From an uncultured Isosphaeraceae bacterium (lineage in GTDB: Bacteria; Planctomycetota; Planctomycetia; Isosphaerales; Isosphaeraceae): a stretch of DNA of 64,000 bases. Shown here piece after piece: positions 1 to 64,000 of the stretch. Location of the stretch: positions 310,001 to 374,000 of the forward strand of contig CAMFLR010000005.1 in assembly GCA_945957605.1 (NCBI GenBank). Direction: 5' to 3'. The stretch's first letter is position 1, and each line of letters opens with the position of its first letter. The position numbers were made by a program, and so were the translations under genes. The notes under the pieces were generated by a model, which did not search any database, was not told the origin of the DNA, and saw only the letters and a list, made by a program, of their open reading frames with translations.

Positions 1-3000
1 ACGGCCGAAGCAGGCGGCACGGTGACGATATTTAACGCCAGCACGAATACGATTCTGGGAACGGCGACCGCGAACGGCGCGGGGACGTGGACCTTCACCA
101 TTGGCAGCGGTACGCCGCTGAGCGATGGAACCTATCGCTATACGGCTACGACGACCGACCTCGCCGGAACAACAGGCCCGAGCGCGTCGCCGTTCACGGT
201 TGTGGTTGATACCCACGTGCCCGCCGCGCCCTTTATTGCGTCGATTACTCCCGACACGGGGTCAAGCTCGACCGACGAGGTGACGAACGCGTCGTCGATC
301 ACGTTGCAAGGGACGGCCGAAGCGAACAGCGTGGTGACGATCACCGACGCCGACCGCTCGCAGGTGCTCGGTACGACCACCGCGAATGGCTCCGGCGCGT
401 GGAGTTACGCGATTGTGTCGACTTTGACCGATGGAGTTCATCACTACACGGCGACGGCGACCGATCTGGCAGGTTCCACGAGCGCCGCGAGCGCACCGTT
501 CGCGGTGACAATCGACACTCACACGCCCGCTGCACCAGATCTGACCGGAATTTCGCCCGACACTGGTGTAAGCAGCACGGATGACATTACGAACGCAACG
601 GTGCTCACGTTGCTCGGCACGGCCGAGGCGAATGCGGTTGTCACCATAAGGAACACAGATTCGAACACGGTTCTCGGCACGGCGACCGCCGATGCGAGCG
701 GTCACTGGAGTTTTGCGCTTGGTGGGGGATCACCGCTTGGAAATGGGGTGTATCACTACGCTGCGACAGCCACCGACCTGGCGGGAACGACAAGTAGTTC
801 GAGCTCCGTCCTTCGGGTTACCGTTGACACACATTTGCCGTCTTCGCCGATCATCAACGGAATCACACCTGATAGCGGTGTGAGTGGCGATGGTGTGACG
901 AACGTTCCCACCTTCAGCGTTTTTGGCGTGGCCGAAGCGAATAGCACGGTCACCGTTACGAACTCGGATACGAGTCAAGTCATCGGCTCGGCCACAGCCG
1001 ACGCGCTGGGCAACTGGAGTTTGCTGCTGGGCTCGCCGCAGCCGCTCAACGACGGCACATATCACTTCGCGGCGACGGCGACTGACGTTGCTGGAACGAC
1101 AGGTGCGCCGGGTACGCCTTACACAGTTGTGCTGGTGACGAATCGTCCCGCGACGCCCACACTCTTCCTCGACCCGGCGAGCGACAGCGGCGCGAGCAAT
1201 AGTGATAACGTCACGAACATCAACACGCCGACGTTTGATATTCAAGGCATCGTGCCCAACGCGACGGTGCAACTGCTGCGCAACGGGACGATCGTCGCGA
1301 CGATGGTGAGTACCACGGGCGGGACGGTATCGCTCGGTGAATCGACGCCCGTGAGCGACGGCGACTATCAATACACCGCGCGGCAGATTGATCTCGCGGG
1401 CAACATCAGCAATGTGTCGACGGTACAGTCAGTCACGATCGACACCGTGGCTCCGACGATTACGGTGGTCGGTCCGATCGCACCGCCGATCCGCAACACC
1501 AGCCTGGCGAGCGTCAACATCACGTTCTCGCAGGCCATTGATCTCACGAGCTTCACGCCGTCGGCCGTCGAACTTTATCGTGACGGCAATCTCGTTCCGG
1601 CGGCGGGATTGTCGCTGACGCTCGTGTCGGGATCCACCTATCAACTGAATGGTCTCGGCACTTACACAAGCTCGGGCGGAGCGCCGCTTGACGGTGTTTA
1701 CACGCTCACAATCGACGCGACAAAACTGGCTGATATCGCTGGAAATTCGGGCTCGGGCGAGGCGGGGGCGAACTTCACGATCGACACGGTTCCGCCCCAG
1801 ATCGTCTCGGTCGGACCGGTTACGCCATCGCTGCGGAACACCAGCGTCGACATTGTGAACGTCGTCTTCTCGAAGCCGATCAACCCAGTGACATTCACCA
1901 CCGCCGCACTCGGTTTCATGGTCGACAACGCCACGCAGGCGATCGGCAACGGCGTGACGATCACGCAGATTGACGACACTACCTACCAGATTGGCGGCCT
2001 AAATGCGCTGACGAACCCTGGCGTTCAACCGTCGACGCATACCTACGTACTCAATGTGAACGGCGCGACGATCAGCGATCTCGCTGGCAATTCCAGTTCG
2101 GGCAGCGATTCGACGAGTTTCACGATCGACACCACACTGCCGGCACTCGTTTCGATTGCACAGGTCACTCCGCACACGCGGAACGCGGCGGTGTCGTCGG
2201 TTGATGTGACGTTCTCGAAGGCGATCGATGTTTCAACGTTCAACGCATCGTCGTTCTCGCTCACGTTCAATGGCGCCTCCTTGCCGCTGGGCGACGGGTT
2301 GAGCGTGAGCCTTGTTTCGGGCACGACGTATCGCATTAGCGGGCTTGATACCCTCACATCGCAAGGCGGCAACCCGATTTCGGGGAGTTACGTGTTGACC
2401 GTGTCGGCTGGGCAGATTCGCGATAACGTTGGCAATCCGGGAAGTGGAACTGCCTCGACGTCGTTCGTGATCGACACCACCCAGCCGACGGTGACGTCGA
2501 TCGCGCCGAATCCAATTCCCAGCCCGCGGTCGTCGCCGGTCTCGAGTGTTGTGTTCAACGTGTCGAAGCCGGTCGATAACTCGACAGTCTCGATCGCCGA
2601 TGTCGCGCTTACACGCAATTTGAAGGGTGTCGCGCTCACGGGCGTGAGCGTCGTCCAACTCTCGCCAACGAGCTTCCAGGTGAACGGCCTTGGCTCGCTC
2701 ACTGCGCTCGAAGGGAATTACACACTCACGATCAAGGCGCTGTTCCGTGATCAGGTGGGCAATGTCGGAACAGGCACGCTCGCTTCGAACTGGATCGTCG
2801 ATCACACCGCTCCTACGATCAACGGCATTGTCAATCTCACGGTCCAGGCCACGAGCGAGTCGGGCGCTGTGGTCAATTATCCCAACATTTTTGCAAGTGA
2901 TACGGTCGACCTGCTGAGCGACCCGGTTCAGCTCTCAATCCCCAGCGGCACGCTCTTGCCGGTCGGCACGACGACGGTCATCGCAACATCAACCGACCGT

Positions 3001-3456
3001 TCGGGCAACACGGCGCAGAATAGCTTCACGGTGACCGTGCTGCCGTTCGACAACACGCCGCCGACCGCAGCTCCGCTCAATTTTCTTTCGACGAAGAAGG
3101 GGCTAACGAACCTGGTGATTCAGTTCAGCGAGGCGATGAATCTGGCTCAGGTTTACAACCTTGGTGCCTATCAGCTTTCGCAGGTCACCGGCTCGGGCAA
3201 GAAGCTGAAATATACGCCGGTGGGGCTCACGCTGGCCAATTACGATCCCACGAAAAACACGGTCACACTCACCTTCAAAAAGGTGATTGCAACGAAGCAA
3301 AAACTGCAGCTCACGTTGATTGCATCGCAACTGTCCGACGCGCATGGCAATCTGCTCGCTGGTGCAGGCGGAGCAGGAACGAACTTTGTGCGAGTGGTGA
3401 ATCCAGGTTTGAAGGCGGTTCGAACCGATTTGAAGCCTGCTCCCAAGAAGAAGTGA
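1..3456 (+). CDS. Giant Ig-like-repeat surface protein, 3' part only (5' end outside window)
   Basis: The reading frame is open from base 1, so the gene starts upstream; about 1151 residues are visible. It begins with several repeats of about 95 residues built around 'GTAEANSxVTI', 'TATATDLAGTT' and 'VDTHxPAAP', typical of bacterial Ig-like (Big) modules. These are followed by about four repeats of roughly 105 residues with 'RNTxVxSVNVTFSKAID' and 'DxAGNxGSG'. A HYR-like module ('VIATSTDRSGNTAQNSFTV') follows, then a last domain with 'IQFSEAMN'. The end is a short basic tail, LKPAPKKK. There is no catalytic motif, so it is most likely an extracellular adhesive or structural protein. The similar basic tail and neighbouring position suggest a functional pair with the gene at 3880, which is inference. 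Confidence 0.8.
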   Translation, partial: TAEAGGTVTIFNASTNTILGTATANGAGTWTFTIGSGTPLSDGTYRYTATTTDLAGTTGPSASPFTVVVDTHVPAAPFIASITPDTGSSSTDEVTNASSITLQGTAEANSVVTITDADRSQVLGTTTANGSGAWSYAIVSTLTDGVHHYTATATDLAGSTSAASAPFAVTIDTHTPAAPDLTGISPDTGVSSTDDITNATVLTLLGTAEANAVVTIRNTDSNTVLGTATADASGHWSFALGGGSPLGNGVYHYAATATDLAGTTSSSSSVLRVTVDTHLPSSPIINGITPDSGVSGDGVTNVPTFSVFGVAEANSTVTVTNSDTSQVIGSATADALGNWSLLLGSPQPLNDGTYHFAATATDVAGTTGAPGTPYTVVLVTNRPATPTLFLDPASDSGASNSDNVTNINTPTFDIQGIVPNATVQLLRNGTIVATMVSTTGGTVSLGESTPVSDGDYQYTARQIDLAGNISNVSTVQSVTIDTVAPTITVVGPIAPPIRNTSLASVNITFSQAIDLTSFTPSAVELYRDGNLVPAAGLSLTLVSGSTYQLNGLGTYTSSGGAPLDGVYTLTIDATKLADIAGNSGSGEAGANFTIDTVPPQIVSVGPVTPSLRNTSVDIVNVVFSKPINPVTFTTAALGFMVDNATQAIGNGVTITQIDDTTYQIGGLNALTNPGVQPSTHTYVLNVNGATISDLAGNSSSGSDSTSFTIDTTLPALVSIAQVTPHTRNAAVSSVDVTFSKAIDVSTFNASSFSLTFNGASLPLGDGLSVSLVSGTTYRISGLDTLTSQGGNPISGSYVLTVSAGQIRDNVGNPGSGTASTSFVIDTTQPTVTSIAPNPIPSPRSSPVSSVVFNVSKPVDNSTVSIADVALTRNLKGVALTGVSVVQLSPTSFQVNGLGSLTALEGNYTLTIKALFRDQVGNVGTGTLASNWIVDHTAPTINGIVNLTVQATSESGAVVNYPNIFASDTVDLLSDPVQLSIPSGTLLPVGTTTVIATSTDRSGNTAQNSFTVTVLPFDNTPPTAAPLNFLSTKKGLTNLVIQFSEAMNLAQVYNLGAYQLSQVTGSGKKLKYTPVGLTLANYDPTKNTVTLTFKKVIATKQKLQLTLIASQLSDAHGNLLAGAGGAGTNFVRVVNPGLKAVRTDLKPAPKKK

Positions 3457-3465
3457 TGGCTCTGC

Positions 3466-3623
3466 TGGAATTCAAGGTGGAGAGCCTATTCACGTCTAGG
3501 TCAGACTTTTCTGGGTGCCGCTGGTTGTACTCAACCAGTGTGTTGGACGTGACTTAAGGCGCACTGGTGGGGTACCACTAGTGGCACCCGACGGTCGCAT
3601 TTCGACCACCGCCACGAAATCCA
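3466..3623. repeat. MITE-like palindromic repeat, copy 1 (158 bp)
   Basis: The element starts TGGAATTCAAGGTGG and ends with the imperfect inverse complement (CCACCGCCACGAAATCCA), giving terminal inverted repeats of about 15 bp. Inside is a long hairpin, GGGTGCCGCTGG... at 3513 against ...CTAGTGGCACCC ending at 3589. It matches the element at 13495-13632 over nearly its whole length, but carries about 20 extra bases near the left end (around 3488-3508). No protein is encoded. It fills about a third of the 423-bp gap between two genes; the rest (3624-3879) shows only the ribosome binding site of the next gene. Confidence 0.8.
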
Positions 3624-3862
3624 TCACAAATGATTTTTCCTCAAGTTTTCGGCGTGCGTGCGAACGCATTGCGGTTGATACAGGTTCAAGCCACATTCGT
3701 TCAAGAATTTGGGTCGAATCGGCCGTAACGATAGTAAGGCGCAAGGGAAGCACCAACGCGCGCGAGGTTGGGCGTCTCGAGTCATTCGTTTCACGGCGAT
3801 GTTTCACGGAGGAACGCGCCGAAAGGGAATGGAACCGGCGACGTAGCCTGTTGAATGTGGTC

Positions 3863-3869
3863 AAGGAGG
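3863..3869 (+). promoter_or_regulatory. Strong Shine-Dalgarno AAGGAGG for the 3880 gene
   Basis: A consensus AAGGAGG lies 10 bases before the ATG at 3880 and fixes that start. Confidence 0.7.
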
Positions 3870-3879
3870 GCGCCGAGCA

Positions 3880-6800
3880 ATGTCGTCGCGTTTGGGAAAA
3901 TCCGCCGGATTGGGGCGGAATCGCCGGTTTGCCGCTCCCGCCATCGAATCACTCGAAAGCCGCACGTTGCTTGCTTCGTTGACCGGTACTGCCATCGGCG
4001 CTACTTATACGGGCGACCCAAATCTCTCGGTAACATCGGTTCATAACCAGCAGGTTTCGATCACTGTCAACGACGACTCGCCGACGTCGGGCGGTGTTGT
4101 TCTCGCGGTGATTTCGTCGGTCGACGGCGTGCCGCTCAACCCGCCGCCCTCGGGCAGCATCAGTCTGTACAACAATCAGGGATCGATCGCCCTGACGATT
4201 CCAGGCACGCTGTCGGCAGGTCCGCACAACTTCACCGTGAACCTGAGCGACGCGGGCGGCCAGCTTGGGACGGCGACCACCGTTCCGTTCGTGGTTGTGA
4301 AAGATCAGCCGATTCTCACGCCGCATTCGCCTGTTTACACGACAAGTTATGATATTTCGATTTTGAGCAAGCTGTTCCCGAACTCGAGCGACCCTGCGCT
4401 CGTTCAAATGGAACACGACTGGACGATGTCGTTCGATCGCACGACGCAAACGCTCTGGATCGCGCTTCGAGGTAACGGCACAACCACGCCGGCGGGCGGT
4501 AACCGGATCATTCAATTTGATCCGGCGACCGACACTACCAAGGTCTTCAACCTGTTCGACCTCAAGAACATCGATCTCGGCAGCGACCCGCACGGTACGT
4601 TCTTCGACTTCGATACGCACGCCACGCCTCGCCTCTGGTTCACCCAGCGCCCGAATGGTTCGAAGAGCACCGGAATGGTCACAAACGGTCGCGGCGAGGT
4701 GAGCTATCTCGACCTCAACACCGGCCAGCTTGTGACCTACGACCTCGCGAATAACTTGCGAGCACTCGGCTACACGAACTTGATTGGCGACTTCCACGCC
4801 GTTTCCGTTTCGAACACCGGCGACGCCTGGGTGAGCGACCCGGACGATGGTTTGCTCCTCCAACTCAACTTCCAGCAATCGCCCGACGGCACGCTCAACA
4901 ACAGCGTCGAATCGCTCACCGGGACGATGGTGGTGCACAAGGTTCCCTCATCGATTTTGATGGGAATTCAAGGGACAAACACCGGCGCAGACAACATGGA
5001 ATCGGGGCCCCACGGCATTGATACGGTCGTCGATTCCAAGACGGGGCAACAGTACATCTACGTCAGCGACCTGGGCGGCGGCAGTTTGATTTTGTTGCGG
5101 CCGAGCACGACCGTCGGCGGCCCCGATAGATGGACCACGTTCGATCTGAAGGCCGCACTTCAGCCTGGCGGCGTCGACACCGTTTCGAATGGTCCGATCA
5201 CCGGCGGTGTACCGCAGTTCGCACTCGTCGACAACAACGAAACGCCGGATTATCCCAACGACGACACGATCTACATGACTGACCCCGGCCAGGACGGTCA
5301 GATGCCGTACGGCAACTCGGGAAAGAACGACGTCATTCGTTCGTTCAAGATCGGCGACCTGCTGAATAACCCGAACGCCACCACGGTTCAGGTGCAAACC
5401 TGGGCTCTGCCGACTGTGCCGGGCTCGGCAGGGATTCCCCGGCCGAATCAGGGGTATGTCGACCGCGCGGGCCGGTTTTACTACGCCGATCGTCTCAATG
5501 GCGTCGGCCGAATCGATCCCACGCAACTCGTACCGACTTCCTCGCTTGCAACGGACGGCGCGATCATCAACGCGCCCATCATTTCGGCACCATCGCAGCC
5601 TGTGTCCTATAGCCTCGCGCCATTGCCGATTATCGACCCGATGGCGAAGTATCCGGTGACGCTGCCAGCGACGATCTATCAGTCCGACTTCTACACGAAG
5701 GACACCTCAAGCCGGAACGGGATCAATCAGTACAATGTAACCGGCGGTGGATCAGCCACTGGGCCGCCCGCGCACACGAGCGCGGCCTACGTCGGGCCAT
5801 TCCGCGGTGCGTTGAATGCGGCAAGCGTGTTTTATGGATCGCTGACGCAGAGCGAGGCGATCACGACCACGATCTTCGCCGAAACCGAACGCCGGCAGAT
5901 GTCTGTCGTTCCGGGAACTGCCGGAGCCCGCATGGCGTTCCAGGTGATTCGCTCGGGCGACTTGATCATGACCGCCCGAAGCTCGGGGCAGATCAACGAT
6001 ATTCAGCTCGATGTCACGCAGGCGATCCACGGTCCGGCGATTTCCGGCGACACATCATCCATTGCCGATGCGCAAGGGAATATCCACGTTTACGGCGTGG
6101 GGACCGACGGAAACTTGCTTGAATATATCTACGATGCCACAACCTTCACCTGGTCGGCACGGACAGATATTGGCACCTCGCCCAATGGCTTTTTGACCTC
6201 GCAGCCGACTGCGTTCCTCGACCCCAAGCTTGGGCCGTCAGTCATTGCGACCGATAGCGCGGGCCATCTGATCCTCTTTACCGACGATGGCACAACCGCC
6301 CCGCGCGACTTGACGGTTGAAGGCGGTACCACCGGCGGCCTGGTTTATTCGACGCCTGACATCGTCGACCAGAATGGCGTTTATTACGCGTATGACACAA
6401 ATCAGGCCGGTGCTCTGATTGAATTTGCGTTCGCCGTGGGTGGCGAGGGAACAGCCACCTTCCGCGCCGTCAACCTGGGCGATAGCCGCGACACGATGAT
6501 GTTCCAGGATGTGTCGGCGGTAGTTGTCGGCCCGAACCGGATGGTGATTGGCACCGATGGGAACAGCCGGCTTGTCGCTGTAACGATCGGTCCCAACGGC
6601 GATTTCGCACAGAACATCACCGAAATCACCAAGGCGGGAGCGCTCGGGTATAGTCCGTATCAGCAGCCGTTCGCCGCGCGAGTGTATAGCGATGTTTCGG
6701 TCGTAAACGATCCGGCGACAAATAATCTTTATGTGTTTGGCACCAACGGCCGTGACCTTGTCGAGTTCCAGCGAAACGCGAGCGGTGCCTGGCAGGCGTC

Positions 6801-7269
6801 CGACCTGACGAACGTCTATCCGGCGAACCGTGTTTTCGGTGCTCCAAGTGCTTACATCACCGCGAACGGCGAGCTTCACGTTCTGCAAATCGACGAAGAT
6901 GGCGAAGTCGTCGAGTATTACAAACTTGCTGGCCAGACGACGTTTAGCACACAAAACATCACGCTCTCGTCGGGCAATTCCGCCTCGCCGCCGATCTACC
7001 CCACGACGATGCCGGTACCGCCGATTCACCTGAACCCGATCGTGACGCCTGCGGCTTACGTTCCCGGAACCGTTGTGCCTCACAAGGCTTACGTCGCGCC
7101 GAAGATCACCCGCAAGAAGGTGATTTTGAACCATCATTCCAAAACAGTCACGCGAGAGAAGATTTCGCACGTTTCCCCCGCGAAGCCAGTCAATCACCCG
7201 GCTGGTCCGAAGCGAAAGCCGAAACCCAAGCCCAAACCAGCGCCCAAGCACCGCAAGATGCACATGTGA
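3880..7269 (+). CDS. LEPR-XLL-type extracellular beta-propeller protein (1129 aa)
   Basis: The N-terminus has a basic stretch followed by 'IESLESRTLLAS' (about residues 26-37), which fits the LExRxLL motif found at the start of many large planctomycete surface proteins. Residues of about 50-140 look like an Ig-type module. Residues of about 165-560 read as a seven-bladed-type propeller of the streptogramin-lyase/NHL kind ('HAVSVSNTGDAWVSDPDDGLLLQL', 'GPHGIDTVVD'). A second propeller-like part follows to about residue 1060 ('IVDQNGVYYAYDTNQ', 'VVNDPATNNLYVFGTNG'). The C-terminus is a Lys/Pro-rich tail (KPKPKPKPAPK) that could bind the envelope electrostatically. Export and surface role are inferred; no active site was recognised. 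Confidence 0.8.
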   Translation: MSSRLGKSAGLGRNRRFAAPAIESLESRTLLASLTGTAIGATYTGDPNLSVTSVHNQQVSITVNDDSPTSGGVVLAVISSVDGVPLNPPPSGSISLYNNQGSIALTIPGTLSAGPHNFTVNLSDAGGQLGTATTVPFVVVKDQPILTPHSPVYTTSYDISILSKLFPNSSDPALVQMEHDWTMSFDRTTQTLWIALRGNGTTTPAGGNRIIQFDPATDTTKVFNLFDLKNIDLGSDPHGTFFDFDTHATPRLWFTQRPNGSKSTGMVTNGRGEVSYLDLNTGQLVTYDLANNLRALGYTNLIGDFHAVSVSNTGDAWVSDPDDGLLLQLNFQQSPDGTLNNSVESLTGTMVVHKVPSSILMGIQGTNTGADNMESGPHGIDTVVDSKTGQQYIYVSDLGGGSLILLRPSTTVGGPDRWTTFDLKAALQPGGVDTVSNGPITGGVPQFALVDNNETPDYPNDDTIYMTDPGQDGQMPYGNSGKNDVIRSFKIGDLLNNPNATTVQVQTWALPTVPGSAGIPRPNQGYVDRAGRFYYADRLNGVGRIDPTQLVPTSSLATDGAIINAPIISAPSQPVSYSLAPLPIIDPMAKYPVTLPATIYQSDFYTKDTSSRNGINQYNVTGGGSATGPPAHTSAAYVGPFRGALNAASVFYGSLTQSEAITTTIFAETERRQMSVVPGTAGARMAFQVIRSGDLIMTARSSGQINDIQLDVTQAIHGPAISGDTSSIADAQGNIHVYGVGTDGNLLEYIYDATTFTWSARTDIGTSPNGFLTSQPTAFLDPKLGPSVIATDSAGHLILFTDDGTTAPRDLTVEGGTTGGLVYSTPDIVDQNGVYYAYDTNQAGALIEFAFAVGGEGTATFRAVNLGDSRDTMMFQDVSAVVVGPNRMVIGTDGNSRLVAVTIGPNGDFAQNITEITKAGALGYSPYQQPFAARVYSDVSVVNDPATNNLYVFGTNGRDLVEFQRNASGAWQASDLTNVYPANRVFGAPSAYITANGELHVLQIDEDGEVVEYYKLAGQTTFSTQNITLSSGNSASPPIYPTTMPVPPIHLNPIVTPAAYVPGTVVPHKAYVAPKITRKKVILNHHSKTVTREKISHVSPAKPVNHPAGPKRKPKPKPKPAPKHRKMHM

Positions 7270-7356
7270 CCTGGCAGAAACTCTTGCGTCGCGATCTCGT
7301 GCGCGCGAACATTTTTTGATCGAACGTTTCCACATCGCCTTCGCGGAAGAGCCGCC

Positions 7357-8235
7357 ATGCGCCGCAACATTGCACTTATGATTTTTGCCACAACGACGAT
7401 CGCGTCGCCCGCGATTGCTCAGCAAGACGACGCCGCAAAGAAGCCAGCGGGAAAATATGCCGTCGAGGCCACCAAGGACATCAGCTACTACGACGGGAAG
7501 GATGCCGATCCCGAAAAGCACAAGCTCGACCTGTTTGTGCCCAAGGGAGTGAAGGGATTTCCTGTCTACTTTTTCATTCACGGCGGCGCGTGGTCTTCGG
7601 GCGATCGTCGGATGTATGGTGCTGTGGGACAGACATTTGCGCGCAACGGCATTGGCGCGGTGGTGATTAGTTACCGCCTCTCCCCCAAGGTGACGCATCC
7701 CGCCCACATTGAAGACGTTGCCCGAGCTTTCGCCTGGACGCATAAGAACATCTCGCGTTATGGCGGACGTCCCGACCAGATCTTCGTGAGCGGTCAATCG
7801 GCTGGCGGCCATCTCGCTGCTCTGCTCTCGACCAACGAAAACTACCTCAAGCCGCACGGTCTGACGCTCAAGGATATCAAGGCGTCGATGCCGATCAGCG
7901 GCGTTTATGTTTTTACTGCTGGACGGCTGGCGCGGGTACTGGGGAAAGAGCCTGGCGCGGTGGAAAGTGCCTCGCCGATCAAGCATGTGAGCACAAAGGT
8001 GCCACCGAGCCTTATCCTTTACGCGGATAAGGACTTCCCAGGCTGCGCGGTGATGTCAAAGGCGTATGGCTCGGCGCTGAAGGACAAGCAGGTCGAGTCG
8101 TCGGTCGTGGAGATCAAGGACCGCAACCACATCAGCATCATGGTCAAGCTGATGTTCAGCGAGACCGACCCAACCACCGTTGCTCTCATGGATTTCATCG
8201 CCGCGCACACGAAGGAAAAGAAGGCGGTGGAATGA
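7357..8235 (+). CDS. Secreted alpha/beta hydrolase, BD-FAE/carboxylesterase type (292 aa)
   Basis: The signal peptide is MRRNIALMIFATTTIASPAIAQ (about residues 1-22). The fold markers are the oxyanion-hole motif HGGAWSSGD (about residue 74), nucleophile elbow GQSAGGHLAAL (Ser near residue 149), acid in 'LYADKDFPG' and His in 'DRNHISIM'. This matches the family of secreted feruloyl/acetyl esterases that deacylate plant or algal polysaccharides. The substrate cannot be read from the sequence. A related esterase lies at 9850, two genes downstream on the same strand. Confidence 0.85.
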   Translation: MRRNIALMIFATTTIASPAIAQQDDAAKKPAGKYAVEATKDISYYDGKDADPEKHKLDLFVPKGVKGFPVYFFIHGGAWSSGDRRMYGAVGQTFARNGIGAVVISYRLSPKVTHPAHIEDVARAFAWTHKNISRYGGRPDQIFVSGQSAGGHLAALLSTNENYLKPHGLTLKDIKASMPISGVYVFTAGRLARVLGKEPGAVESASPIKHVSTKVPPSLILYADKDFPGCAVMSKAYGSALKDKQVESSVVEIKDRNHISIMVKLMFSETDPTTVALMDFIAAHTKEKKAVE

Positions 8236-8274
8236 GTTGCACTGATGATTGAGCGGAAGATTTTGACTCCTGCG

Positions 8275-8280
8275 TATAAT
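8275..8280 (+). promoter_or_regulatory. Possible -10 box TATAAT upstream of the deiminase gene
   Basis: A perfect TATAAT lies 57 bases before the GTG at 8338. No good -35 box is at 16-18 bases (TTGAGC at 8249 is 20 bases away), so this is tentative. Confidence 0.3.
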
Positions 8281-8337
8281 TTGCCTGATAGACTGGCTTA
8301 GCATTTCGATCGCAATCGCCCCCTCTCGATCGCGAGC

Positions 8338-9741
8338 GTGACCGTGGCACACTCTCTCAGCCGTCGTGCGTTCTTCGCTGCCTCGTCGTTTCTTGGTCTT
8401 GCCTCGTCCCGCCTGCTGGCACGCGAGGGGGAAGCGAAAGCGCCGCTCGATAGCGATTTTGGGATACTCAAACGCGTCATTGTGCTCACCCCGCGCGCCG
8501 GGGACCACGAACCGATCCCCGAGTTTGGCGATCAACCGGACAAGGCAGTTGATGGCGACGACTTGCTGCGGTTGAGCCAGCATAAGCAGTTCGTCGACTT
8601 GATTCAGGGGAATGGCGCGAAGGCTCTTCATCTCGATAAGCTTCTCGACACCGCGATTGCCCAGTGCAGACGGACCGAGCGGTTCCACGGGTGGATCGCA
8701 CACAACGCCCCGTGGCTCGCAGGCCAGGAAGACGAGGTCGACGGCAAGCAACTCATCGAAACCGCAGCGACGACGATCGACCCGCTTGCCGACGATATGC
8801 CCCAAGCTTTTGCGCCCGTGCGTTCGATGTTTTTCACCCGCGACATCGCAGCGATGACGCCCAAAGGGCTCGTGCTGGCGAATTTCGCGAATGACGACCG
8901 GATGCCGGAAGTCGGCCTTTTGCGATTCGCACTTCAGTGGGCGCCGCAGCTTCGCGATGAACGCGTCGTGTTCGACGCCCAGAAGGCCGGAGTCAATTTG
9001 CAAGGCGGCGATCTGATTGTCGCTGATGAGAAGACGCTTTATCTCGGCGTCGGCAATCTCACCGACTCGTCCGCGGCGGCGAAACTCGCGCGCACCCTCA
9101 AGATGGATGTGGTCGCCGTTTCGCTTCCCGGCATGAGGTCGCGCAGGGGCAATTCCGTTACACTTGAAGGCTGGAATGGTCTGCGAACGCGATTCCTGCA
9201 TCTCGACACCGTGCTGAGCTTCTTGGGCCCCAAACGCTGCCTTACGTTGCCTTACGTTTTCGAGTCGGCGTATCAGGATCGCGATAACGTTCGGGCGATG
9301 GCAACAGCGTTTCACGGACTCGATGCCGATGATGACTCCAGCCCCGGCCATTTCGCGCGTGTGCTCGCCGATGTCGGCCGGGTGCGGGTCTATCGCGCAG
9401 GGACGGGGGAGAGCGATCGCGAGAGGAGCGGCAAGAAGCTGGTCGACCACCTGCGGGCTTCGGGTTACGAGCCGGTGTTCGTGGGTGGCAAAGCGCCGAA
9501 GCCGCTCGACGTCGATCATTTACGCGAGCGGGTGATTCCGGAGTTGGAAAACCAGGCGGCGAATGTTGTGATGCTCAAGCCAGGCCGGGCCGTGGCCTAT
9601 TCGGGCAATAGTCACACGCTTAACGAGTTGCGCGAGGCGGGAGTGTCGGTTGACGCATTTGCCGCGAATTCGCTCAGCCGCTGGCACGGCGGGCCGCACT
9701 GCCTGACGATGCCGCTCGAACGCGAGCGAGTTTCGAGCTAA
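8338..9741 (+). CDS. Tat-exported arginine deiminase-family protein (467 aa)
   Basis: It contains the order of motifs of arginine deiminase (ADI, EC 3.5.3.6) in the amidinotransferase superfamily: FTRD at residues 166-169, 'NLQGGDLIV', 'FLHLDTVLSF' (catalytic His region), 'YSGNSHTLNELREAG' and C-terminal 'GGPHCLTMPL' with the expected nucleophilic Cys455. The known reaction is arginine to citrulline plus ammonia. Unlike usual cytosolic ADI it starts with a twin-arginine signal, SRRAFFAASSFLGLASSRLLA (about residues 8-28), predicting folded export. The start is GTG. No carbamate kinase or ornithine transcarbamylase gene is near, so it is not in a classical arc operon. The true substrate may be another guanidino compound. 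Confidence 0.75.
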   Translation: MTVAHSLSRRAFFAASSFLGLASSRLLAREGEAKAPLDSDFGILKRVIVLTPRAGDHEPIPEFGDQPDKAVDGDDLLRLSQHKQFVDLIQGNGAKALHLDKLLDTAIAQCRRTERFHGWIAHNAPWLAGQEDEVDGKQLIETAATTIDPLADDMPQAFAPVRSMFFTRDIAAMTPKGLVLANFANDDRMPEVGLLRFALQWAPQLRDERVVFDAQKAGVNLQGGDLIVADEKTLYLGVGNLTDSSAAAKLARTLKMDVVAVSLPGMRSRRGNSVTLEGWNGLRTRFLHLDTVLSFLGPKRCLTLPYVFESAYQDRDNVRAMATAFHGLDADDDSSPGHFARVLADVGRVRVYRAGTGESDRERSGKKLVDHLRASGYEPVFVGGKAPKPLDVDHLRERVIPELENQAANVVMLKPGRAVAYSGNSHTLNELREAGVSVDAFAANSLSRWHGGPHCLTMPLERERVSS

Positions 9742-9849
9742 CGTCCGCAACGCCGCTGGCTTGACGCAGGCTGTCGGATCGCATATCCGTGGACATCCTT
9801 GTGATGTTCAACAATGCGATTTCCCGCCAAGCGTTCGAGGGCCTCGTTC

Positions 9850-10776
9850 GTGACACTCTCCCGCACGTTCCGCCGCGCGTCGGCCGTTCTCGGTGTCGTT
9901 TTGGGACTACTTCCCGCCGCCGCGTTTGCCCAGTCAAAAACTCAGGCCAAGCCGGCAGCGCTCGCTGTTCCCGAAACTGTGATCTTCGAGCGAGGCGTGG
10001 AATACGCCGCGCCCGATGGCACGCCCCTGCAACTGAACATCGCACGGCCGAAGTCGGGCGACGGGCCGTTCCCCACAGTCCTCTGCATTCACGGCGGCGG
10101 CTTCCGGGCCGGCAATCGCGAGAGCTACGATAAACTCGTGCTCCAACTTGCCGAACGCGGCTACGTCGCGGCGACTGTGACCTACCGGCTCGCTCCCAAA
10201 CACAAATTTCCCGCTGCAGTTCACGACGTGAAAGCCGCAGTGCGCTGGTTGCGTGCGAACGCTTCGAAGTACCAGATCGACCCCGACCGAATCGGCGTCA
10301 CCGGCGGTTCGGCTGGTGGCCATCTCGCGCTCTTTCTGGGCGTGACGTCGGGCGTTCCCGAGTTTGAGGGGAAGGGCGGCAATCCGTCGCAGTCGAGCAA
10401 GGTGGCGTGCGTCGTCAACGTTTACGGTCCGAGCGATTTCACGAAGTCGTACGGCAAGTCGGTCGATGCGGCCGAGGTTTTGCCGCTCTGGCTGGGTGGC
10501 GATCTCAAAACTGCGAAACATCAGCACATCATTGCGAGTCCCCTGCCCTGGATCACACCGCACGCCGCGCCGACGTTGTCGATCCACGGCACCGATGACA
10601 AGTACGTCGCGCACGAACAATCGGTCTGGCTCGTCGATCGTTTGACGGCGGCAGGTGTCGAGGCCGAATTGCTCACGCTGCAAGGTGCGGGGCACGGATT
10701 CCGCGGTGACGACGCGAAGAAGTCCGACGCGGCGCTCTTTGCCTTTTTCGACAAGCACCTGAAGCGCAGCAAGTAA
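9850..10776 (+). CDS. Secreted alpha/beta hydrolase (esterase/lipase, BD-FAE-like; 308 aa)
   Basis: The motifs are HGGGFRAGN (oxyanion hole), GGSAGGHLALF (Ser nucleophile), 'IHGTDDKYV' (Asp) and 'GAGHGF' (His): a complete catalytic triad. I chose the GTG at 9850 because GAGG lies 9 bases upstream and the product then begins with a clean signal peptide (VTLSRTFRRASAVLGVVLGL...AFA). An in-frame ATG at 9814 would add 12 residues but has no ribosome binding site. It is related to the esterase at 7357. The likely role is deacylation of extracellular polysaccharide or small esters; specificity is unknown. Confidence 0.82.
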   Translation: MTLSRTFRRASAVLGVVLGLLPAAAFAQSKTQAKPAALAVPETVIFERGVEYAAPDGTPLQLNIARPKSGDGPFPTVLCIHGGGFRAGNRESYDKLVLQLAERGYVAATVTYRLAPKHKFPAAVHDVKAAVRWLRANASKYQIDPDRIGVTGGSAGGHLALFLGVTSGVPEFEGKGGNPSQSSKVACVVNVYGPSDFTKSYGKSVDAAEVLPLWLGGDLKTAKHQHIIASPLPWITPHAAPTLSIHGTDDKYVAHEQSVWLVDRLTAAGVEAELLTLQGAGHGFRGDDAKKSDAALFAFFDKHLKRSK

Positions 10777-10806
10777 CGATCAGAACAAACTCCGCGGAGA
10801 TAGGTG

Positions 10807-11658
10807 ATGCCCGTCACGGAACCGTACATCGATGCGCACAGCCACATCTGGACGCCCGACGTCGCGCATTATCCGCTCGCCGCGGGGTATAAAGTCGCCG
10901 ACATGCAACCGCCGTCATTCACGTCGGAAGAGTTGCTTAAGATTTGCCAGCCGGTCGGTGTCGGACGCGTCAACCTCATCCAGATGAGTTATTACGCGTT
11001 CGACAATCGCTATATGCTTGATATGATCAAGCTCTATCCCGATCGGTTCGTGGGCACGGCGATCGTCGACCCACTTGGTCCCGATCCCGCCAAAGAAATG
11101 GCCGCGCTCTTGCCGCAAGGTGTGCGTGCGTTTCGGATCCAGCCCAAATACAGCAAGCAACCGATCGCGACCTGGCTTCAGCCCGAGGGCTACAACGCGA
11201 TGTTCGCCGCAGCGGCCGAAAGCGGCCAGGCATTATCCTGCTTGATCGATCCCGCCGGCTTCGCCGAGATCGATCGCATGTGCACGAAGTTCCCGAACAC
11301 GCCGGTGATTATCGATCACATCGGGAGAGTTGGCGTCGATGGAACGGTTCGGAATGAGGATGTTGATGCTTTGTGTGCACTGGCGAAGCATCCGCGACTT
11401 TATATCAAGGTCGGCGCGTTTTACGCTCTGGGCAAGAAAACGCCGCCTTATGATGACCTTGCTCCGCTGGTGAAGCGAGTGGTCGCGGCGTATGGTGCGA
11501 AACGCTGTATGTGGGAGAGCGATTGCCCGTTCCAGGTTGTGTCGCAAACTTACGCCGATAGCCTGAATTTGGTGAAGAATCGTCTCGATTTTCTGACGGC
11601 GAACGACAGGGACTGGATGCTCGCCAAGACTGCTGAGAATCTGTTGTTTCGCAAATGA
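10807..11658 (+). CDS. Amidohydrolase-2 family TIM-barrel metalloenzyme (283 aa)
   Basis: It begins 'YIDAHSHIWTPD', with the HxH metal motif of the amidohydrolase 2 family (PF04909; gamma-resorcylate/ACMS decarboxylase and lactonase relatives). Further signatures are 'VIIDHIGRVG' (metal-ligand His region), 'LYIKVGAFYALG' and 'CMWESDCPFQ' (Asp near the end of the barrel). No signal peptide, so it is cytoplasmic. The start is the ATG at 10807; a GTG lies immediately before it at 10804. It follows the secreted esterase by about 30 bases and may be cotranscribed. The substrate is unknown; lactone hydrolysis or decarboxylation is typical of the family. Confidence 0.8.
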   Translation: MPVTEPYIDAHSHIWTPDVAHYPLAAGYKVADMQPPSFTSEELLKICQPVGVGRVNLIQMSYYAFDNRYMLDMIKLYPDRFVGTAIVDPLGPDPAKEMAALLPQGVRAFRIQPKYSKQPIATWLQPEGYNAMFAAAAESGQALSCLIDPAGFAEIDRMCTKFPNTPVIIDHIGRVGVDGTVRNEDVDALCALAKHPRLYIKVGAFYALGKKTPPYDDLAPLVKRVVAAYGAKRCMWESDCPFQVVSQTYADSLNLVKNRLDFLTANDRDWMLAKTAENLLFRK

Positions 11659-11786
11659 CTTATCTGGCGACATAAAGAAATCTCGTGACCATGCTCTGCG
11701 TGGTCACGTAATTCGACCGCTCCGCGGTCATTGTATTTCGAACCGAGTGGAGAAGCTGAAACTCGGCCACGGGAGCGGCCGGGGGC

Positions 11787-11811
11787 GGCTACTACGCGGA
11801 GCATAGTAGCC
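11787..11811. terminator. Hairpin between convergent genes, possible bidirectional terminator
   Basis: GGCTACTA...TAGTAGCC forms a perfect 8-bp stem with a 9-base loop. It lies in the 209-bp gap between genes converging from both sides. No long T-run follows. A second small palindrome, GACCGCTCCGCGGTC, lies around 11716. Confidence 0.4.
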
Positions 11812-11867
11812 AGGGGGATAGTTGCTTGTGGTTTGTGCAGTGTCTGTGCGGCGGAATAACGGGCCAA

Positions 11868-12971
11868 CTACGGTTTCGCGACGATCTTGCCATGCTTCTG
11901 AAACGTTTCGAGCCAGTCGCGGACAATGGCGTCGCTGATCTCTTTCGAGCCCTTCATCGATTCCGCAGTTTCACCCCAATAGAAGCTAATCCAACCGGCC
12001 GCCTGGTTGCTCGCCCTTGATCGGTCGATGAACTCGATCAACTCTTCCTTGGAGCACTTCAGGGGAAACGTCTCTTCGATCACAACGGGTTTGCCGACGG
12101 CCGCGAATCCTGCGAGCGTTTCGAGCGCCTCGTTTACTTTGCCGCGCTCGGGATAGATGTGCGTGCACAGAAAGTCGAGGTTTCTGGCGACCTTGCTTGG
12201 GACAAATCCGGATGTCAGCCCTTTGCGATCGAGACTCCAGTCGACCATTCCAACAGTGATCAAATGCTTGGAATCGACCTCGCGAACCGCCTTTACCAGA
12301 CTGTCGATCCACTTGCGAGCGACTTCGGGACGATCACCACCAGGCGCGGGCTCGAGGTTGATGAACTGCACGAAATGCTTGCCAGCAAAGGCGCCGGCGA
12401 GCCAGTCGCCGGGTTTGCGCTGGGTGCCGCTTACAACTGGCTCATTCATCAGGTCGTAGCAGAAAATCGCCGGACTCTTCGCACAACGCGCGGCGACTGC
12501 CTTCCAGAATACGGCCTGCGCGTCCCAGCGAGCGTCGTCGTTCAGGGCGTCGTACCAGGGGGGCACGTCGGCCTTGTGGTAGCAGCCCAGGCCGGTCAGG
12601 TCGACGTACACTCGCTCGCGCTCGGCGAGTTCGAGCAGTTTGGCAAGGCGATCGAGACTTTCGGAGTTCGCTTCCGTGGGACTTCTGAGAAATTTGCTGA
12701 CTTGAATATGAATTCGCGCGACGTTCGCACCCAGCTCGCGGATCTCGCGGAAATCGGCCTCAACTTTGGCCCATTCCTTGTCCCAGTAATCTTCGATCAG
12801 CCGGCCGGTTTTGTCGTGATCGTAATTGACGCCCCAGGGGATGAACTTCTTTCCGGTCCCCTCCTCTGCGAATCCTTTGCCATCGCTCGAGATTGCGATG
12901 CGCGGCAGTGGTTCGGCTGCCAGGGCAAAAGTCGCGTGAAAGAGCAGCAAAAACGCAGCCGGACGGATCAT
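11868..12971 (-). CDS. Secreted GH5-like glycoside hydrolase (367 aa)
   Basis: The signal peptide is MIRPAAFLLLFHATFALAAE. The body is a TIM barrel of the clan A cellulase/mannanase type: 'FIPWGVNYDHD', 'GANVARIHIQ', 'YDLMNEPVV' with the likely acid/base Glu177, and 'PVVIEETFPL' near residue 305 with the likely nucleophile Glu. The spacing agrees with GH5-like enzymes; the exact substrate (mannan, glucan) cannot be assigned. Its ATG overlaps the stop of the upstream peroxiredoxin gene by ATGA, so the two are translationally coupled. Confidence 0.8.
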   Translation of the reverse strand: MIRPAAFLLLFHATFALAAEPLPRIAISSDGKGFAEEGTGKKFIPWGVNYDHDKTGRLIEDYWDKEWAKVEADFREIRELGANVARIHIQVSKFLRSPTEANSESLDRLAKLLELAERERVYVDLTGLGCYHKADVPPWYDALNDDARWDAQAVFWKAVAARCAKSPAIFCYDLMNEPVVSGTQRKPGDWLAGAFAGKHFVQFINLEPAPGGDRPEVARKWIDSLVKAVREVDSKHLITVGMVDWSLDRKGLTSGFVPSKVARNLDFLCTHIYPERGKVNEALETLAGFAAVGKPVVIEETFPLKCSKEELIEFIDRSRASNQAAGWISFYWGETAESMKGSKEISDAIVRDWLETFQKHGKIVAKP

Positions 12972-13459
12972 GGTGCGGTCTCTTGAGAGGTTTCGTTCTT
13001 AAGCGATTTCAGCACGCCGAGCGCTTCCTGCACGTGCTTCGTCGTTTGAAGCTGCGATGAAAATATGTGTCGCACGATTCCATTGCGATCGATCACATAG
13101 GTCACTCGCCCGGGGATGAGGCCAAGCGTTTTGGGGACGCCGAATTTCGCACGCACCTGGCCGCCGGGGTCGCTGAGCAGGAGATATGGCAGACGGTTGC
13201 GACTGGCAAATTGCTGGTGCGACGCTTCGCTGTCAGAACTGATGCCAATCACCTCAGCGCCGGCGTCCTGAAATTCGGTGTAGGCGTCACGAAATGAGCA
13301 AGCCTCGGCGGTGCAACCGGCCGTGTCGTCCTTGGGATAGAAAAACAGCACCACGTCACGCCCGCGAAAATCGGCGAGTCGCACAGGCTTGCCGTCGCCG
13401 CTGGAAAGCTCGAAATCGGGCGCGGGTTCGCCCACCTGCGTTGATCGCTTCTGAGACAC
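12968..13459 (-). CDS. bcp: Peroxiredoxin, BCP/PrxQ type (163 aa)
   Basis: This is a thioredoxin-fold peroxidase of the AhpC/TSA, BCP subfamily: 'GEPAPDFELSS', 'FFYPKDDTAGCTAEACSFRD' with the peroxidatic Cys49 and resolving Cys54 five residues apart, 'GISSDS', and 'PGRVTYVIDRNG'. It reduces hydrogen peroxide and organic hydroperoxides with thioredoxin. I chose the GTG at 13459 (protein begins VSQKRSTQVG) because GAGG precedes it; an ATG at 13492 would add 11 residues not typical of the family. The gene is short, complete and cytoplasmic. It lies just downstream of the palindromic repeat at 13495, which may contain or influence its leader. Confidence 0.88.
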   Translation of the reverse strand: MSQKRSTQVGEPAPDFELSSGDGKPVRLADFRGRDVVLFFYPKDDTAGCTAEACSFRDAYTEFQDAGAEVIGISSDSEASHQQFASRNRLPYLLLSDPGGQVRAKFGVPKTLGLIPGRVTYVIDRNGIVRHIFSSQLQTTKHVQEALGVLKSLKNETSQETAP

Positions 13460-13494
13460 GGGCGCCTCGTGGTGATTTTTCCTGAATCTCATAC

Positions 13495-13632
13495 TGGAAT
13501 TCAGGCTGGTGAGCCTTTTCTGGGTGCCACAAGTGGTACTCCACCAGTGTGTTGGACGTCACTCAGGGCACACTGGTGTGGTACCACCAGTGGCACCCGT
13601 CGGTCTGATTTCGACCACCACCCCGAATTCCA
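13495..13632. repeat. MITE-like palindromic repeat, copy 2 (138 bp)
   Basis: Terminal inverted repeats begin TGGAATTC and end GAATTCCA, with similarity running about 15 bp inward. The core is a hairpin with 30-nt arms (13522-13551 and 13569-13598) matching at about 27 of 30 positions, with a 17-nt loop. It is nearly the same sequence as 3466-3623 and in the same orientation. It sits in the upstream region of the peroxiredoxin gene and downstream of the SDR gene. No protein is encoded. Mobility by a transposase elsewhere in the genome is inferred from the structure only. Confidence 0.8.
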
Positions 13633-13662
13633 TCTTGAGCCTTTCCTGATTACCGCCAGCGA

Positions 13663-14457
13663 TCAAACGATCGACCGCACGACACCGCCATCGACTCGCA
13701 CCGCTGCTCCGTTCGTTGCGGAAGCGCCCGTGCCGCAGAGGTAGGTGATCATATTGGCAACTTCCTCGACCGTCGCAAAGCGGCGAATCAGGGAAGTAGG
13801 GCGAGCGGTTTTGAAGAATTCCGCTTCTACGGTCGCCTTGTCGACGCTTTGCTGACGCGCGAGGTCGCTTACGAAAGTGGCGACGCCTTCCGATTCGGTC
13901 GGGCCGGGGAGCACGGAGTTGACGGTCACGCCGGTTCCGGCGGTGAGTTCGGCGAGCCCGCGCGCGATTGCGAGTTGAGCGGTTTTCGTCATGCCGTAAT
14001 GAATCATCTCGATGGGAGGCTGCACGCCCGACTCACTCGAAACGAAAATAATCCGGCCCCAGTTGCGCGACTTCATGCCAGGCAGGTAATGCCGGCTGAG
14101 GCGGACGCCGCTCATCACGTTGGTTTCGAAGAAACGGAACCAATCCTCGTCGGGAATTTCCTCGAACGGCTTGGGCTCGAAGATCCCCAGGTTGTTCACC
14201 AGGATATCGACTTCCGGCAGTTCGACGGCAAGTTCGGCCGCGCCGGCATTTGTTGCAAGGTTGAGTGCAACACCTTCGACACTTCCAGGTCCGCCGAGCT
14301 TGCGAATCGCCTCGACGGCCGCCTCGACGCGTTCGGCGGTCCGGCCGTTGATGATGACCGATGCACCTTCACGGTACAGCGATCTTGCGGCGGCGAAGCC
14401 GATACCCGCCGTCGAACCGGTCACGAGCGCCCGCTTGCCCTGCAATCCGAGATCCAT
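13663..14457 (-). CDS. SDR-family NAD(P)-dependent oxidoreductase (264 aa)
   Basis: This is a classical short-chain dehydrogenase: cofactor motif TGSTAGIG (about residues 13-20), 'ILVNNLGIFEP', catalytic Ser in 'IIFVSSESG', Tyr/Lys in 'YGMTKTAQ', and 'NSVLPGPTES'. The start is the ATG at 14457 (MDLGLQGKRALVTG), the normal SDR beginning, with AAGGA upstream; an earlier in-frame ATG at 14571 would add 38 unlike residues. The closest functional group is 3-oxoacyl-ACP reductase-like SDRs, but the substrate cannot be assigned. It is transcribed divergently from the tRNA-Lys gene. Confidence 0.88.
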   Translation of the reverse strand: MDLGLQGKRALVTGSTAGIGFAAARSLYREGASVIINGRTAERVEAAVEAIRKLGGPGSVEGVALNLATNAGAAELAVELPEVDILVNNLGIFEPKPFEEIPDEDWFRFFETNVMSGVRLSRHYLPGMKSRNWGRIIFVSSESGVQPPIEMIHYGMTKTAQLAIARGLAELTAGTGVTVNSVLPGPTESEGVATFVSDLARQQSVDKATVEAEFFKTARPTSLIRRFATVEEVANMITYLCGTGASATNGAAVRVDGGVVRSIV

Positions 14458-14608
14458 TGGGGTGCATTCCTTGAAGTGTCGAGCGAGGCGAGCCGTGCCG
14501 AATTGGGCCCGCGCCCCCTTGCGCTTCACGATAACGGAACGGTCAAGGGACGTCATGGTCCGAGACGCCATTCCGCAGCCTCATCTGCACCTAAAGACCG
14601 GTGGGGAC

Positions 14609-14637
14609 TGGACGCGGGCGACGTCGCTGGATAAAAT
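14609..14637 (+). promoter_or_regulatory. Sigma70-type promoter of the tRNA-Lys gene
   Basis: TGGACG (14609-14614), 17-base spacer, then TAAAAT (14632-14637). The tRNA begins 12 bases further on, as expected for a tRNA promoter. Confidence 0.5.
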
Positions 14638-14648
14638 TGAGGCTCAAC

Positions 14649-15012
14649 GACCGGGTAGCTCAGTCGGTAGAGCAACGGACTTCAGATTGTCGAGGAGCCT
14701 CGCGCGGGAATAATCCAAACCGCACGAGTGAATGCCGCAGTTTGCTGGAACCCCCTGAGAGCCCCTGCACCACAACGTCGCCGGTAACGGCAAGCGTGAC
14801 GGTTTGAAAAGCGAGGGGATTGGGCGATCAGCAGGCAAGGGACCGGAGGATCTTCGGCCCCAGCCTCAGAGACTAGACGCGGCACACCTGAAATGGTGGT
14901 GGTATAGTCCAGACTTCAACACCTGACGCGTTATAAATGTGTCAAGGTGGCCGGTGAAAGCCGGTGAGGTAAGTTAATCCGTTGGTCCTGGGTTCGAGTC
15001 CCAGCCCGGTCA
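14649..15012 (+). tRNA. tRNA-Lys(UUU), interrupted by a group I intron
   Basis: The exons are 14649-14682 (34 nt) and 14974-15012 (39 nt). Joined they give a 73-nt cloverleaf: acceptor GACCGGG/CCCGGTC (7 perfect pairs), D arm GCTC...GAGC, anticodon stem ACGGA/TCCGT with loop CTTTTAA, five-base variable loop, T arm CTGGG TTCGAGT CCCAG. G1-C72, discriminator A73 and anticodon UUU fit lysine. CCA is not encoded and must be added. The exons alone would not fold, so removal of the intron is required. Joining one base differently would read GUU (Asn), but A73 and G1-C72 argue for Lys. Confidence 0.92.
14683..14973 (+). ncRNA. Group I self-splicing intron (291 nt) in the tRNA-Lys anticodon
   Basis: It is inserted after U34, the site used by the cyanobacterial tRNA-Leu(UAA) intron. 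Visible elements: P1 pairs exon CTT (14680-14682) with GAG (14692-14694) placing a U-G pair at the 5' splice site; P3 TGCCGC (14733-14738)/GCGGCA (14879-14884); P4 TGCTG (14743-14747)/CAGCA (14829-14833); P5 CCCC/GGGG; P7 GACTA (14871-14875)/TAGTC (14905-14909) inside the hallmark 'TCAGAGACTA' and 'TATAGTCC'; P8 CACC/GGTG (14885-14898); P9-type hairpin CCGGT-GAAA-GCCGG (14951-14964). The last base is G. There is no endonuclease gene inside. Its small size and site suggest subgroup IC3. Confidence 0.93.
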
Positions 15013-15030
15013 CTTAGTCGAAAAAAACAG

Positions 15031-15080
15031 CGATGCCGGCGATGGGAGGCAACTTCCCATCGCCGGCATCGTTGTTTGTT
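15031..15080 (+). terminator. Strong intrinsic terminator after tRNA-Lys
   Basis: A perfect 17-bp stem, CGATGCCGGCGATGGGA (15031-15047) against 15055-15071, is followed by TTGTTTGTTT. It lies 18 bases after the tRNA. An A-run on the 5' side could make it act in both directions. Confidence 0.85.
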
Positions 15081-15165
15081 TGCCGATCCAATTGTCAAAT
15101 TCGCGTCGTAAAGGGAGCTTGCCTCTACGCAACGACCCGACAGAGAAAACATCGACCGCACGAGA

Positions 15166-16188
15166 ATGGTTCAGTTGCTTGGTGAATATCATGTCGTCGT
15201 CGACGAAACCCCTGGTGAAAAGGAACAGTCTTTCGCAACAACGCGGGTTCGCACTGTTTGCAAGTTCAAGGGAACGGGCGTCGACGCCTTGATGGAAAGT
15301 GTGGCTGTCATGTATTGCAAAAACGATGATGGCTCGGAGTCGTTCGGCTATCCTCGTTCGTTCAAGATCTTGTTGTGGTTCACCGTGCTAAGTGGCTCGG
15401 CATTCATTGTTTTCTTGATGTTCGTGCCAGTCAAAACAAACTCCGATCAGATTGCTCAGTACCTCTGCATCGGCTTCTTTGGCTGTCTTCTGGCTTGTCT
15501 CCTGCCGGTTCTCCGGTTGCTGTCCGAAAAGATTCACGTCGATGATCACTCGATCACTCACGAATCCCATAACGGCAAGCGCACGGCACTGGCGTGGACC
15601 GATGTCGCCCGCGTCGTCGATCGCACGTATAAGCAGCGTCTGGAATTGCACGACGCCAACGGACTCGTCATGATCCGCGTTGAAAATCAAATTGAACAAT
15701 GCCTGCGTCTTCGCGCGATCGTGTTCGAACGGTCCAAGTGGCGTGAAGTCGAACCCACTCCCGCACTTCCGGCGACGTTTTACCGGGCAACGCCGCACCG
15801 CGTCATCATTTTCGGCGGCGCTGGCGTATTCGCGGTAGTAGGAATTCTGGCCCTGTTTTCTTCGGAGCCGGAGACTGCACCGATGTTCTGGCTGTTTTCG
15901 CTGGCAGCATTAGGGTGCGATTGGGACCGACTCCAATTGGACCACTCGGCCATCACGTTTCGTCATGTATTCTGGCGCCGAAGGGTGCCGATCGACCAGA
16001 TCAAAGCGATTCGGATGGGGACGTTCCGGCCCAGCCAAGGAAGCGTGTTTAGCAGTATTGGGATTCAACTACACAACGGCAAAGTGAGCCAGATTTTCTC
16101 CGTCCAAGGAGGAATACTACTGGTTTACCGAACAATCCTCACCGTTCTGCCGCCCGAAACCCTCCCGGACGACATGCCGGCCGAATAG
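15166..16188 (+). CDS. Integral membrane protein with PH-like soluble segments, unknown function (340 aa)
   Basis: I do not recognise the family with certainty. Two transmembrane segments lie around residues 68-85 and 93-112 ('FTVLSGSAFIVFLMFV', 'GFFGCLLACLLPVLRLL'), and two more around 213-229 and 238-250. After each pair comes a beta-rich stretch ('HVDDHSITHES...ALAWTDVARVV' and 'QLDHSAITFRHVFWRRRVPIDQIKAIRM') resembling bacterial PH-like domains, so the protein looks like an internal duplication. The start is uncertain: ATGs at 15292 and 15310 are also possible and none has a clear ribosome binding site. It stands alone after the tRNA terminator. Confidence 0.6.
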   Translation: MVQLLGEYHVVVDETPGEKEQSFATTRVRTVCKFKGTGVDALMESVAVMYCKNDDGSESFGYPRSFKILLWFTVLSGSAFIVFLMFVPVKTNSDQIAQYLCIGFFGCLLACLLPVLRLLSEKIHVDDHSITHESHNGKRTALAWTDVARVVDRTYKQRLELHDANGLVMIRVENQIEQCLRLRAIVFERSKWREVEPTPALPATFYRATPHRVIIFGGAGVFAVVGILALFSSEPETAPMFWLFSLAALGCDWDRLQLDHSAITFRHVFWRRRVPIDQIKAIRMGTFRPSQGSVFSSIGIQLHNGKVSQIFSVQGGILLVYRTILTVLPPETLPDDMPAE

Positions 16189-16210
16189 TCGTATTTCCAG
16201 ATCCAAAGCG

Positions 16211-16242
16211 GGCGGCGCGGCATTCGATGCGTGCCGGCCGCC
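16211..16242. terminator. GC-rich hairpin between convergent genes
   Basis: GGCGGC...GCCGCC plus inner GGCA/TGCC form a stem in the 115-bp gap between the membrane protein (plus) and the lipoprotein gene (minus). There is no T-run, so factor-independent action is uncertain. Confidence 0.4.
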
Positions 16243-16303
16243 GTGCTTGCTAAAGGTCATCGATCGCCAAATCCGTCGCGCCCCTGGCGAATTCACAATC
16301 GAG

Positions 16304-16729
16304 TCACCGCGACGAGAACGACTCGGAAATCTCCTGGCCGTCAACCTTGGCGGAAAGGTTGCCACTCACTCCCGCGGCGTATGGCCCGGGCGCAGAGCTA
16401 AACTTGTTGGGATCAGTTGTGTCGGCCAAGAGCGGGACAGTTGCCGACTTGTCGCGTTCGTCGAGCTTGAAGACAACGTCCGTCGGCGCAGGGGAAAGTG
16501 CGGTCTTGCCGTCGTTTTGGTAGAAATACGCCACGATTCGCGCGGTTTTCGACTTTGTCTTACCGCTTGGCCCTTCGGTCTTGATCGCGACGAGTCCCGC
16601 GTTGTTGGGAAGGCGCGTCATGCCTCCGCCGTTGGGTGCGGGGGTAGGTAAGAGGTTCGCGGGCTCGCCGCCGCATCCGGTTGCGATGATGGGAATGATC
16701 GTGAGTATGGCGATAAGAATTCTACGCAT
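16304..16729 (-). CDS. Small lipoprotein downstream of DUF1559 gene (141 aa)
   Basis: The N-terminus MRRILIAILTIIPIIATGCGG carries a lipobox with lipidation Cys19. The rest is a single small beta-rich domain ('VAYFYQNDGKTALSPAPTDVVFKLDE', 'AAGVSGNLSAKVDGQEISESF'). Small lipoproteins of this kind commonly follow DUF1559 genes in planctomycetes and may be partners; function unknown. It is 88 bases downstream of the DUF1559 stop, with a strong hairpin in between. Confidence 0.8.
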   Translation of the reverse strand: MRRILIAILTIIPIIATGCGGEPANLLPTPAPNGGGMTRLPNNAGLVAIKTEGPSGKTKSKTARIVAYFYQNDGKTALSPAPTDVVFKLDERDKSATVPLLADTTDPNKFSSAPGPYAAGVSGNLSAKVDGQEISESFSSR

Positions 16730-16754
16730 GAAAAAGGTTCCTTTCGAACAGGCT

Positions 16755-16781
16755 GGGCCAGACGGCGCGAGCGTCTGGCCC
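16755..16781 (-). terminator. Perfect intercistronic hairpin between DUF1559 and lipoprotein genes
   Basis: GGGCCAGACG and CGTCTGGCCC form a perfect 10-bp stem with a 7-base loop. It has no strong T-run, so it may be an attenuator or mRNA-stabilising element that lowers lipoprotein expression relative to the DUF1559 protein rather than a full stop. Confidence 0.5.
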
Positions 16782-16817
16782 GGATGATCTGACGATCTGT
16801 GGAAAAGCGCGATTAAA

Positions 16818-17954
16818 TCAATACGCGTCGGCGCTGATCACTTCACCATTCTTGCGAGTGCCGAGCGCCCACCAGGTCGGCCGGGCGACCGAGTCCTTGA
16901 TGAACTTCACGCTACCGTCGGTGAAGAGGGCGTTCACGCCGCCCGGGTGCATGCTGCTGGCCGGGAGCGAGTTGCTGCCGTTATCACTCTGGCTGGGATT
17001 TCCCTGGCCACGGCAAACGTTGAACGGGTACGAGTGATCGTTCGGCGTTTGCGCGACGTTGAAGGCCGAACCTTCGGAGAACGAGGCCCAGCGGTAGCCG
17101 CGGTGACTGGTGATCGCAACCGACGTCGACTTCGACCATTCGGTGGCGCACGCGGTCAGGCTGTTGGTGATGCCGGTCACCGTCGCGGCCGAAACGGTGA
17201 AGTCGTCAACCTCGTACTTCGCGGCGGCGATGACGATGCCGTTGCCGCGATAGTGGCTGCCCGGCGTGCCTGTGCCGATGCCGCGGCCGTTGTTGCTCTC
17301 GTTCCCCTTGTTGTCGCCGACGAGCGCTTCGGCGAAGAACAGCGTGTTCGAGGTGCCGTCGGTCGCGTCGCGAATGCCGTAGCTAATCCAGACCGCAAAC
17401 ATGCCGGTGCTGCCGTTGCCGTCGGCGTTTTGCATGTTGCCGGTGCCGTTGTTCGGGCCGCTCGGCCAGTCGCTCGTGGTGCCGTAGCACGAGTGATAGT
17501 TGTTGATGTTTTGCTGGCCGACGTACGGGTCGGACGGGCACATGTAGGTCTTCACAACGGTGGCGATCACCGTCGCGTTTTCGGGGGCGGGGGTGGCGTC
17601 GTGAATTTCTTCGGCCATCGAGAAGTTGATCGCATTATAGAGATTCACCTGCTCGACGAACGGCAGCGATGTGCTGAGCGCACTCCAACCGCGCCAGTCG
17701 GCATAACCGGGGCAGTTTGCCGACGGGTCGGAGTTGCAGTTCTTCGACGCACCCATCGGGAAGACTTCGTAGGTGCTGTGATAGTTGTGCATCGCCAGGC
17801 CGATTTGCTTCAGATTGTTCGTGCACTGCATGCGCCTGGCGGCTTCACGCGCAGCCTGAACTGCGGGGAGCAGAAGCGCGATCAAAACCGCGATGATCGC
17901 AATGACCACCAGCAGCTCGATCAGCGTGAATCCTCGGTGCGTTCGCTTCATCAC
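16818..17954 (-). CDS. DUF1559 prepilin-like protein (378 aa)
   Basis: It has the type IV prepilin/pseudopilin N-terminus, 'RGFTLIELLVVIAIIAVLIALLLPA' in sequence terms split as RGFTLIELLVV and IAIIAVLIALLLPAVQ, with cleavage expected after the Gly. Next come 'AREAARRMQCTNNLKQIGLAMHNYH' family features and the DUF1559 body. The C-terminal signature HPGGVNALFTDG is the exact H-x9-DG motif. These proteins are highly multiplied in planctomycetes and are probably assembled or exported by a pseudopilin machinery; their role is unknown. A second ATG directly follows the first. The upstream gap to 18259 probably holds the promoter. Confidence 0.92.
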   Translation of the reverse strand: MMKRTHRGFTLIELLVVIAIIAVLIALLLPAVQAAREAARRMQCTNNLKQIGLAMHNYHSTYEVFPMGASKNCNSDPSANCPGYADWRGWSALSTSLPFVEQVNLYNAINFSMAEEIHDATPAPENATVIATVVKTYMCPSDPYVGQQNINNYHSCYGTTSDWPSGPNNGTGNMQNADGNGSTGMFAVWISYGIRDATDGTSNTLFFAEALVGDNKGNESNNGRGIGTGTPGSHYRGNGIVIAAAKYEVDDFTVSAATVTGITNSLTACATEWSKSTSVAITSHRGYRWASFSEGSAFNVAQTPNDHSYPFNVCRGQGNPSQSDNGSNSLPASSMHPGGVNALFTDGSVKFIKDSVARPTWWALGTRKNGEVISADAY

Positions 17955-18259
17955 GGAATGTCCTCAAAAATGGATCGAATCAAACGGAAGAAGATCGCGG
18001 TTTCGAAATCAAAAGGCGCGCGTGCCCCTGGCCGTGCGGGCACGGATCACACAAGCATTCAGGCACGAATCACCCCTCGCTCGCGCAAGCGCCGGGTGAT
18101 CATCAATGCGCGTCGCAAGTTAGCAACACGACATTAAGGAGAGGTGTTGATTAAACCGGCATTAGGTAAAGTTTAGAAGCGACTCAAATATCACGATGCG
18201 AGAACGCGCCAGGACAGCGCGTCTCGCGAAGAGTGCAACGAGTTTTTTTGTCGAACGTC
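17955..18259. other. 305-bp intergenic region
   Basis: It should hold the promoter of the DUF1559 gene and the 3' end of the DUF1080 transcript. AT-rich patches lie near 18140-18175. A hairpin (18199-18226) is listed separately. Nothing else is recognised. Confidence 0.5.
18199..18226 (-). terminator. Possible terminator of the DUF1080 gene
   Basis: On the minus strand CGAGA-C-GCGC, a 7-base loop and GCGC-GT-TCTCG form an interrupted 9-bp stem 34 bases after the stop codon. A run of T lies before, not after, the stem, so strength is uncertain. Confidence 0.4.
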
Positions 18260-18925
18260 TTATTCGGCTTCGGATTTTGACTTGATTTCGGTGATGCTCA
18301 CCTTGCGAAACGCGATGTTTCCACCGTGATTTTGCAGGCAGACGTAGCCCTTGAGCGGTTTGTTCTTGATGGCGTCGATTGTGGATTGGTCGACATCGAC
18401 AATCGTCTTCTCGTTGAGCACAACTTTGATCTTGGTGCCAACGCAAGTGACCTCGATCGTGTTCCACTCGCCCGGTGGTTTGAGAGCATTTTCCTTGGGC
18501 GCAACGTAGCGATAGAGCGAACCGTTGCTGGTGGCACTTAGCGGTTTATCCTCGTCGACAATCTGGATTTCGTAGCTGTAAATCGATGGTCGGGTGGCAC
18601 GCGATTGCTTGGGGTCGAAAACGCGGGTGCGCACGCCGAGACCGCTGTTGCACTTGGGCGCCATCTTGAATTCGACGTGATAGGTGAAGTCGGTGAACTC
18701 CTGGCGATCGTAGCGCAGGAAGCCGAACCCTTTGCCGGTGCACTGAATCGTGCCGTCGTTCACGGTCCAAACGGGCAGCGTTTTGCCGTCTTTCTCGTAA
18801 GTTGAAGCTCCTTCCGCCTTCCAACCGTCGAGCGACTTGCCGTCGAACAGGCTGATTCCTTCTGCGCCCTGGGCGATTGAGGCAATCGAGAGAAGCGCAA
18901 TGAAACTGTGCGCAGCGAGTTTCAT
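18260..18925 (-). CDS. DUF1080 (3-keto-disaccharide hydrolase-type) secreted protein (221 aa)
   Basis: The signal peptide is MKLAAHSFIALLSIASIAQG. Family features (PF06439, jelly roll): 'ISLFDGKSLDGWKAEG', 'GFLRYDRQEFTDFTYHVEF', 'CNSGLGVRTRV', 'YEIQIVDED', 'EWNTIEVTCVGTKIKVVLNEK' and 'GYVCLQNHGG...IAFRKVSI'. Members cleave 3-keto-glycosides or bind sugars. I chose the ATG at 18925 because it begins directly with the signal peptide; the longer frame to 19009 lacks one. Transcribed divergently from the PL11 lyase, so the two may share a control region and a carbohydrate theme. Confidence 0.87.
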   Translation of the reverse strand: MKLAAHSFIALLSIASIAQGAEGISLFDGKSLDGWKAEGASTYEKDGKTLPVWTVNDGTIQCTGKGFGFLRYDRQEFTDFTYHVEFKMAPKCNSGLGVRTRVFDPKQSRATRPSIYSYEIQIVDEDKPLSATSNGSLYRYVAPKENALKPPGEWNTIEVTCVGTKIKVVLNEKTIVDVDQSTIDAIKNKPLKGYVCLQNHGGNIAFRKVSITEIKSKSEAE

Positions 18926-19063
18926 GGACCTGATCCTATGCGGGTGTGATCGAAGAGGAATGCGAAGATTCAATGCAGGAATCTCACCAGTGCCGCGTGA
19001 TACAGTCAAGCCAGCGATTTTTGATCCACGCTGGAGCGAACCTCAACCAGGCAGAACCAAAAA

Positions 19064-20878
19064 ATGCGTGAGGCGTCGAAGTTGTTGCTGGCCACGATCA
19101 TTGCCGTCGGCCTGTGCACGCAGCCTGCGCGGGCTCAACGGCAGATCGAAAAGCTGGGGCGCGGCGTGATTGCTGTTCCTCATGGAGACAGAAAAGTGCT
19201 CGTGAGTTGGCGGTTGCTGGCGAACGATGCACCTGGCGCAGCGTTCAATGTCTATCGCTCGGTTGGTTCAGGTTCGAGCATGCGCCGAAATGAAACACCG
19301 CTGACCGGTGCGACGTGTTTCGTCGATCGCGACGTTCCCACGAGTGAAGCCGCCACGTATATCGTTCGCGCCGTGAACGGGGGCAAGGAAGAGGAGGCCA
19401 GTCGGCCATTCACTCTCAAAGCCAACTCACCGCCGTACTTGACCATTCCGCTGCAAACACTTCCCGGACACACGCCAAATGATGCGTCGGTCGGAGACCT
19501 TGACGGCGATGGAGAATATGAAATTGTCTTGAAGCAAGAAATGCGTGGGCGCGACAACTCGCAAGCGGGCCGAACCGGCGAAACGAAGCTCGAAGCGTAT
19601 TCGCTCGATGGCCATTTTCTCTGGCGGATCAACCTGGGAAAGAACATTCGCGAAGGTGCGCACTACACGCAATTTCTCGTTTACGACCTTGATGGCGACG
19701 GCAAGGCCGAAGTCGTTTGCAAGACGGCTGACGGCACAACCGATGGGGCGGGAAAGGTTATCGGCGATGCGAATGCGGATTATCGCAACGAGCAAGGATT
19801 CGTGCTCGAAGGGCCTGAGTTTTTGACCGTCTTTGAAGGAGCGACCGGTAAAGAACTCGCGACGACGAATTACATTCCGCCGCGTGGGAAAGTGAGCGAC
19901 TGGGGCGACAATCGCGGGAATCGCGTCGACCGTTTTCTCGCATGCGTGGCGTATCTCGACGGCAAGCGGCCGAGCGTGGTGATGTGTCGCGGATATTACA
20001 CGCGGACGGTGTTGGCCGCCTACAACTGGCGCGATGGCAAGTGGTCGCACGTCTGGACGTTCGATACCAACACCGCGGCTGATGGTGCGCGATATCGCGG
20101 CCAGGGGAATCACAACCTGCGAGTGGCGGACATCGACGGTGACGGCAAGGACGAGATCACCTACGGCGCCTGTGCGATTGACGACGACGGCAAGGGGATT
20201 TACTCCACCGGCCTCGGTCATGGCGATGCGATTCATCTGTCCGATATCGATCCCGATCGGCCAGGACTGGAGGTGTTCGACATCCACGAGAAGCCGAAGC
20301 ACGATGTCGGGGCGGAATTTCGCGATGCGCAGACCGGTGAGCTCATCTGGGGCAAGCCGTCGGCGGATGTTGGTCGCGGCCTCGCGGCGGATATCGACCC
20401 GAGACATCGCGGCTATGAGATGTGGGCGTCGGGCCCTGGTCTACGCGGTCTTTGGAACGTCAAGGGGGAGATGATTTCGGAGCGGAAACCGCGATCGTGC
20501 AACTTCGCGATCTGGTGGGATGGCGACTTGCTTCGTGAGCTGCTCGACTCGAATCGCATCACGAAATGGAACTGGGAGAGTGGCAGCGAGACATTGCTTT
20601 TGCGCGGCGAGGACTGCGTGTCGAACAATGGAACGAAATCAACGCCTTGCCTCGCCGCCGACATCATGGGCGACTGGCGCGAAGAGGTGATCTGGCGCAC
20701 CACGGATGGCAAGTCTCTGAGGATTTATGCGACGCCGATCGCCACCGAGCATCGACTCGTCACGCTTATGCACGATTCTGCATATCGTTTGAGTGTCGCT
20801 TATCAGAATGTTGGCTATAACCAGCCAACTCAACCGGGGTTTTATCTTGGCGATGGCGTGGTGCCGAAGCCGCGATAA
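19064..20878 (+). CDS. Secreted rhamnogalacturonan lyase, PL11 type (604 aa)
   Basis: A signal peptide (MREASKLLLATIIAVGLCTQPARA) precedes a short fibronectin-like part ('VLVSWRLLANDAPGAAFNVYR') and a long beta-propeller with Ca-binding-like FG-GAP repeats ('DLDGDGEYEIVLKQE', 'DLDGDGKAEVVCKTADG', 'DIDGDGKDEITYGA'). 'GIYSTGLGHGDAIHLSDI' and 'DIMGDWREEVIW' are typical of PL11 YesW/YesX-like enzymes, which split the rhamnose-galacturonate backbone of pectin by beta-elimination. Length is normal for the family. The substrate assignment is from family similarity only. Confidence 0.88.
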   Translation: MREASKLLLATIIAVGLCTQPARAQRQIEKLGRGVIAVPHGDRKVLVSWRLLANDAPGAAFNVYRSVGSGSSMRRNETPLTGATCFVDRDVPTSEAATYIVRAVNGGKEEEASRPFTLKANSPPYLTIPLQTLPGHTPNDASVGDLDGDGEYEIVLKQEMRGRDNSQAGRTGETKLEAYSLDGHFLWRINLGKNIREGAHYTQFLVYDLDGDGKAEVVCKTADGTTDGAGKVIGDANADYRNEQGFVLEGPEFLTVFEGATGKELATTNYIPPRGKVSDWGDNRGNRVDRFLACVAYLDGKRPSVVMCRGYYTRTVLAAYNWRDGKWSHVWTFDTNTAADGARYRGQGNHNLRVADIDGDGKDEITYGACAIDDDGKGIYSTGLGHGDAIHLSDIDPDRPGLEVFDIHEKPKHDVGAEFRDAQTGELIWGKPSADVGRGLAADIDPRHRGYEMWASGPGLRGLWNVKGEMISERKPRSCNFAIWWDGDLLRELLDSNRITKWNWESGSETLLLRGEDCVSNNGTKSTPCLAADIMGDWREEVIWRTTDGKSLRIYATPIATEHRLVTLMHDSAYRLSVAYQNVGYNQPTQPGFYLGDGVVPKPR

Positions 20879-20882
20879 AAAG

Positions 20883-20925
20883 AAACCGCCGCCAACACGA
20901 AACGGGTGAGCGGCGGCGTTGTTTC
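20883..20925. terminator. Hairpin terminator between convergent genes
   Basis: AAACCGCCGC...GCGGCGG...GTTGTTT forms a GC-rich stem flanked by A-rich and T-rich sides, five bases after the PL11 stop and before the PEP-CTERM gene stop, so it probably serves both strands. Confidence 0.7.
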
Positions 20926-20948
20926 ATCGGCAATGATCGCAGGTCGTT

Positions 20949-21668
20949 TTATTGTGCGCGTTTGCGTCGACGGTAAACAACGTATGAGGTTGCCACCGCG
21001 CCCAGCACTGCGGTTGCAATCGACGCTGGCTCTGGTGTGCTCAGCGCGGGGTCGACGTTGAGAATTGTGGGAGTGACGTCGGTAATCGTGATATCCGCCG
21101 TAAACGCATAGTCCGGCGGATCATAGTTCAATGTCGCCTTGTAACCCGGAGCAAGGAATGCGCTGCTGATCGGCAAGGTCCCGGTCGGGAAAACTGGCAG
21201 TACAATGCCGGTGAGCAGGAGGTCGAAGGCGTCGTGCGTGGGGGAGTCGGGATTCTGGACGGTGTCGCCGATCAACTCCATGGTGTTGTTCACGGGGTTG
21301 AGGTCGAGCAGGAAGTGGCCTGCTGCGCCTGCGACCGATTGGTCCGAGAAATTGCTACCCGTCGGCCCTTTTACATTGAATGCGTGGGTGGCCGAGCTGC
21401 CGGTGAAGTTGTAGAGAACATCGTTCCCCGAAGCCACGCCAACCGGCGTTGCCACCGAACCGACGAGGTAAACAAACGATCCGGTGATCGTGCCGCCGCT
21501 GTTCAAAACCGCGGTTGCGTTGGGATTTAGCTTGGTTACCGTGCCGAGGGTTCCGGTGTAATTCACCACAACCTGAGTAATGGTACCAGCCTGCGTTGAC
21601 TGGGCCATACCGAACAGCAACGCAGCTCCAAAGGCAAGTCGGAGTCGACTCGCGCGCCCGAAGTTCAT
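20949..21668 (-). CDS. PEP-CTERM sorting-domain protein (239 aa)
   Basis: A signal peptide (about residues 1-27, ...FGMAQSTQAG) leads a beta-rich body without catalytic motifs. The C-terminus is a typical PEP-CTERM signal: 'STPEPASIATAVLGAVATSY' followed by VVYRRRKRAQ (Pro-Glu-Pro, hydrophobic helix, Arg-rich end). Exosortase is expected to process it at PEP and place the protein on the cell surface or in exopolysaccharide; no exosortase gene is in the window. GGAG precedes the ATG by 9 bases. Confidence 0.88.
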   Translation of the reverse strand: MNFGRASRLRLAFGAALLFGMAQSTQAGTITQVVVNYTGTLGTVTKLNPNATAVLNSGGTITGSFVYLVGSVATPVGVASGNDVLYNFTGSSATHAFNVKGPTGSNFSDQSVAGAAGHFLLDLNPVNNTMELIGDTVQNPDSPTHDAFDLLLTGIVLPVFPTGTLPISSAFLAPGYKATLNYDPPDYAFTADITITDVTPTILNVDPALSTPEPASIATAVLGAVATSYVVYRRRKRAQ

Positions 21669-22010
21669 AATGGATCACTCCAGCAAACAACGCGTGCAAA
21701 GGGTGGGTAGCCCGATCCTTCGGGGACGAGGCAGACGCCAGCATCGGCCTCTTGATCATAAGAGTCACGTGTCGAGTTGACAACGCGTTCAGGGGACCTC
21801 AGTCGCCTATGTCGTGAAAAAGAAACTTTGCGCGCCCTAAATGGGTCATCCTTGAATGAAGTGATCACGATGGGTCGCGTGGTTGGTGTTAATTACGAGA
21901 TACTGGGTAACCGGCACGGATTAAATGTGTCAAATGACCGTTTCCGTGATAGATTGAGATACCTCGTATTCTCCTCATGACTGGGCGGCGACCGCTTCCA
22001 GAGTCACGCC
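21669..22010. other. 342-bp divergent intergenic region with structured leader
   Basis: It separates the PEP-CTERM gene (minus) and the kinase gene (plus). On the minus strand, just upstream of the PEP-CTERM gene, are two small hairpins: GAGGC/GCCTC (21737-21760 region) and CCCGA/TCGGG (21711-21730 region). On the plus strand the 140 bases before the kinase ATG are AT-rich. I cannot match either to a known riboswitch. Confidence 0.4.
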
Positions 22011-25000
22011 ATGACCGTTTGCCCCAGCATTGAACAGCTCACAAAGCATGTTGCATTAGGGTCCGAGAGTCACGAGTACAGTGCGGTTATCGCACACCTC
22101 GCCTCTTGTGGCGAATGCGCGCGCAAGTGGGAAATGTTGTCGAAACGCAACAACGAGACCATTGATTCTCTGGCCTCGGCGTCACTTTCGTCGAGTACGC
22201 CCGTTGGCGTCGATGCGCGTAGCGGTAATGGCGTTCAACTCTCTTCATGGCGATTTCGTGAGTCGAGCGACTCGTGCGAAACGCTCGATTCCACGCCGCA
22301 AATCGGCCTGGATCTCGATCGCGTCCTGAACAGCGATTCCGGATCGGCGGAGAACCCCGCACTTTCCGATACGATTGCCGATTCGTCGTCTCACGGACCG
22401 ACGCCGCAGACGACCATCGGCGACACGATTGGTGCCGGCGGTCGGTCACTCGATCCGGAAGTAACGATTGCCGACGATCGCACGTTGGGCCCTGTGCCGC
22501 GCGATCGCGACCTCGATCAGACGATGGACGTCACCCTGGCGCGGCAATCGACCGGGCTCGAGCAGACGATCGCTGACGACGTCGCCGACGGCTCGCTAGA
22601 CGCGACAATTCAGGAGGGGGCATCGACCTCGAGCCGGTCGAAGGCTCGACTTCGTCATCCTGCCCTGCAAGACGCCGCCGAAATCGACGGGCTGGCTGCG
22701 TACGACATCCTCAAGGAACTTGGCCGCGGTGGTATGGGCGTCGTCTTCAAGGCCCGCCATCGCAATCTCAATCGGCTCGTTGCAATCAAGATGATCAAGG
22801 GGGGCTATGCCGACGAGGCGCAGCTCGCCCGGTTCCGCATCGAGGCAGAAGCAGTCGCGCAGATCAAGCATCCGAACATCCTGCAAATTTACGAGATCGG
22901 CGAGAGCAAGGGAAACCCGTTCGTCGCGCTCGAATTGCTGGAAGGCGGAAGTCTCGAAGATCGAATCGACGGCACTCCGCTCCCCCCTGCCCGTGCGGCT
23001 GAATTGCTGATGCCGCTGGTGATGGCGATTGACGCCGCGCACCGCGTGGGGATCGTTCACCGCGACCTTAAGCCCGCCAATATTCTGTACACCGCCGACG
23101 GTACGCCGAAAATCACCGACTTCGGTCTGGCCAAGCGGCTCGAAGATGAAAGCGGCCAAACGCAGTCGGGCCAGATCATGGGAACGCCATGTTACATGGC
23201 GCCCGAACAGGCCCGCGGCCAGACGCGCGACGTCGGTCCCGAGGCCGATATTTACGCGCTCGGCACGATCCTTTACGAGATGCTCACAGGCCGAACGCCA
23301 TTCCGTGGCGCGACGGCCATTGAGACCGTGAAGCAGGTGATCGAAATTGAGCCGGTTTCGCCGTCACGCCTCCAATTCCGCGTGCCGCGCGACCTCGAAA
23401 CGATCTGCCTCAAGTGTCTGCAAAAGGATGTGCGTAAGCGTTATCCCACAGCGCAGGCACTCGCCGACGACCTCAACCATTTCATGCGTGGCGAGCCAAT
23501 TCTGGCCCGCCGCACGCCGCCGGTCGAACGCGCCTGGAAGTGGGCGAAGCGGCATCCAACCACCGCTACACTAAGTACGCTCGCGTTCGTCGCCGCGTGC
23601 GCAGGGATCAGTGCGGGTTTGTGGTACTGGGACCATATCCGCTACCTCCAGCGGGTTGAGGCCGCGACAATTGCCACGCTTCGCGAGGATACTGCGAACG
23701 ACCTGGCTCTCTCGCAAACGGCAATTGCTCGTAACGACCTCGACGATGCGAAGTTGATTCTGTCGAAGCGCGTTGCCTTGCTCGACGCCGAACATCGCCC
23801 CAAACTCGACGACCTTGCCGCTCGCGCACGAGAAGACCTTGGTCGGATCGAGCAAACCCTGACGAGGCGATCGGAAACGGAGCAGGAGCGTTCGCGCTAC
23901 GCGCGGTTCCTTGACCTCCGTAAACGTGCGATTTTCCTCGATACTCAATTCACCGGGCTGAGCCTGCCGGTGAGCTACCCGCGAACCATCGCCGCCGCCG
24001 AGGCTGCCCTCGAAGTCTATCTTAAACGTACTGATGCGAACCTCTGGTCGTGGAAGCTTGGCGACCTGTCAGGCGCGCTGTCGACGCAGGAAAAAGACGA
24101 GATTCGCCACAGCGACTACGAGTTGCTCCTTGTCCTGGCCGACGCAGTCGTGGGCAACGATCCCAAGCAGGTCGACGTCGCGCTTAAAGTCCTGGAAAAT
24201 GCTGAGGCGTTGCGCAAGCAGCATTCCCGTGTCTATTACCTTCGCAAGGCTCAATACCTTGATCTGAAGGGAGACAAGGAAGGCCAGGAACGCGAAACGA
24301 AACTTGCCGCGCAGGTTCCGCCGCAAACCGCATTTGACTATTACCTCGAAGGTCAGCAGCACTATCGCCGTAAGGAATGGCTCGACGCGATTCGCTGCCT
24401 TGAAACTTCGCTTCGCCTCAAATCCGACTCATTCTGGGCGAACTGTTTCTTGGCTATTTGTTATGTACAAATGAGAGAGTATGTCGGTGCGAAAACATGT
24501 CTCACGGCTTGCCAGCGCATCGAGCCGGAGTTTGCGTGGATTTATCTCCTGCGAGGATTCGCGAACGGGCAAGAGGGCGCCCAGGCGCTCAAACTCGCCG
24601 AAGCGAATCCGGCGAGGTCTGCAGTTCTACACTCCAAGGCTGATTTTCAGTTCGCGGAGTCCGATCAGGATTTCCAGCAGGCGCTCACGATCCTCAAAAC
24701 GCAGCCGAACGATGAGCTTATGTACATTTTGCGAGTCAATCGCGGAGTGACCTATTTCCTCCGCGGTGACTACGATGCGGCAGTGACGGATTTCCAGGAC
24801 GCAATTCGACTGAAACCCGAGAGCTTTCAGGCGCATGCGGAACTCGCGTTCGTGTACAAGAAGCGCGAGCAGAGGAAGGAAGCGATCGACCAGTTCACGC
24901 GTGCGATCGAGCTCAATCCCGACCTGGCCGCGCTTTATCGCGCCCGTGCCGAGGTTCGATTGGCGAAAAAGGAAACCACTGCCGCCGATCGGGCCGACGC

Positions 25001-25826
25001 TTTTACCGACCTGAAAGCGGCGATCGCGCACGAAACGCCAGGGAATTCGGTTGTGGCGCTTGATCACAGCGTGCGAGCGCGGTTGCTCTTATTCGACGAC
25101 AAGCTCGCCGATGCGCTCGAAGCGTGCGACCTCGCGATCAAAATCGCGCCCGATCAAGAAGAAGCACATCAGACTCGGCTCCGCACATTGCTCAAGTTAG
25201 GACGTAACAAAGACGTAGTTGACTCTTGCAACGCTTTGATCTCCAAGGGGAAGCCCTCGGCCGTGGTTTACGAAGTGCGAGGCCTGGCGCGTGCGAACAC
25301 GAACAAATTCGCCGACGCGATTCAGGATTACACCCGCGCGATTGAACTGAGCGAAAAAGGCAAGAGCTTCCGGCCGCTCGTAAATCGTGGCTGGGCTTAC
25401 CTGATCTCCGACGCCGCCAAACTCGCACTTGCCGACTTTGACAACGCCGTGAGCCAGGAACCCAAAGAAAGCGAAGCGTACAACGGTCGCGGCCTGGCGC
25501 GGGTACGGCTCGGCGATTACAAGGCCGCCGTGGTCGACGCTGAGAGTGCCGTTCGCCTTGCCCCGCTCACCGGCACACGCACAAGCTATAACGCCGCCCG
25601 AATTTATGCCATCGCCGCCAAGTTGTCATCGACCGATCCGACCCTTTCGGGCCGTCAGTCGATCCCGCTGACTGCGAAGTACGAAGACCGGGCAATCGCG
25701 CTGATTCAACAATCTCTGGAACGTGAAGCGCCCGAACGGCGTGCGGCGTTTTGGAGTGACACCATCAAGGCCGATCCCGCCTTTTCGGCCATCCGGCGGC
25801 GTCTCAAATCACCAGTGGCTCCGTAG
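22011..25826 (+). CDS. Ser/Thr protein kinase with N-terminal HC2-like zinc motif, TIADD repeats, one TM helix and TPRs (1271 aa)
   Basis: Residues 29-36 are HLASCGEC, the HxxxCxxC zinc motif of anti-sigma factors. Residues 115-205 are low complexity with repeated 'TIAD(D/S)' units. The Hanks-type kinase domain spans about 231-500: 'LGRGGMGVVF', ATP Lys260, catalytic 'HRDLKPANIL' (350-359), DFG (370-372) and 'GTPCYMAPEQ'. One transmembrane helix lies near 520-545. The rest (about 700-1260) is TPR repeats, presumably outside the cytoplasm. It probably phosphorylates Ser/Thr on partners, possibly on its own TIADD repeats (inference). It sits directly before the giant FG-GAP gene. Confidence 0.93.
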   Translation: MTVCPSIEQLTKHVALGSESHEYSAVIAHLASCGECARKWEMLSKRNNETIDSLASASLSSSTPVGVDARSGNGVQLSSWRFRESSDSCETLDSTPQIGLDLDRVLNSDSGSAENPALSDTIADSSSHGPTPQTTIGDTIGAGGRSLDPEVTIADDRTLGPVPRDRDLDQTMDVTLARQSTGLEQTIADDVADGSLDATIQEGASTSSRSKARLRHPALQDAAEIDGLAAYDILKELGRGGMGVVFKARHRNLNRLVAIKMIKGGYADEAQLARFRIEAEAVAQIKHPNILQIYEIGESKGNPFVALELLEGGSLEDRIDGTPLPPARAAELLMPLVMAIDAAHRVGIVHRDLKPANILYTADGTPKITDFGLAKRLEDESGQTQSGQIMGTPCYMAPEQARGQTRDVGPEADIYALGTILYEMLTGRTPFRGATAIETVKQVIEIEPVSPSRLQFRVPRDLETICLKCLQKDVRKRYPTAQALADDLNHFMRGEPILARRTPPVERAWKWAKRHPTTATLSTLAFVAACAGISAGLWYWDHIRYLQRVEAATIATLREDTANDLALSQTAIARNDLDDAKLILSKRVALLDAEHRPKLDDLAARAREDLGRIEQTLTRRSETEQERSRYARFLDLRKRAIFLDTQFTGLSLPVSYPRTIAAAEAALEVYLKRTDANLWSWKLGDLSGALSTQEKDEIRHSDYELLLVLADAVVGNDPKQVDVALKVLENAEALRKQHSRVYYLRKAQYLDLKGDKEGQERETKLAAQVPPQTAFDYYLEGQQHYRRKEWLDAIRCLETSLRLKSDSFWANCFLAICYVQMREYVGAKTCLTACQRIEPEFAWIYLLRGFANGQEGAQALKLAEANPARSAVLHSKADFQFAESDQDFQQALTILKTQPNDELMYILRVNRGVTYFLRGDYDAAVTDFQDAIRLKPESFQAHAELAFVYKKREQRKEAIDQFTRAIELNPDLAALYRARAEVRLAKKETTAADRADAFTDLKAAIAHETPGNSVVALDHSVRARLLLFDDKLADALEACDLAIKIAPDQEEAHQTRLRTLLKLGRNKDVVDSCNALISKGKPSAVVYEVRGLARANTNKFADAIQDYTRAIELSEKGKSFRPLVNRGWAYLISDAAKLALADFDNAVSQEPKESEAYNGRGLARVRLGDYKAAVVDAESAVRLAPLTGTRTSYNAARIYAIAAKLSSTDPTLSGRQSIPLTAKYEDRAIALIQQSLEREAPERRAAFWSDTIKADPAFSAIRRRLKSPVAP

Positions 25827-25905
25827 AAGACAAGACAACGATGCGTAGCGCTTCGCTGACCCGAAGCCTGAGCTTGTTGAAGCCGCGCTGGTGAAGGAAT
25901 CATCC

Positions 25906-28900
25906 ATGAGCAGGCTCCTCGTGTTCCCTTTTGCCGCCATGAAAAAAAGCGGAAAGCATACGCATCGTTACGCTTGCGCACCTCGGCACCGCACGCGCCT
26001 CTCCATCGACTGGCTCGAGGGACGCATGTTGCTGACCGGGATCGACCCGCTCAGCGCCAATCTCACGCCGAACTTCCTTGCGGCGCACGCGCTTCCGCTC
26101 ACGCTCGGAACATCCGTCACGGGAACGATCCAGCAAGGAACGACCACCTACTACCAGATATCGCCCGACTCGAACGGACTGCTCGCTGCGCGGCTGGGTG
26201 CAAACGGCTTTCACACCCGGATCACGCTGCTCGACGCAAATGCCAATGTGCTCGCACAAAGCGACGCACAATCGCTGACCATGCCGACTTCGGTCCTCCA
26301 GCAACACGTCCTCGCGGGGACCGAATACCTCGCAGTACAAAGCATCGACGGCTCAGGCATGTTCACGGTCACCGCGAACCTGGCCCCGATGTCCGACCCG
26401 ACGGTCTCCGTCCCCGACCGCTTCCCCTCCAACTTCGCAGCGGTGGCGCAAGGCGACTTCAACGGCGACGGAATTCCTGACCTGGTGACGGCTTCGGGCG
26501 TTCATCTCGGCGCGGGCGACGGCACGTTTGGACCTGTCGTCTCCGGTTCGGCACTGGCCGATCTGGCGCAAAATCCGTCGTCGATCGTCGTGGGGCAGTT
26601 TTTTGGCACAAAGAATCTCGACGTCGCAGTTTCGGTTCGCAACACGAACCAGATCCTGCTCCTCCCAGGCAAGGGCGACGGCACGTTCGGCGCACCGGTG
26701 ACGATCAACCTCCCGGCTGGTAGTCGGCCAAGTGCAATCGTCGCCGGGAACTTCGGCAGCGGCCGACTCGACCTCGCGGTGGCCGACTCCGGTTCGAGCG
26801 ACGTGTCGTTCGTGATGAACGACGGCAACGGCACGTTTCATCTGGGCAACATCGTCAAGCTTACAGACGCCCCCGTCGCCATCACCGCCGGCGACTTCAC
26901 CGGCTCCGGCCGGCTTGACGTCGCCATCGCCAGCCCGACGGGCGGCGATGTGATCGTTCTGGCGAACACGGGCAACTCGTTCGTTGCACAAACTCCGATC
27001 AGCATGCCGGCAGGTGCCACGCCTCTGGCGATCACCGCCGCGAATTTCGGTACGGGACACCTCAGCCTCGCAGTAGCCGACTCATTCAATCAAAACGTCT
27101 ACATTCTCGTGGGTAAGGGAGACGAGACGTTCAGCGTCGGCGCGACTTTGCCGGTCGCAGCCAACCCGGCGGCGATCATCGCGGGCGACTTCGGCAATGG
27201 CCACGTCGACCTCGCGGTTGCCGACCAGAACGCGAGCAACGTCGCGATTCTCATGGGGAACGGTAACGGCACGTTCCAGTCGGCGATGTACATGGCTGCC
27301 GGCGCGCTCCCCAGCGCCCTGGCCGCCGGCGACTTCAATCGCGACGGCCGGCTTGACCTCGCCTCGGGCAACATCGGCACCAGCGACATCAGCATCTTGC
27401 TCGGCAAAGGCGACGGCACGTTCCAGCAGCAAATCGCCAACCGAGTCGGCAGCGCACCAAGTGCAACGGCTACCGGCGATTTCACCGGAAATGGCTACAC
27501 CGGGCTCGCCGTGGTCAATCTCGGCTCGAACGACATCACCATCCTCCCCGGCAACGGCGATGGAACATTCCAGCGTTCGCTCACCGTCCCCCTGCCCGCC
27601 GGCGCCGCTCCCAAGGGAATCGTCTCCGGTGACTTCAACGGCGACGGCCGCACCGACCTTGCGGTGATCGATAGCGGGCTGAACGCCGTGTCGATTTTCC
27701 TGGGTAACGGCGACGGCACCTTCCGCGTTTTGCCGCTGATATCCGTTGGTGACTCGCCCGACGCGATCGTCGCCGCTGACTTCGGCAACGGCCACATTGA
27801 TCTTGCGGTCGCAAATCTCGGCTCGAACAACGTGACCGTTTTGATGGGTCGCGGCGATGGCTCATTTAGCGTTGGTGCAACGGTTCCCGTCGGCCTGAGC
27901 CCGTCTTCGATCGTCGCGGGCAATTTTGGCCGCGGCAAGGTCGACCTTGCGGTGACCGACGTGTTGTCGAATGACGTGATGATCCTGCAAGGCGACGGCA
28001 ACGGCAACTTCACGCCGCAGCCGGCGATTTCGCTGGGCGACGGCTTCCCGATCATGCTCACGCTTGTCACCGGGAAGTTTGGTAACGACAAGTATCTCGA
28101 CCTCGCCGTCGCGAGCCAGGACCCGTTCAACGGCGACTCGATCTTCACACTCTCGAACAACGGCGACGGAACGTTTGCCGCCCCCATGGCGATTTCGCTG
28201 GGATACGGCGTAACGCCCACGGGAATCGTCGCTGCCGACTTCAATCACGACGGTATTACCGACCTGGTGACTTCGGACGCGAACGGCTTTGGTTACCAGG
28301 ACTACACGGTTCTGCAAGGTGCGGCCGATGGCACGTTCGGAGCACCGAACGCTTATGTACTGGGTGGATACGCGATCGCGACCAGCGTGACCACGGCCGA
28401 TTTCCGCCACAACGGCAACGTTGATCTCGCGTTCACGCGGAACAATCCCGACGACGTTGTGGTTCGGCTTGGAAACGGTGATGGCACGTTCTCCGACCCG
28501 GGCGTTGTCGATCTCGTTCGTCACAACACGCCGATCGTCGCCGACCTGACTGGCACGGGCGTGGCCGATGTGGTGGTTGTCGACTCGGCAGGAAATATCC
28601 TCTACCGCAAGGGCCGCGCGGGCGAGCCTGGCAGCTTCTCGCCGCCGGTGACGATCAACTACGGCAACCCTTCGCGCGATATCGCTTTCGTTCGCACAGC
28701 GCTCGGGCCGATGATCGCCAGTGTCGATGCGAATCACGACCAGATCAGCTTCTACGGCCTGCGCGGGACGACTTTCAAGCTGCTCGGCACTCTCGCAACC
28801 GGCCACCTCCCCGCGCAAATTCTCGCAGCGGATGTGACGGGCGACGGCCGCGACGATTTGATCGTTCGCAACGCCGGCGACGGCACGATCTCGGTCTATC

Positions 28901-31392
28901 CCAACAACGGTGTCGGCTGGTTCCAGAATCGTACCGACATCGCCGTGGGAATGGGCGTGTCGGACGTGGCTCTCAGCCCCATCCATTCAAGTACACTTCC
29001 TGACCTGATTATCTCAAACCGGCTTGCGGGACAGGTTGGCGTGCTGACCAACCTTGGCGGCGGTTTGTTCACGGCCCCAGTGATTTACCAGGCGGGCGCA
29101 GGCCCCTACGGCATGGGCACTCAGCCCGATCAATCGCCGACATATTCCGCCGAAGGCACCGCAGGTGTGGCGACGGGCGTTTTCACTCCCGGCGGCGGCA
29201 CGTCTGTCGTCGCGCTCAACCCGGGCTCGAACACCATCGGCCTGCTGAGCGGATTTGGTGATGGCCGGCTCACAAACGTGCGTGCCTTACCGACTGACTC
29301 TTCAGGCATCGCCATTCGTGCTGCTGACCTGAACGGCGACGGTCTTTCCGACCTGGCGATTCTTGGCCCTGACGGCGTGACGATTCAAACCGCCGACGGT
29401 AAGGGCGGCTTCGGCAAAGGCCGGTCGTACAGCGTCGGCTTCGAGCCCAACGGCCTGACGATCGCCGACGTCAATGGCGACGGCAAGCCCGATATCGTCG
29501 TCGGTAACCCGCTGGGCGACGTGTTGACCCTGGTGAACCAGGGAGACGGCACATTCGCCAGCGTCCGGCCGCTTGACCAGGGAATCTCGCTCGCGCTGAC
29601 GGGTGCAAATGGTAAAGATGAATTCATTTTTAGCGACCAGGCGCACGACCAGCTTGTGATCAAGAACGGCGGCGTGACCACCGTGCTGGGTGATGCCTCA
29701 ACCGGGCTCGTTTCACCTGGCGCTATCAAGCTGGCATCGTTAGGCACGAATGGTATCGATGATCTGATCGTCGCCAACAGCGGCAGCAACAACGTGCTGG
29801 TTTATCCTGGTCTGGGGAACGGCCAGTTCGGCCAGGCGCTCAACGGTGGACACGGCTTCTTCACCGGCACGAATCCCGTTGGCATCACCGTGGCCGATGT
29901 GAACGGCGACGGCCGGCCAGACCTCGTGATCGCCAACAAGGGCTCGAACGACATCTCGATTTTGCTCAACGTCGCAACGGCCAACGGATTCTCGTTCGTC
30001 CCCGGCCCGCGTTTGCAGGTTGGCAACGGTCCAACCTCGACAATCGTTCAAAGCGTATATGGCGACCCGAGCAAGCCCGACCTCGTGGTGAGCGATAGCG
30101 GCTCGAACGACGTGCGGATCTTGAAGGGGCTCGGCAACGGCTTCTTCAACGACGCGAACGCCACCGTGATTCCGGTCGGCACGAACCCGGGCTCGATCTT
30201 CGTCGGCCAGTTTACGAATACTCCCGGGATGAACATCGTCTCGGTGAATTCAGGCTCGAACGACATCACGCTGATTTCGGACGTCCGCAGCACGAACCCC
30301 GTCACGCAGTCGATTGCCACAGGTGGTCTCGAACCCTCGGCCGCGTTCCAGCTCGACGTGAATGATACTGGCGCCCAGACGCTAGTTGTCGCGAACAGCG
30401 GTAACGGCTTGTTCTCGATCTTCACGCCGGGTGAATCGTCGCTCGAGCTGAGCAACTCCGGATTCGCGGAAGGCATCGGCAACCCGAGCGACATTGCACT
30501 GTCGAGCTTCTCGGGCGGTGCGGTGCAATTCTATGCGGCCAGCGAAGGCGAAACCGCCGCGGCGCTTGTCAGCCTGAGCTACGAAGTCGGAACCACGCCT
30601 GAGACATCCGGGCCGGACGGACCGGGCAACACGGGCGTCACACTCGCGCCACTCAATTCCACTTCGCTCGCGTTGCTCGCCACATTGTTGACGACGTCGC
30701 TTTCAAGCGAGTCGGAAACCTCGTCGTCGAGTGGAGCATTTGCGGAACTTCTCAGCAGTTCTTCGACGACCTCAGCCGTCACGCAGCCGCTCAGCACGAA
30801 GCCGCTGGGTAACGTCACGGGCGGGCTCGACGAGGAAGACGAAGAGGGCGCCGAGAACGAGGATCCGAACCAGACCGACGAGCAAACAACCGAGGTCGAG
30901 CCCTGGGTCAAGTTCGTCACCGGACTCTCGGACTCGTTCGACCAGATTCGCCAGGAGGCCGATGGTGAGCAATTCGCCCAGCCGAAGGTTGACCCGGCTG
31001 GACCTCAGAGCAACGGTTCGTTGAACGAGACGCTTCAGTCGATCGCCAACGCGGCGGCTCGGGTGCAAGCAAGCGAATTGGCCCGACTGCTGGCAACTTT
31101 CCGCACCGCCGAAGGCGAAAACGCCGTCGACCAGGTGCTCGACGGCCTGGCCGGTGAGCAGGCCGGCGCGGCGTCGCAATTGTTGACCGTTGCACTGGCC
31201 GAGGTTGCCGAAACTCGCGCGATCGACGGACAGGCGAGCGACGCGCCGGTGGCCCCGCCCGATGAGCAACCTGGCCTCGTCGAAGCCGCGCCTGCTGTTG
31301 CGGTGGCGTGCATCGCGCTGTTTTCGTCGACAGAGGTTCTGCGTCGCGTTCGCAAGCGGTCGAACCTGACGATTGCACGCCGGATCAAATAA
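25906..31392 (+). CDS. Giant FG-GAP/VCBS-repeat LEPR-XLL-type surface protein (1828 aa)
   Basis: I chose the ATG at 25906 because AAGGA lies 7 bases upstream; a GTG at 25891 is also in frame. The N-terminus contains 'IDWLEGRMLLTG', a variant LExRxLL motif. Residues from about 140 to 1500 are repeats of about 45-60 residues with 'GDFNGDGxxDLAVxx...SNDVxILxGxGDGTF', the FG-GAP/VCBS Ca-binding propeller unit. An acidic/Ser-rich zone follows ('DEEDEEGAENEDPN'). Near the end 'AAPAVAVACIALFSSTEVL' may be a membrane anchor followed by a basic tail. It is probably a cell-surface adhesion or scaffold protein; no enzyme motif is seen. Confidence 0.88.
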   Translation: MSRLLVFPFAAMKKSGKHTHRYACAPRHRTRLSIDWLEGRMLLTGIDPLSANLTPNFLAAHALPLTLGTSVTGTIQQGTTTYYQISPDSNGLLAARLGANGFHTRITLLDANANVLAQSDAQSLTMPTSVLQQHVLAGTEYLAVQSIDGSGMFTVTANLAPMSDPTVSVPDRFPSNFAAVAQGDFNGDGIPDLVTASGVHLGAGDGTFGPVVSGSALADLAQNPSSIVVGQFFGTKNLDVAVSVRNTNQILLLPGKGDGTFGAPVTINLPAGSRPSAIVAGNFGSGRLDLAVADSGSSDVSFVMNDGNGTFHLGNIVKLTDAPVAITAGDFTGSGRLDVAIASPTGGDVIVLANTGNSFVAQTPISMPAGATPLAITAANFGTGHLSLAVADSFNQNVYILVGKGDETFSVGATLPVAANPAAIIAGDFGNGHVDLAVADQNASNVAILMGNGNGTFQSAMYMAAGALPSALAAGDFNRDGRLDLASGNIGTSDISILLGKGDGTFQQQIANRVGSAPSATATGDFTGNGYTGLAVVNLGSNDITILPGNGDGTFQRSLTVPLPAGAAPKGIVSGDFNGDGRTDLAVIDSGLNAVSIFLGNGDGTFRVLPLISVGDSPDAIVAADFGNGHIDLAVANLGSNNVTVLMGRGDGSFSVGATVPVGLSPSSIVAGNFGRGKVDLAVTDVLSNDVMILQGDGNGNFTPQPAISLGDGFPIMLTLVTGKFGNDKYLDLAVASQDPFNGDSIFTLSNNGDGTFAAPMAISLGYGVTPTGIVAADFNHDGITDLVTSDANGFGYQDYTVLQGAADGTFGAPNAYVLGGYAIATSVTTADFRHNGNVDLAFTRNNPDDVVVRLGNGDGTFSDPGVVDLVRHNTPIVADLTGTGVADVVVVDSAGNILYRKGRAGEPGSFSPPVTINYGNPSRDIAFVRTALGPMIASVDANHDQISFYGLRGTTFKLLGTLATGHLPAQILAADVTGDGRDDLIVRNAGDGTISVYPNNGVGWFQNRTDIAVGMGVSDVALSPIHSSTLPDLIISNRLAGQVGVLTNLGGGLFTAPVIYQAGAGPYGMGTQPDQSPTYSAEGTAGVATGVFTPGGGTSVVALNPGSNTIGLLSGFGDGRLTNVRALPTDSSGIAIRAADLNGDGLSDLAILGPDGVTIQTADGKGGFGKGRSYSVGFEPNGLTIADVNGDGKPDIVVGNPLGDVLTLVNQGDGTFASVRPLDQGISLALTGANGKDEFIFSDQAHDQLVIKNGGVTTVLGDASTGLVSPGAIKLASLGTNGIDDLIVANSGSNNVLVYPGLGNGQFGQALNGGHGFFTGTNPVGITVADVNGDGRPDLVIANKGSNDISILLNVATANGFSFVPGPRLQVGNGPTSTIVQSVYGDPSKPDLVVSDSGSNDVRILKGLGNGFFNDANATVIPVGTNPGSIFVGQFTNTPGMNIVSVNSGSNDITLISDVRSTNPVTQSIATGGLEPSAAFQLDVNDTGAQTLVVANSGNGLFSIFTPGESSLELSNSGFAEGIGNPSDIALSSFSGGAVQFYAASEGETAAALVSLSYEVGTTPETSGPDGPGNTGVTLAPLNSTSLALLATLLTTSLSSESETSSSSGAFAELLSSSSTTSAVTQPLSTKPLGNVTGGLDEEDEEGAENEDPNQTDEQTTEVEPWVKFVTGLSDSFDQIRQEADGEQFAQPKVDPAGPQSNGSLNETLQSIANAAARVQASELARLLATFRTAEGENAVDQVLDGLAGEQAGAASQLLTVALAEVAETRAIDGQASDAPVAPPDEQPGLVEAAPAVAVACIALFSSTEVLRRVRKRSNLTIARRIK

Positions 31393-31403
31393 GCAAGTTT
31401 GCG

Positions 31404-32339
31404 ATGAGGAGTTCGCCCATCGTGCGTCGCGTGATGCTCGCGATTCTGCTTCTTGGAGCGGCGCACGCGCATGCGGCCGAGCCGCTGATTGTTGACCTCT
31501 GGCCAGGGAAAGTGCCGGGCGATGTCGGCATCAAGGGGCAAGAGACGAGCCGGATGCACGACTCGCCGCTCGTTGGCCGCACGAAACTGATCACAAACGT
31601 CACAAAGCCGACGCTCACGATTTATCGCCCTGCGCCTGAGAAAAACACCGGCACGGCGATGATCATTTGTCCCGGCGGCGGCTACTGGGATTTGTGGTGG
31701 GAACTCGAGGGCGAGGAAGTTGCCGTTTGGCTGAAGTCTCAGGGGATGACCGGCATCATCCTCAAATACCGCTGTCCGCGACGGCCGGGTGACGTCAAAA
31801 ACGAGCCGCCGCTCGGCCCACAGCTCGATGCACAACGCGCGGTGAGCCTGGTGCGATCGCATGCGGCCGAGTGGGGGATTGATCCCCAACGCATCGGCAT
31901 GGTGGGATTCTCGGCTGGCGGACATCTCGCCGTCGCGACCGCCACCGGCTTCGAGAAACGGAAGTACGAGCCGATCGACGACATCGACAAGGTAAGCTGC
32001 CGGCCCGACTTCGCGATTGGCTGCTATTCCGGCTATTTGAAAGCGCGCGACAAGGATACGGTTTCCGACCACATCAAACACATTCCTGCCGGCACGCCGC
32101 CGATCTTGCTGGCACATGCGTCCGACGACAAGGAAAGCTACGGCGGCTCGAACGCCGAGAATAGCGCGTTCATGTACATCGCACTGAAACGCGCAGGCGT
32201 GCCGACGGAATTACATATTTTCGCAACGGGCGATCACGATTTCGGCGTCCGTCAGAACGAAAAGCTGCCGTCGAGCTGGACCGAACTCTGTCTCAAATGG
32301 ATGCGCAACCAGCGCGTGCTCAAGCCTGCGCCTAAGTGA
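31404..32339 (+). CDS. Secreted alpha/beta hydrolase, acetyl-xylan-esterase-like (311 aa)
   Basis: The signal peptide ends at ...LLLGAAHAHAAEP. Motifs: 'IICPGGGYWDL' (oxyanion), 'GFSAGGHLAVA' (Ser), 'HASDDKES' (Asp) and 'ATGDHDFGV' (His). This pattern is common in planctomycete proteins annotated as endoxylanase/esterase and fits acetyl esterases. The ATG at 31404 is used; a GTG at 31422 preceded by AGGAG 10 bases upstream is a strong alternative. It starts 11 bases after the FG-GAP gene stop, so cotranscription is likely, and ends 7 bases from the convergent cheB stop. Confidence 0.85.
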   Translation: MRSSPIVRRVMLAILLLGAAHAHAAEPLIVDLWPGKVPGDVGIKGQETSRMHDSPLVGRTKLITNVTKPTLTIYRPAPEKNTGTAMIICPGGGYWDLWWELEGEEVAVWLKSQGMTGIILKYRCPRRPGDVKNEPPLGPQLDAQRAVSLVRSHAAEWGIDPQRIGMVGFSAGGHLAVATATGFEKRKYEPIDDIDKVSCRPDFAIGCYSGYLKARDKDTVSDHIKHIPAGTPPILLAHASDDKESYGGSNAENSAFMYIALKRAGVPTELHIFATGDHDFGVRQNEKLPSSWTELCLKWMRNQRVLKPAPK

Positions 32340-32346
32340 TAACGGA

Positions 32347-33420
32347 TCAAGAAGTCGGAACAGAGCGAACAATCTCGGGAAAGTCCGAGAGTGCGAACTG
32401 ACGCGTGACGGCCTGTTCGATCCACGCCGCCTTGTTCATGCCGTAAACGACCGATGTTGCCTCGTCTTGACCATACGTCGTGCCGCCGGCGGCGAGAATG
32501 GCCTTGCAGCCATCGACACCGTCGCGTCCCATGCCGGTCATGATGATGCCGACGACGCCAGCGCCGAAGCATCGCGCGGCTGAGCGAAACAGCACGTCGA
32601 CCGATGGACGATGAGCGCTGACCGGCGGCTCGTTGCTGAGCGAAACTTTCACCAGCGGCGGCTGGCCGACGAGGTTGAGATGCCGGCCGCCCGGGGCGAT
32701 GAGAATCGTATCGAGGGCGATTCGCATTCCGTCTTCGGCCTCGCGCACGGGCACCGCACACTCACGCTCGAGCCGGCGTGCAAATGCGCGGGTGAAGGTT
32801 TCGGGCATGTGCTGAACGATCACGATCGGCGGTAATGGCGCCCTCAGAAATGGCAAAACTTGAGCAAGCGCTTGAGGGCCGCCGGTCGAGATTCCCACAA
32901 CGATGCAGTGTGTGATTTTCTGCGTCGAAACCAACCGGCGAGTTGGCGGTGCAATCGGCGCCATCACCGCCGTCGAGGGGATTTCGCCAGACGTGCGCGG
33001 GCGCATCACGCGGCATTTCGCGGCAGCCTTCACCTTGGCAATCAGCAAATCTTGCGCAGCACGAATTTGCGAGAGCTGATGGCTCGTTGGCTTGGGGAAG
33101 TAGTCGACTGCACCAAGTGAAAGCGCGGCAAGTGTTGTATCGGCCCCTTCCTGTGTGAGCGAGCTGACCATCAGCACGGGAACCGGTCGTTTTGCGAGCA
33201 GGTCGGGCAGGATTTCCAGGCCCGATCGTCCTGGCATTTCGACGTCGAGCGTGATGACGTCCGGCTGGAGTTCGTTTGCGAGTCGAAGTGCGTCCACGCC
33301 GTCGTGCGCCATGCCGACAACGGTGATGTCCTCGCACTCTCCCAGGAGATCCTTGAGGAGCTTGCGCATCAGGGCCGAGTCATCGACGATCAGCACGCGA
33401 ATCGGTCCGAGTCTTCCCAC
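32347..33420 (-). CDS. cheB: CheB, protein-glutamate methylesterase/response regulator (357 aa)
   Basis: The receiver domain (about 1-120) has 'VLIVDDSALMRKLL' and the phospho-Asp in 'ITLDVEMPG'. The C-terminal methylesterase domain (about 165-350) has the triad Ser in 'GISTGGPQA', His in 'QHMPETF' and Asp in 'GMGRDGVDG'. It removes methyl groups from, or deamidates, receptor glutamates. The GTG at 33420 has GAGG six bases upstream and is preferred; a TTG at 33441, overlapping the cheY stop, is possible. It is the last gene of the che operon. Confidence 0.95.
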   Translation of the reverse strand: MGRLGPIRVLIVDDSALMRKLLKDLLGECEDITVVGMAHDGVDALRLANELQPDVITLDVEMPGRSGLEILPDLLAKRPVPVLMVSSLTQEGADTTLAALSLGAVDYFPKPTSHQLSQIRAAQDLLIAKVKAAAKCRVMRPRTSGEIPSTAVMAPIAPPTRRLVSTQKITHCIVVGISTGGPQALAQVLPFLRAPLPPIVIVQHMPETFTRAFARRLERECAVPVREAEDGMRIALDTILIAPGGRHLNLVGQPPLVKVSLSNEPPVSAHRPSVDVLFRSAARCFGAGVVGIIMTGMGRDGVDGCKAILAAGGTTYGQDEATSVVYGMNKAAWIEQAVTRQFALSDFPEIVRSVPTS

Positions 33421-33437
33421 AACCGCCCTCGATCCGG

Positions 33438-33851
33438 TCAATTCGCCGCGCTCGGGGAGTTTTGCTGGGGCGGAGTTCCGTCGTCCGCCTCCGTGCCGCC
33501 CATCTTGTTCAGAAGCGCCAGAATTCGTTCGCGATCGAACGGCTTGACGATGAAGTCGTGAGCCCCGTCGCGAATCGCTTCCATCAAAGTCGGCTTCTGA
33601 TCAAGGGCCGTAACCATGACGACGCGTGCCTCGGGATCGACGATGCGGATGTGCCTCAGCGCATCGAGCCCGTTCATCATCGGCATCACGACGTCCATCG
33701 TGACGAGGTCGGGCCGGTGCTCGCGATAGAGGTTCACCGCCTCGATTCCGTTGCCCGCCTCTCCTACTACTTCCCAGCCAGCTTCACGCGCAACGTCCTT
33801 GATGAGACGGCGCATGAAGATCGCATCATCCACCACGAGCAGCCGTCTCAT
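33438..33851 (-). CDS. cheY: CheY-type single-domain response regulator (137 aa)
   Basis: The receiver has all key residues: acidic pair in 'LLVVDDAIFM', phospho-Asp in 'LVTMDVVMPMMNG', Thr in 'VMVTALDQ' and Lys in 'FIVKPFD'. It has no output domain and is the likely diffusible output of CheA. It lies between cheD and cheB in the operon. Confidence 0.93.
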   Translation of the reverse strand: MRRLLVVDDAIFMRRLIKDVAREAGWEVVGEAGNGIEAVNLYREHRPDLVTMDVVMPMMNGLDALRHIRIVDPEARVVMVTALDQKPTLMEAIRDGAHDFIVKPFDRERILALLNKMGGTEADDGTPPQQNSPSAAN

Positions 33852-33893
33852 GTCGCCTCCGAGCCGGGCGTGCTGTTGTCAAGCCGAACGGCG

Positions 33894-34397
33894 TTAGATT
33901 TCATGGTCGGGCCCTCCGGGAATTCTGATCGAGACGTTGCCCGAATTCGTGTCGAGCGTCAAGCGACGTCCTGCGTCTCCGCCAAGGTCCCGGCCCACAA
34001 TTTGAATCCCGAGCTGGTTGAGAATCCGCTCGACCGCCTCGTTGTTTTGCTTGCCGATATTGAGTGACGGCGTCGAAGTTTGGAACATGCTTGCTCCGCC
34101 CGCAATCGTCGCAGTGAGCCGTGCCATGCTTCGTCGGCCGGTCTGGCGATCGATGTCAGCGATCATCGCAGGAATCGCCGTATCGGCATATTTGCCCGGC
34201 AAGGCTGTGTCGCCGCGCGAGTCGGGCAGGACGATATGCGCCACCCCGCCGACCTTCGCATTGCGATCGTAAAGCACGACGCCCACACACGAGCCGAGCA
34301 GCGTGCGAATGAGCGTGGGAGCCTGGGCGACGGCCCATTTGCCCATCGGCACGAAAAGTTCGGGTGGTGCGAGATTGGCGTTGCTCGATTGCGGCAC
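33894..34397 (-). CDS. cheD: CheD, chemoreceptor glutamine deamidase (167 aa)
   Basis: 'LIRTLLGSCVGVVLYD' holds the catalytic Cys and 'GGVAHIVLPDS' the catalytic His of CheD; 'IGKQNNEAVERIL' and 'DLGGDAGRRLTLD' are family signatures. CheD deamidates receptor Gln to Glu and binds CheC. I use the GTG at 34397 because AAAGG lies 6 bases upstream; the frame is open further (to 34709) but that part overlaps cheC and looks non-coding. It follows cheC by 29 bases. Confidence 0.9.
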   Translation of the reverse strand: MPQSSNANLAPPELFVPMGKWAVAQAPTLIRTLLGSCVGVVLYDRNAKVGGVAHIVLPDSRGDTALPGKYADTAIPAMIADIDRQTGRRSMARLTATIAGGASMFQTSTPSLNIGKQNNEAVERILNQLGIQIVGRDLGGDAGRRLTLDTNSGNVSIRIPGGPDHEI

Positions 34398-34426
34398 AAC
34401 TTGCCTTTCGTCAAATCGACAATCGT

Positions 34427-35047
34427 TCAAGGAGCGATTTGAGCCAGCGTCCGAAGCGAGTCTGGCGTGGGTACGAACAGCAGAGCCCAGTCGAGATCGG
34501 CGCCTTCCGCCTGAAACCGGCTCTTTACCAGCAAAACGCGGTCCATCACACTCGCCTGTTCCATGACGGCGAATTCGAGCAAGCTCGCCGCGAATTCGTG
34601 ACGAAACTCGGGCGGCGAAGGGATGAGCGTGTCTGTTGCCGAATTCCCCGGCAAGTGAACCGAAAGTGCATTGAGATAAGCGCAACCGACGATATTCGCC
34701 GTTTCGCACGCGCCGGAACGTTCTAGCTCAGACCATTGCGTGCTCGTTCCGGGTTTCTGCTGTAGCAGCAAATCGACGAGAGATAGACCGACTGCATCAC
34801 TAAAAACGAGCAAAAGCTGGCCTTCGAGCTGACCGGCGAACGACATGGCACAAACGGCGACAGTCGCATCCTCGGGGCCGAGCAGTCCGGCAACCTCGGT
34901 GATATCAGCCTGGTCGACGTCGGAGATTTTTAGATGAACGGTGCGTCCCAGCCATTGCGTCAGGGCGCGTGAGGCCGCCTCTGCCCCGCGCTCGAAGATC
35001 GAGGCGATCAGGCGAAGCTGAATTTGCGAGAGCGTCAATCCTTGCAT
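34427..35047 (-). CDS. cheC: CheC, CheY-P phosphatase family (206 aa)
   Basis: The first CheC phosphatase helix is intact: Ser-x3-Glu-x2-Asn in 'SGACETANIVGCAYLNAL'. The usual second copy of this motif is not seen in the matching region ('FAASLLEFAVMEQASVMD' lacks the Glu/Asn pair), so only one active site may remain. The protein dephosphorylates CheY-P and regulates CheD. It lies 14 bases after cheA and directly before cheD, the classical pairing. Confidence 0.88.
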   Translation of the reverse strand: MQGLTLSQIQLRLIASIFERGAEAASRALTQWLGRTVHLKISDVDQADITEVAGLLGPEDATVAVCAMSFAGQLEGQLLLVFSDAVGLSLVDLLLQQKPGTSTQWSELERSGACETANIVGCAYLNALSVHLPGNSATDTLIPSPPEFRHEFAASLLEFAVMEQASVMDRVLLVKSRFQAEGADLDWALLFVPTPDSLRTLAQIAP

Positions 35048-35061
35048 TGTCTCGGGCCTCG

Positions 35062-37416
35062 TTATCCCACCGTCGAAAGCTCGTGCTCGCGTCCCGATCG
35101 CTCGATCACTGAATCGACGTCCAGAATCAATGCCACCCGCCCGTCACCCAGCACGCTCGCGCCCGAAAGGCACGGCACTGAACGATAGTTCGTTTCGAGC
35201 GATTTGAGCACAACTTCTTGCATGCCGATAAGTTGGTCAACCGCCAGGCCAATCGTCGTCTCGCCATTCTGCACGACGACAATTGTATGCTTCTCGCTCG
35301 ATTCGCCCAGCGCACCATTTTGACGTGCGGGATGTCCCTTGCCACCCCAGACGAAAACGTCATCCAGCCGGACGAGCGAAATGATCTTACCGCGGATGTC
35401 AGTCGTCTTCATCCCATGAACGCGGTAGACCTGCGCAGGACCAACCTCGACAATCTCGTCGACGTGATCCTGTGGTATCGCGTAAACCTCGTCGTAAATT
35501 TGCACGAGCAATACCGGCATGATCGCGAGCGTCAACGGCAGGCGGATCGAGAACGTCGTCCCCTTGCCCAGCTCGGTCCGGACATCGACAGTGCCATTGA
35601 GATTCTCGATCCGGCTCTTGACGATATCCATCCCCACGCCGCGGCCAGAAATGTCGGTGAGCTTTTCGGCCGTGCTGAGTCCTGGATGCCAGATGAAGTT
35701 CACAAGCTGACGTTCGGAAAGCCGGCGCGATTCTTCTTCGGAAATGAGCCCTGAGGCGACCGCCTTGACCCGCACACGCTCGGTGTCGATGCCACGACCA
35801 TCGTCGCGTACGGTGATCACGACCGAATTTCCGCGGTGCGACGCCGCCAGCCACACATTTCCCGAACGCGGCTTGCCGACCGCCTCGCGTGCCTCGGGAC
35901 CTTCGAGACCATGGTCGACCGAGTTCCGCACCATGTGAATGAGCGGATCGCCCAGCTCGTCGATCATCCGCTTGTCGAGCTCGGTTGCCTCGCCGTCGAT
36001 GTGGAGGTTCACCTCCTTGCCCGACGACACCTTCAGGTCGCGAATGACGCGATGGAACCGCTCGAATAGTGGCCCAATTGGCACCATTCGAGTTTCGAGC
36101 ACGCCCTTTTGAATACCGTCGGCCACTCGGCTGAGCTGGTGAATCACCTCGACCATCGACCCGACTCGCTCGCGCCCCTGGCGAATCAGGTCGAGCTCGG
36201 CGTGAATTTCGGCGAAATTCTCGCGAAGCCGCTTGAGTTGCGCAGTCAGCCGTTCGGTGCCCGACGCATCGGTGCCGGCGTAGCTTTCAAGACCTCGCGT
36301 TAGCTCGTCGATCCGGTCGCGTGCTTCGTTCGCAAGGGAGGGCGCATTCGACTCACGAAATAGCCCTTCAAGGTCCTTTGATATTTCAAAGAAACGCGAG
36401 CGGCTAATGACCAGCTCGCCCGCGAGATTCATCAAATTGTCGAGCCGATCGACATCGACACGCACCGTTTCTGCGACCTTCGGCTTGCGGGCCTCCGAAG
36501 GTCGAGCGGGTGGAGTCGGTGCAGCGGGCGCTGCAGCAACAACTGGTGCCACGACTGCAGGCGTGGCGACGTCAACACGTGGCGGTTCGGGGGGCGTAGG
36601 TTCGGTGACGACAGGCGCCGGTTCCGGCTCTGGTTCTGGCTCAGGTGCCGCGGCAGGCTCGGTTGGCGGTGGTGGCTCGAACGGAGTAACAATCGTCGCA
36701 GCCTCGACCATGGGAGACGCAGCCACCGGCTCCTGGATCGGCGGATTGATCGCCACGCTGAGCACGCCTTCGGCGTCGGCGAGGGCTCGAAGTTCTTCGT
36801 GTTCGAGATCGGTGTCGACCCAGATCGTGAAGGTTCGATCGGCTTCCAGGTCTTCGAGCCGGTCGGGGGGCGGTTGCGTCGAGAGTACGCGCAACTTGCT
36901 CGAAACCCGGTTCAGCACGAGCTTGGCCTTCATGTCGGGCCATTGCAGCGTCGGGCTGAATTCGATAACGATCCGCACCGCGTCCTTCATGTCCGGCTGG
37001 GCGACAGCGGCGGGCGCGGCGGTGGCAGCGCGTTCGAGATGCGCGATGACAGCCGTGTTCAGCCCTGAAAGATCGACCGACCCCTGCCCTTCGGACCGAA
37101 GCTGGCGGTGGTAATCACGCAACTCGTCGAGGCAGCGGAAGAAGAGGTCGAGCGCGGGGCGATCGAGCTGGCGCTGGCCGGAGCGGAGCAGATCGAAGAA
37201 GGTTTCGAGGTTGTGGGTGAGTTTTGACACCCCCTCGAGACCCATGACGGTTGATGATCCCTTGATGCTATGAACGATGCGGAACGCCTCGCGCAACGAG
37301 GCGTCGTCGGCCGGTTGCTGTTCCAGCCGCAGGAGCGCATCGTTGAGCGCACCGATCTGCTCCTCGGTTTCGTCGAGGTAAAACGGCAGCAGCTCGGTTA
37401 GGTCGAACCCCGACAT
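35062..37416 (-). CDS. cheA: CheA, chemotaxis histidine kinase (784 aa)
   Basis: The order is HPt domain (about 1-115, phospho-His49 in 'RIVHSIKGSS'), a second small domain (about 150-235, probably P2), a Pro/Glu-rich linker (about 240-310), dimerisation helices ('RLDNLMNLAGELVISRSRF'), HATPase domain ('HMVRNSVDHGLE', 'DDGRGID', 'GRGVGMDIV', 'GKGTTFSIRLP') and C-terminal CheW-like P5 domain. It autophosphorylates and passes phosphate to CheY and CheB. There is one HPt and no fused receiver. Confidence 0.96.
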   Translation of the reverse strand: MSGFDLTELLPFYLDETEEQIGALNDALLRLEQQPADDASLREAFRIVHSIKGSSTVMGLEGVSKLTHNLETFFDLLRSGQRQLDRPALDLFFRCLDELRDYHRQLRSEGQGSVDLSGLNTAVIAHLERAATAAPAAVAQPDMKDAVRIVIEFSPTLQWPDMKAKLVLNRVSSKLRVLSTQPPPDRLEDLEADRTFTIWVDTDLEHEELRALADAEGVLSVAINPPIQEPVAASPMVEAATIVTPFEPPPPTEPAAAPEPEPEPEPAPVVTEPTPPEPPRVDVATPAVVAPVVAAAPAAPTPPARPSEARKPKVAETVRVDVDRLDNLMNLAGELVISRSRFFEISKDLEGLFRESNAPSLANEARDRIDELTRGLESYAGTDASGTERLTAQLKRLRENFAEIHAELDLIRQGRERVGSMVEVIHQLSRVADGIQKGVLETRMVPIGPLFERFHRVIRDLKVSSGKEVNLHIDGEATELDKRMIDELGDPLIHMVRNSVDHGLEGPEAREAVGKPRSGNVWLAASHRGNSVVITVRDDGRGIDTERVRVKAVASGLISEEESRRLSERQLVNFIWHPGLSTAEKLTDISGRGVGMDIVKSRIENLNGTVDVRTELGKGTTFSIRLPLTLAIMPVLLVQIYDEVYAIPQDHVDEIVEVGPAQVYRVHGMKTTDIRGKIISLVRLDDVFVWGGKGHPARQNGALGESSEKHTIVVVQNGETTIGLAVDQLIGMQEVVLKSLETNYRSVPCLSGASVLGDGRVALILDVDSVIERSGREHELSTVG

Positions 37417-37466
37417 CGAACAACTCTCCCCGCCGGCAACGCGTCCGGCGCACAGGTCAGATCTGC

Positions 37467-38297
37467 TTACGCCGGCATCCGGTAGAGCCAGGGTTTCACT
37501 TTCTCAAGCGAGTCGAGCATCGTGAAAATTCCCTCGGTCGGCCCCACCACGAGATAACCGCCTTTCGCCAGTGACGCGATCAGATGCTTCACGGCGGTCT
37601 TCTTCGATTCAAGATCGAAGTAAATCAGCACATTCTTGATGAAAACGCAATCGAACGGTCCGTCGCGGGTAGGGGTCAGCAGGTTGTGCGGCTTGAATTT
37701 CACCGTCGCACGAACCTCGGGTTTCACTGTAAACGAGTCAGGATTCGCTGCACTATCGAACCATTTCTTGCGATCCTCAGCGCCGACTAACCGTAGATCG
37801 CGCGGGTCATATTTTCCATCGCGTGCGGTCTGAAGTGAGGCGGTGCTGAGGTCGGTTCCCTGCAGGGTAATATCCCAGCCGGCAAATGCCGCACGCTGGC
37901 CGGCAAGTTTGATCGCGAGCGAATAGGTTTCCTCGCCCGTGCTGCACGCTGCCGACCAGACTTTGAGCGTCTTCGGATGTTTTCGCAGCTTGTTTCTCTG
38001 GAGCATTTCCGGAAGAAACTCCCCGCCGAACCATTCGAAGTGATGAATGTCCCGGAAGAAATAGGTCTCGTGAGTTGTTACCTCATCGAGAAACTGCGGC
38101 ATTTCAGTTGCCGCACGTGGGCCGATGAGCAGTGCGTAATACTCGGAAAACCGGTTGATCCCCGTGGCTCGCAGCCTGCGCCGCAGACGATTGGTGATCA
38201 TCACGCGCTTGTTTGTGGGAATTCGCACGCCGGCAACCCGGTAAATCAGGGCGATAAACCGGTGAAAGTCTTCTTCCGAAAGCTCGGCCTCGTTCAT
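37467..38297 (-). CDS. cheR: CheR, chemoreceptor glutamate methyltransferase (276 aa)
   Basis: The N-terminal helical domain 'RFIALIYRVAGVRI...RLRRRLRATG' precedes the SAM-binding domain with 'VWSAACSTGEETYSLAI', 'GTDLSTASL' and 'DCVFIKNVLIYFD'. It methylates receptor glutamates. The ATG at 38297 has GAGG nine bases before it; an ATG at 38312 would add five residues. No TPR or PAS extension. The gene lies between mcp and cheA. Confidence 0.94.
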   Translation of the reverse strand: MNEAELSEEDFHRFIALIYRVAGVRIPTNKRVMITNRLRRRLRATGINRFSEYYALLIGPRAATEMPQFLDEVTTHETYFFRDIHHFEWFGGEFLPEMLQRNKLRKHPKTLKVWSAACSTGEETYSLAIKLAGQRAAFAGWDITLQGTDLSTASLQTARDGKYDPRDLRLVGAEDRKKWFDSAANPDSFTVKPEVRATVKFKPHNLLTPTRDGPFDCVFIKNVLIYFDLESKKTAVKHLIASLAKGGYLVVGPTEGIFTMLDSLEKVKPWLYRMPA

Positions 38298-38348
38298 CGT
38301 GGTTCGCCTCATCCGTGCGCGGAGGGGTGACCGATCTTTGACATCAGA

Positions 38349-40766
38349 TCAGACCTTGAACCCAGAAATCAATCCCTTGAGCGATGCTGCCTGTGCACCA
38401 AGCTCTTCCGCACTCGCCGACAGCTCTTCCGAGCTGGAGGCGTTCGTCTCGGTGAAGCTCGATACGTCTTGAATCGCCTTGCTCACCTCGGCCGCGGATG
38501 CCGATTGCTCCGAAGTTGCCCGGGCGATCTTGGCGATGCTCGCGGCCGTTTCTTCGACGCCCTGAACGATCTTCACGAGCGATTCGCCCGCACGTTCCGA
38601 GAGCGTGGCACCGTCGGCGACGCGCTGAGTCGACGCCTTGATGAGCGCGGTGATTTCCTTTGCGGCCGCTCTCGACCGCTCGGCCAGCTTGCGAACTTCA
38701 TCGGCGACAACCGCGAATCCGAGACCGTGTTCGCCGGCGCGGGCCGCTTCGATCGCCGCGTTGAGAGCGAGCAAATTCGTCTGGCTGGCGATTTCGCTAA
38801 TCACCTGAATGATGTCGCTGACCTGCTCGCTCGACTTCTTGATGAGGACCATCGCCTCGATCGCCTGATCGACCGACTCGCCCCCCTGCTTCGCCAGGTG
38901 TGACGTCCGTTCGGCCAGCTCACGCGCCGAGCTTGCGTTCTGGTTGATCTCGAGAATCGCCTTGCTGAGCTGATCGACCGAGGCCGACATTTCTTCGACC
39001 GTCGCAGCCTGATTCTGCGAGCTTTCGCTGAGGTAAACCGCGCTTTCAGCGACCACGCGGGACCCTTCGGCGAACTGGCTGGCCGATTCGATCACCTGGC
39101 CGATGATCTTCTTGAGATCGGCGATCATTTCGTCGAGCGCCAAGCCAAGCAACCCCATGTCGTCGTTGCCGGTGAAGCCGATTTGCACGGTGAGATCGCC
39201 GGCGGCGGCCGACCGGGCGACTTTCATCACCTGGTTCACCTTCGCTTCGAGGTCGCGCTTGCCGATCTCGATCTTGATCTGCTGCTCCACGCGTTCCATC
39301 GCGTTCGAGACGAGGCGTCCCAGATTGCGGAGGTTTTCCTTGCGGCTATCAGAGAAGTCGAGCTTCTTATCGCTCACGAACTCGAGCACTGCTTCGGTTC
39401 GGCCCGCGAGCGTGACGGGAATCCAGAAGGCGCTTGCCAGGCCGGCGCGTCGAGCGGCCGACACGCTGTGGAATCCGCGGGCTTCGAGCACGTCGCTCGC
39501 GACAATCGCCTCACGCGTCCGCCAGCACTCGCCCGGCGTCCCTTCACCCTCACGGAACGAGCGATCGGCCAGCGAGCGGCGGTAATCCTCGTCGACACTT
39601 CCCGAATCGACACCGAAACGGAGTTGCCTGCCCTCTTCGTCCACCTCCCAGGTGGTGGCATAAGAAACGCCGTAAGCCTCGCGAATGGCCGAAAGGGCTG
39701 CGACTTCGACATCGCGCTTGGTCGTCGCGCGGCTCAGCGACATCAGCAGGCCGTTGACAGCGCCGGTATCGGCGGCGAGTTCTTCTTCGCGCTTCTTGGC
39801 CTCGAATTTCTCAGTAACCACCGACCACGTGAGCATCGGCCCGATATAATGACCGGCTGAATCGGTGATCGGGCTGACGAGCAGGTCGAGGTATTCGGGG
39901 CCGAGGCGGATGACTGCCTGGTGCGGCAAATTCTTGGGATCGGCGAGCAACTTGCGCTGGCGTTCGGGCGTTTTGTGGAAGACGTCGATCGTATGGCCGA
40001 GCATTTGCTCGACGCGAATCGGTAAATACTCCTGCAAGCGTTTGAGCGTGCGGATCGATGTCTGATTCATGTACTTGATGATCAGATCGGTGTCCGTGTA
40101 CATGATGTTCACGGGCGCATTTTCGATCATTTGCACCGTGCGGGCCATCTCTTCGGCATCCGCCACCTTGGCAATTTTGTCGGAAGCGAGGCCGGCAATC
40201 GTCTTGAGTGCTTCAAGCCGCGCGGGGCTCGGGTGTACGAGCGATGTCGAGAAGAAATCCATCGTGCCCAGCATTTCGCTGCCGCGGAAAATCGGCATGC
40301 AAACGCCCGATCGCACACCGGCCTTGCGCGCTGTCGGGGCCCGGCTGCAATCGCTGAGATCGGCGATATTGGGTACGAATACGAGGTCGCGCGCCCGCCA
40401 GGCCCGGCCGTTCAGCCCTTCCCCTTCGCGGAACTTGGCAGACCGCGTCACGCGCTGAAACTCGTCGTCGACCGTGCCTGACTCGAGCGAAAACACGAGC
40501 GCGTTCGCGCTAGCGTCCACAACCCAGTATGAGCCATAAACCCAGCCAAATGTCTTGCGGACGACGTCGAGCGTGCCGCGAATGATCTCGGCGACGGAAT
40601 TCGCCCGCATGATCGACTGAACGGTCTCGACCAAGGCCTTGGTGTTTTCCTCGGCTTCGTTGGGCGACGAACTCACCGGCGCCTCGGCGGAGTCGGCATG
40701 AACGGTCGAATCAACCTGCTCGTCAAGGAAGGATGAAGATCGCTTCCGCTTCTTAAGAGGCTTCAT
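38349..40766 (-). CDS. Soluble methyl-accepting chemotaxis protein with two GAF domains and a PAS-like domain (805 aa)
   Basis: There is no membrane segment. Order: GAF (about 45-205), PAS-like segment (about 210-330, '[23 protein letters not shown]'), second GAF (about 335-500), a HAMP-like helix pair ('[17 protein letters not shown]'), then the MCP signalling domain with the hairpin tip '[20 protein letters not shown]' and '[13 protein letters not shown]'. The protein should sense an intracellular signal and control CheA. The two GAF domains share unusual wording ('FREGEG...WRxRD/E'), pointing to an internal duplication. The family resembles GAF/PAS-type soluble receptors. Confidence 0.94.
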
Positions 40767-40830
40767 TGCGGGCTCGTCCCTTAGTTGGCTAGCGTCTTGG
40801 GTGCGTTGACGGGCTGGGGATGTGTCGGTA

Positions 40831-41340
40831 TCAAACCGCGGCCGTTGCGGCCTGAATCTCGTCGTTGTCGAACAGTTTTTCGATATCGAGGATGATGAGT
40901 ATGCGATCCTCGAGCTTGGTCAGTCCCGAAATGTATTGGCGTGCCATCGCACGAACCGAAATCGGCACCGGCTGAATCTCTTCGGTATTGATGCGCATCA
41001 CCTGAGTGACGGCGTCGACGATGCAGCCGAAGGTGCGGTCGTGCAGGTTGACGACGATCGTCCGCGTCTCGTCGTCAAACTCACGCGGGGCGAGCCCGAA
41101 CCGCTTTCGGAGATGGATGATCGGGATGACCGATCCGCGAAGGTTGATAAGACCTTCAATATAGTCAGGTGCTTCAGGAAGCCGAGTGATCGGCTTCATC
41201 AGGATGATTTCCTGGATCTTGGTTATGGCGATTGCGTAGTCCTCTTCATCGAGGCGAAATCCCACAAGCTGGATGACGGAATGGTCGCCCCTGCGCGGGT
41301 CGCGCTGCGACGTCTCCGGCGATCGGAATTCTTGAACCAT
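40831..41340 (-). CDS. cheW: CheW, chemotaxis coupling protein (169 aa)
   Basis: This is a single CheW domain: '[21 protein letters not shown]', '[24 protein letters not shown]', '[22 protein letters not shown]'. It links the receptor to CheA. First gene of the che operon, with GGAG before the ATG. It lies 64 bases upstream of the mcp gene. Confidence 0.94.
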
Positions 41341-41399
41341 CGTCGTCGGATCTCCCGACCAGGTCTTTCAAGCCAGGCCGCAACCTCGCAGAATCCGGA

Positions 41400-41450
41400 T
41401 AAACCGGACGATTTACTCTAAATTACCTAGTTTCCCAAATATAACACAAG
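41400..41450 (-). promoter_or_regulatory. AT-rich promoter candidate of the che operon
   Basis: On the minus strand TTGTGT, an 18-base spacer and TAATTT give a weak sigma70-type match, in the only AT-rich patch of the 252-bp divergent gap (41341-41592). Confidence 0.35.
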
Positions 41451-41592
41451 TTTCCAGAGAAAACTGGATGAGGGTCATGAGATTTGTCTGACAGTTGGCC
41501 GGATGGGCATTGTCTCCTAACGCCCGTCCTTTTTGTTAAACTTTTCTGCGACGGCCGCCTCTCCTCTCCCATCCTATTCGAGGTTCAGGCTC

Positions 41593-42747
41593 ATGCGAGC
41601 GTTGTGTCTCTTCGCGCTGACGATCTGTCTGGGCGGCACGGCCGCGCTCGGTGTCGAGCCATTCTCGAAAGGTCTTCCCCGCACGCCCAATTACTTCCCC
41701 GTCGCGGTCTGGCTTCAGGACACAGCCAACGCCGAGCGCTATCGCGCAATTGGGATCAACCTCTATGTCGGTCTCTGGCGCGGGCCGACCGAGGAACAAC
41801 TCGACGCACTCGACAAGGCCGGAATGCGCTTGATTTGCGGTCAGAACGCGCGATCGCTTCGATTTATCGATCGCTCGACGATCGTCGGCTGGATGCACGG
41901 CGACGAACCAGATAACGCGCAGTCTCTTCCGGGCGGCAAGGGCTACGGACCGCCGATTTCCGCTGAGACGATCATCAAAGGGTATGAATCGATCCGAAAA
42001 GCCGACCCGAACAGGCCAGTGATTCTCAACCTCGGCCAGGGAGTCGCCTGGGATGGCTGGTTCGGTCGTGGCGTGCGGACGAATCATCCTGAAGACTATC
42101 CGCAATACATCAAAGGATGTGACATCGTTTCGTTCGACATCTACCCCGCCGTGCATGACCACAAAGACATCGCCGGCAAGCTCTGGTACGTACCCAAGGG
42201 TGTCGCCAGGTTGAAGGAATGGTCGCACAACGAGAAGCCGGTTTGGAGTTGCATCGAGACGACGCGCATCAGCAACCCGAGCGTCAAGCCGTCGCCTGCG
42301 CAGGTGCGATCGGAAGTTTGGATGGCGCTGATTGAAGGTGCGCAGGGCATCATCTACTTCGCGCACGAGTTCAAGCCGAAATTCATCGAGGCCGGTTTGC
42401 TCGCCGACAAGGAAATTGCACAGGCCGTTGGTGCGATCAATCGGCGAATCCACGAGCTTGCACCCGTTTTGAATAGCCCGACCATCAAGAATGGCCCCGA
42501 AGTGAAGTCGTCGAACGCGAACGTGCCGATCAAGATGATGATGAAGCAGCACGATGGCAAGACATACCTTTTTGTCGCCGCGATGCGTGAAGGTGAGACG
42601 AACGCGAGTTTCACGCTGCCGAATTTCGGTAATGCGCGGATCGAGGTGCTCGACGAGAATCGACAGATTGACGTGAAAAATGGCCAGTGGGCCGACCGTT
42701 TCGTCGACTATGGCGTTCATCTTTATCGCATCGAAAAGCAGCCCTGA
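41593..42747 (+). CDS. Secreted TIM-barrel protein, glycoside-hydrolase-like (384 aa)
   Basis: The signal peptide is MRALCLFALTICLGGTAALG. The body looks like a (beta/alpha)8 barrel: 'YRAIGINLYVGLWRG', 'GWMHGDEPDN', 'RPVILNLGQG', 'CDIVSFDIYP', 'KPVWSCIETTRI', 'EVWMALIEGAQGIIYFAHEF'. Acidic residues in 'DEPD' and 'CIETT' sit where GH catalytic residues are found, but I cannot name a GH family. A C-terminal beta domain ('YLFVAAMREGETNASFTLP') follows. First gene of a four-gene operon with GAGG before each ATG or similar. Confidence 0.78.
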   Translation: MRALCLFALTICLGGTAALGVEPFSKGLPRTPNYFPVAVWLQDTANAERYRAIGINLYVGLWRGPTEEQLDALDKAGMRLICGQNARSLRFIDRSTIVGWMHGDEPDNAQSLPGGKGYGPPISAETIIKGYESIRKADPNRPVILNLGQGVAWDGWFGRGVRTNHPEDYPQYIKGCDIVSFDIYPAVHDHKDIAGKLWYVPKGVARLKEWSHNEKPVWSCIETTRISNPSVKPSPAQVRSEVWMALIEGAQGIIYFAHEFKPKFIEAGLLADKEIAQAVGAINRRIHELAPVLNSPTIKNGPEVKSSNANVPIKMMMKQHDGKTYLFVAAMREGETNASFTLPNFGNARIEVLDENRQIDVKNGQWADRFVDYGVHLYRIEKQP

Positions 42748-42772
42748 TTTTCAAACACGCGAGGAGTTTCTG

Positions 42773-43645
42773 ATGCTTGTATGCAAGAAGACCCTCCCGA
42801 TCCTGCTTCTGATGGGTGTGGTGTTGTTTCTGATGGGAGCCCGCTTCGCCGCGCCGCAGGTCATCGAGGCGGAGGCGTTTCGGCTCAAGGATAAAGAGGG
42901 CAGAGTTCGCGCGAGCTTCGAGCTGAGCGACGACGGCACGCCATCGTTGAAACTCTTTGATGCGGGAGGGCGGCGACAGTTCGGGGTGTTCCTTCAAGCC
43001 AACGGAAATCCTACTCTTGAGATGGGCTACCGCCACGCCAGTACACGGCTCACAATGACTACGGATGCCGTCGGTGGCACAGGCTTAGTTGTGAATGATG
43101 CGAACGGCAATCGTCGGTTGGCGATCGGAGTCGCTGAAGACCCGCAGGCACGCCCCTTCGTTATGCTCTTCCATGATTCGCATCCCCGGCTTGTGATGGG
43201 ACTTGATAATCGGGGAATGCCCGAGATGAGCTTCAGAGCATCCGATGACACAAGCCGGCTTCTACTCGTCGGAAGCGATGACGATCCAAAGATTGGATTC
43301 TTGGACGCAAAACGTCGGGGACGTATGTCTCTGGGTTTGAATCCCGATGATCAGCAGCCATTTATTATGATGTCGGGAAAGCAAAAGGAAGATGTCGTTT
43401 TCCTTGACATGAAAGATAGCCCGATTCTGTTCTCCATATTCGGGCAAGATAAGAGCGGAAACATCAAGCTCTTTCTCTCGCCGACCGACATCACAGCGCA
43501 ATTCAATGGAGCCGACAAAACGCGAAAACTGGAAGGCAAGGTCCAAGTCAATGGCCCGAACTTACTCCAGATCAAGCGCAACGGAAAAGAAGTCTTTAAA
43601 TCGGACGAGATCAAACCGTCTATTCCTGTCGAAAAGCAGCCCTGA
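42773..43645 (+). CDS. Membrane-anchored beta-repeat protein of unknown function (290 aa)
   Basis: An N-terminal membrane helix (about 7-27, 'LPILLLMGVVLFLMGARF') is followed by repeated strand units such as 'EAFRLKDKEGRVRASFEL', 'GLVVNDANGNRRLAIGV', 'RLLLVGSDDDPKIGFLD', 'RGRMSLGLNPDDQQPFI'. This 'residue-x-DxxGxxR(A/L)xLG' repeat is seen in widespread uncharacterised bacterial proteins and suggests a beta-solenoid. No catalytic residues are apparent. GAGGAG precedes the ATG. Base composition is somewhat less GC-rich than the neighbours. It lies 25 bases after the TIM-barrel gene. Confidence 0.75.
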   Translation: MLVCKKTLPILLLMGVVLFLMGARFAAPQVIEAEAFRLKDKEGRVRASFELSDDGTPSLKLFDAGGRRQFGVFLQANGNPTLEMGYRHASTRLTMTTDAVGGTGLVVNDANGNRRLAIGVAEDPQARPFVMLFHDSHPRLVMGLDNRGMPEMSFRASDDTSRLLLVGSDDDPKIGFLDAKRRGRMSLGLNPDDQQPFIMMSGKQKEDVVFLDMKDSPILFSIFGQDKSGNIKLFLSPTDITAQFNGADKTRKLEGKVQVNGPNLLQIKRNGKEVFKSDEIKPSIPVEKQP

Positions 43646-43668
43646 TCATCCCAGCCAAGAGGTTTCTC

Positions 43669-45018
43669 ATGCGAGACTGGTCAAGGCGCGAAGTATTGGG
43701 GCTCTCGGTTCTGGCACTTGGCTTGAACGCAAGCGCTGCGACCGCGCAAGATCTCGGCGCGAGGCCGGCGAAGGCGACGGGCGTTGAGGTAATTAACCCC
43801 CGCGCTCGCGTGCCGTTGAGCTTCATTATCGATGACTCAACATGTCTCGTGAACCTGGCGCACTTTTGCATCCCGCAGTTCGCCGAGGTTTTTCCGACAC
43901 AATATCGCCAGCACTGGAAAACCCTGCCACGCGAGATTCCCGACGCCTTTGTACGCAAGTTCGGCGAGTGGTGCCACGAGCGCGGGATCAAGGGAAAATA
44001 CAGCGTCATCCCCTACCCTGCGTGCGTCGGCTGGCTCGATCGCGACTTGCCCGGATGGTCGCGCAAGGAGTTACGGCAAAGCCTCGAACTCGTGCGCACG
44101 CTGATGATGCCCGACTGGGATATTCATCCCGAAATGGTGAGCCACACCTGGGCGATCGACACCAAAACTGGCCGGCCGTACCCCGAACGCACCGAACGAT
44201 TCATGGAGAACTGGGGCTTTAGCGTTGGGAAGTCGCCGGACGAAATGGCCAATTACCTCGCGTTCGCACTGCGGATTCTCAAGAACGCCGGCCTCAGGTG
44301 CGAAGGTGTCACCACACCCGGCGGGTTCGGCAGCCGCTCGCGTCCATCGTTGGCGCAAGGTACGCTCGATGCGTGCCGCGACGTCTTTCAGGCGGAAATT
44401 CCGCATTACTTCCGCGACCTTTACACCGACGATCGTAGCGTCGCGCCGATCGTGCAGCTTGCTTCGGGCCTTGATGGTTCCGACCCGCGTTGTGTGGTCT
44501 CAATCATTGGCTGCACCGGCGACTGGTTCGGCGGCTGGGACGGTTTGACGCCGGGAAATGTCGACCTGCTTATCACCGCAGACGGCAAGGGCGGACGGCT
44601 ACCGCAGGTGATTGCCCGAGGCGAGCCGGCGATCATGGTTTGCCACTGGCCGGGGATTTATTACAACGGCGAGGAAATTGGCTTCAACATCTTCAAGGAA
44701 ACGGTGCAACGCGTTCATGCGCACTTTGATATGGTCGTCTGGATGAAACTGAGCGAAATCGCCCGTTACTGGGCGGCACGCGAGTTGACGGCGATGAATC
44801 GCGTGAACGATGGCGTGCAATTTGTCGCCCCCTTCGCCTGCCCCGGTTTCACAATTCGGCTCAAATCGACGTCCAACGTCGCGCCACGATTCGAAGCGGC
44901 GACGCTTACCGAATCAAAAAGCCTGGCGACTCTCACACCCGGAAGTTGGCATAGAAAAGGCGACGAACTGACAGTTTGCTTCGACCTGCCCAAAGGCCGA
45001 TCGACACTTCACGTCTAA
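43669..45018 (+). CDS. Tat-exported polysaccharide-deacetylase-like protein (449 aa)
   Basis: The Tat signal is 'WSRREVLGLSVLALGLNASA'. The body has 'VPLSFIIDDSTCLVNLAHF' near residue 50, like the first metal-binding Asp pair of the NodB/deacetylase barrel, then 'GIKGKYSVIPYPACVGWL', 'MVSHTWAID' and 'GEPAIMVCHWPG'. Planctomycetes have many such proteins annotated as hypothetical; a carbohydrate deacetylase or barrel hydrolase is plausible but not shown. It is 23 bases after the previous gene with GAGG before ATG. Confidence 0.7.
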   Translation: MRDWSRREVLGLSVLALGLNASAATAQDLGARPAKATGVEVINPRARVPLSFIIDDSTCLVNLAHFCIPQFAEVFPTQYRQHWKTLPREIPDAFVRKFGEWCHERGIKGKYSVIPYPACVGWLDRDLPGWSRKELRQSLELVRTLMMPDWDIHPEMVSHTWAIDTKTGRPYPERTERFMENWGFSVGKSPDEMANYLAFALRILKNAGLRCEGVTTPGGFGSRSRPSLAQGTLDACRDVFQAEIPHYFRDLYTDDRSVAPIVQLASGLDGSDPRCVVSIIGCTGDWFGGWDGLTPGNVDLLITADGKGGRLPQVIARGEPAIMVCHWPGIYYNGEEIGFNIFKETVQRVHAHFDMVVWMKLSEIARYWAARELTAMNRVNDGVQFVAPFACPGFTIRLKSTSNVAPRFEAATLTESKSLATLTPGSWHRKGDELTVCFDLPKGRSTLHV

Positions 45019-45036
45019 TTCAACAGGAACTCGCTC

Positions 45037-46179
45037 ATGGATGCGAATATGATTGGGGCTTACGGCCCGTGGGCTGCGGGCCTGGCAGGCGATGGACCGG
45101 CGCGACTCTCGTTCCGCAATCCGCGGTTCGACAAGATTGATGCCTGGCGAGAACAGGCGCGAAAACGCGTCTCCGAATGTTTGCTCTCGCCCGACCTCGG
45201 CCACGGCCCCTTGAAGGCCGAGCTCCAGCATCGCATCGACTATGACGGTCTCGAAATCGAACACCTCAACTGGCAGCTCCCGTACGGTCCACCGACTGAG
45301 GCACTCGTCCTCAAGCCAAAGGGAGCCACAGGCAAGTTGCCTGCCGTGCTGGCGTTCCACGATCACGGCGGCAACAAGTATTTCGGCACGCGCAAGATTG
45401 CGCAAATGAGTGCCGACGTTCATCCGGTAATGCAAAAACATCGCGACTATTACGGTGGCGTTAGCTGGGCCAATGAACTCGCCAAGCGCGGATACGTCGT
45501 CCTCGTTCACGACGCATTCCCGTTCGCCAGCCGCCGCGTGCGTGCTGCCGATTTGCCTAAAGTTGTGAAGCACGATCTGAAGGAAGTGAACCCCGAGTCG
45601 GAAGAGGAAATCAAAGCGTACAACAAGTTCGCCTCCGACCATGAACACCTCATGGCCAAGAGCCTGTTCTGCGCAGGCACAACCTGGCCGGGAGTCTTTC
45701 TGGCCGAAGATCGTCGTGCGCTCGACTACCTGTGTTCACGTCCCGACGTCGACCCGGCACGCGTCGGTTGCGGCGGACTCTCTGGCGGCGGTTTACGAAC
45801 CGTCTATCTTGCCGGAACTGACGATCGCATCGCGGCGGCGTGCTGCGTGGGGATGATGACCACATGGCGTGATTACTTGCTCAACAAGGCGCACACGCAC
45901 ACCTGGATGATTTACATCCCCGGCCTACCGCTCGACCTCGATTATCCCGAAATTCTCGGCCTCCGCGCTCCTCGTCCGACGCTCGTGATGAACGATAACG
46001 ACGACGATCTGTTCACGCTTTCCGAAATGCATCGGGCCGACAAGATCCTCGCCGAAGTCTACGACAAGGCCCACGCGGCTGACCGCTATCAGTGCAAGTT
46101 CTACCCCGGCGAGCACAAGTTCGACATCCCAATGCAGGCCGACGCCTTCGCCTGGTTCGACCGCTGGCTCAAGGCGTAG
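45037..46179 (+). CDS. Alpha/beta hydrolase, acetyl-xylan-esterase/dienelactone-hydrolase-like (380 aa)
   Basis: No signal peptide. 'VLAFHDHGGNKYF' forms the oxyanion region, 'VGCGGLSGGGLRTVYLAG' the Ser nucleophile, 'LVMNDNDDDLFTL' the Asp and 'YPGEHKFDI' the His. A large insertion (about 115-200) lies before the Ser, as in the secreted/cytosolic acetyl esterases of planctomycetes. Last gene of the operon with AGGA before the ATG. It could deacylate oligosaccharides made by its neighbours. Confidence 0.82.
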   Translation: MDANMIGAYGPWAAGLAGDGPARLSFRNPRFDKIDAWREQARKRVSECLLSPDLGHGPLKAELQHRIDYDGLEIEHLNWQLPYGPPTEALVLKPKGATGKLPAVLAFHDHGGNKYFGTRKIAQMSADVHPVMQKHRDYYGGVSWANELAKRGYVVLVHDAFPFASRRVRAADLPKVVKHDLKEVNPESEEEIKAYNKFASDHEHLMAKSLFCAGTTWPGVFLAEDRRALDYLCSRPDVDPARVGCGGLSGGGLRTVYLAGTDDRIAAACCVGMMTTWRDYLLNKAHTHTWMIYIPGLPLDLDYPEILGLRAPRPTLVMNDNDDDLFTLSEMHRADKILAEVYDKAHAADRYQCKFYPGEHKFDIPMQADAFAWFDRWLKA

Positions 46180-46194
46180 TAATTCTAAAATGTG

Positions 46195-46660
46195 AGTATC
46201 ATCAATATCGCGTGAGCGCAAGCCAGGCGACGCGACCAGGTTGGACACCGAGCCCAGAACGGCGAGAGTGCCAGCGAGAGTGCTCGACATCGCCAGCGCC
46301 AGCCAGACAAGTTCCTTTTGTGGCATCACTTCCATGAGTGGCTTGAACAGCAAGACGACGGGCACGTTGGAAACAAGGGTGGAAATCAGCACTGAAAGCG
46401 CACTGACAAGCACAACCGGCGACTCGAGTAGTGCGTGCCAGCGTTCGAGTTGCCACGTGGAAACGACGTTCGTATCGAAGACATGAACGACCACGAACAG
46501 CCCCACAAACATCCCCTGTGTGATCGATTCGCAGCCCGGGAACCTTACCAAACGCAAGTGCCACGCAGGTGATGCCAAAGATCGTTGACACAAGCGGAAC
46601 CGAAGCGCGAAGCACTGTCACGAGTGCAATTGCCAGCCAATCAAAGCCTGCCCGACAGCG
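46195..46660 (-). pseudogene. Decayed SLC13/ArsB-NhaD-type permease fragment
   Basis: On the minus strand two different frames together read as one membrane protein: first 'DWLAIALVTVLRASVPLVS' and 'GITCVALAFGKV', then after a frameshift near 46530-46550 'GLFVVVHVFD', 'LSVLISTLVSNVPVVLLF' and 'WLALAMSSTLAGTLAVLGSV' (46240-46400). The latter is the conserved 'SNxPxVLL...LAMSSTLAGNLxxxGSVANL' signature of ArsB/NhaD/citrate-type permeases. Both ends are missing: the rest of the N-terminal half is absent and it breaks off after 'SNLVA'. The upstream 46660-46866 stretch shows nothing else. Confidence 0.75.
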
Positions 46661-46866
46661 CGTCGTTGCAAGATCAACTTCGGTTCAAATGATTTCCCGC
46701 AAGGGACGAGCGGCGGCGGTTGACGCAACGCGCGGTCACCCTGCAGGGGCGTCCAGCGTCCGTTCTTTCCTGGGGGGATACGGTATCCCGCGGGCTAGAA
46801 CTTGGAGCTGCGCACAAACGCCGAACGCTTACGGCAAGTGGTATCGGCGAATCGAGTTGGAATTAG

Positions 46867-46938
<72 letters not shown>

Positions 46939-47053
46939 GAACGGTTTTGCGCCCGGTGAACCAGGCGCTTGCACCGTCTCGAATCATAACCCTCCGCACG
47001 GCTTCGTTCAAGAAACCGCGCGGATTTTCTCGGCCGCTGATTGCGTAATGCAC

Positions 47054-49117
47054 TTACTTTGTCGTCAGCGTCGGCTTTGCGGCCCAGTGTTCGTCGAAGA
47101 AGTCGGCGGCGACGACCTTGCCGGGAAAGCGGGGATTCGGCGGTGTGTCGAGATTGACGATCGCCCAGTCGGGCAGTTTGGGCACCTGACGGGCGTTGTT
47201 GAGGTAGTCGTACTCGCGGAAGGTGAAGCCGCTGTTGAGTACGATGTACCGTTTCGGGTTCAGCGGGTTCGGCTGAATCAAAATCGGCGCGTGGTTGCCG
47301 CTGGGGAACGACTGGTCGCTGATCTTGATCGTGTCGCCCCATTGAAGGGGAAGCTTGGGCAGTGCCTTCTTGATGATCGCGTTGCTGTCGGCATCGCCCC
47401 AGACGATCAGGTTCGACGAAGCGATGTCGGCGTCGGTGATGGCGGTGTCGTCCTTCACACGGGCATCACCGCGAAAATGTCGGCGCCAATGTTCAATCGC
47501 ACGATCCATCTCGGCCTTCGACCACGCAGCGAACTTGTCGTTCTTTGACTTGCCCGTCGGTCGGACGATGATGAACGAGTCCATGAACGCGTCGTCGATG
47601 GGACCTTGCAAGCCGTGGGTTTTGACGAGACCCGATGGCGGCGCGTTTACGAGCGACCAGTTCGTTCCGTCCTTCACAAGATGCGCTTTCCACGATTGGT
47701 CGGAAGTCACCGACGGGCCAACGATTTTTCGGCCGTCGATGTCGATTGTCACACCAGGCGTTTCTTCGATGCGGAAATCCGCAGTACCGGGTGGGACGTC
47801 GATCGTGAGGGCGGAAATGTTGTTCGTGGAAATGGCGAGTTGGGCATGGTCGCGTGCGTCGATTCGTCGGGCGCGAATGCGGGCTTCGGACCAGTGTTCT
47901 TGCATGCCGTCGACCGTCAGCCAGAACATTTTGGGATAGCGCAGGGTGTAGGTTACGAAGTCGATTTCACGAGGCGAGCGGTTGCGGCCTTTGACGGCGA
48001 GCGCATCGAGCCGGCGGTCAACTTCCTTCTTCGCTTCCGGGTGATAGGCGTGCTTCGTTTTGGGGCCGATGATGTGCGTGAGGGCGATTTTTTCCTTCGC
48101 CGCGGCTTCGGCCATCACGTCGGCGGCTTGTTTTTGTGAGTCGATCTCGCCGCTATAGGCGACGGTTGGCAATTGCTTGAGATTGACCACCGCTTTATCA
48201 CAGTCGTACATATTCCAGAGTTTTTTCTCGTACCAGGTTGGCTCGAGTTTTTCTTTCTGGAAGACGTCGAGGAAGCGCGGCGTTTCGGAAAAACCAGCGC
48301 CGGGGTTCGCGGCGAAGTACAAGTCGGTGTAGTGGACGGCGAACTGCCAGGCGGCAGCGCCACCCATCGAGAATCCGCGAGCGCTGATGCGATCGGGGTC
48401 GACTCGATAACGCGCCGAGACCGAATCAATTGCCTCGAGCGAATCGATTTCGCCGGCGAATTTGTTCGCGTTGCAATAGCGGCCGTAAGGGTGCAGCACA
48501 ATCGTATCAGGCGGCGTGAATTGCCCTGCCGAACGCGTGTGCTCGTCGAGGAAGTTCACCTCGCTCAGCGTTTCACCGCGCCCGTGGAACCAGAGGTCGA
48601 GCCGGTATTTGCCGGCCGTTTTGTCGGTGTACGACGGCGGAATCACCAGCCCGTAAGGTTGAACCGAGCCGTCGATCTTCGAGACATATCCGCGAACGAC
48701 GAGCCCAGTTTGCGTTGTCCACGGTGCCTGGCCTTTGAAAAGAGCTTCGGCGCGAGCCTGGCCGTCTTTTAGCAGGTTCTTGGCCTTCGTCACATCGACG
48801 AGCGGGTTCCTGGCGTTCGGCGGGGCGAAGAATTCGCGATAGGTGAGCGCATCGTGAACGGCGCGGGTGTAGATCTGGATGTCGGGCAAGAGGCCACGAA
48901 CACGGGCGTCGGTTTTGGCCTTGTCCTGAAGCTTGTCGAGTGCAGCGTTGAGAGTCGCAAGGCCGGCTTCGAGTTCCTTGCGATCGGCATCGGGGACCTC
49001 GATGCCAAGCGGCGGCACGCGCCTGACGTTCGTGGGAATGTTATCGGCGGGGCCGTCGGCAAACACGGGGGGGAGAAACAAAAACGCGGCGACGGCGAGG
49101 CAGGCCGCAATGCGCAT
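47054..49117 (-). CDS. Secreted prolyl-oligopeptidase-like alpha/beta hydrolase (687 aa)
   Basis: The signal peptide is MRIAACLAVAAFLFLPPVFADG. A helical N-terminal part (about 30-160) is followed by 'YRLDLWFHGRGE' and 'ISARGFSMGGAAAWQFAVHY' (Ser nucleophile in GFSMGG), 'VAYSGEIDSQ' (Asp) and 'GPKTKHAYHPEA' (His). A large C-terminal beta domain ends in 'ADFFDEHW'. The organisation is that of planctomycete 'prolyl oligopeptidase' proteins. I chose the ATG at 49117, which starts exactly with the signal peptide and has AGGA ten bases before. It is downstream of the DUF1501 gene and probably in the same transcript. Confidence 0.85.
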   Translation of the reverse strand: MRIAACLAVAAFLFLPPVFADGPADNIPTNVRRVPPLGIEVPDADRKELEAGLATLNAALDKLQDKAKTDARVRGLLPDIQIYTRAVHDALTYREFFAPPNARNPLVDVTKAKNLLKDGQARAEALFKGQAPWTTQTGLVVRGYVSKIDGSVQPYGLVIPPSYTDKTAGKYRLDLWFHGRGETLSEVNFLDEHTRSAGQFTPPDTIVLHPYGRYCNANKFAGEIDSLEAIDSVSARYRVDPDRISARGFSMGGAAAWQFAVHYTDLYFAANPGAGFSETPRFLDVFQKEKLEPTWYEKKLWNMYDCDKAVVNLKQLPTVAYSGEIDSQKQAADVMAEAAAKEKIALTHIIGPKTKHAYHPEAKKEVDRRLDALAVKGRNRSPREIDFVTYTLRYPKMFWLTVDGMQEHWSEARIRARRIDARDHAQLAISTNNISALTIDVPPGTADFRIEETPGVTIDIDGRKIVGPSVTSDQSWKAHLVKDGTNWSLVNAPPSGLVKTHGLQGPIDDAFMDSFIIVRPTGKSKNDKFAAWSKAEMDRAIEHWRRHFRGDARVKDDTAITDADIASSNLIVWGDADSNAIIKKALPKLPLQWGDTIKISDQSFPSGNHAPILIQPNPLNPKRYIVLNSGFTFREYDYLNNARQVPKLPDWAIVNLDTPPNPRFPGKVVAADFFDEHWAAKPTLTTK

Positions 49118-49225
49118 GGGTGCGAATTCCTGGCGAGGGATGGAGGTTTTGGAGGGAGACCGCACGCGCGGGCCGAAGCGCTCGACGCCTGTTATCCCGC
49201 ATGCCGCCGCGCGATGCAACAGGCT

Positions 49226-50692
49226 TCACGCCAACAGTTGCTTGATCACCTTGCCTTCCGTGTCGGTCAGGCGATAGTCGCGACCGCCGAAGGGGTATGT
49301 CAGGCGTTCGTGGTCGAGGCCCATCAGGTGAAGCATCGTCGCGTGCAGGTCGTGCACGTGGATCTTATCGTGAACGGCCGCGTATCCGAAATCGTCGGTC
49401 GCACCGATGATCTGGCCGCCCTTCACACCTCCGCCGGCCATCCACGTTGTAAAACCGCGCGGGCTGTGGTCGCGTCCTTTGTTGTTCTGGCCGGTCGGCG
49501 TGCGGCCGAATTCTCCCGCCCAGACGACGAGCGTTTCGTCGAGCAGACCGCGGCGTTTCAGGTCGGTGAGCAAGGCGGCGATCGGCTGATCGGTCTCGCC
49601 GCAGTGCAATTCGTGGTTGGCGTTCACGTCGCCGTGGGCGTCCCAGTTTTCGTCGTTGTGGCCGCCACCCGAATAGACCTGGACGAATCGTACGCCGCGT
49701 TCGACAAGCCGCCGCGCGATCAAACAGCGCCGCGCGAATCGTTCGGTTTTGGGCTGATCGAGCCCGTAAAGCTTTTTGGTTTCGGCTGATTCTTTATCGA
49801 GATCGACCGCTTCGGGAGCCTCGGCCTGCATGCGAAACGCGAGTTCGTAAGAAGCGATCCGCGCGTTCAGGTTGGAATTGTCGGACGTTTGCGAATGCAA
49901 CTCGTTGAGCGTTTTCAGAAGGTCGAGCGTTTTTCGCTGCTGCGCGGTGGAGACGCTTTTGGGAGGGGCGAGGTGCAGGATTGGATCGCCCGAAGTTCGG
50001 AACTGCGTTCCCTGATAGGTGGCCGGCATGAAGCCGGAATTCCAGTTCGGCGGACCGGAGATTGGTCCGCCACGATGATCAAGCAGGACGACGAATCCGG
50101 GCAGGTTGGAATTCGCCGTCCCCAGGCCGTAGGTCACCCACGAACCGAGGCTCGGAAACCCCTGTCGCAGGTAACCCGTATTCATCTGAAGCAGGCCGGA
50201 ACCGTGCGCAAAGCTATCACCATACGTCGAGCGAATGACGGCGATATCGTCGATCACCTTGGCGACGTTCGGGAACAGATCGGAGACGTCGATTCCCGCT
50301 TTGCCGTGCTTAGCCCATCTGCGGCTCGACGCGAGCAACGTGCCGGGATTTCGGCCCTTGAGTGGGTCGCCGTCTTGAACGGGAATCGGCTGGCCGTGGC
50401 GTTTGGTGAGTTCGGGCTTGGGGTCGAACGTATCAACCTGACTTACGCCACCATACATGAACAGGAAAATGACCGATTTCGCCTTGCTGACGAAGTGCGG
50501 CGGTTTCGGGCTGAGTGGGTTCGCGATCTGAGGGGCTGCGGCATTCGCGTTATTCGCGAAGAAGCCGTCTCGCGCGAGCATGTAGGTGAGCGCTGTCCCG
50601 ACAAATCCACCGCCGGCTTCCCAGAGGAATTCCCTACGCGTGCGGCCGCAAGGTGTCGAGGCGGGCATGTCGGCCAGAGGTTTTTCGATCAT
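49226..50692 (-). CDS. DUF1501 protein with Tat signal (488 aa)
   Basis: The Tat signal 'RTRREFLWEAGGGFVGTALT' is followed by 'KAKSVIFLFMYGGVSQVDTFDPKPEL', the alkaline-phosphatase-like N-terminal motif of DUF1501. Later come 'VWAGEFGRTPTGQNNKGRDH', 'HVHDLHATMLHLMGLDHERL' and 'RDYRLTD'. DUF1501 proteins are sulfatase-superfamily-like and nearly always accompany DUF1549/DUF1553 proteins, here 27 bases upstream. The function of the pair is unknown. The start at 50692 (MIEKPLADM) is a choice among ATGs at 50707, 50692 and 50668. Confidence 0.92.
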   Translation of the reverse strand: MIEKPLADMPASTPCGRTRREFLWEAGGGFVGTALTYMLARDGFFANNANAAAPQIANPLSPKPPHFVSKAKSVIFLFMYGGVSQVDTFDPKPELTKRHGQPIPVQDGDPLKGRNPGTLLASSRRWAKHGKAGIDVSDLFPNVAKVIDDIAVIRSTYGDSFAHGSGLLQMNTGYLRQGFPSLGSWVTYGLGTANSNLPGFVVLLDHRGGPISGPPNWNSGFMPATYQGTQFRTSGDPILHLAPPKSVSTAQQRKTLDLLKTLNELHSQTSDNSNLNARIASYELAFRMQAEAPEAVDLDKESAETKKLYGLDQPKTERFARRCLIARRLVERGVRFVQVYSGGGHNDENWDAHGDVNANHELHCGETDQPIAALLTDLKRRGLLDETLVVWAGEFGRTPTGQNNKGRDHSPRGFTTWMAGGGVKGGQIIGATDDFGYAAVHDKIHVHDLHATMLHLMGLDHERLTYPFGGRDYRLTDTEGKVIKQLLA

Positions 50693-50719
50693 CGTTCGGG
50701 CCCTCACGCGCGGTCTCGG

Positions 50720-52693
50720 TCAGTCGAGGAAGACGAATTCGTTGAGGTTCAACAGAGCCAGACAAAAAGCTCGAAGCGCTTGATGCTTGATTTCGGCAGG
50801 CGGTTTCGCGGATTCGCTACGAATCAACGCGGCCTGATCGGCGAGAAATTTTTCGATCGTCGCGAGTTCATTTGCGGTTGGAACGCGGCCAAGCGCGAGA
50901 CGATACGCGAGCGTGATTTGTGCAGAAGGCGTGTTGCCGGCCTCGCGTTCGAGCCGAGTCGCCAGATGGTCGGCCTGCTTCTGAATAAAGTCGCCGTTCA
51001 GAAACGTCAGGGCTTGTGGACCAGTCGTGGAAATGGGCCGGCGTTCGCACGAGGTTGTGGTGTCGGGCGTGTCGAGCAATTCAAGTTCGGGCGGCACGAG
51101 TGCGCGTTTGGCGTGAATGTAAATGCTGCGTCGAAACGCCGCCGGTTCGGGCGTGGTGATCCAACCTTCGCCCGGTCGCGACTGGCCTTCGAGCACTGCG
51201 CGAGGAATCGGCGGGCAGACGCTTGGCCCGCCCTGCGTTCGCATCAGATCACCACTGACGGCCAACGTGGCGTCGCGCACTGCTTCGGCTTCGAGTCGCC
51301 GACGCTTCCAATGTGTGAGCAAAGCATTGTCGGAATCGGCGGCCAGCGTCGATTCATCCAAGTCGGACGAAAGCTGGTAGGTGGCCGAAGTGACGATCAG
51401 ACGATGAAGGGCCTTGAGGCTCCACTTCTGGCGGACCAGTTCGCTGGCGAGCCAGTCGAGAAGTTCGGGATGCGTGGGCTCGTCGCCCGCGACGCCGAAA
51501 TCATTGCTCGACGCGACTAGACCGACCCCGAAATGCCCCTGCCAGATGCGATTGGCGATCACGCGTGCGGTCAACGGATTCTCGGGCCGTGTCATCCATC
51601 GCGCGAGCCAAAGACGTCGTCCCGATGACTTGCCAGTTGCTGAAGGGCGATCGGCAGGGCCTGGTTTAAGTATGCCGGGTATACCTGGTTCGACCGTTGC
51701 CAAAGGCTGCTTCGGGTTGCCGCGTTTGAGGACGCGCGTAACCGGCGGCTTGGCCTCTTCTTCAAAGATGTGGCCGGTGCGCCCGCGATCCGGAGGCAAC
51801 CAAGCGGATCGAGTGACGGCCCCTGCCCCAAGAGGCAATGCTGCAACACGTTGCAATGAATTTGATAGGTGTGAAGCCTGAACGGAAGCGTCTTCGACCG
51901 AGATCGAATACTCCTCGCGGCCGACTTGCGGACGTTTGAGCGGATCAAACGCGGCGAGGAAAGAATAATACTCCGCCTGGCTGAATGGCTCGAACTTGTG
52001 GTCGTGGCAGCGGGCACAGCGGAGGGTAATGCCGAGGAAAGCTGTCGCCGTGGTGCCAACGATGTCATCGAGCTGGTCGAAGCGGTCGAGTACGGGATCG
52101 GCCGGCTCGTCATCCCAAGTGCCTAAGCGCAAAAAAGTTGTGGCGATCCGTGTTTCGGGGGATGCGTCGGGCAACTCGTCGCCGGCAAGCTGTTCGGTGA
52201 GAAAACGGTCGAACGGTTTGTCGGCGTTGAGCGACTGAATCACATAGTCGCGATACCGCCAGGCATCGGGTTTGGCGCCGTCACGTTCGTAGCCGTTCGT
52301 TTCGGCATAACGAACGACATCCAGCCAGTGCCGCCCCCAGCGCTCGCCATAGGCAGGACTCGCCAGCAATCGGTTGACGAGTTTGGCATACACATCTGGA
52401 TTTTGGTCGGCGACGAACCCGTCGATCTCATCAGGAGTCGGCGGCAGACCAGTCAGGTCGAGCGTGAGTCGACGAATCAACGTGCGCCGATCGGTGGGCT
52501 TGGCCGGCTTCAGTCCTTCCTCGGCCCAACGCGCCTGGACGAATGCGTCGATAGGATTTGCAACTCGTTTAGCAGCAGGAAGATTGGACCGCTTGACAGG
52601 TTGGAATGCCCAGTGCGGAGTGGGATCGTCGGCAGCAAGAGCGATGGCCGGGATCGCGAAAAACCAGGCGAGGGCTAGGCGGGAAATCCACAT
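50720..52693 (-). CDS. DUF1549/DUF1553 protein without cytochrome domain (657 aa)
   Basis: The signal peptide is MWISRLALAWFFAIPAIALA. DUF1549 follows: 'ARWAEEGLKPAKPTDRRTL', 'RLTLDLTGLPPTPDEIDGF', 'YGERWGRHWLDVVRYAET', 'RCARCHDHKFEPFSQAEYY'. DUF1553 is at the C-terminus ('LWLARWMTRPENPLTARV', 'RLEAEAVRDATLAVSGD', 'ALTFLNGDFI', 'LNLNEFVFLD'). Unlike the protein at 61394 it lacks the N-terminal PSCyt1 CxxCH domain; a CxxCH ('CARCH') lies inside DUF1549. I chose the ATG at 52693 (AAGGAG upstream). First gene of the module. Confidence 0.92.
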   Translation of the reverse strand: MWISRLALAWFFAIPAIALAADDPTPHWAFQPVKRSNLPAAKRVANPIDAFVQARWAEEGLKPAKPTDRRTLIRRLTLDLTGLPPTPDEIDGFVADQNPDVYAKLVNRLLASPAYGERWGRHWLDVVRYAETNGYERDGAKPDAWRYRDYVIQSLNADKPFDRFLTEQLAGDELPDASPETRIATTFLRLGTWDDEPADPVLDRFDQLDDIVGTTATAFLGITLRCARCHDHKFEPFSQAEYYSFLAAFDPLKRPQVGREEYSISVEDASVQASHLSNSLQRVAALPLGAGAVTRSAWLPPDRGRTGHIFEEEAKPPVTRVLKRGNPKQPLATVEPGIPGILKPGPADRPSATGKSSGRRLWLARWMTRPENPLTARVIANRIWQGHFGVGLVASSNDFGVAGDEPTHPELLDWLASELVRQKWSLKALHRLIVTSATYQLSSDLDESTLAADSDNALLTHWKRRRLEAEAVRDATLAVSGDLMRTQGGPSVCPPIPRAVLEGQSRPGEGWITTPEPAAFRRSIYIHAKRALVPPELELLDTPDTTTSCERRPISTTGPQALTFLNGDFIQKQADHLATRLEREAGNTPSAQITLAYRLALGRVPTANELATIEKFLADQAALIRSESAKPPAEIKHQALRAFCLALLNLNEFVFLD

Positions 52694-53141
52694 CGGGGAT
52701 TGGCTCCTTGAAGCCCCCTGACAGGACTTCAAGGCGATCATAGCCCGCGCTTGAACGAGAATCCAACAGTTTTTGAACTTTATCGACGCTGAAGTCGATC
52801 CAAAAGATATCGACGCGTCGTAGAAATGGCGTGGGATCAAGGTCCAAGTCGTGCGAATTGACGCTCATTTCAAGCGAGTGCGCGCGTTGCGGAGATATTG
52901 AATCGCCTAAGTTGGCGATAGTTGACCAGGCTGTCGTGTGATCGAGTTGCTGAAAATCCGCATGGGCGTGCTGCACTCTCGATTTGCGAGCGGTGTTCGA
53001 TTATTATTCACGATAAGTTTTGCTCGTTCCTCCGCCTTGCACGCCTCGACTCCCGCCTGGCTGCCTTCCTGCCTCGGTTTGAACGCACCCAACTTGATCT
53101 GACGCGAGCAGCGCTCGCTCCACCCGATAGGCATCGTCCCC
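52694..53141. other. 448-bp divergent intergenic region
   Basis: It lies between two divergent secreted-protein modules and should hold both promoters. A perfect small palindrome ATCGCC-TAAGTT-GGCGAT (52902-52919) could be an operator. No gene is supported here. Confidence 0.45.
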
Positions 53142-55517
53142 ATGATCGACCGGTCCCTCTCGCCGTCGTGGATAAAGGTGAAGCGTGGCATCGCTGCGCT
53201 CGTAGGCGTTTTGGCTATGACGGGCGCGGCCGTCGCCGCCACCCCGGAAGAGCTCGCCAAGGCCGATGCCAATTTCAAATCAAACGTCGCGCCGCTTTTG
53301 CAGAAGTACTGCATTTCGTGCCACAGCGGCGCGAAGGCGAAGGCCAAGCTCGACCTGAACAAGTACCCGGATACCAAGACGATTCTCGACGCCCGCAAAC
53401 TGTGGGAACGCGTGCTCGATAACGTCGAAAGCCATGAGATGCCGCCCGAGGGGAAGCCTCGGCCCAACGAGACCGAGCTGCAGGCGATGATCGGCTGGCT
53501 GCAAAGTCAGCTCAGTTCGGCCGATTGCTCTTCGATCACCGACCCTGGGCGCGTGACGCTTCGGCGGCTCAATCGCGTCGAATACAACAACACGGTGCGC
53601 GACCTTGTTGGCGTCGACATTCGTCCCGCCGATGATTTCCCGTCAGACGACGTCGGCTACGGCTTCGACAACATCGGCGACGTGCTCAGCCTGCCGCCCA
53701 TCCTCTTTGAGAAGTACATGGCAGCGGCAGAGAAGATCGCCGAGACCGCGATCATTCTCGACGAACCCGATCGCGGCAAACTCACGAGCATCAAGCCGGG
53801 CTCACTACCGGATTCGGCCGGCGGTTCGAAGTACAGCGACGAGTCCCGCGTGCTGCCGTCGGTGGGTGAGATTGTCGTCCCTTACGAGGTGACGAATAGC
53901 GGCGACTATTACCTTGTCGCCCGCGCCTGGGCCAATCAGGCCGGCAAGGAACCCGCCTTGATGGAGCTTCGCATCGACGGCAAGGCTGTGAAGCAATTTC
54001 CGGTTCCTCAAACGGAAGCGGAGCCTGGCCGGTTTGAGTTCAAAACTCGCATCGAAGCGGGCAAGCACAAGGTTTCGGTCGCGTTTCTCAATGACTTCTA
54101 CGAGCCGGAGGCCAAGAATCCGGACATGCGCGATCGTAACCTGATCGTCGAGCGCATCGAGATTCAAGGCCCGGCCGAAACGGAAGTCCGCAACCTGCCC
54201 CAATCGCACCGGCGGATTCTCTTCGGACGCAAGAAGGACCAGAACGATGTCGATTACGCCACCGCGGTGATCGAGACATTTGCGACTCGCGCGTTCCGCC
54301 GCCCGGCGACGCGTGATGAGGTCGATCGGCTCGTCAAAATCTATGGACTCGCCCGCAAGAATGGCGATCGTTTCGAGCGCGGGATTCAACTCGCGGTGCA
54401 AGCGACTTTGATGTCGCCCAGCTTCCTGTTCAAGGTTGAGTTCGATCGCAACTCGAAGACGGGCGAGCCGAATCCGATCAACGACTTCGAGCTGGCCACG
54501 CGGCTGTCGTACTTCCTCTGGAGCACGATGCCTGACCAGGAGCTGTTCGACCTGGCGAAAGAGAAAAAGCTGAGCCAGCCTGATGTGCTCGAAGCGCAGG
54601 TCAAGCGGATGCTCAAACGCGACAAGTCGAAGGCGCTCGTCGAGAACTTCGCCGGCCAGTGGCTTCAGCTTCGCAACCTCAAGACGTTGAGCCCCGATCC
54701 CGGTACATTCCCCAACTTCGATGAGTCGCTTCGCGCGGCGATGATCAAGGAAACCGAAGCCTACTTCAACGGCATCAAGACCGAAGATCGCAGCATTATC
54801 GAATTCCTTGATTCCGACTACACATACGTGAATCGTCGCCTCGCGCGGCACTACGGCATTTCACTCCCGGGCGCGCGCCGCGGTCAGCAAGACACGTTCA
54901 ACAAGGTCACGCTGCCCGATGGCCGTCGTGGTGGAGTCGTCACGCAGGCGAGCATTCTCACGCTCACTTCGAACCCGACGCGCACTTCGCCGGTAAAGCG
55001 TGGGAAGTGGATTCTCGAGCAGATTCTCAACACGCCCCCTCCCCCGCCGCCGCCCGACGTGCCTGAGTTGAAGGAAGACAAAAACTCGGTGCTCACGGGC
55101 AGCTTGCGGAAGCGCATGGAGCAGCATCGCTCCAATCCGAATTGTGCCGTTTGCCATTCGAAGCTTGATCCGCTCGGCTTCGGCCTGGAGAATTTCGACG
55201 GCATCGGCGCCTGGCGTGAGAAGGACGGCGAGTTCCCGATCGATTCATCGGGCGCACTTCCGGGCGGCAAGTCGTTCAAGAGCCCGAAGGAGCTTCGTGC
55301 GATCTTGCTGGAACGCAAGGACGACTTCACGAAGGGCTTTGTTGAAAAGATGATGACGTACGCTGTCGGCCGTGGATTAGACTATAATGATCGCTGCACG
55401 GTCGAGCGGATTGCCGTCGCGGTCAAGGCCGACGATTACAAGTTCAGCCGGGTGATGACGGAGATCGTCAAGAGCGACTCCTTCCGCAAACGCCGTCCCA
55501 GGGGAGCCGAGAAATGA
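53142..55517 (+). CDS. PSCyt1 + DUF1587/1592/1595/1588/1585 multidomain exported protein (791 aa)
   Basis: The N-terminal signal (about 14-33) precedes a cytochrome-c-like domain with 'CISCH' (Cys57, Cys60, His61) and 'HEMPPEGKPRP'. DUF1587 ('VTLRRLNRVEYNNTVRDLVG'), DUF1595, DUF1592 ('ATRLSYFLWSTMPDQELFDL'), DUF1588 ('LTLTSNPTRTSPVKRGKWIL', 'CAVCHSKLDPLGFGLENFDG') and DUF1585 ('YAVGRGLDYNDRCTVE') follow. This domain set is planctomycete and verrucomicrobial; it probably binds heme at two CxxCH sites. The catalytic role is unknown. Its stop overlaps the DUF1552 start by four bases (ATGA). Confidence 0.93.
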   Translation: MIDRSLSPSWIKVKRGIAALVGVLAMTGAAVAATPEELAKADANFKSNVAPLLQKYCISCHSGAKAKAKLDLNKYPDTKTILDARKLWERVLDNVESHEMPPEGKPRPNETELQAMIGWLQSQLSSADCSSITDPGRVTLRRLNRVEYNNTVRDLVGVDIRPADDFPSDDVGYGFDNIGDVLSLPPILFEKYMAAAEKIAETAIILDEPDRGKLTSIKPGSLPDSAGGSKYSDESRVLPSVGEIVVPYEVTNSGDYYLVARAWANQAGKEPALMELRIDGKAVKQFPVPQTEAEPGRFEFKTRIEAGKHKVSVAFLNDFYEPEAKNPDMRDRNLIVERIEIQGPAETEVRNLPQSHRRILFGRKKDQNDVDYATAVIETFATRAFRRPATRDEVDRLVKIYGLARKNGDRFERGIQLAVQATLMSPSFLFKVEFDRNSKTGEPNPINDFELATRLSYFLWSTMPDQELFDLAKEKKLSQPDVLEAQVKRMLKRDKSKALVENFAGQWLQLRNLKTLSPDPGTFPNFDESLRAAMIKETEAYFNGIKTEDRSIIEFLDSDYTYVNRRLARHYGISLPGARRGQQDTFNKVTLPDGRRGGVVTQASILTLTSNPTRTSPVKRGKWILEQILNTPPPPPPPDVPELKEDKNSVLTGSLRKRMEQHRSNPNCAVCHSKLDPLGFGLENFDGIGAWREKDGEFPIDSSGALPGGKSFKSPKELRAILLERKDDFTKGFVEKMMTYAVGRGLDYNDRCTVERIAVAVKADDYKFSRVMTEIVKSDSFRKRRPRGAEK

Positions 55518-56875
55518 GCCTCACGCGCAAATTGAACCGACGGGCCGTGCTTCGAGGCGTTGGTGCGTCGCTCGCCCTCCCCTGGCTCGAAGCGATGCTG
55601 CCGAACGCAACGGCGGCCGGCGTGTCGTCGGCGACGAAGATTGCCAAGGCCGCCCCGCGCCGGATGGCGTTCTTCTACGTGCCCAACGGCGTGCACATGC
55701 AGGACTGGAAGCCCAAGGCCGAAGGTAAGGGCTATGAGCTTCCCGAGATTTTAAAGCCCCTGGCCGCGCGTAAGGACGACCTGCTCGTGCTGAGCGGCCT
55801 GGCGCAAATGAAGTCGTTCGCCAATGGCGACGGCCCCGGTGACCACGCCCGCTCGCTCGCCAGCTTCCTCACCGGCGTCCAGGCTCTCAAGACCGACGGT
55901 GCCAACATTCGCGTCGGCGTCTCGGTCGATCAGGTCGCCGCCCAGGCGCTGGCGAGCCAGACGCGGTTCTCCTCGCTCGAACTTGGGATCGATCGCGGCG
56001 CTCAGTCGGGCAACTGCGACTCGGGCTATTCGTGCGCCTATTCGTCGAACATCTCGTGGCGGTCGGCCTCGACGCCAATGGCCAAGGAAATCAATCCGCG
56101 GCTCGTCTTCGAGCGTTTGTTTGCATCGGAAGGCGGCAATCGCGCCAAGCGTGACCAGTATCGCCTGAGCATCCTCGACTTCGTCAACGAAGATGCTCAA
56201 CGGCTCAAGAATCGCCTGGGTTCTTCGGACCAGCGCAAGCTCGACGAGTACCTCACCTCGGTGCGCGACATCGAAGTCCGCCTCGCCCGGTCCGAGAAGC
56301 AATCCGACGAGGAACGGTCATCGAAGACGCCCGACTATCCTCGTCCGACCGGCATTCCCAAAGATTATCCCGAGCACATTCGCCTGATGCTCGACCTGAT
56401 GGTCCTCGCCTTCCAGGGCGATGTGACCCGCGTGTCGACCTTCATGTTCGCGAATGAGGGTTCAACCCGAAGCTACGCATTCATGGGCGTGCCCGAAGGT
56501 CACCACGACCTCTCGCACCACGCCGGTGATCCCAAGAAGCACGAGAAGATCAAGAAGATCAACATCTTCCACATCGAGCAATTCGCCTATTTCCTGAACA
56601 AGATGGCGTCAATTCGCGAAGGCGACGGCAACCTGCTCGACCACTCGATGATCGTCTACGGTTCCGGCATTTCCGACGGCAACCGCCACAATCACGACGA
56701 CCTGCCGGTGCTGCTCGCCGGCAAGGGGAACGGCACGCTCAAGCCGGGTCGCCACATCGTCTACAAGAACCAGACGCCGCTGAATAATCTGTACCTGTCG
56801 ATGCTTGATCGCCTCGACGTGAAGATTCCGGCGCTCGGTGATTCGAAGGGGAGGCTGAACTCGCTCGAGGGCTGA
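55514..56875 (+). CDS. DUF1552 protein (453 aa)
   Basis: The Tat-like signal is 'NRRAVLRGVGASLALPWL'. Family features are 'RMAFFYVPNGVHMQDWKP', 'LLVLSGLAQMKS', 'DHARSLASFLTG', 'SYSFAYSxNISWRS'-like 'CAYSSNISWRS', 'MLDLMVLAFQGDVTRVSTF', 'HHDLSHH' and 'YGSGISDGNRHNHDDLPVLL'. DUF1552 is fold-related to DUF1501 and is the standard partner of the upstream multidomain protein. Translation coupling (ATGA) suggests fixed stoichiometry. GGGGAG lies upstream of the ATG. Confidence 0.94.
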   Translation: MSLTRKLNRRAVLRGVGASLALPWLEAMLPNATAAGVSSATKIAKAAPRRMAFFYVPNGVHMQDWKPKAEGKGYELPEILKPLAARKDDLLVLSGLAQMKSFANGDGPGDHARSLASFLTGVQALKTDGANIRVGVSVDQVAAQALASQTRFSSLELGIDRGAQSGNCDSGYSCAYSSNISWRSASTPMAKEINPRLVFERLFASEGGNRAKRDQYRLSILDFVNEDAQRLKNRLGSSDQRKLDEYLTSVRDIEVRLARSEKQSDEERSSKTPDYPRPTGIPKDYPEHIRLMLDLMVLAFQGDVTRVSTFMFANEGSTRSYAFMGVPEGHHDLSHHAGDPKKHEKIKKINIFHIEQFAYFLNKMASIREGDGNLLDHSMIVYGSGISDGNRHNHDDLPVLLAGKGNGTLKPGRHIVYKNQTPLNNLYLSMLDRLDVKIPALGDSKGRLNSLEG

Positions 56876-56901
56876 GCGAACTTCGCCAATCGAAATCATG
56901 C

Positions 56902-56940
56902 CGGGCTGCGGGATCCCGATTTCGTGGGTCTCGCAGCCCG
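56902..56940. terminator. Terminator between DUF1552 gene and the convergent unknown gene
   Basis: CGGGCTGCG (56902-56910) pairs perfectly with CGCAGCCCG (56932-56940); a GATCGTTTTC stretch follows on the plus strand. Confidence 0.65.
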
Positions 56941-56975
56941 GATCGTTTTCGAACGACTCGTTGCCAGACGTCGCT

Positions 56976-57875
56976 TCAAAGCGGAGATGTCGGACTGGGT
57001 TTTGTGAGTGACCCATCAGCTGGAATGTAGCCCTGGTCTTTGAGCACTTTTTCCCAGACCTGATGCGCCTTGATTTGCTCTTGAAGCTTGTTCATTTGTG
57101 ACTCACTCATCACTGGCTTGAATTTTTCACACGGGATGCCAGCGATTCTAAACAAAGTCGCCTGCGTGGTCAGCGGACCATATTTGGCGGGCGGGCCGCT
57201 TTGTTCCACAATAACCTGTGCGAAGAATTTGCGTTGATCGGGCTTCAGCCCCAGCACGGGCGCCATTTCTTGTGCGAAGACTTCCATATGCTCCAGATAT
57301 TGCTTGCGCACACGGTCTTGCGCGGCTTTATCCAAAGCCGCCAGTTGGTCAGGTGTAAGTGTGCGACGTGTCGCCTTGTCGAACAGCGAGTTGTGTGAGT
57401 GCAGTCCGAAAGAAACGGCCCGCTGGAGTTGTATCATGTCGCGCTCGAAGAATTGTGCGAACCGCTGTGGATCATTTCGGACGGTCTCAAATTCGCGGCG
57501 CTTTTCGTCGACGGATTCATTGAACTGCCGAATATCAAAATGACCGGCGAGTTTGAGTTTTGCCTCTTGGGCAGGCGAGAGATGGCAGATCTTGTTCAGT
57601 TCATCGAGCTTTAGGGCAAGTTGAAATTCAAAGAGTTCAGAAGCGGACTTGATTTGGACCATTTTTCCGTCCAGCCCCAAGCGCCAAGATCTTCCGAGTT
57701 CGCGAAAAACGAAGCCGTCGTAATAACCGCGAGGAACTTGCGTTTCGACCCCATGAGGGTCGCCTATCGGTTCATCGTCTTCCATGATTTTATCTTGCGC
57801 AAATATGAGATGGCATGAGCATGCAATGAAGACGACAACAAATCCGGAAAGACGCAAAAAAGAGCATCGACGCAT
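56976..57875 (-). CDS. Secreted helical protein, unknown function (299 aa)
   Basis: The signal peptide is MRRCSFLRLSGFVVVFIACSCHLIFAQ. The body is mostly helical and rich in charged residues ('CHLSPAQEAKLKLAGHFDI', 'DEKRREFETVRNDPQRFAQF', 'LTPDQLAALDKAAQDRVRKQ', 'LKPDQRKFFAQVIVEQ'), reminiscent of LTxxQ/Spy-like periplasmic proteins in its repeated 'L-(S/T/K)-P-(A/D)-Q' phrases. No catalytic motif. It stands alone and converges with the DUF1552 gene. A 293-bp gap with an AT-rich patch lies upstream. Confidence 0.7.
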   Translation of the reverse strand: MRRCSFLRLSGFVVVFIACSCHLIFAQDKIMEDDEPIGDPHGVETQVPRGYYDGFVFRELGRSWRLGLDGKMVQIKSASELFEFQLALKLDELNKICHLSPAQEAKLKLAGHFDIRQFNESVDEKRREFETVRNDPQRFAQFFERDMIQLQRAVSFGLHSHNSLFDKATRRTLTPDQLAALDKAAQDRVRKQYLEHMEVFAQEMAPVLGLKPDQRKFFAQVIVEQSGPPAKYGPLTTQATLFRIAGIPCEKFKPVMSESQMNKLQEQIKAHQVWEKVLKDQGYIPADGSLTKPSPTSPL

Positions 57876-58024
57876 CGTCTCCTCCTATGGCCGAGACGAA
57901 TGATTCAAAACGTGAGGAAGGTAAATCGCAATTTACAAGAATCGTGCAAATCCGCAAGGTTGTACGTCGATCGTCGTGAATTGAGACCGACGAAGGGAAG
58001 CGTGTGCGAGCGGTAAGAAGCGTC

Positions 58025-58090
58025 GAAGCCGATCTGTTATCTATTCATTAGCGTTAAAAATATAGTAATTATTCTTTATTGATAATTTGG
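58025..58090. other. AT-rich patch in intergenic region 57876-58168
   Basis: About 60 bases (TTAGCGTTAAAAATATAG... region) are strongly AT-rich against a GC-rich background. It probably contains the promoter of the 56976 gene (minus). No gene seen. Confidence 0.4.
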
Positions 58091-58168
58091 GCTGGGGTTG
58101 ATTTTCGCTGCTCATCAATCCCTTGGTTGTCAGCGGCGACTGTCAAGACGGTCGAAGGCATTGCCGTC

Positions 58169-58717
58169 TTAAGATGCAGTGATCGTGAGTTTGAAGTTGA
58201 ACGCCTCAAAGCTGGGCGGAGAGGCCATCCCATGACTGCAATGATAGACCCGTTCTCCGTCGCTAGCGACTTCAAGCCAAAAACCAGCGTTCTCCGTCCA
58301 ATGCTCTACGATTCGCTGTCCGTTTTGGTACTTCATCTCGTACACATTCCAAACTCGAATGATTCCATCCCGGCTCATGTATTCGTATTCAACTTCATCT
58401 TCAAACTCCTCTTCTCGCCAGGTCCTCAGAACTGGAACCTTCTCATTTTCGCCCAATTTAATCCAGCCATCGACTTTAACGTCGACTCCCTGACGAACAC
58501 CCGGTTCCCACGAGAGAAGCTCGAGTTTGAACACGCCCTTCATAGGCACTCTGACGGCGTCAGAGGTCTTGATCTGATGTCGTCCCCACCGAATGAACTC
58601 GGGACGTTTTTGCCTGTCGAGATACCGGCCAACGTGGTCAAGCATCGCTGTGCGAATGGTCAATCCGGTGGTGGAATAGTCGCGTTCGATGCTGTCCATC
58701 AAGATGGTCCTAGTCAC
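58169..58717 (-). CDS. Hypothetical cytoplasmic protein (182 aa)
   Basis: I do not recognise it. It starts with GTG (GGAAG five bases before); an ATG at 58699 preceded by AGGA is equally possible. The sequence is acidic and beta-rich in the middle ('VFKLELLSWEP', 'VDVKVDGWIKLGENEKVPVL', 'EFEDEVEYEYMSRDGIIRVW', 'IVEHWTENAGFWLEV'). No signal, no membrane segment, no Cys/His pattern. Composition is lower in GC than its neighbours. Reality is supported by normal amino-acid composition and a ribosome binding site only. Confidence 0.5.
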   Translation of the reverse strand: MTRTILMDSIERDYSTTGLTIRTAMLDHVGRYLDRQKRPEFIRWGRHQIKTSDAVRVPMKGVFKLELLSWEPGVRQGVDVKVDGWIKLGENEKVPVLRTWREEEFEDEVEYEYMSRDGIIRVWNVYEMKYQNGQRIVEHWTENAGFWLEVASDGERVYHCSHGMASPPSFEAFNFKLTITAS

Positions 58718-58840
58718 CGTTCTTCCGCGTGCGCTACAGTCGGCAGCAATTCATGTCGTTGTTTCCGGTCCGAAATACGCCCTGGCTTAATACCAAGCAA
58801 GACGGCCAAAAATCCAGCGATGACGCTATCTCAAAAACGA

Positions 58841-58873
58841 ACGAGAGCGCGAGCCATCAGCCCACGCTCTCGT
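58841..58873 (-). terminator. Intrinsic terminator of the PSD-DUF1501-amidase operon
   Basis: On the minus strand ACGAGAGCG and CGCTCTCGT form a 9-bp stem with further inner pairs, followed by TCGTTTTTGAG. It lies 37 bases after the amidase stop. Confidence 0.8.
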
Positions 58874-58909
58874 CAATTGTTATGGTCTCAACTGAAGCAA
58901 AACCAGCAA

Positions 58910-59911
58910 TCACTTCGCGGCTTCAATCGCCTTCACGCCCTCGATTAGCTTATCAAACTGAAACGCCGGGCCCGGGTCGGTCTTGTTCGTTTGAACATGA
59001 AAGTGACCGAGAATTCCCTCATACGACTTGTACGCGTCGTCGGGCATCTTCACTGTCAGCAACTTGCCTTGGGCGTCGCGCGGGTAGTCGAGCTTGATCT
59101 TGGGGAACACCGCGTGAAGCGTGGCGGTCAGCTTGATCAGCGCTTCGTATTGCTGCGGAGTGAGGTCGTATTGCTCAAGATTCTGCCCTTGAATGTTGCC
59201 GATGACCAGGTCGGGGCGGCTGGGGGCGAGCACGACCGACTTGTCGCGAATACCGGTCTCGTTCGCAGGACCAGGAATCGTGATTAGCGTCTTGCCGCCT
59301 TCCTTGTGATACCACTTGCCCAGGCCGTTCGGCTTACCCACCGGCTCGGCACCCATGTTGGCAATCTCGATTCCGACCGATCGGCTGTTCGCCTTGGTCG
59401 CGTGCCAGGCGTTTTCCTTGAGGTCGAGCGTTTGGTAGATCGTGCCGTCGAGGTCGAGCATGAAGTGCACGCTCAGGTCGCGATGGTCGTGCAGAACGTC
59501 AAAGCAGCGCTTTGATGTGCCGCATACGTCGTAATGCAGCACGAACTGGTCGACAACGCCTTGCAGCTCGGGAAGAGTCCAGCCGTGCGCGTGAATCGAC
59601 TCGGCCTGCTCTGGCTTGAGAGCGGCCTTCCGCATGCTGTATCGCGCGGGCTCGGCATCCTTGTTCTTGGCGAGTCGTTCGTTCCAGGACGACTTGGCCA
59701 GGGGGGCGAATTTCAGTTCGACGCGATAGGCGTCGTACCCGCCAGGATCGAGCCACGTGACGACGGGTGTGCCGGTGTGAAAGAGCTGGCCGCAAACAAT
59801 GATCTCGTCGCCCTTGCGCTCGACGCGCGCGCCGGGCTTGGGCTCGGCGGCATTCGCCAAGAGCGGAATCGAAAGAATCGTCAGGCAAGCAAACTTCAAG
59901 GCGTTCCTCAT
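58910..59911 (-). CDS. N-acetylmuramoyl-L-alanine amidase (Amidase_2/PGRP fold; 333 aa)
   Basis: The signal peptide is MRNALKFACLTILSIPLLANAAE. The amidase domain spans about 115-320: zinc His126 in 'FVLHYDVCG', 'SVHFMLDLDGTIYQTLDL', 'AWHATKANSRSVGIEIANMG' and the C-terminal zinc site 'GHFHVQTNKTDPGPAF'. It cleaves the bond between N-acetylmuramate and L-alanine of peptidoglycan. A beta-rich part of about 90 residues precedes the domain. Its ATG overlaps the DUF1501 stop (ATGA), placing it firmly in the PSD/DUF1501 operon. Confidence 0.9.
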   Translation of the reverse strand: MRNALKFACLTILSIPLLANAAEPKPGARVERKGDEIIVCGQLFHTGTPVVTWLDPGGYDAYRVELKFAPLAKSSWNERLAKNKDAEPARYSMRKAALKPEQAESIHAHGWTLPELQGVVDQFVLHYDVCGTSKRCFDVLHDHRDLSVHFMLDLDGTIYQTLDLKENAWHATKANSRSVGIEIANMGAEPVGKPNGLGKWYHKEGGKTLITIPGPANETGIRDKSVVLAPSRPDLVIGNIQGQNLEQYDLTPQQYEALIKLTATLHAVFPKIKLDYPRDAQGKLLTVKMPDDAYKSYEGILGHFHVQTNKTDPGPAFQFDKLIEGVKAIEAAK

Positions 59912-61368
59912 GCGACAACCTCTTTGACAACTTGTCCGGCAACGTCGGTCAGGCGGAAGTTGCGACCGTTGAAACGGTACGTCAACCTCTCGTGGTCGAT
60001 ACCCAGCAAGTGAAGTACCGTGGCATGAAGGTCGTTGATGCTGACCTTGTTTTCGACGGCTTTGTGGCCAATATCGTCGGTTTTTCCGTAACGTGCGCCC
60101 GCCTTGGTACCACCGCCGGCGAGCCAGGTTGTGAACGCGTGCGGGTTATGGTCGCGGCCCGTGCCACCTTTTTGCACAATCGGCAGCCGGCCGAACTCGC
60201 CGTTGCAAATGACGAGCGTTTCGTCGAGCAGGCCACGGCTCTTGAGGTCTGTGAGCAATGCGGCGATCGGCTGGTCGGTTTCCTTGGCGAACCCGGAATG
60301 GTTGTCGGCAATGTTCGAATGGCCGTCCCAGCTTCGTTCGTTTTCCATGCCGCCGCTATAAATCTGCACGAACCGCACGCCGCGTTCGACCAACCGGCGG
60401 GCCATCAAACACTGCCGGGCGAAGTGACCGCACTTCTTGTCGTTCAGGCCGTAAAGATCCTGTGTTGCCTTTGATTCGCGGGCGACGTCGAGCGCCTCGG
60501 GCGCGGCCATTTGCATGCGATAGGCGAGCTCGAAGCTTTCGATTCGAGCGGAAAGCTCGGCCTCGCGCGGATGTTTTGCGAGGTCGTGCTTGTTCAGCCG
60601 CGCGAGCAAATCGAGCTGCGCTCGCTGCTCGGCCGCCGATCGTTCCTTTCCGGGGTCGAGATTGTTGATCGGTGCCCCTTGGGCATTGAGCGCAGTCCCC
60701 TGGAACACCCCCGGCAAAAAGCCGGTGCCCCAGTTCTGCGCGTGACCCTTGGGGATGCCTCGCCCCAGCGTGTCGTACATTACGACGAACGCCGGCAGGT
60801 TCTGATTCTCCGTACCCAGGCCGTAAGTGACCCACGCCCCCATACAGGGGAAACCCATCCGGCTGAAGCCAGTATTGATTTCAAAGAGTGCCGGCGAATG
60901 GTTGTTTGTATGTGTGAAACATGAGTACATGATGGCCAGGTCGTCGACGTGCTTGGCCATGTTCGGGAAGATTTCCGAAACCCACGTACCATTCTGGCCG
61001 TGCTGGGCGAACTTGAACGGCGACTTCATCAGCGGGCCGACTTGCCCAGTGAAGAAGCCGGTGTTCTTGTCGAAACCGGGAAGTTCCTTACCGTCGCGCT
61101 TGGCGAGCTCGGGCTTGTAGTCCCACGTGTCGACCTGGCTCGGTCCACCGTTCAAGAACAGCCAGATGACCGACTTCGCCTTGGTTTTGAAGTGCCCTGG
61201 GTGCGGGGCGAGCGGGTTGATCGAAGTCGACGTTTCGACCGCACCCGCTTCGGAGCCGAGCAAGCCCGCGAGCGCCAGCATGCCCGCGCCGTTGCCCGCC
61301 CGCGCCAGAAACTCCCGGCGCGTCGTGTCAGGCAGGTTGGGCGTGGCGAAAATCTTGGGAATCAACAT
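59908..61368 (-). CDS. DUF1501 protein with Tat signal (486 aa)
   Basis: The Tat signal 'TTRREFLARAGNGAGMLALA' is followed by 'KAKSVIWLFLNGGPSQVDTW', 'GGTGRDHNPHAFTTWLAGGG', 'SINDLHATVLHLLGIDHERL' and 'RNFRLTD'. It is the paralogue of the protein at 49226. The partner is the PSCyt1-DUF1549/1553 protein 25 bases upstream. Function unknown; the fold is alkaline-phosphatase-like. Confidence 0.94.
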   Translation of the reverse strand: MLIPKIFATPNLPDTTRREFLARAGNGAGMLALAGLLGSEAGAVETSTSINPLAPHPGHFKTKAKSVIWLFLNGGPSQVDTWDYKPELAKRDGKELPGFDKNTGFFTGQVGPLMKSPFKFAQHGQNGTWVSEIFPNMAKHVDDLAIMYSCFTHTNNHSPALFEINTGFSRMGFPCMGAWVTYGLGTENQNLPAFVVMYDTLGRGIPKGHAQNWGTGFLPGVFQGTALNAQGAPINNLDPGKERSAAEQRAQLDLLARLNKHDLAKHPREAELSARIESFELAYRMQMAAPEALDVARESKATQDLYGLNDKKCGHFARQCLMARRLVERGVRFVQIYSGGMENERSWDGHSNIADNHSGFAKETDQPIAALLTDLKSRGLLDETLVICNGEFGRLPIVQKGGTGRDHNPHAFTTWLAGGGTKAGARYGKTDDIGHKAVENKVSINDLHATVLHLLGIDHERLTYRFNGRNFRLTDVAGQVVKEVVA

Positions 61369-61393
61369 GATCCGCCCCTCGTCTCGATCCTAA

Positions 61394-63964
61394 TCAGTCG
61401 ATATACACGAATTCATTGAGGCAAAGCAAGGACTGACACGCATCTTCCAGCGCAAGTGCGAGCGGATCAGCCTTGCCGTCGGCCCGGTATCGCTCGGCTT
61501 GCGCGACCAGAAAATCGAGCGTCGCTACGAGTTCGTCCGAGTCGGGGACGCGGCCTAGCGTTAGACGATATGCTTGCCGAACCGCATCGGACGCGGAGGT
61601 CTTTGCGGCAGGCAAAACGCGAGTCGCCAATCCCTTCGCGTAGCTCCGCACCTGCGGATTGTTGATCAGGGCGAGAGCCTGGGGAGCAACGGTCGTTGCC
61701 TGTCGCTTGCCCATGCCGACGAGGCTATCGGGGGCGTCGAAGAGCATCATGAGCGGAATCAGGTGCGATCGCTTGATCATGAAGTAGATCGATCGCCGCC
61801 GCATCGATTCGTCGAGTGTCCCCGCGCCATACATTGTTTCATCGAGTTGGCCAGAAACGGCGAGCATGGAATCGCGAATCGCCTCGGCTTCAAGCCGACG
61901 ATGCGGCCGCCGCCAGCAAAGCGCGTTTTCGGGGTCGATCTTCGTGCGGGCCGCGTCGTCTTCTGCGGTTTGCTGGTAGACGGCGCTCGTCATCATCAGT
62001 CGGTGAATCGGCTTGAGATGCCAGCCATTTCGCACGAGTTCGCTGGCGAGGTAGTCGAGCAATTCCGGATGACTCGGGCGCTCACCTTGAGTACCGAAAT
62101 CACTGGGCGTGGCGACGAGTCCGCGGCCGAAGTGCCCTTGCCAGAGTCGGTTGACCACCACGCGCGCCAGCAGGTGCCCTGCCCCGGTGTCCATGTCGGT
62201 GAGCCAGTTAGCCAGTCCTGTGCGACGGTAAGACGTGTGAACGCCTTTGGGCGGAACGGCCTTCCAGTGACCATCGCCGTCTGAAGCCCGATTCAGCACC
62301 TGCAGCACGCCCGCCGTCGCCTCACCTTGCTTCTGCGCCAGGTCGCCGCGTTTGAGGTAATGGGTCTTCTCGAGGAAGTCGCCCCCTTGTGTATGGAAGC
62401 GAATCGCCGGCACCCCTTCGCTGGTAATCATCACTTTTTTCAGCGCCGGCTTGGGTGCGAGTTTTTCGTGTTCGTGCACAGCCTTGTCGCGGGCTTGCCA
62501 GGCTTCATCGTGCTCGCGGAAGTAACTTGTGAGCGCGATAAGTTGTGCGGGAGTTCGTTTTTCAGAGGGAACCGAAAGCAAGGCCGCAATTGCGCCCGCA
62601 CGAAGGTCGGTCGGTATGCCAAAGGGTTGCGGCTTCGAGGCGATCCAACTCGTCACGTTACCAGGCAATACACCCGTCTCATATTCCGTCCGCGACTGAA
62701 CCACCTTCGCATGCGCAGCGTCGAAATCAGCCTTTGCCTTCTTGGTTTGATCGGGATTGAGGTCGAGGTCAATCTCGCTTCGCACGGTAGTCGTGAAGGT
62801 CGCGACCATCCGGTAGTAGTCGTTCGTGGGAATCGGGTCGAACTTGTGGTCGTGGCAGCGGGCGCAGCCGATTGTCAGGCCGAGCATCGCAGTGCCGGTC
62901 GTCGCGGCCATGTCGTCGAGTTCGTCGTATCGCTCCTTTTCGACCTGGTTCGCCGTGATCTGTGTGGCGTGCGTTCCCGCTCCCAGAAAGCCGGTCGCCA
63001 TCAAGGCCAGCGGGCTTTCGGGGGCTAACTCGTCGCCAGCGATTTGCCAGCGAACGAACTGGTTGTACGGCATGTCGTCGTTGATCGCACGAATCAGGAA
63101 GTCGCGATAATAGAACGCGAAGTTGCGATCGTAATCCTGCTCGTAGCCGTGGCTCTCGGCGTAGCGTGCCAGGTCGAGCCAGAACCGCGCCCAGCGCTCA
63201 CCCATGCGCGGCGATGTCAGCAGACGATCGACTACCCGCTCGTAGGCGTCGGGCCGATTGTCGTTGAGGAACGCGTCAATCTCTTCGGGCGTCGGCGGCA
63301 GGCCGGTGAGGTCGAACGTCGCGCGGCGGATGAGGTGACGTTTGTCGGCGATTGGGTTTGGCTTGATTCCCTTTTCGTCGAGCTTCGCAACGATGAACTG
63401 ATCGACGGGCGTCCGCACCCACGCGTTTGCCTTCACATTCGGCGGTGTGGAATTGGCAAGCGGCTGGAATGACCAGAAGCTGCGATCGGCGTCGGTGACG
63501 ACCGAACGATCCTTGGTCTTGGCGACCTGCGTTTCGACGAGCGGCTTATCGTAAGGAGCGCCGGCGTCGATCCATTTGCCGATCTTGTTAATCGCATCGT
63601 CGGGAAGCTTGGCGGCCTTCGCCGGCATGTGGGGGCGGTCGAGGTGCGCCACCTGGCGGTACATCCGGCTTTCGGCCGACTTGCCCAGGACGACGTTCGG
63701 GCCTTCGGTCCCCTCGCGCAGCAAGTTTTCGCGCGTGACCAGGTTGAAGTCGCCCTTCGTCGTCTTACCGCCGTGACAGTCGAGGCAGTGTGTGGTGAGA
63801 ATCGCGCGGACGTCAGACTTGAAGAGTTCGAGCCCTCGAGACATCTCGCGGGCGTGGTTTGGGGAAACGGGGGCGTCGGCTGCGGGCGTTGTCGAACACC
63901 ACGTGGTCAGCACGAGTGAAAACAGGGCACCACAGGTCGTTCTGACCCCAGGAAGTCGAGTCAT
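61394..63964 (-). CDS. PSCyt1 + DUF1549 + DUF1553 exported protein (856 aa)
   Basis: The signal peptide ends near residue 29. The PSCyt1 cytochrome domain has 'CLDCH' (Cys60, Cys63, His64) and 'RPHMPAKAAKLPDDAINKIG'. DUF1549 ('RATFDLTGLPPTPEEIDAFL', 'MGERWARFWLDLARYAES', 'GCARCHDHKFDPIPTNDYY') and DUF1553 ('THYLKRGDLAQKQGE', 'LARVVVNRLWQGHFGRGLV', 'RRLEAEAIRDSMLAVSGQ', 'PQALALINNPQV') follow. It ends 'LNEFVYID'. GGAG lies eight bases before the ATG. It heads the operon with DUF1501 and amidase. Redox activity is inferred from the CxxCH motif only. Confidence 0.94.
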   Translation of the reverse strand: MTRLPGVRTTCGALFSLVLTTWCSTTPAADAPVSPNHAREMSRGLELFKSDVRAILTTHCLDCHGGKTTKGDFNLVTRENLLREGTEGPNVVLGKSAESRMYRQVAHLDRPHMPAKAAKLPDDAINKIGKWIDAGAPYDKPLVETQVAKTKDRSVVTDADRSFWSFQPLANSTPPNVKANAWVRTPVDQFIVAKLDEKGIKPNPIADKRHLIRRATFDLTGLPPTPEEIDAFLNDNRPDAYERVVDRLLTSPRMGERWARFWLDLARYAESHGYEQDYDRNFAFYYRDFLIRAINDDMPYNQFVRWQIAGDELAPESPLALMATGFLGAGTHATQITANQVEKERYDELDDMAATTGTAMLGLTIGCARCHDHKFDPIPTNDYYRMVATFTTTVRSEIDLDLNPDQTKKAKADFDAAHAKVVQSRTEYETGVLPGNVTSWIASKPQPFGIPTDLRAGAIAALLSVPSEKRTPAQLIALTSYFREHDEAWQARDKAVHEHEKLAPKPALKKVMITSEGVPAIRFHTQGGDFLEKTHYLKRGDLAQKQGEATAGVLQVLNRASDGDGHWKAVPPKGVHTSYRRTGLANWLTDMDTGAGHLLARVVVNRLWQGHFGRGLVATPSDFGTQGERPSHPELLDYLASELVRNGWHLKPIHRLMMTSAVYQQTAEDDAARTKIDPENALCWRRPHRRLEAEAIRDSMLAVSGQLDETMYGAGTLDESMRRRSIYFMIKRSHLIPLMMLFDAPDSLVGMGKRQATTVAPQALALINNPQVRSYAKGLATRVLPAAKTSASDAVRQAYRLTLGRVPDSDELVATLDFLVAQAERYRADGKADPLALALEDACQSLLCLNEFVYID

Positions 63965-64000
63965 CCGGGACGCTCCACGGACCAGGCGGGATGCTTGAGG

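Follow-up and report, generated by a model that had tools for sequence, protein, structure and literature searches.

The window, which is the whole 64,000-nucleotide stretch of DNA from an uncultured Isosphaeraceae bacterium that was analysed, carries on its forward strand a gene for tRNA-Lys(UUU) at positions 14649-15012. The gene is interrupted, and 291 nt between its exons (14683-14973) form the intron. When 14649-14682 and 14974-15012 are joined, ARAGORN recognizes a tRNA-Lys(ttt) with the loop CTTTTAA; the intron is inserted after U34 and splits the anticodon. The parts of the gene and of its intron are as follows.

14609-14637, + strand: possible promoter (TGGACG, 17 nt, TAAAAT), 12 nt upstream of the tRNA gene; a weak candidate, seen as a consensus match (9/12 in the scan)
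14649-14682, + strand: 5' exon of tRNA-Lys(UUU), last base U34 (ARAGORN on spliced exons; intronless orthologues G016-G019)
14680-14682, + strand: exon side of P1, CUU (C32-U34), with U34 in a U-G wobble at the 5' splice site (fold of 14676-14700)
14683-14973, + strand: group I intron, 291 nt, last base G (intronless orthologues; covariation)
14695-14697, + strand: internal guide of P1, GAG, inside GGAGCC (fold; guide conservation)
14699-14728, + strand: P2 hairpin (fold, z -3.4)
14733-14738, + strand: 5' strand of P3, pairing with 14879-14884 (two-sided change in three pairs)
14743-14748, + strand: 5' strand of P4, pairing with 14828-14833 (100% paired; compensation in the wider set)
14752-14825, + strand: P5 and its extension P5a-P5d, with a GUAA tetraloop at 14784-14787 (structure alignment)
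14834-14865, + strand: P6 and P6a (two-sided change in six pairs)
14871-14875, + strand: 5' strand of P7, pairing with 14905-14909; by homology the guanosine-binding helix (A-U to C-G covariation)
14879-14884, + strand: 3' strand of P3 (structure alignment)
14885-14898, + strand: P8 (G-C to A-U covariation)
14905-14909, + strand: 3' strand of P7 (structure alignment)
14920-14949, + strand: P9 extension hairpin, which differs from genus to genus (z -5.1 in the fold of 14915-14973)
14950-14965, + strand: P9 hairpin with a GAAA tetraloop, of the GNRA type (fold)
14973, + strand: terminal G (omega-G); the final base is G in 102/102 introns, 66 of whose loci were found with a search pattern that required it and the remaining ones without it
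14974-15012, + strand: 3' exon of tRNA-Lys(UUU), first base U35, no encoded CCA (ARAGORN; intronless orthologues)
15028-15074, + strand: strong intrinsic terminator of the tRNA transcript (20-pair stem, then a T-rich tail)

Four genomes of genus g12 (G016-G019) hold an intronless exon pair (query 1-34 followed by 326-365, 100% identity), and ARAGORN confirms the tRNA in these orthologues. Because the same exons are directly joined there, the intron boundaries at 14683 and 14973 are fixed by nature and not by prediction. The earlier note had placed a split tRNA-Lys(UUU) at 14649-15012 with the insertion after U34; the spliced exons and the intronless orthologues show that both the coordinates and the insertion point were correct. 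In the unspliced window, default ARAGORN and Rfam at gathering cut-offs called a tRNA-Gly alone. With introns allowed, ARAGORN found the tRNA, misplaced the intron and called the gene Leu(cag), or Asn(gtt) in many relatives; Lys-intron genes are miscalled since the program picks its own junction. A direct splice test was used in place of this mode, and in it the spliced exons gave tRNA-Lys(ttt) at 102 of the 107 Lys-intron loci. No ORF of at least 80 aa, such as the homing endonuclease ORF of a mobile intron, is contained in the intron. Elsewhere in the window, a near-perfect 79-bp inverted repeat (13521-13599) lies downstream of a bcp-like peroxiredoxin gene and is either a terminator or a repeat element.

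Structure of the intron

The group I structure, with its P3/P7 pseudoknot, was assigned by hand and scored on the aligned cores of 30 orthologues. Across these 30 relatives, 96.8% of the cells in P3, P4, P5, P6, P7, and P8 are standard pairs, against 90.3% in shuffled and at most 45% in slid controls. Two-sided change is seen in 19 pairs (a mean of 11.4 after shuffling, and none of 500 shuffles reached 19), and compensatory changes occur in P3, P5a, P6a, P7, and P8. P4 is invariant within the family and varies with compensation in a wider set of 56 introns from several hosts and phyla. In this wider set, whose alignment was fitted to the structure (model R1), two-sided change affects 42 of 54 pairs and 95.4% are paired, while slid controls reach at most 41%. 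P1 is short, with three exon pairs and two more past a bulged A in the fold. In that fold U34 pairs with G14695, which is the U-G pair of a group I P1. Of 102 tRNA-Lys introns, 98 have GGAG among their first 110 nt (46% when shuffled).

By sequence comparison, 14683-14973 is confirmed as a group I intron whose catalytic core, including the P3/P7 pseudoknot, is supported by covariation. The P3, P4, P5, P7, and P8 pairings that the earlier note had named are thus borne out over 30 orthologues, and P1 and P9 are backed by folds. An archaeal-type intron cut out by protein endonucleases, or a group II intron, would have nothing in its favour beyond the location in an anticodon loop. The probability of either is close to nil: the element is 291 nt long, its P3-P9 core, P7, terminal G, and exon-guide P1 covary as in group I introns, and the insertion lies at 34/35, not at the canonical 37/38.

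The Rfam model RF00028 (Intron_gpI), proposed in the earlier note as a check, gave no match to the window intron even at E<=1 and so none at its gathering cut-off of 50 bits. Related introns in the same tRNA-Lys score 33-47 bits, below this cut-off; for this reason, the missing match is read as blindness of the model and not as a refutation. First-pass microRNA matches in the window were rejected as terminator-like hairpins.

Distribution and descent in the Isosphaeraceae

A DNA similarity search recovered the full-length intron in 36 of the 45 family genomes, with 70-85% identity, and the covariance model of the intron core gave matches in 36 of 45 genomes of the order. Named members that carry it, found in a scan of named genomes, are Singulisphaera acidiphila DSM 18658, Singulisphaera sp. 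GP187, Paludisphaera soli, and Tautonia sociabilis. One genome of genus g18 (G034, 93% complete) has no tRNA-Lys(UUU) with or without an intron, and its genus-mates carry the intron; either the gene is missing from the assembly or the intron has diverged.

The intron follows the history of its hosts. Genus g18, which is basal in the RpoB tree, and almost every other genus are carriers, and the intronless g12 is nested among them with a support of 100/98. This position deep inside the carriers points to one precise intron loss in g12. The distances between introns correlate with those between RpoB sequences (Spearman 0.78; 0 of 5000 permutations as high), and in the intron tree every genus with at least two members forms a single group. 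Judged from these trees, the intron was present in the common ancestor of the family, has been vertically inherited since, and was lost precisely once. As a side observation, rpoB in this GC-rich DNA has an open antisense strand as well.

Introns at the same site in other bacteria and in phages

Outside the family, the core covariance model matched 16 more genomes of the class. Six of them (L162-L167), from Gemmataceae and a second, Planctomycetaceae-type family, contain tRNA-Lys introns at the same site. The rest are in tRNA(CAU), tRNA-fMet, tRNA-Leu(UAA), or 23S rRNA, besides one weak partial match (G384, E 0.002). Four further planctomycete matches outside the class sit in Arg, fMet, and 23S genes, and none in Lys. 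The scan of named genomes, with a pattern made of the 3' end of the intron and the exon, also revealed tRNA-Lys introns in Thermoleophilia (Solirubrobacterales, Svornostia abyssi), Microbacterium, Phytoactinopolyspora limicola, and Mycobacterium sp. IS-3022. The introns of some MAGs labelled Alphaproteobacteria (L186), Bifidobacterium (L221), or Candidatus Kuenenia (L240, L241, L246, L250) resemble those of planctomycetes or Thermoleophilia, and these labels are therefore probably wrong.

Other group I introns were noticed in the course of these searches. The genome of the window holds a second one in a tRNA (L262, G000:C7:54752-55028; 289 nt, 63.7 bits with Rfam), inserted between positions 36 and 37 of an anticodon-CAU tRNA that is probably Ile2. 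Planctomycete genes for tRNA(CAU), fMet, Leu(UAA), and Arg are interrupted at L174, L175, L176, L177, L258, L260, and L261, and the intron of L260, of about 650 nt, holds a likely reading frame. In several planctomycete families, 23S rRNA is the host (L168-L173, L259).

Phages carry such introns as well. In Gordonia phage Daredevil (L307, NC_048021.1 40653-43170), an unannotated tRNA-Lys(UUU) with a group I intron adjoins the integrase, and this tRNA is possibly the phage attachment site. An uncultured phage contig of 38.7 kb (L264) has a tRNA-Lys intron, and the 3' exon there borders on an ORF for a DUF559 nuclease. In a phage contig of 179 kb (L263), the 5' half of the intron is degenerate and a DUF559 ORF lies close by. 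These DUF559-family nucleases could act in trans as homing nucleases. The tRNA-Leu(UAA) gene of a very large uncultured phage (L308, LR756501.1; 735 kb) is interrupted by a group I intron. According to a 2014 review, every phage intron known by then sat in a protein gene (PMC3984707). A phage-like plasmid of Staphylococcus epidermidis (L306, NZ_CP121510.1 4928-8026) shows 75% identity to part of the intron core; the matching stretch, which may be a group I intron, is flanked by genes for a hypothetical protein and a glucosaminidase and is not in a tRNA.

Core trees were built from 53-56 cores, using the alignment fitted with model R1 and two MAFFT alignments, with and without the longest branches; they contain no cyanobacterial sequences, and long branches remain. 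Two lineages separate at 100/100 in the model-fitted alignment and at 100/99 and 100/100 in the others. The first contains 23S introns together with the planctomycete and Thermoleophilia Lys introns. The second joins the Lys introns of Microbacterium and a phage with fMet, Leu, Ile/Met, and one Arg intron. The hypothesis that all Lys introns arose once is rejected (p-AU 0.023, 0.0017, 0.0097), and that of one clade of planctomycete and Thermoleophilia Lys introns is not (p 0.69). As introns of the same site fall into two lineages, the tRNA-Lys site was invaded at least twice.

The same trees bear on the origin suggested in the earlier note, by which the intron would derive from the cyanobacterial tRNA-Leu(UAA) intron through reverse splicing into a CUU|UUAA-like site. 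Position 34/35 and the CUU exon target are indeed the same, and planctomycetes have tRNA-Leu(UAA) introns at that site (L177). Nevertheless, such a derivation is not supported, and we consider it very unlikely. With 100% support, the core tree, built without cyanobacterial rows, sets the window intron apart from the introns of Leu(UAA), fMet, Ile, and Microbacterium tRNA-Lys. Leu(UAA), fMet, and Ile/Met(CAU) introns and one Arg intron form a lineage separate from the planctomycete/Thermoleophilia Lys introns, the planctomycete Leu(UAA) intron examined being one of them, and within the family the introns track RpoB, as expected of vertical descent. The spliced exons form tRNA-Lys(ttt) and not the tRNA-Leu(UAA) that hosts the cyanobacterial type.

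Comparison with known introns shows both likeness and difference. The cyanobacterial tRNA-Leu(UAA) intron (1997, cited in PMC4033280) also follows U34 of a CUU exon, has no ORF, is vertically kept, and presumably has a similar J6/7-P7 signature, as in Anabaena, but the window intron is located in another tRNA and in other phyla and has a larger P5 extension with a GNRA loop. The Azoarcus tRNA-Ile(CAU) and tRNA-fMet introns (PMC3984707, PMC8450103) are likewise bacterial group I introns of tRNA anticodon loops, but in a different tRNA and phylogenetic lineage. The deep split of the core tree leaves planctomycete 23S rRNA introns (L168-L173) together with the Lys intron; unlike the window intron they interrupt rRNA, and three of the five scored pass the Rfam cut-off. 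The Lys introns of Microbacterium, Phytoactinopolyspora, a Mycobacterium, and phages share the tRNA, the phosphodiester, and the CUU target, yet they belong to the other intron lineage.

Reviews place bacterial tRNA introns in cyanobacteria and in alpha- and beta-proteobacteria (PMC4033280; PMC3984707), and the work on tRNAscan-SE 2.0 lists 36 genomes in which group I introns interrupt fMet or Ile2 genes; detecting these lies outside the design of the program (PMC8450103). None of the open-access papers searched described a group I intron of tRNA-Lys or of a planctomycete or actinobacterial tRNA; the earlier note, to which no tRNA-Lys or planctomycete case was known, agrees with this. The chemistry and the anticodon loops of tRNAs as a host class are already known. 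The tRNA, the phyla, the unusually deep conservation, and the convergence are new.

Splicing and the decoding of AAA

The AAA codon is in use around the gene, as eleven ORFs near tRNA-Lys contain 53 AAA and 112 AAG codons. The window's genome has a further tRNA-Lys(UUU), together with one tRNA-Lys(CUU), in an array of 25 tRNAs that also includes a gene for an HNH nuclease. This further tRNA-Lys(UUU) is atypical and divergent, with TCCGA instead of TTCGA in its T loop, and some AAA decoding might come from it. Arrays of up to 25 divergent tRNAs were recorded at L031 (G000:C2:264000-269500), L071-L077, and L087; similar arrays, with a second set of tRNA-Lys(UUU) and (CUU), occur in many family genomes and are absent from many relatives.

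It could be argued from the array copy that the intron broke a dispensable tRNA-Lys and left a pseudogene, with AAA read by another tRNA. The earlier note had made a second intact tRNA-Lys(UUU) the test of this, and the outcome is divided: a second copy is present in the window's genome, in the atypical form just described, and is absent from a relative that is 100% complete. In this relative (G031), all 52 intact tRNAs found with Rfam were typed; they include one Lys(CUU) and no intact Lys(UUU), so the interrupted gene is its sole tRNA-Lys(UUU) and is not considered a pseudogene. The exons are kept intact, the ribozyme core covaries across the family, and the array copy, with its deviating T loop, belongs to arrays that are missing from many relatives. 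The pseudogene reading is therefore highly improbable.

An exact pattern for intact tRNA-Lys(UUU), which may overlook odd copies and misses the divergent array copy in the window's genome, found none in G005, G010, G011, G025, G030, and G038-G041 (family members, at least 97% complete). With the same pattern, none was found in Paludisphaera soli, Tautonia sociabilis, and Singulisphaera GP187, or in Microbacterium azadirachtae, Svornostia abyssi, the Phytoactinopolyspora, and the Mycobacterium. As the pattern can miss odd copies, the fully typed G031 is the firm sole-copy case. A single pattern match in S. acidiphila (L090) is not a tRNA according to ARAGORN.

The best explanation overall, which we regard as almost certain, is a group I intron that mediates guanosine-initiated self-splicing of tRNA-Lys(UUU), ancestral in the family and vertically inherited. 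Transcription, catalysis, and the order of the steps we infer by applying established group I chemistry to this anatomy, which would give splicing in two steps, started by GTP, at U34 and at the terminal G. The precursor tRNA would fold so that the exon CUU (C32-U34) pairs with the intron guide GAG, which places the U-G wobble at the 5' splice site. A free guanosine held in P7 would attack after U34, and the freed U34 would then attack after the terminal G of the intron. The exons would be joined to form the loop CUUUUAA, and the intron would be released in linear form. As the anticodon is split by the intron, no tRNA-Lys that reads AAA would come from this gene without splicing.

Standard tools overlook the intron, and carrier genomes consequently seem to be without tRNA-Lys(UUU). 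Two intron lineages at one phosphodiester represent a natural experiment on group I site choice, and genus g12 offers a precise natural intron loss for comparison. A wider proposal, put forward tentatively and with somewhat more doubt than conviction, is that group I introns land repeatedly at the U34/U35 bond of tRNA-Lys(UUU), a site reached independently by at least two lineages in Planctomycetota and Actinomycetota, with intron-bearing phages (Daredevil; the uncultured DUF559 phage) as vehicles. In carriers with no other UUU copy, AAA decoding would then depend on an active ribozyme and might be sensitive to GTP or Mg2+. Where the intron interrupts the only tRNA for AAA, as is firmly the case in G031, the ribozyme is likely to be essential.
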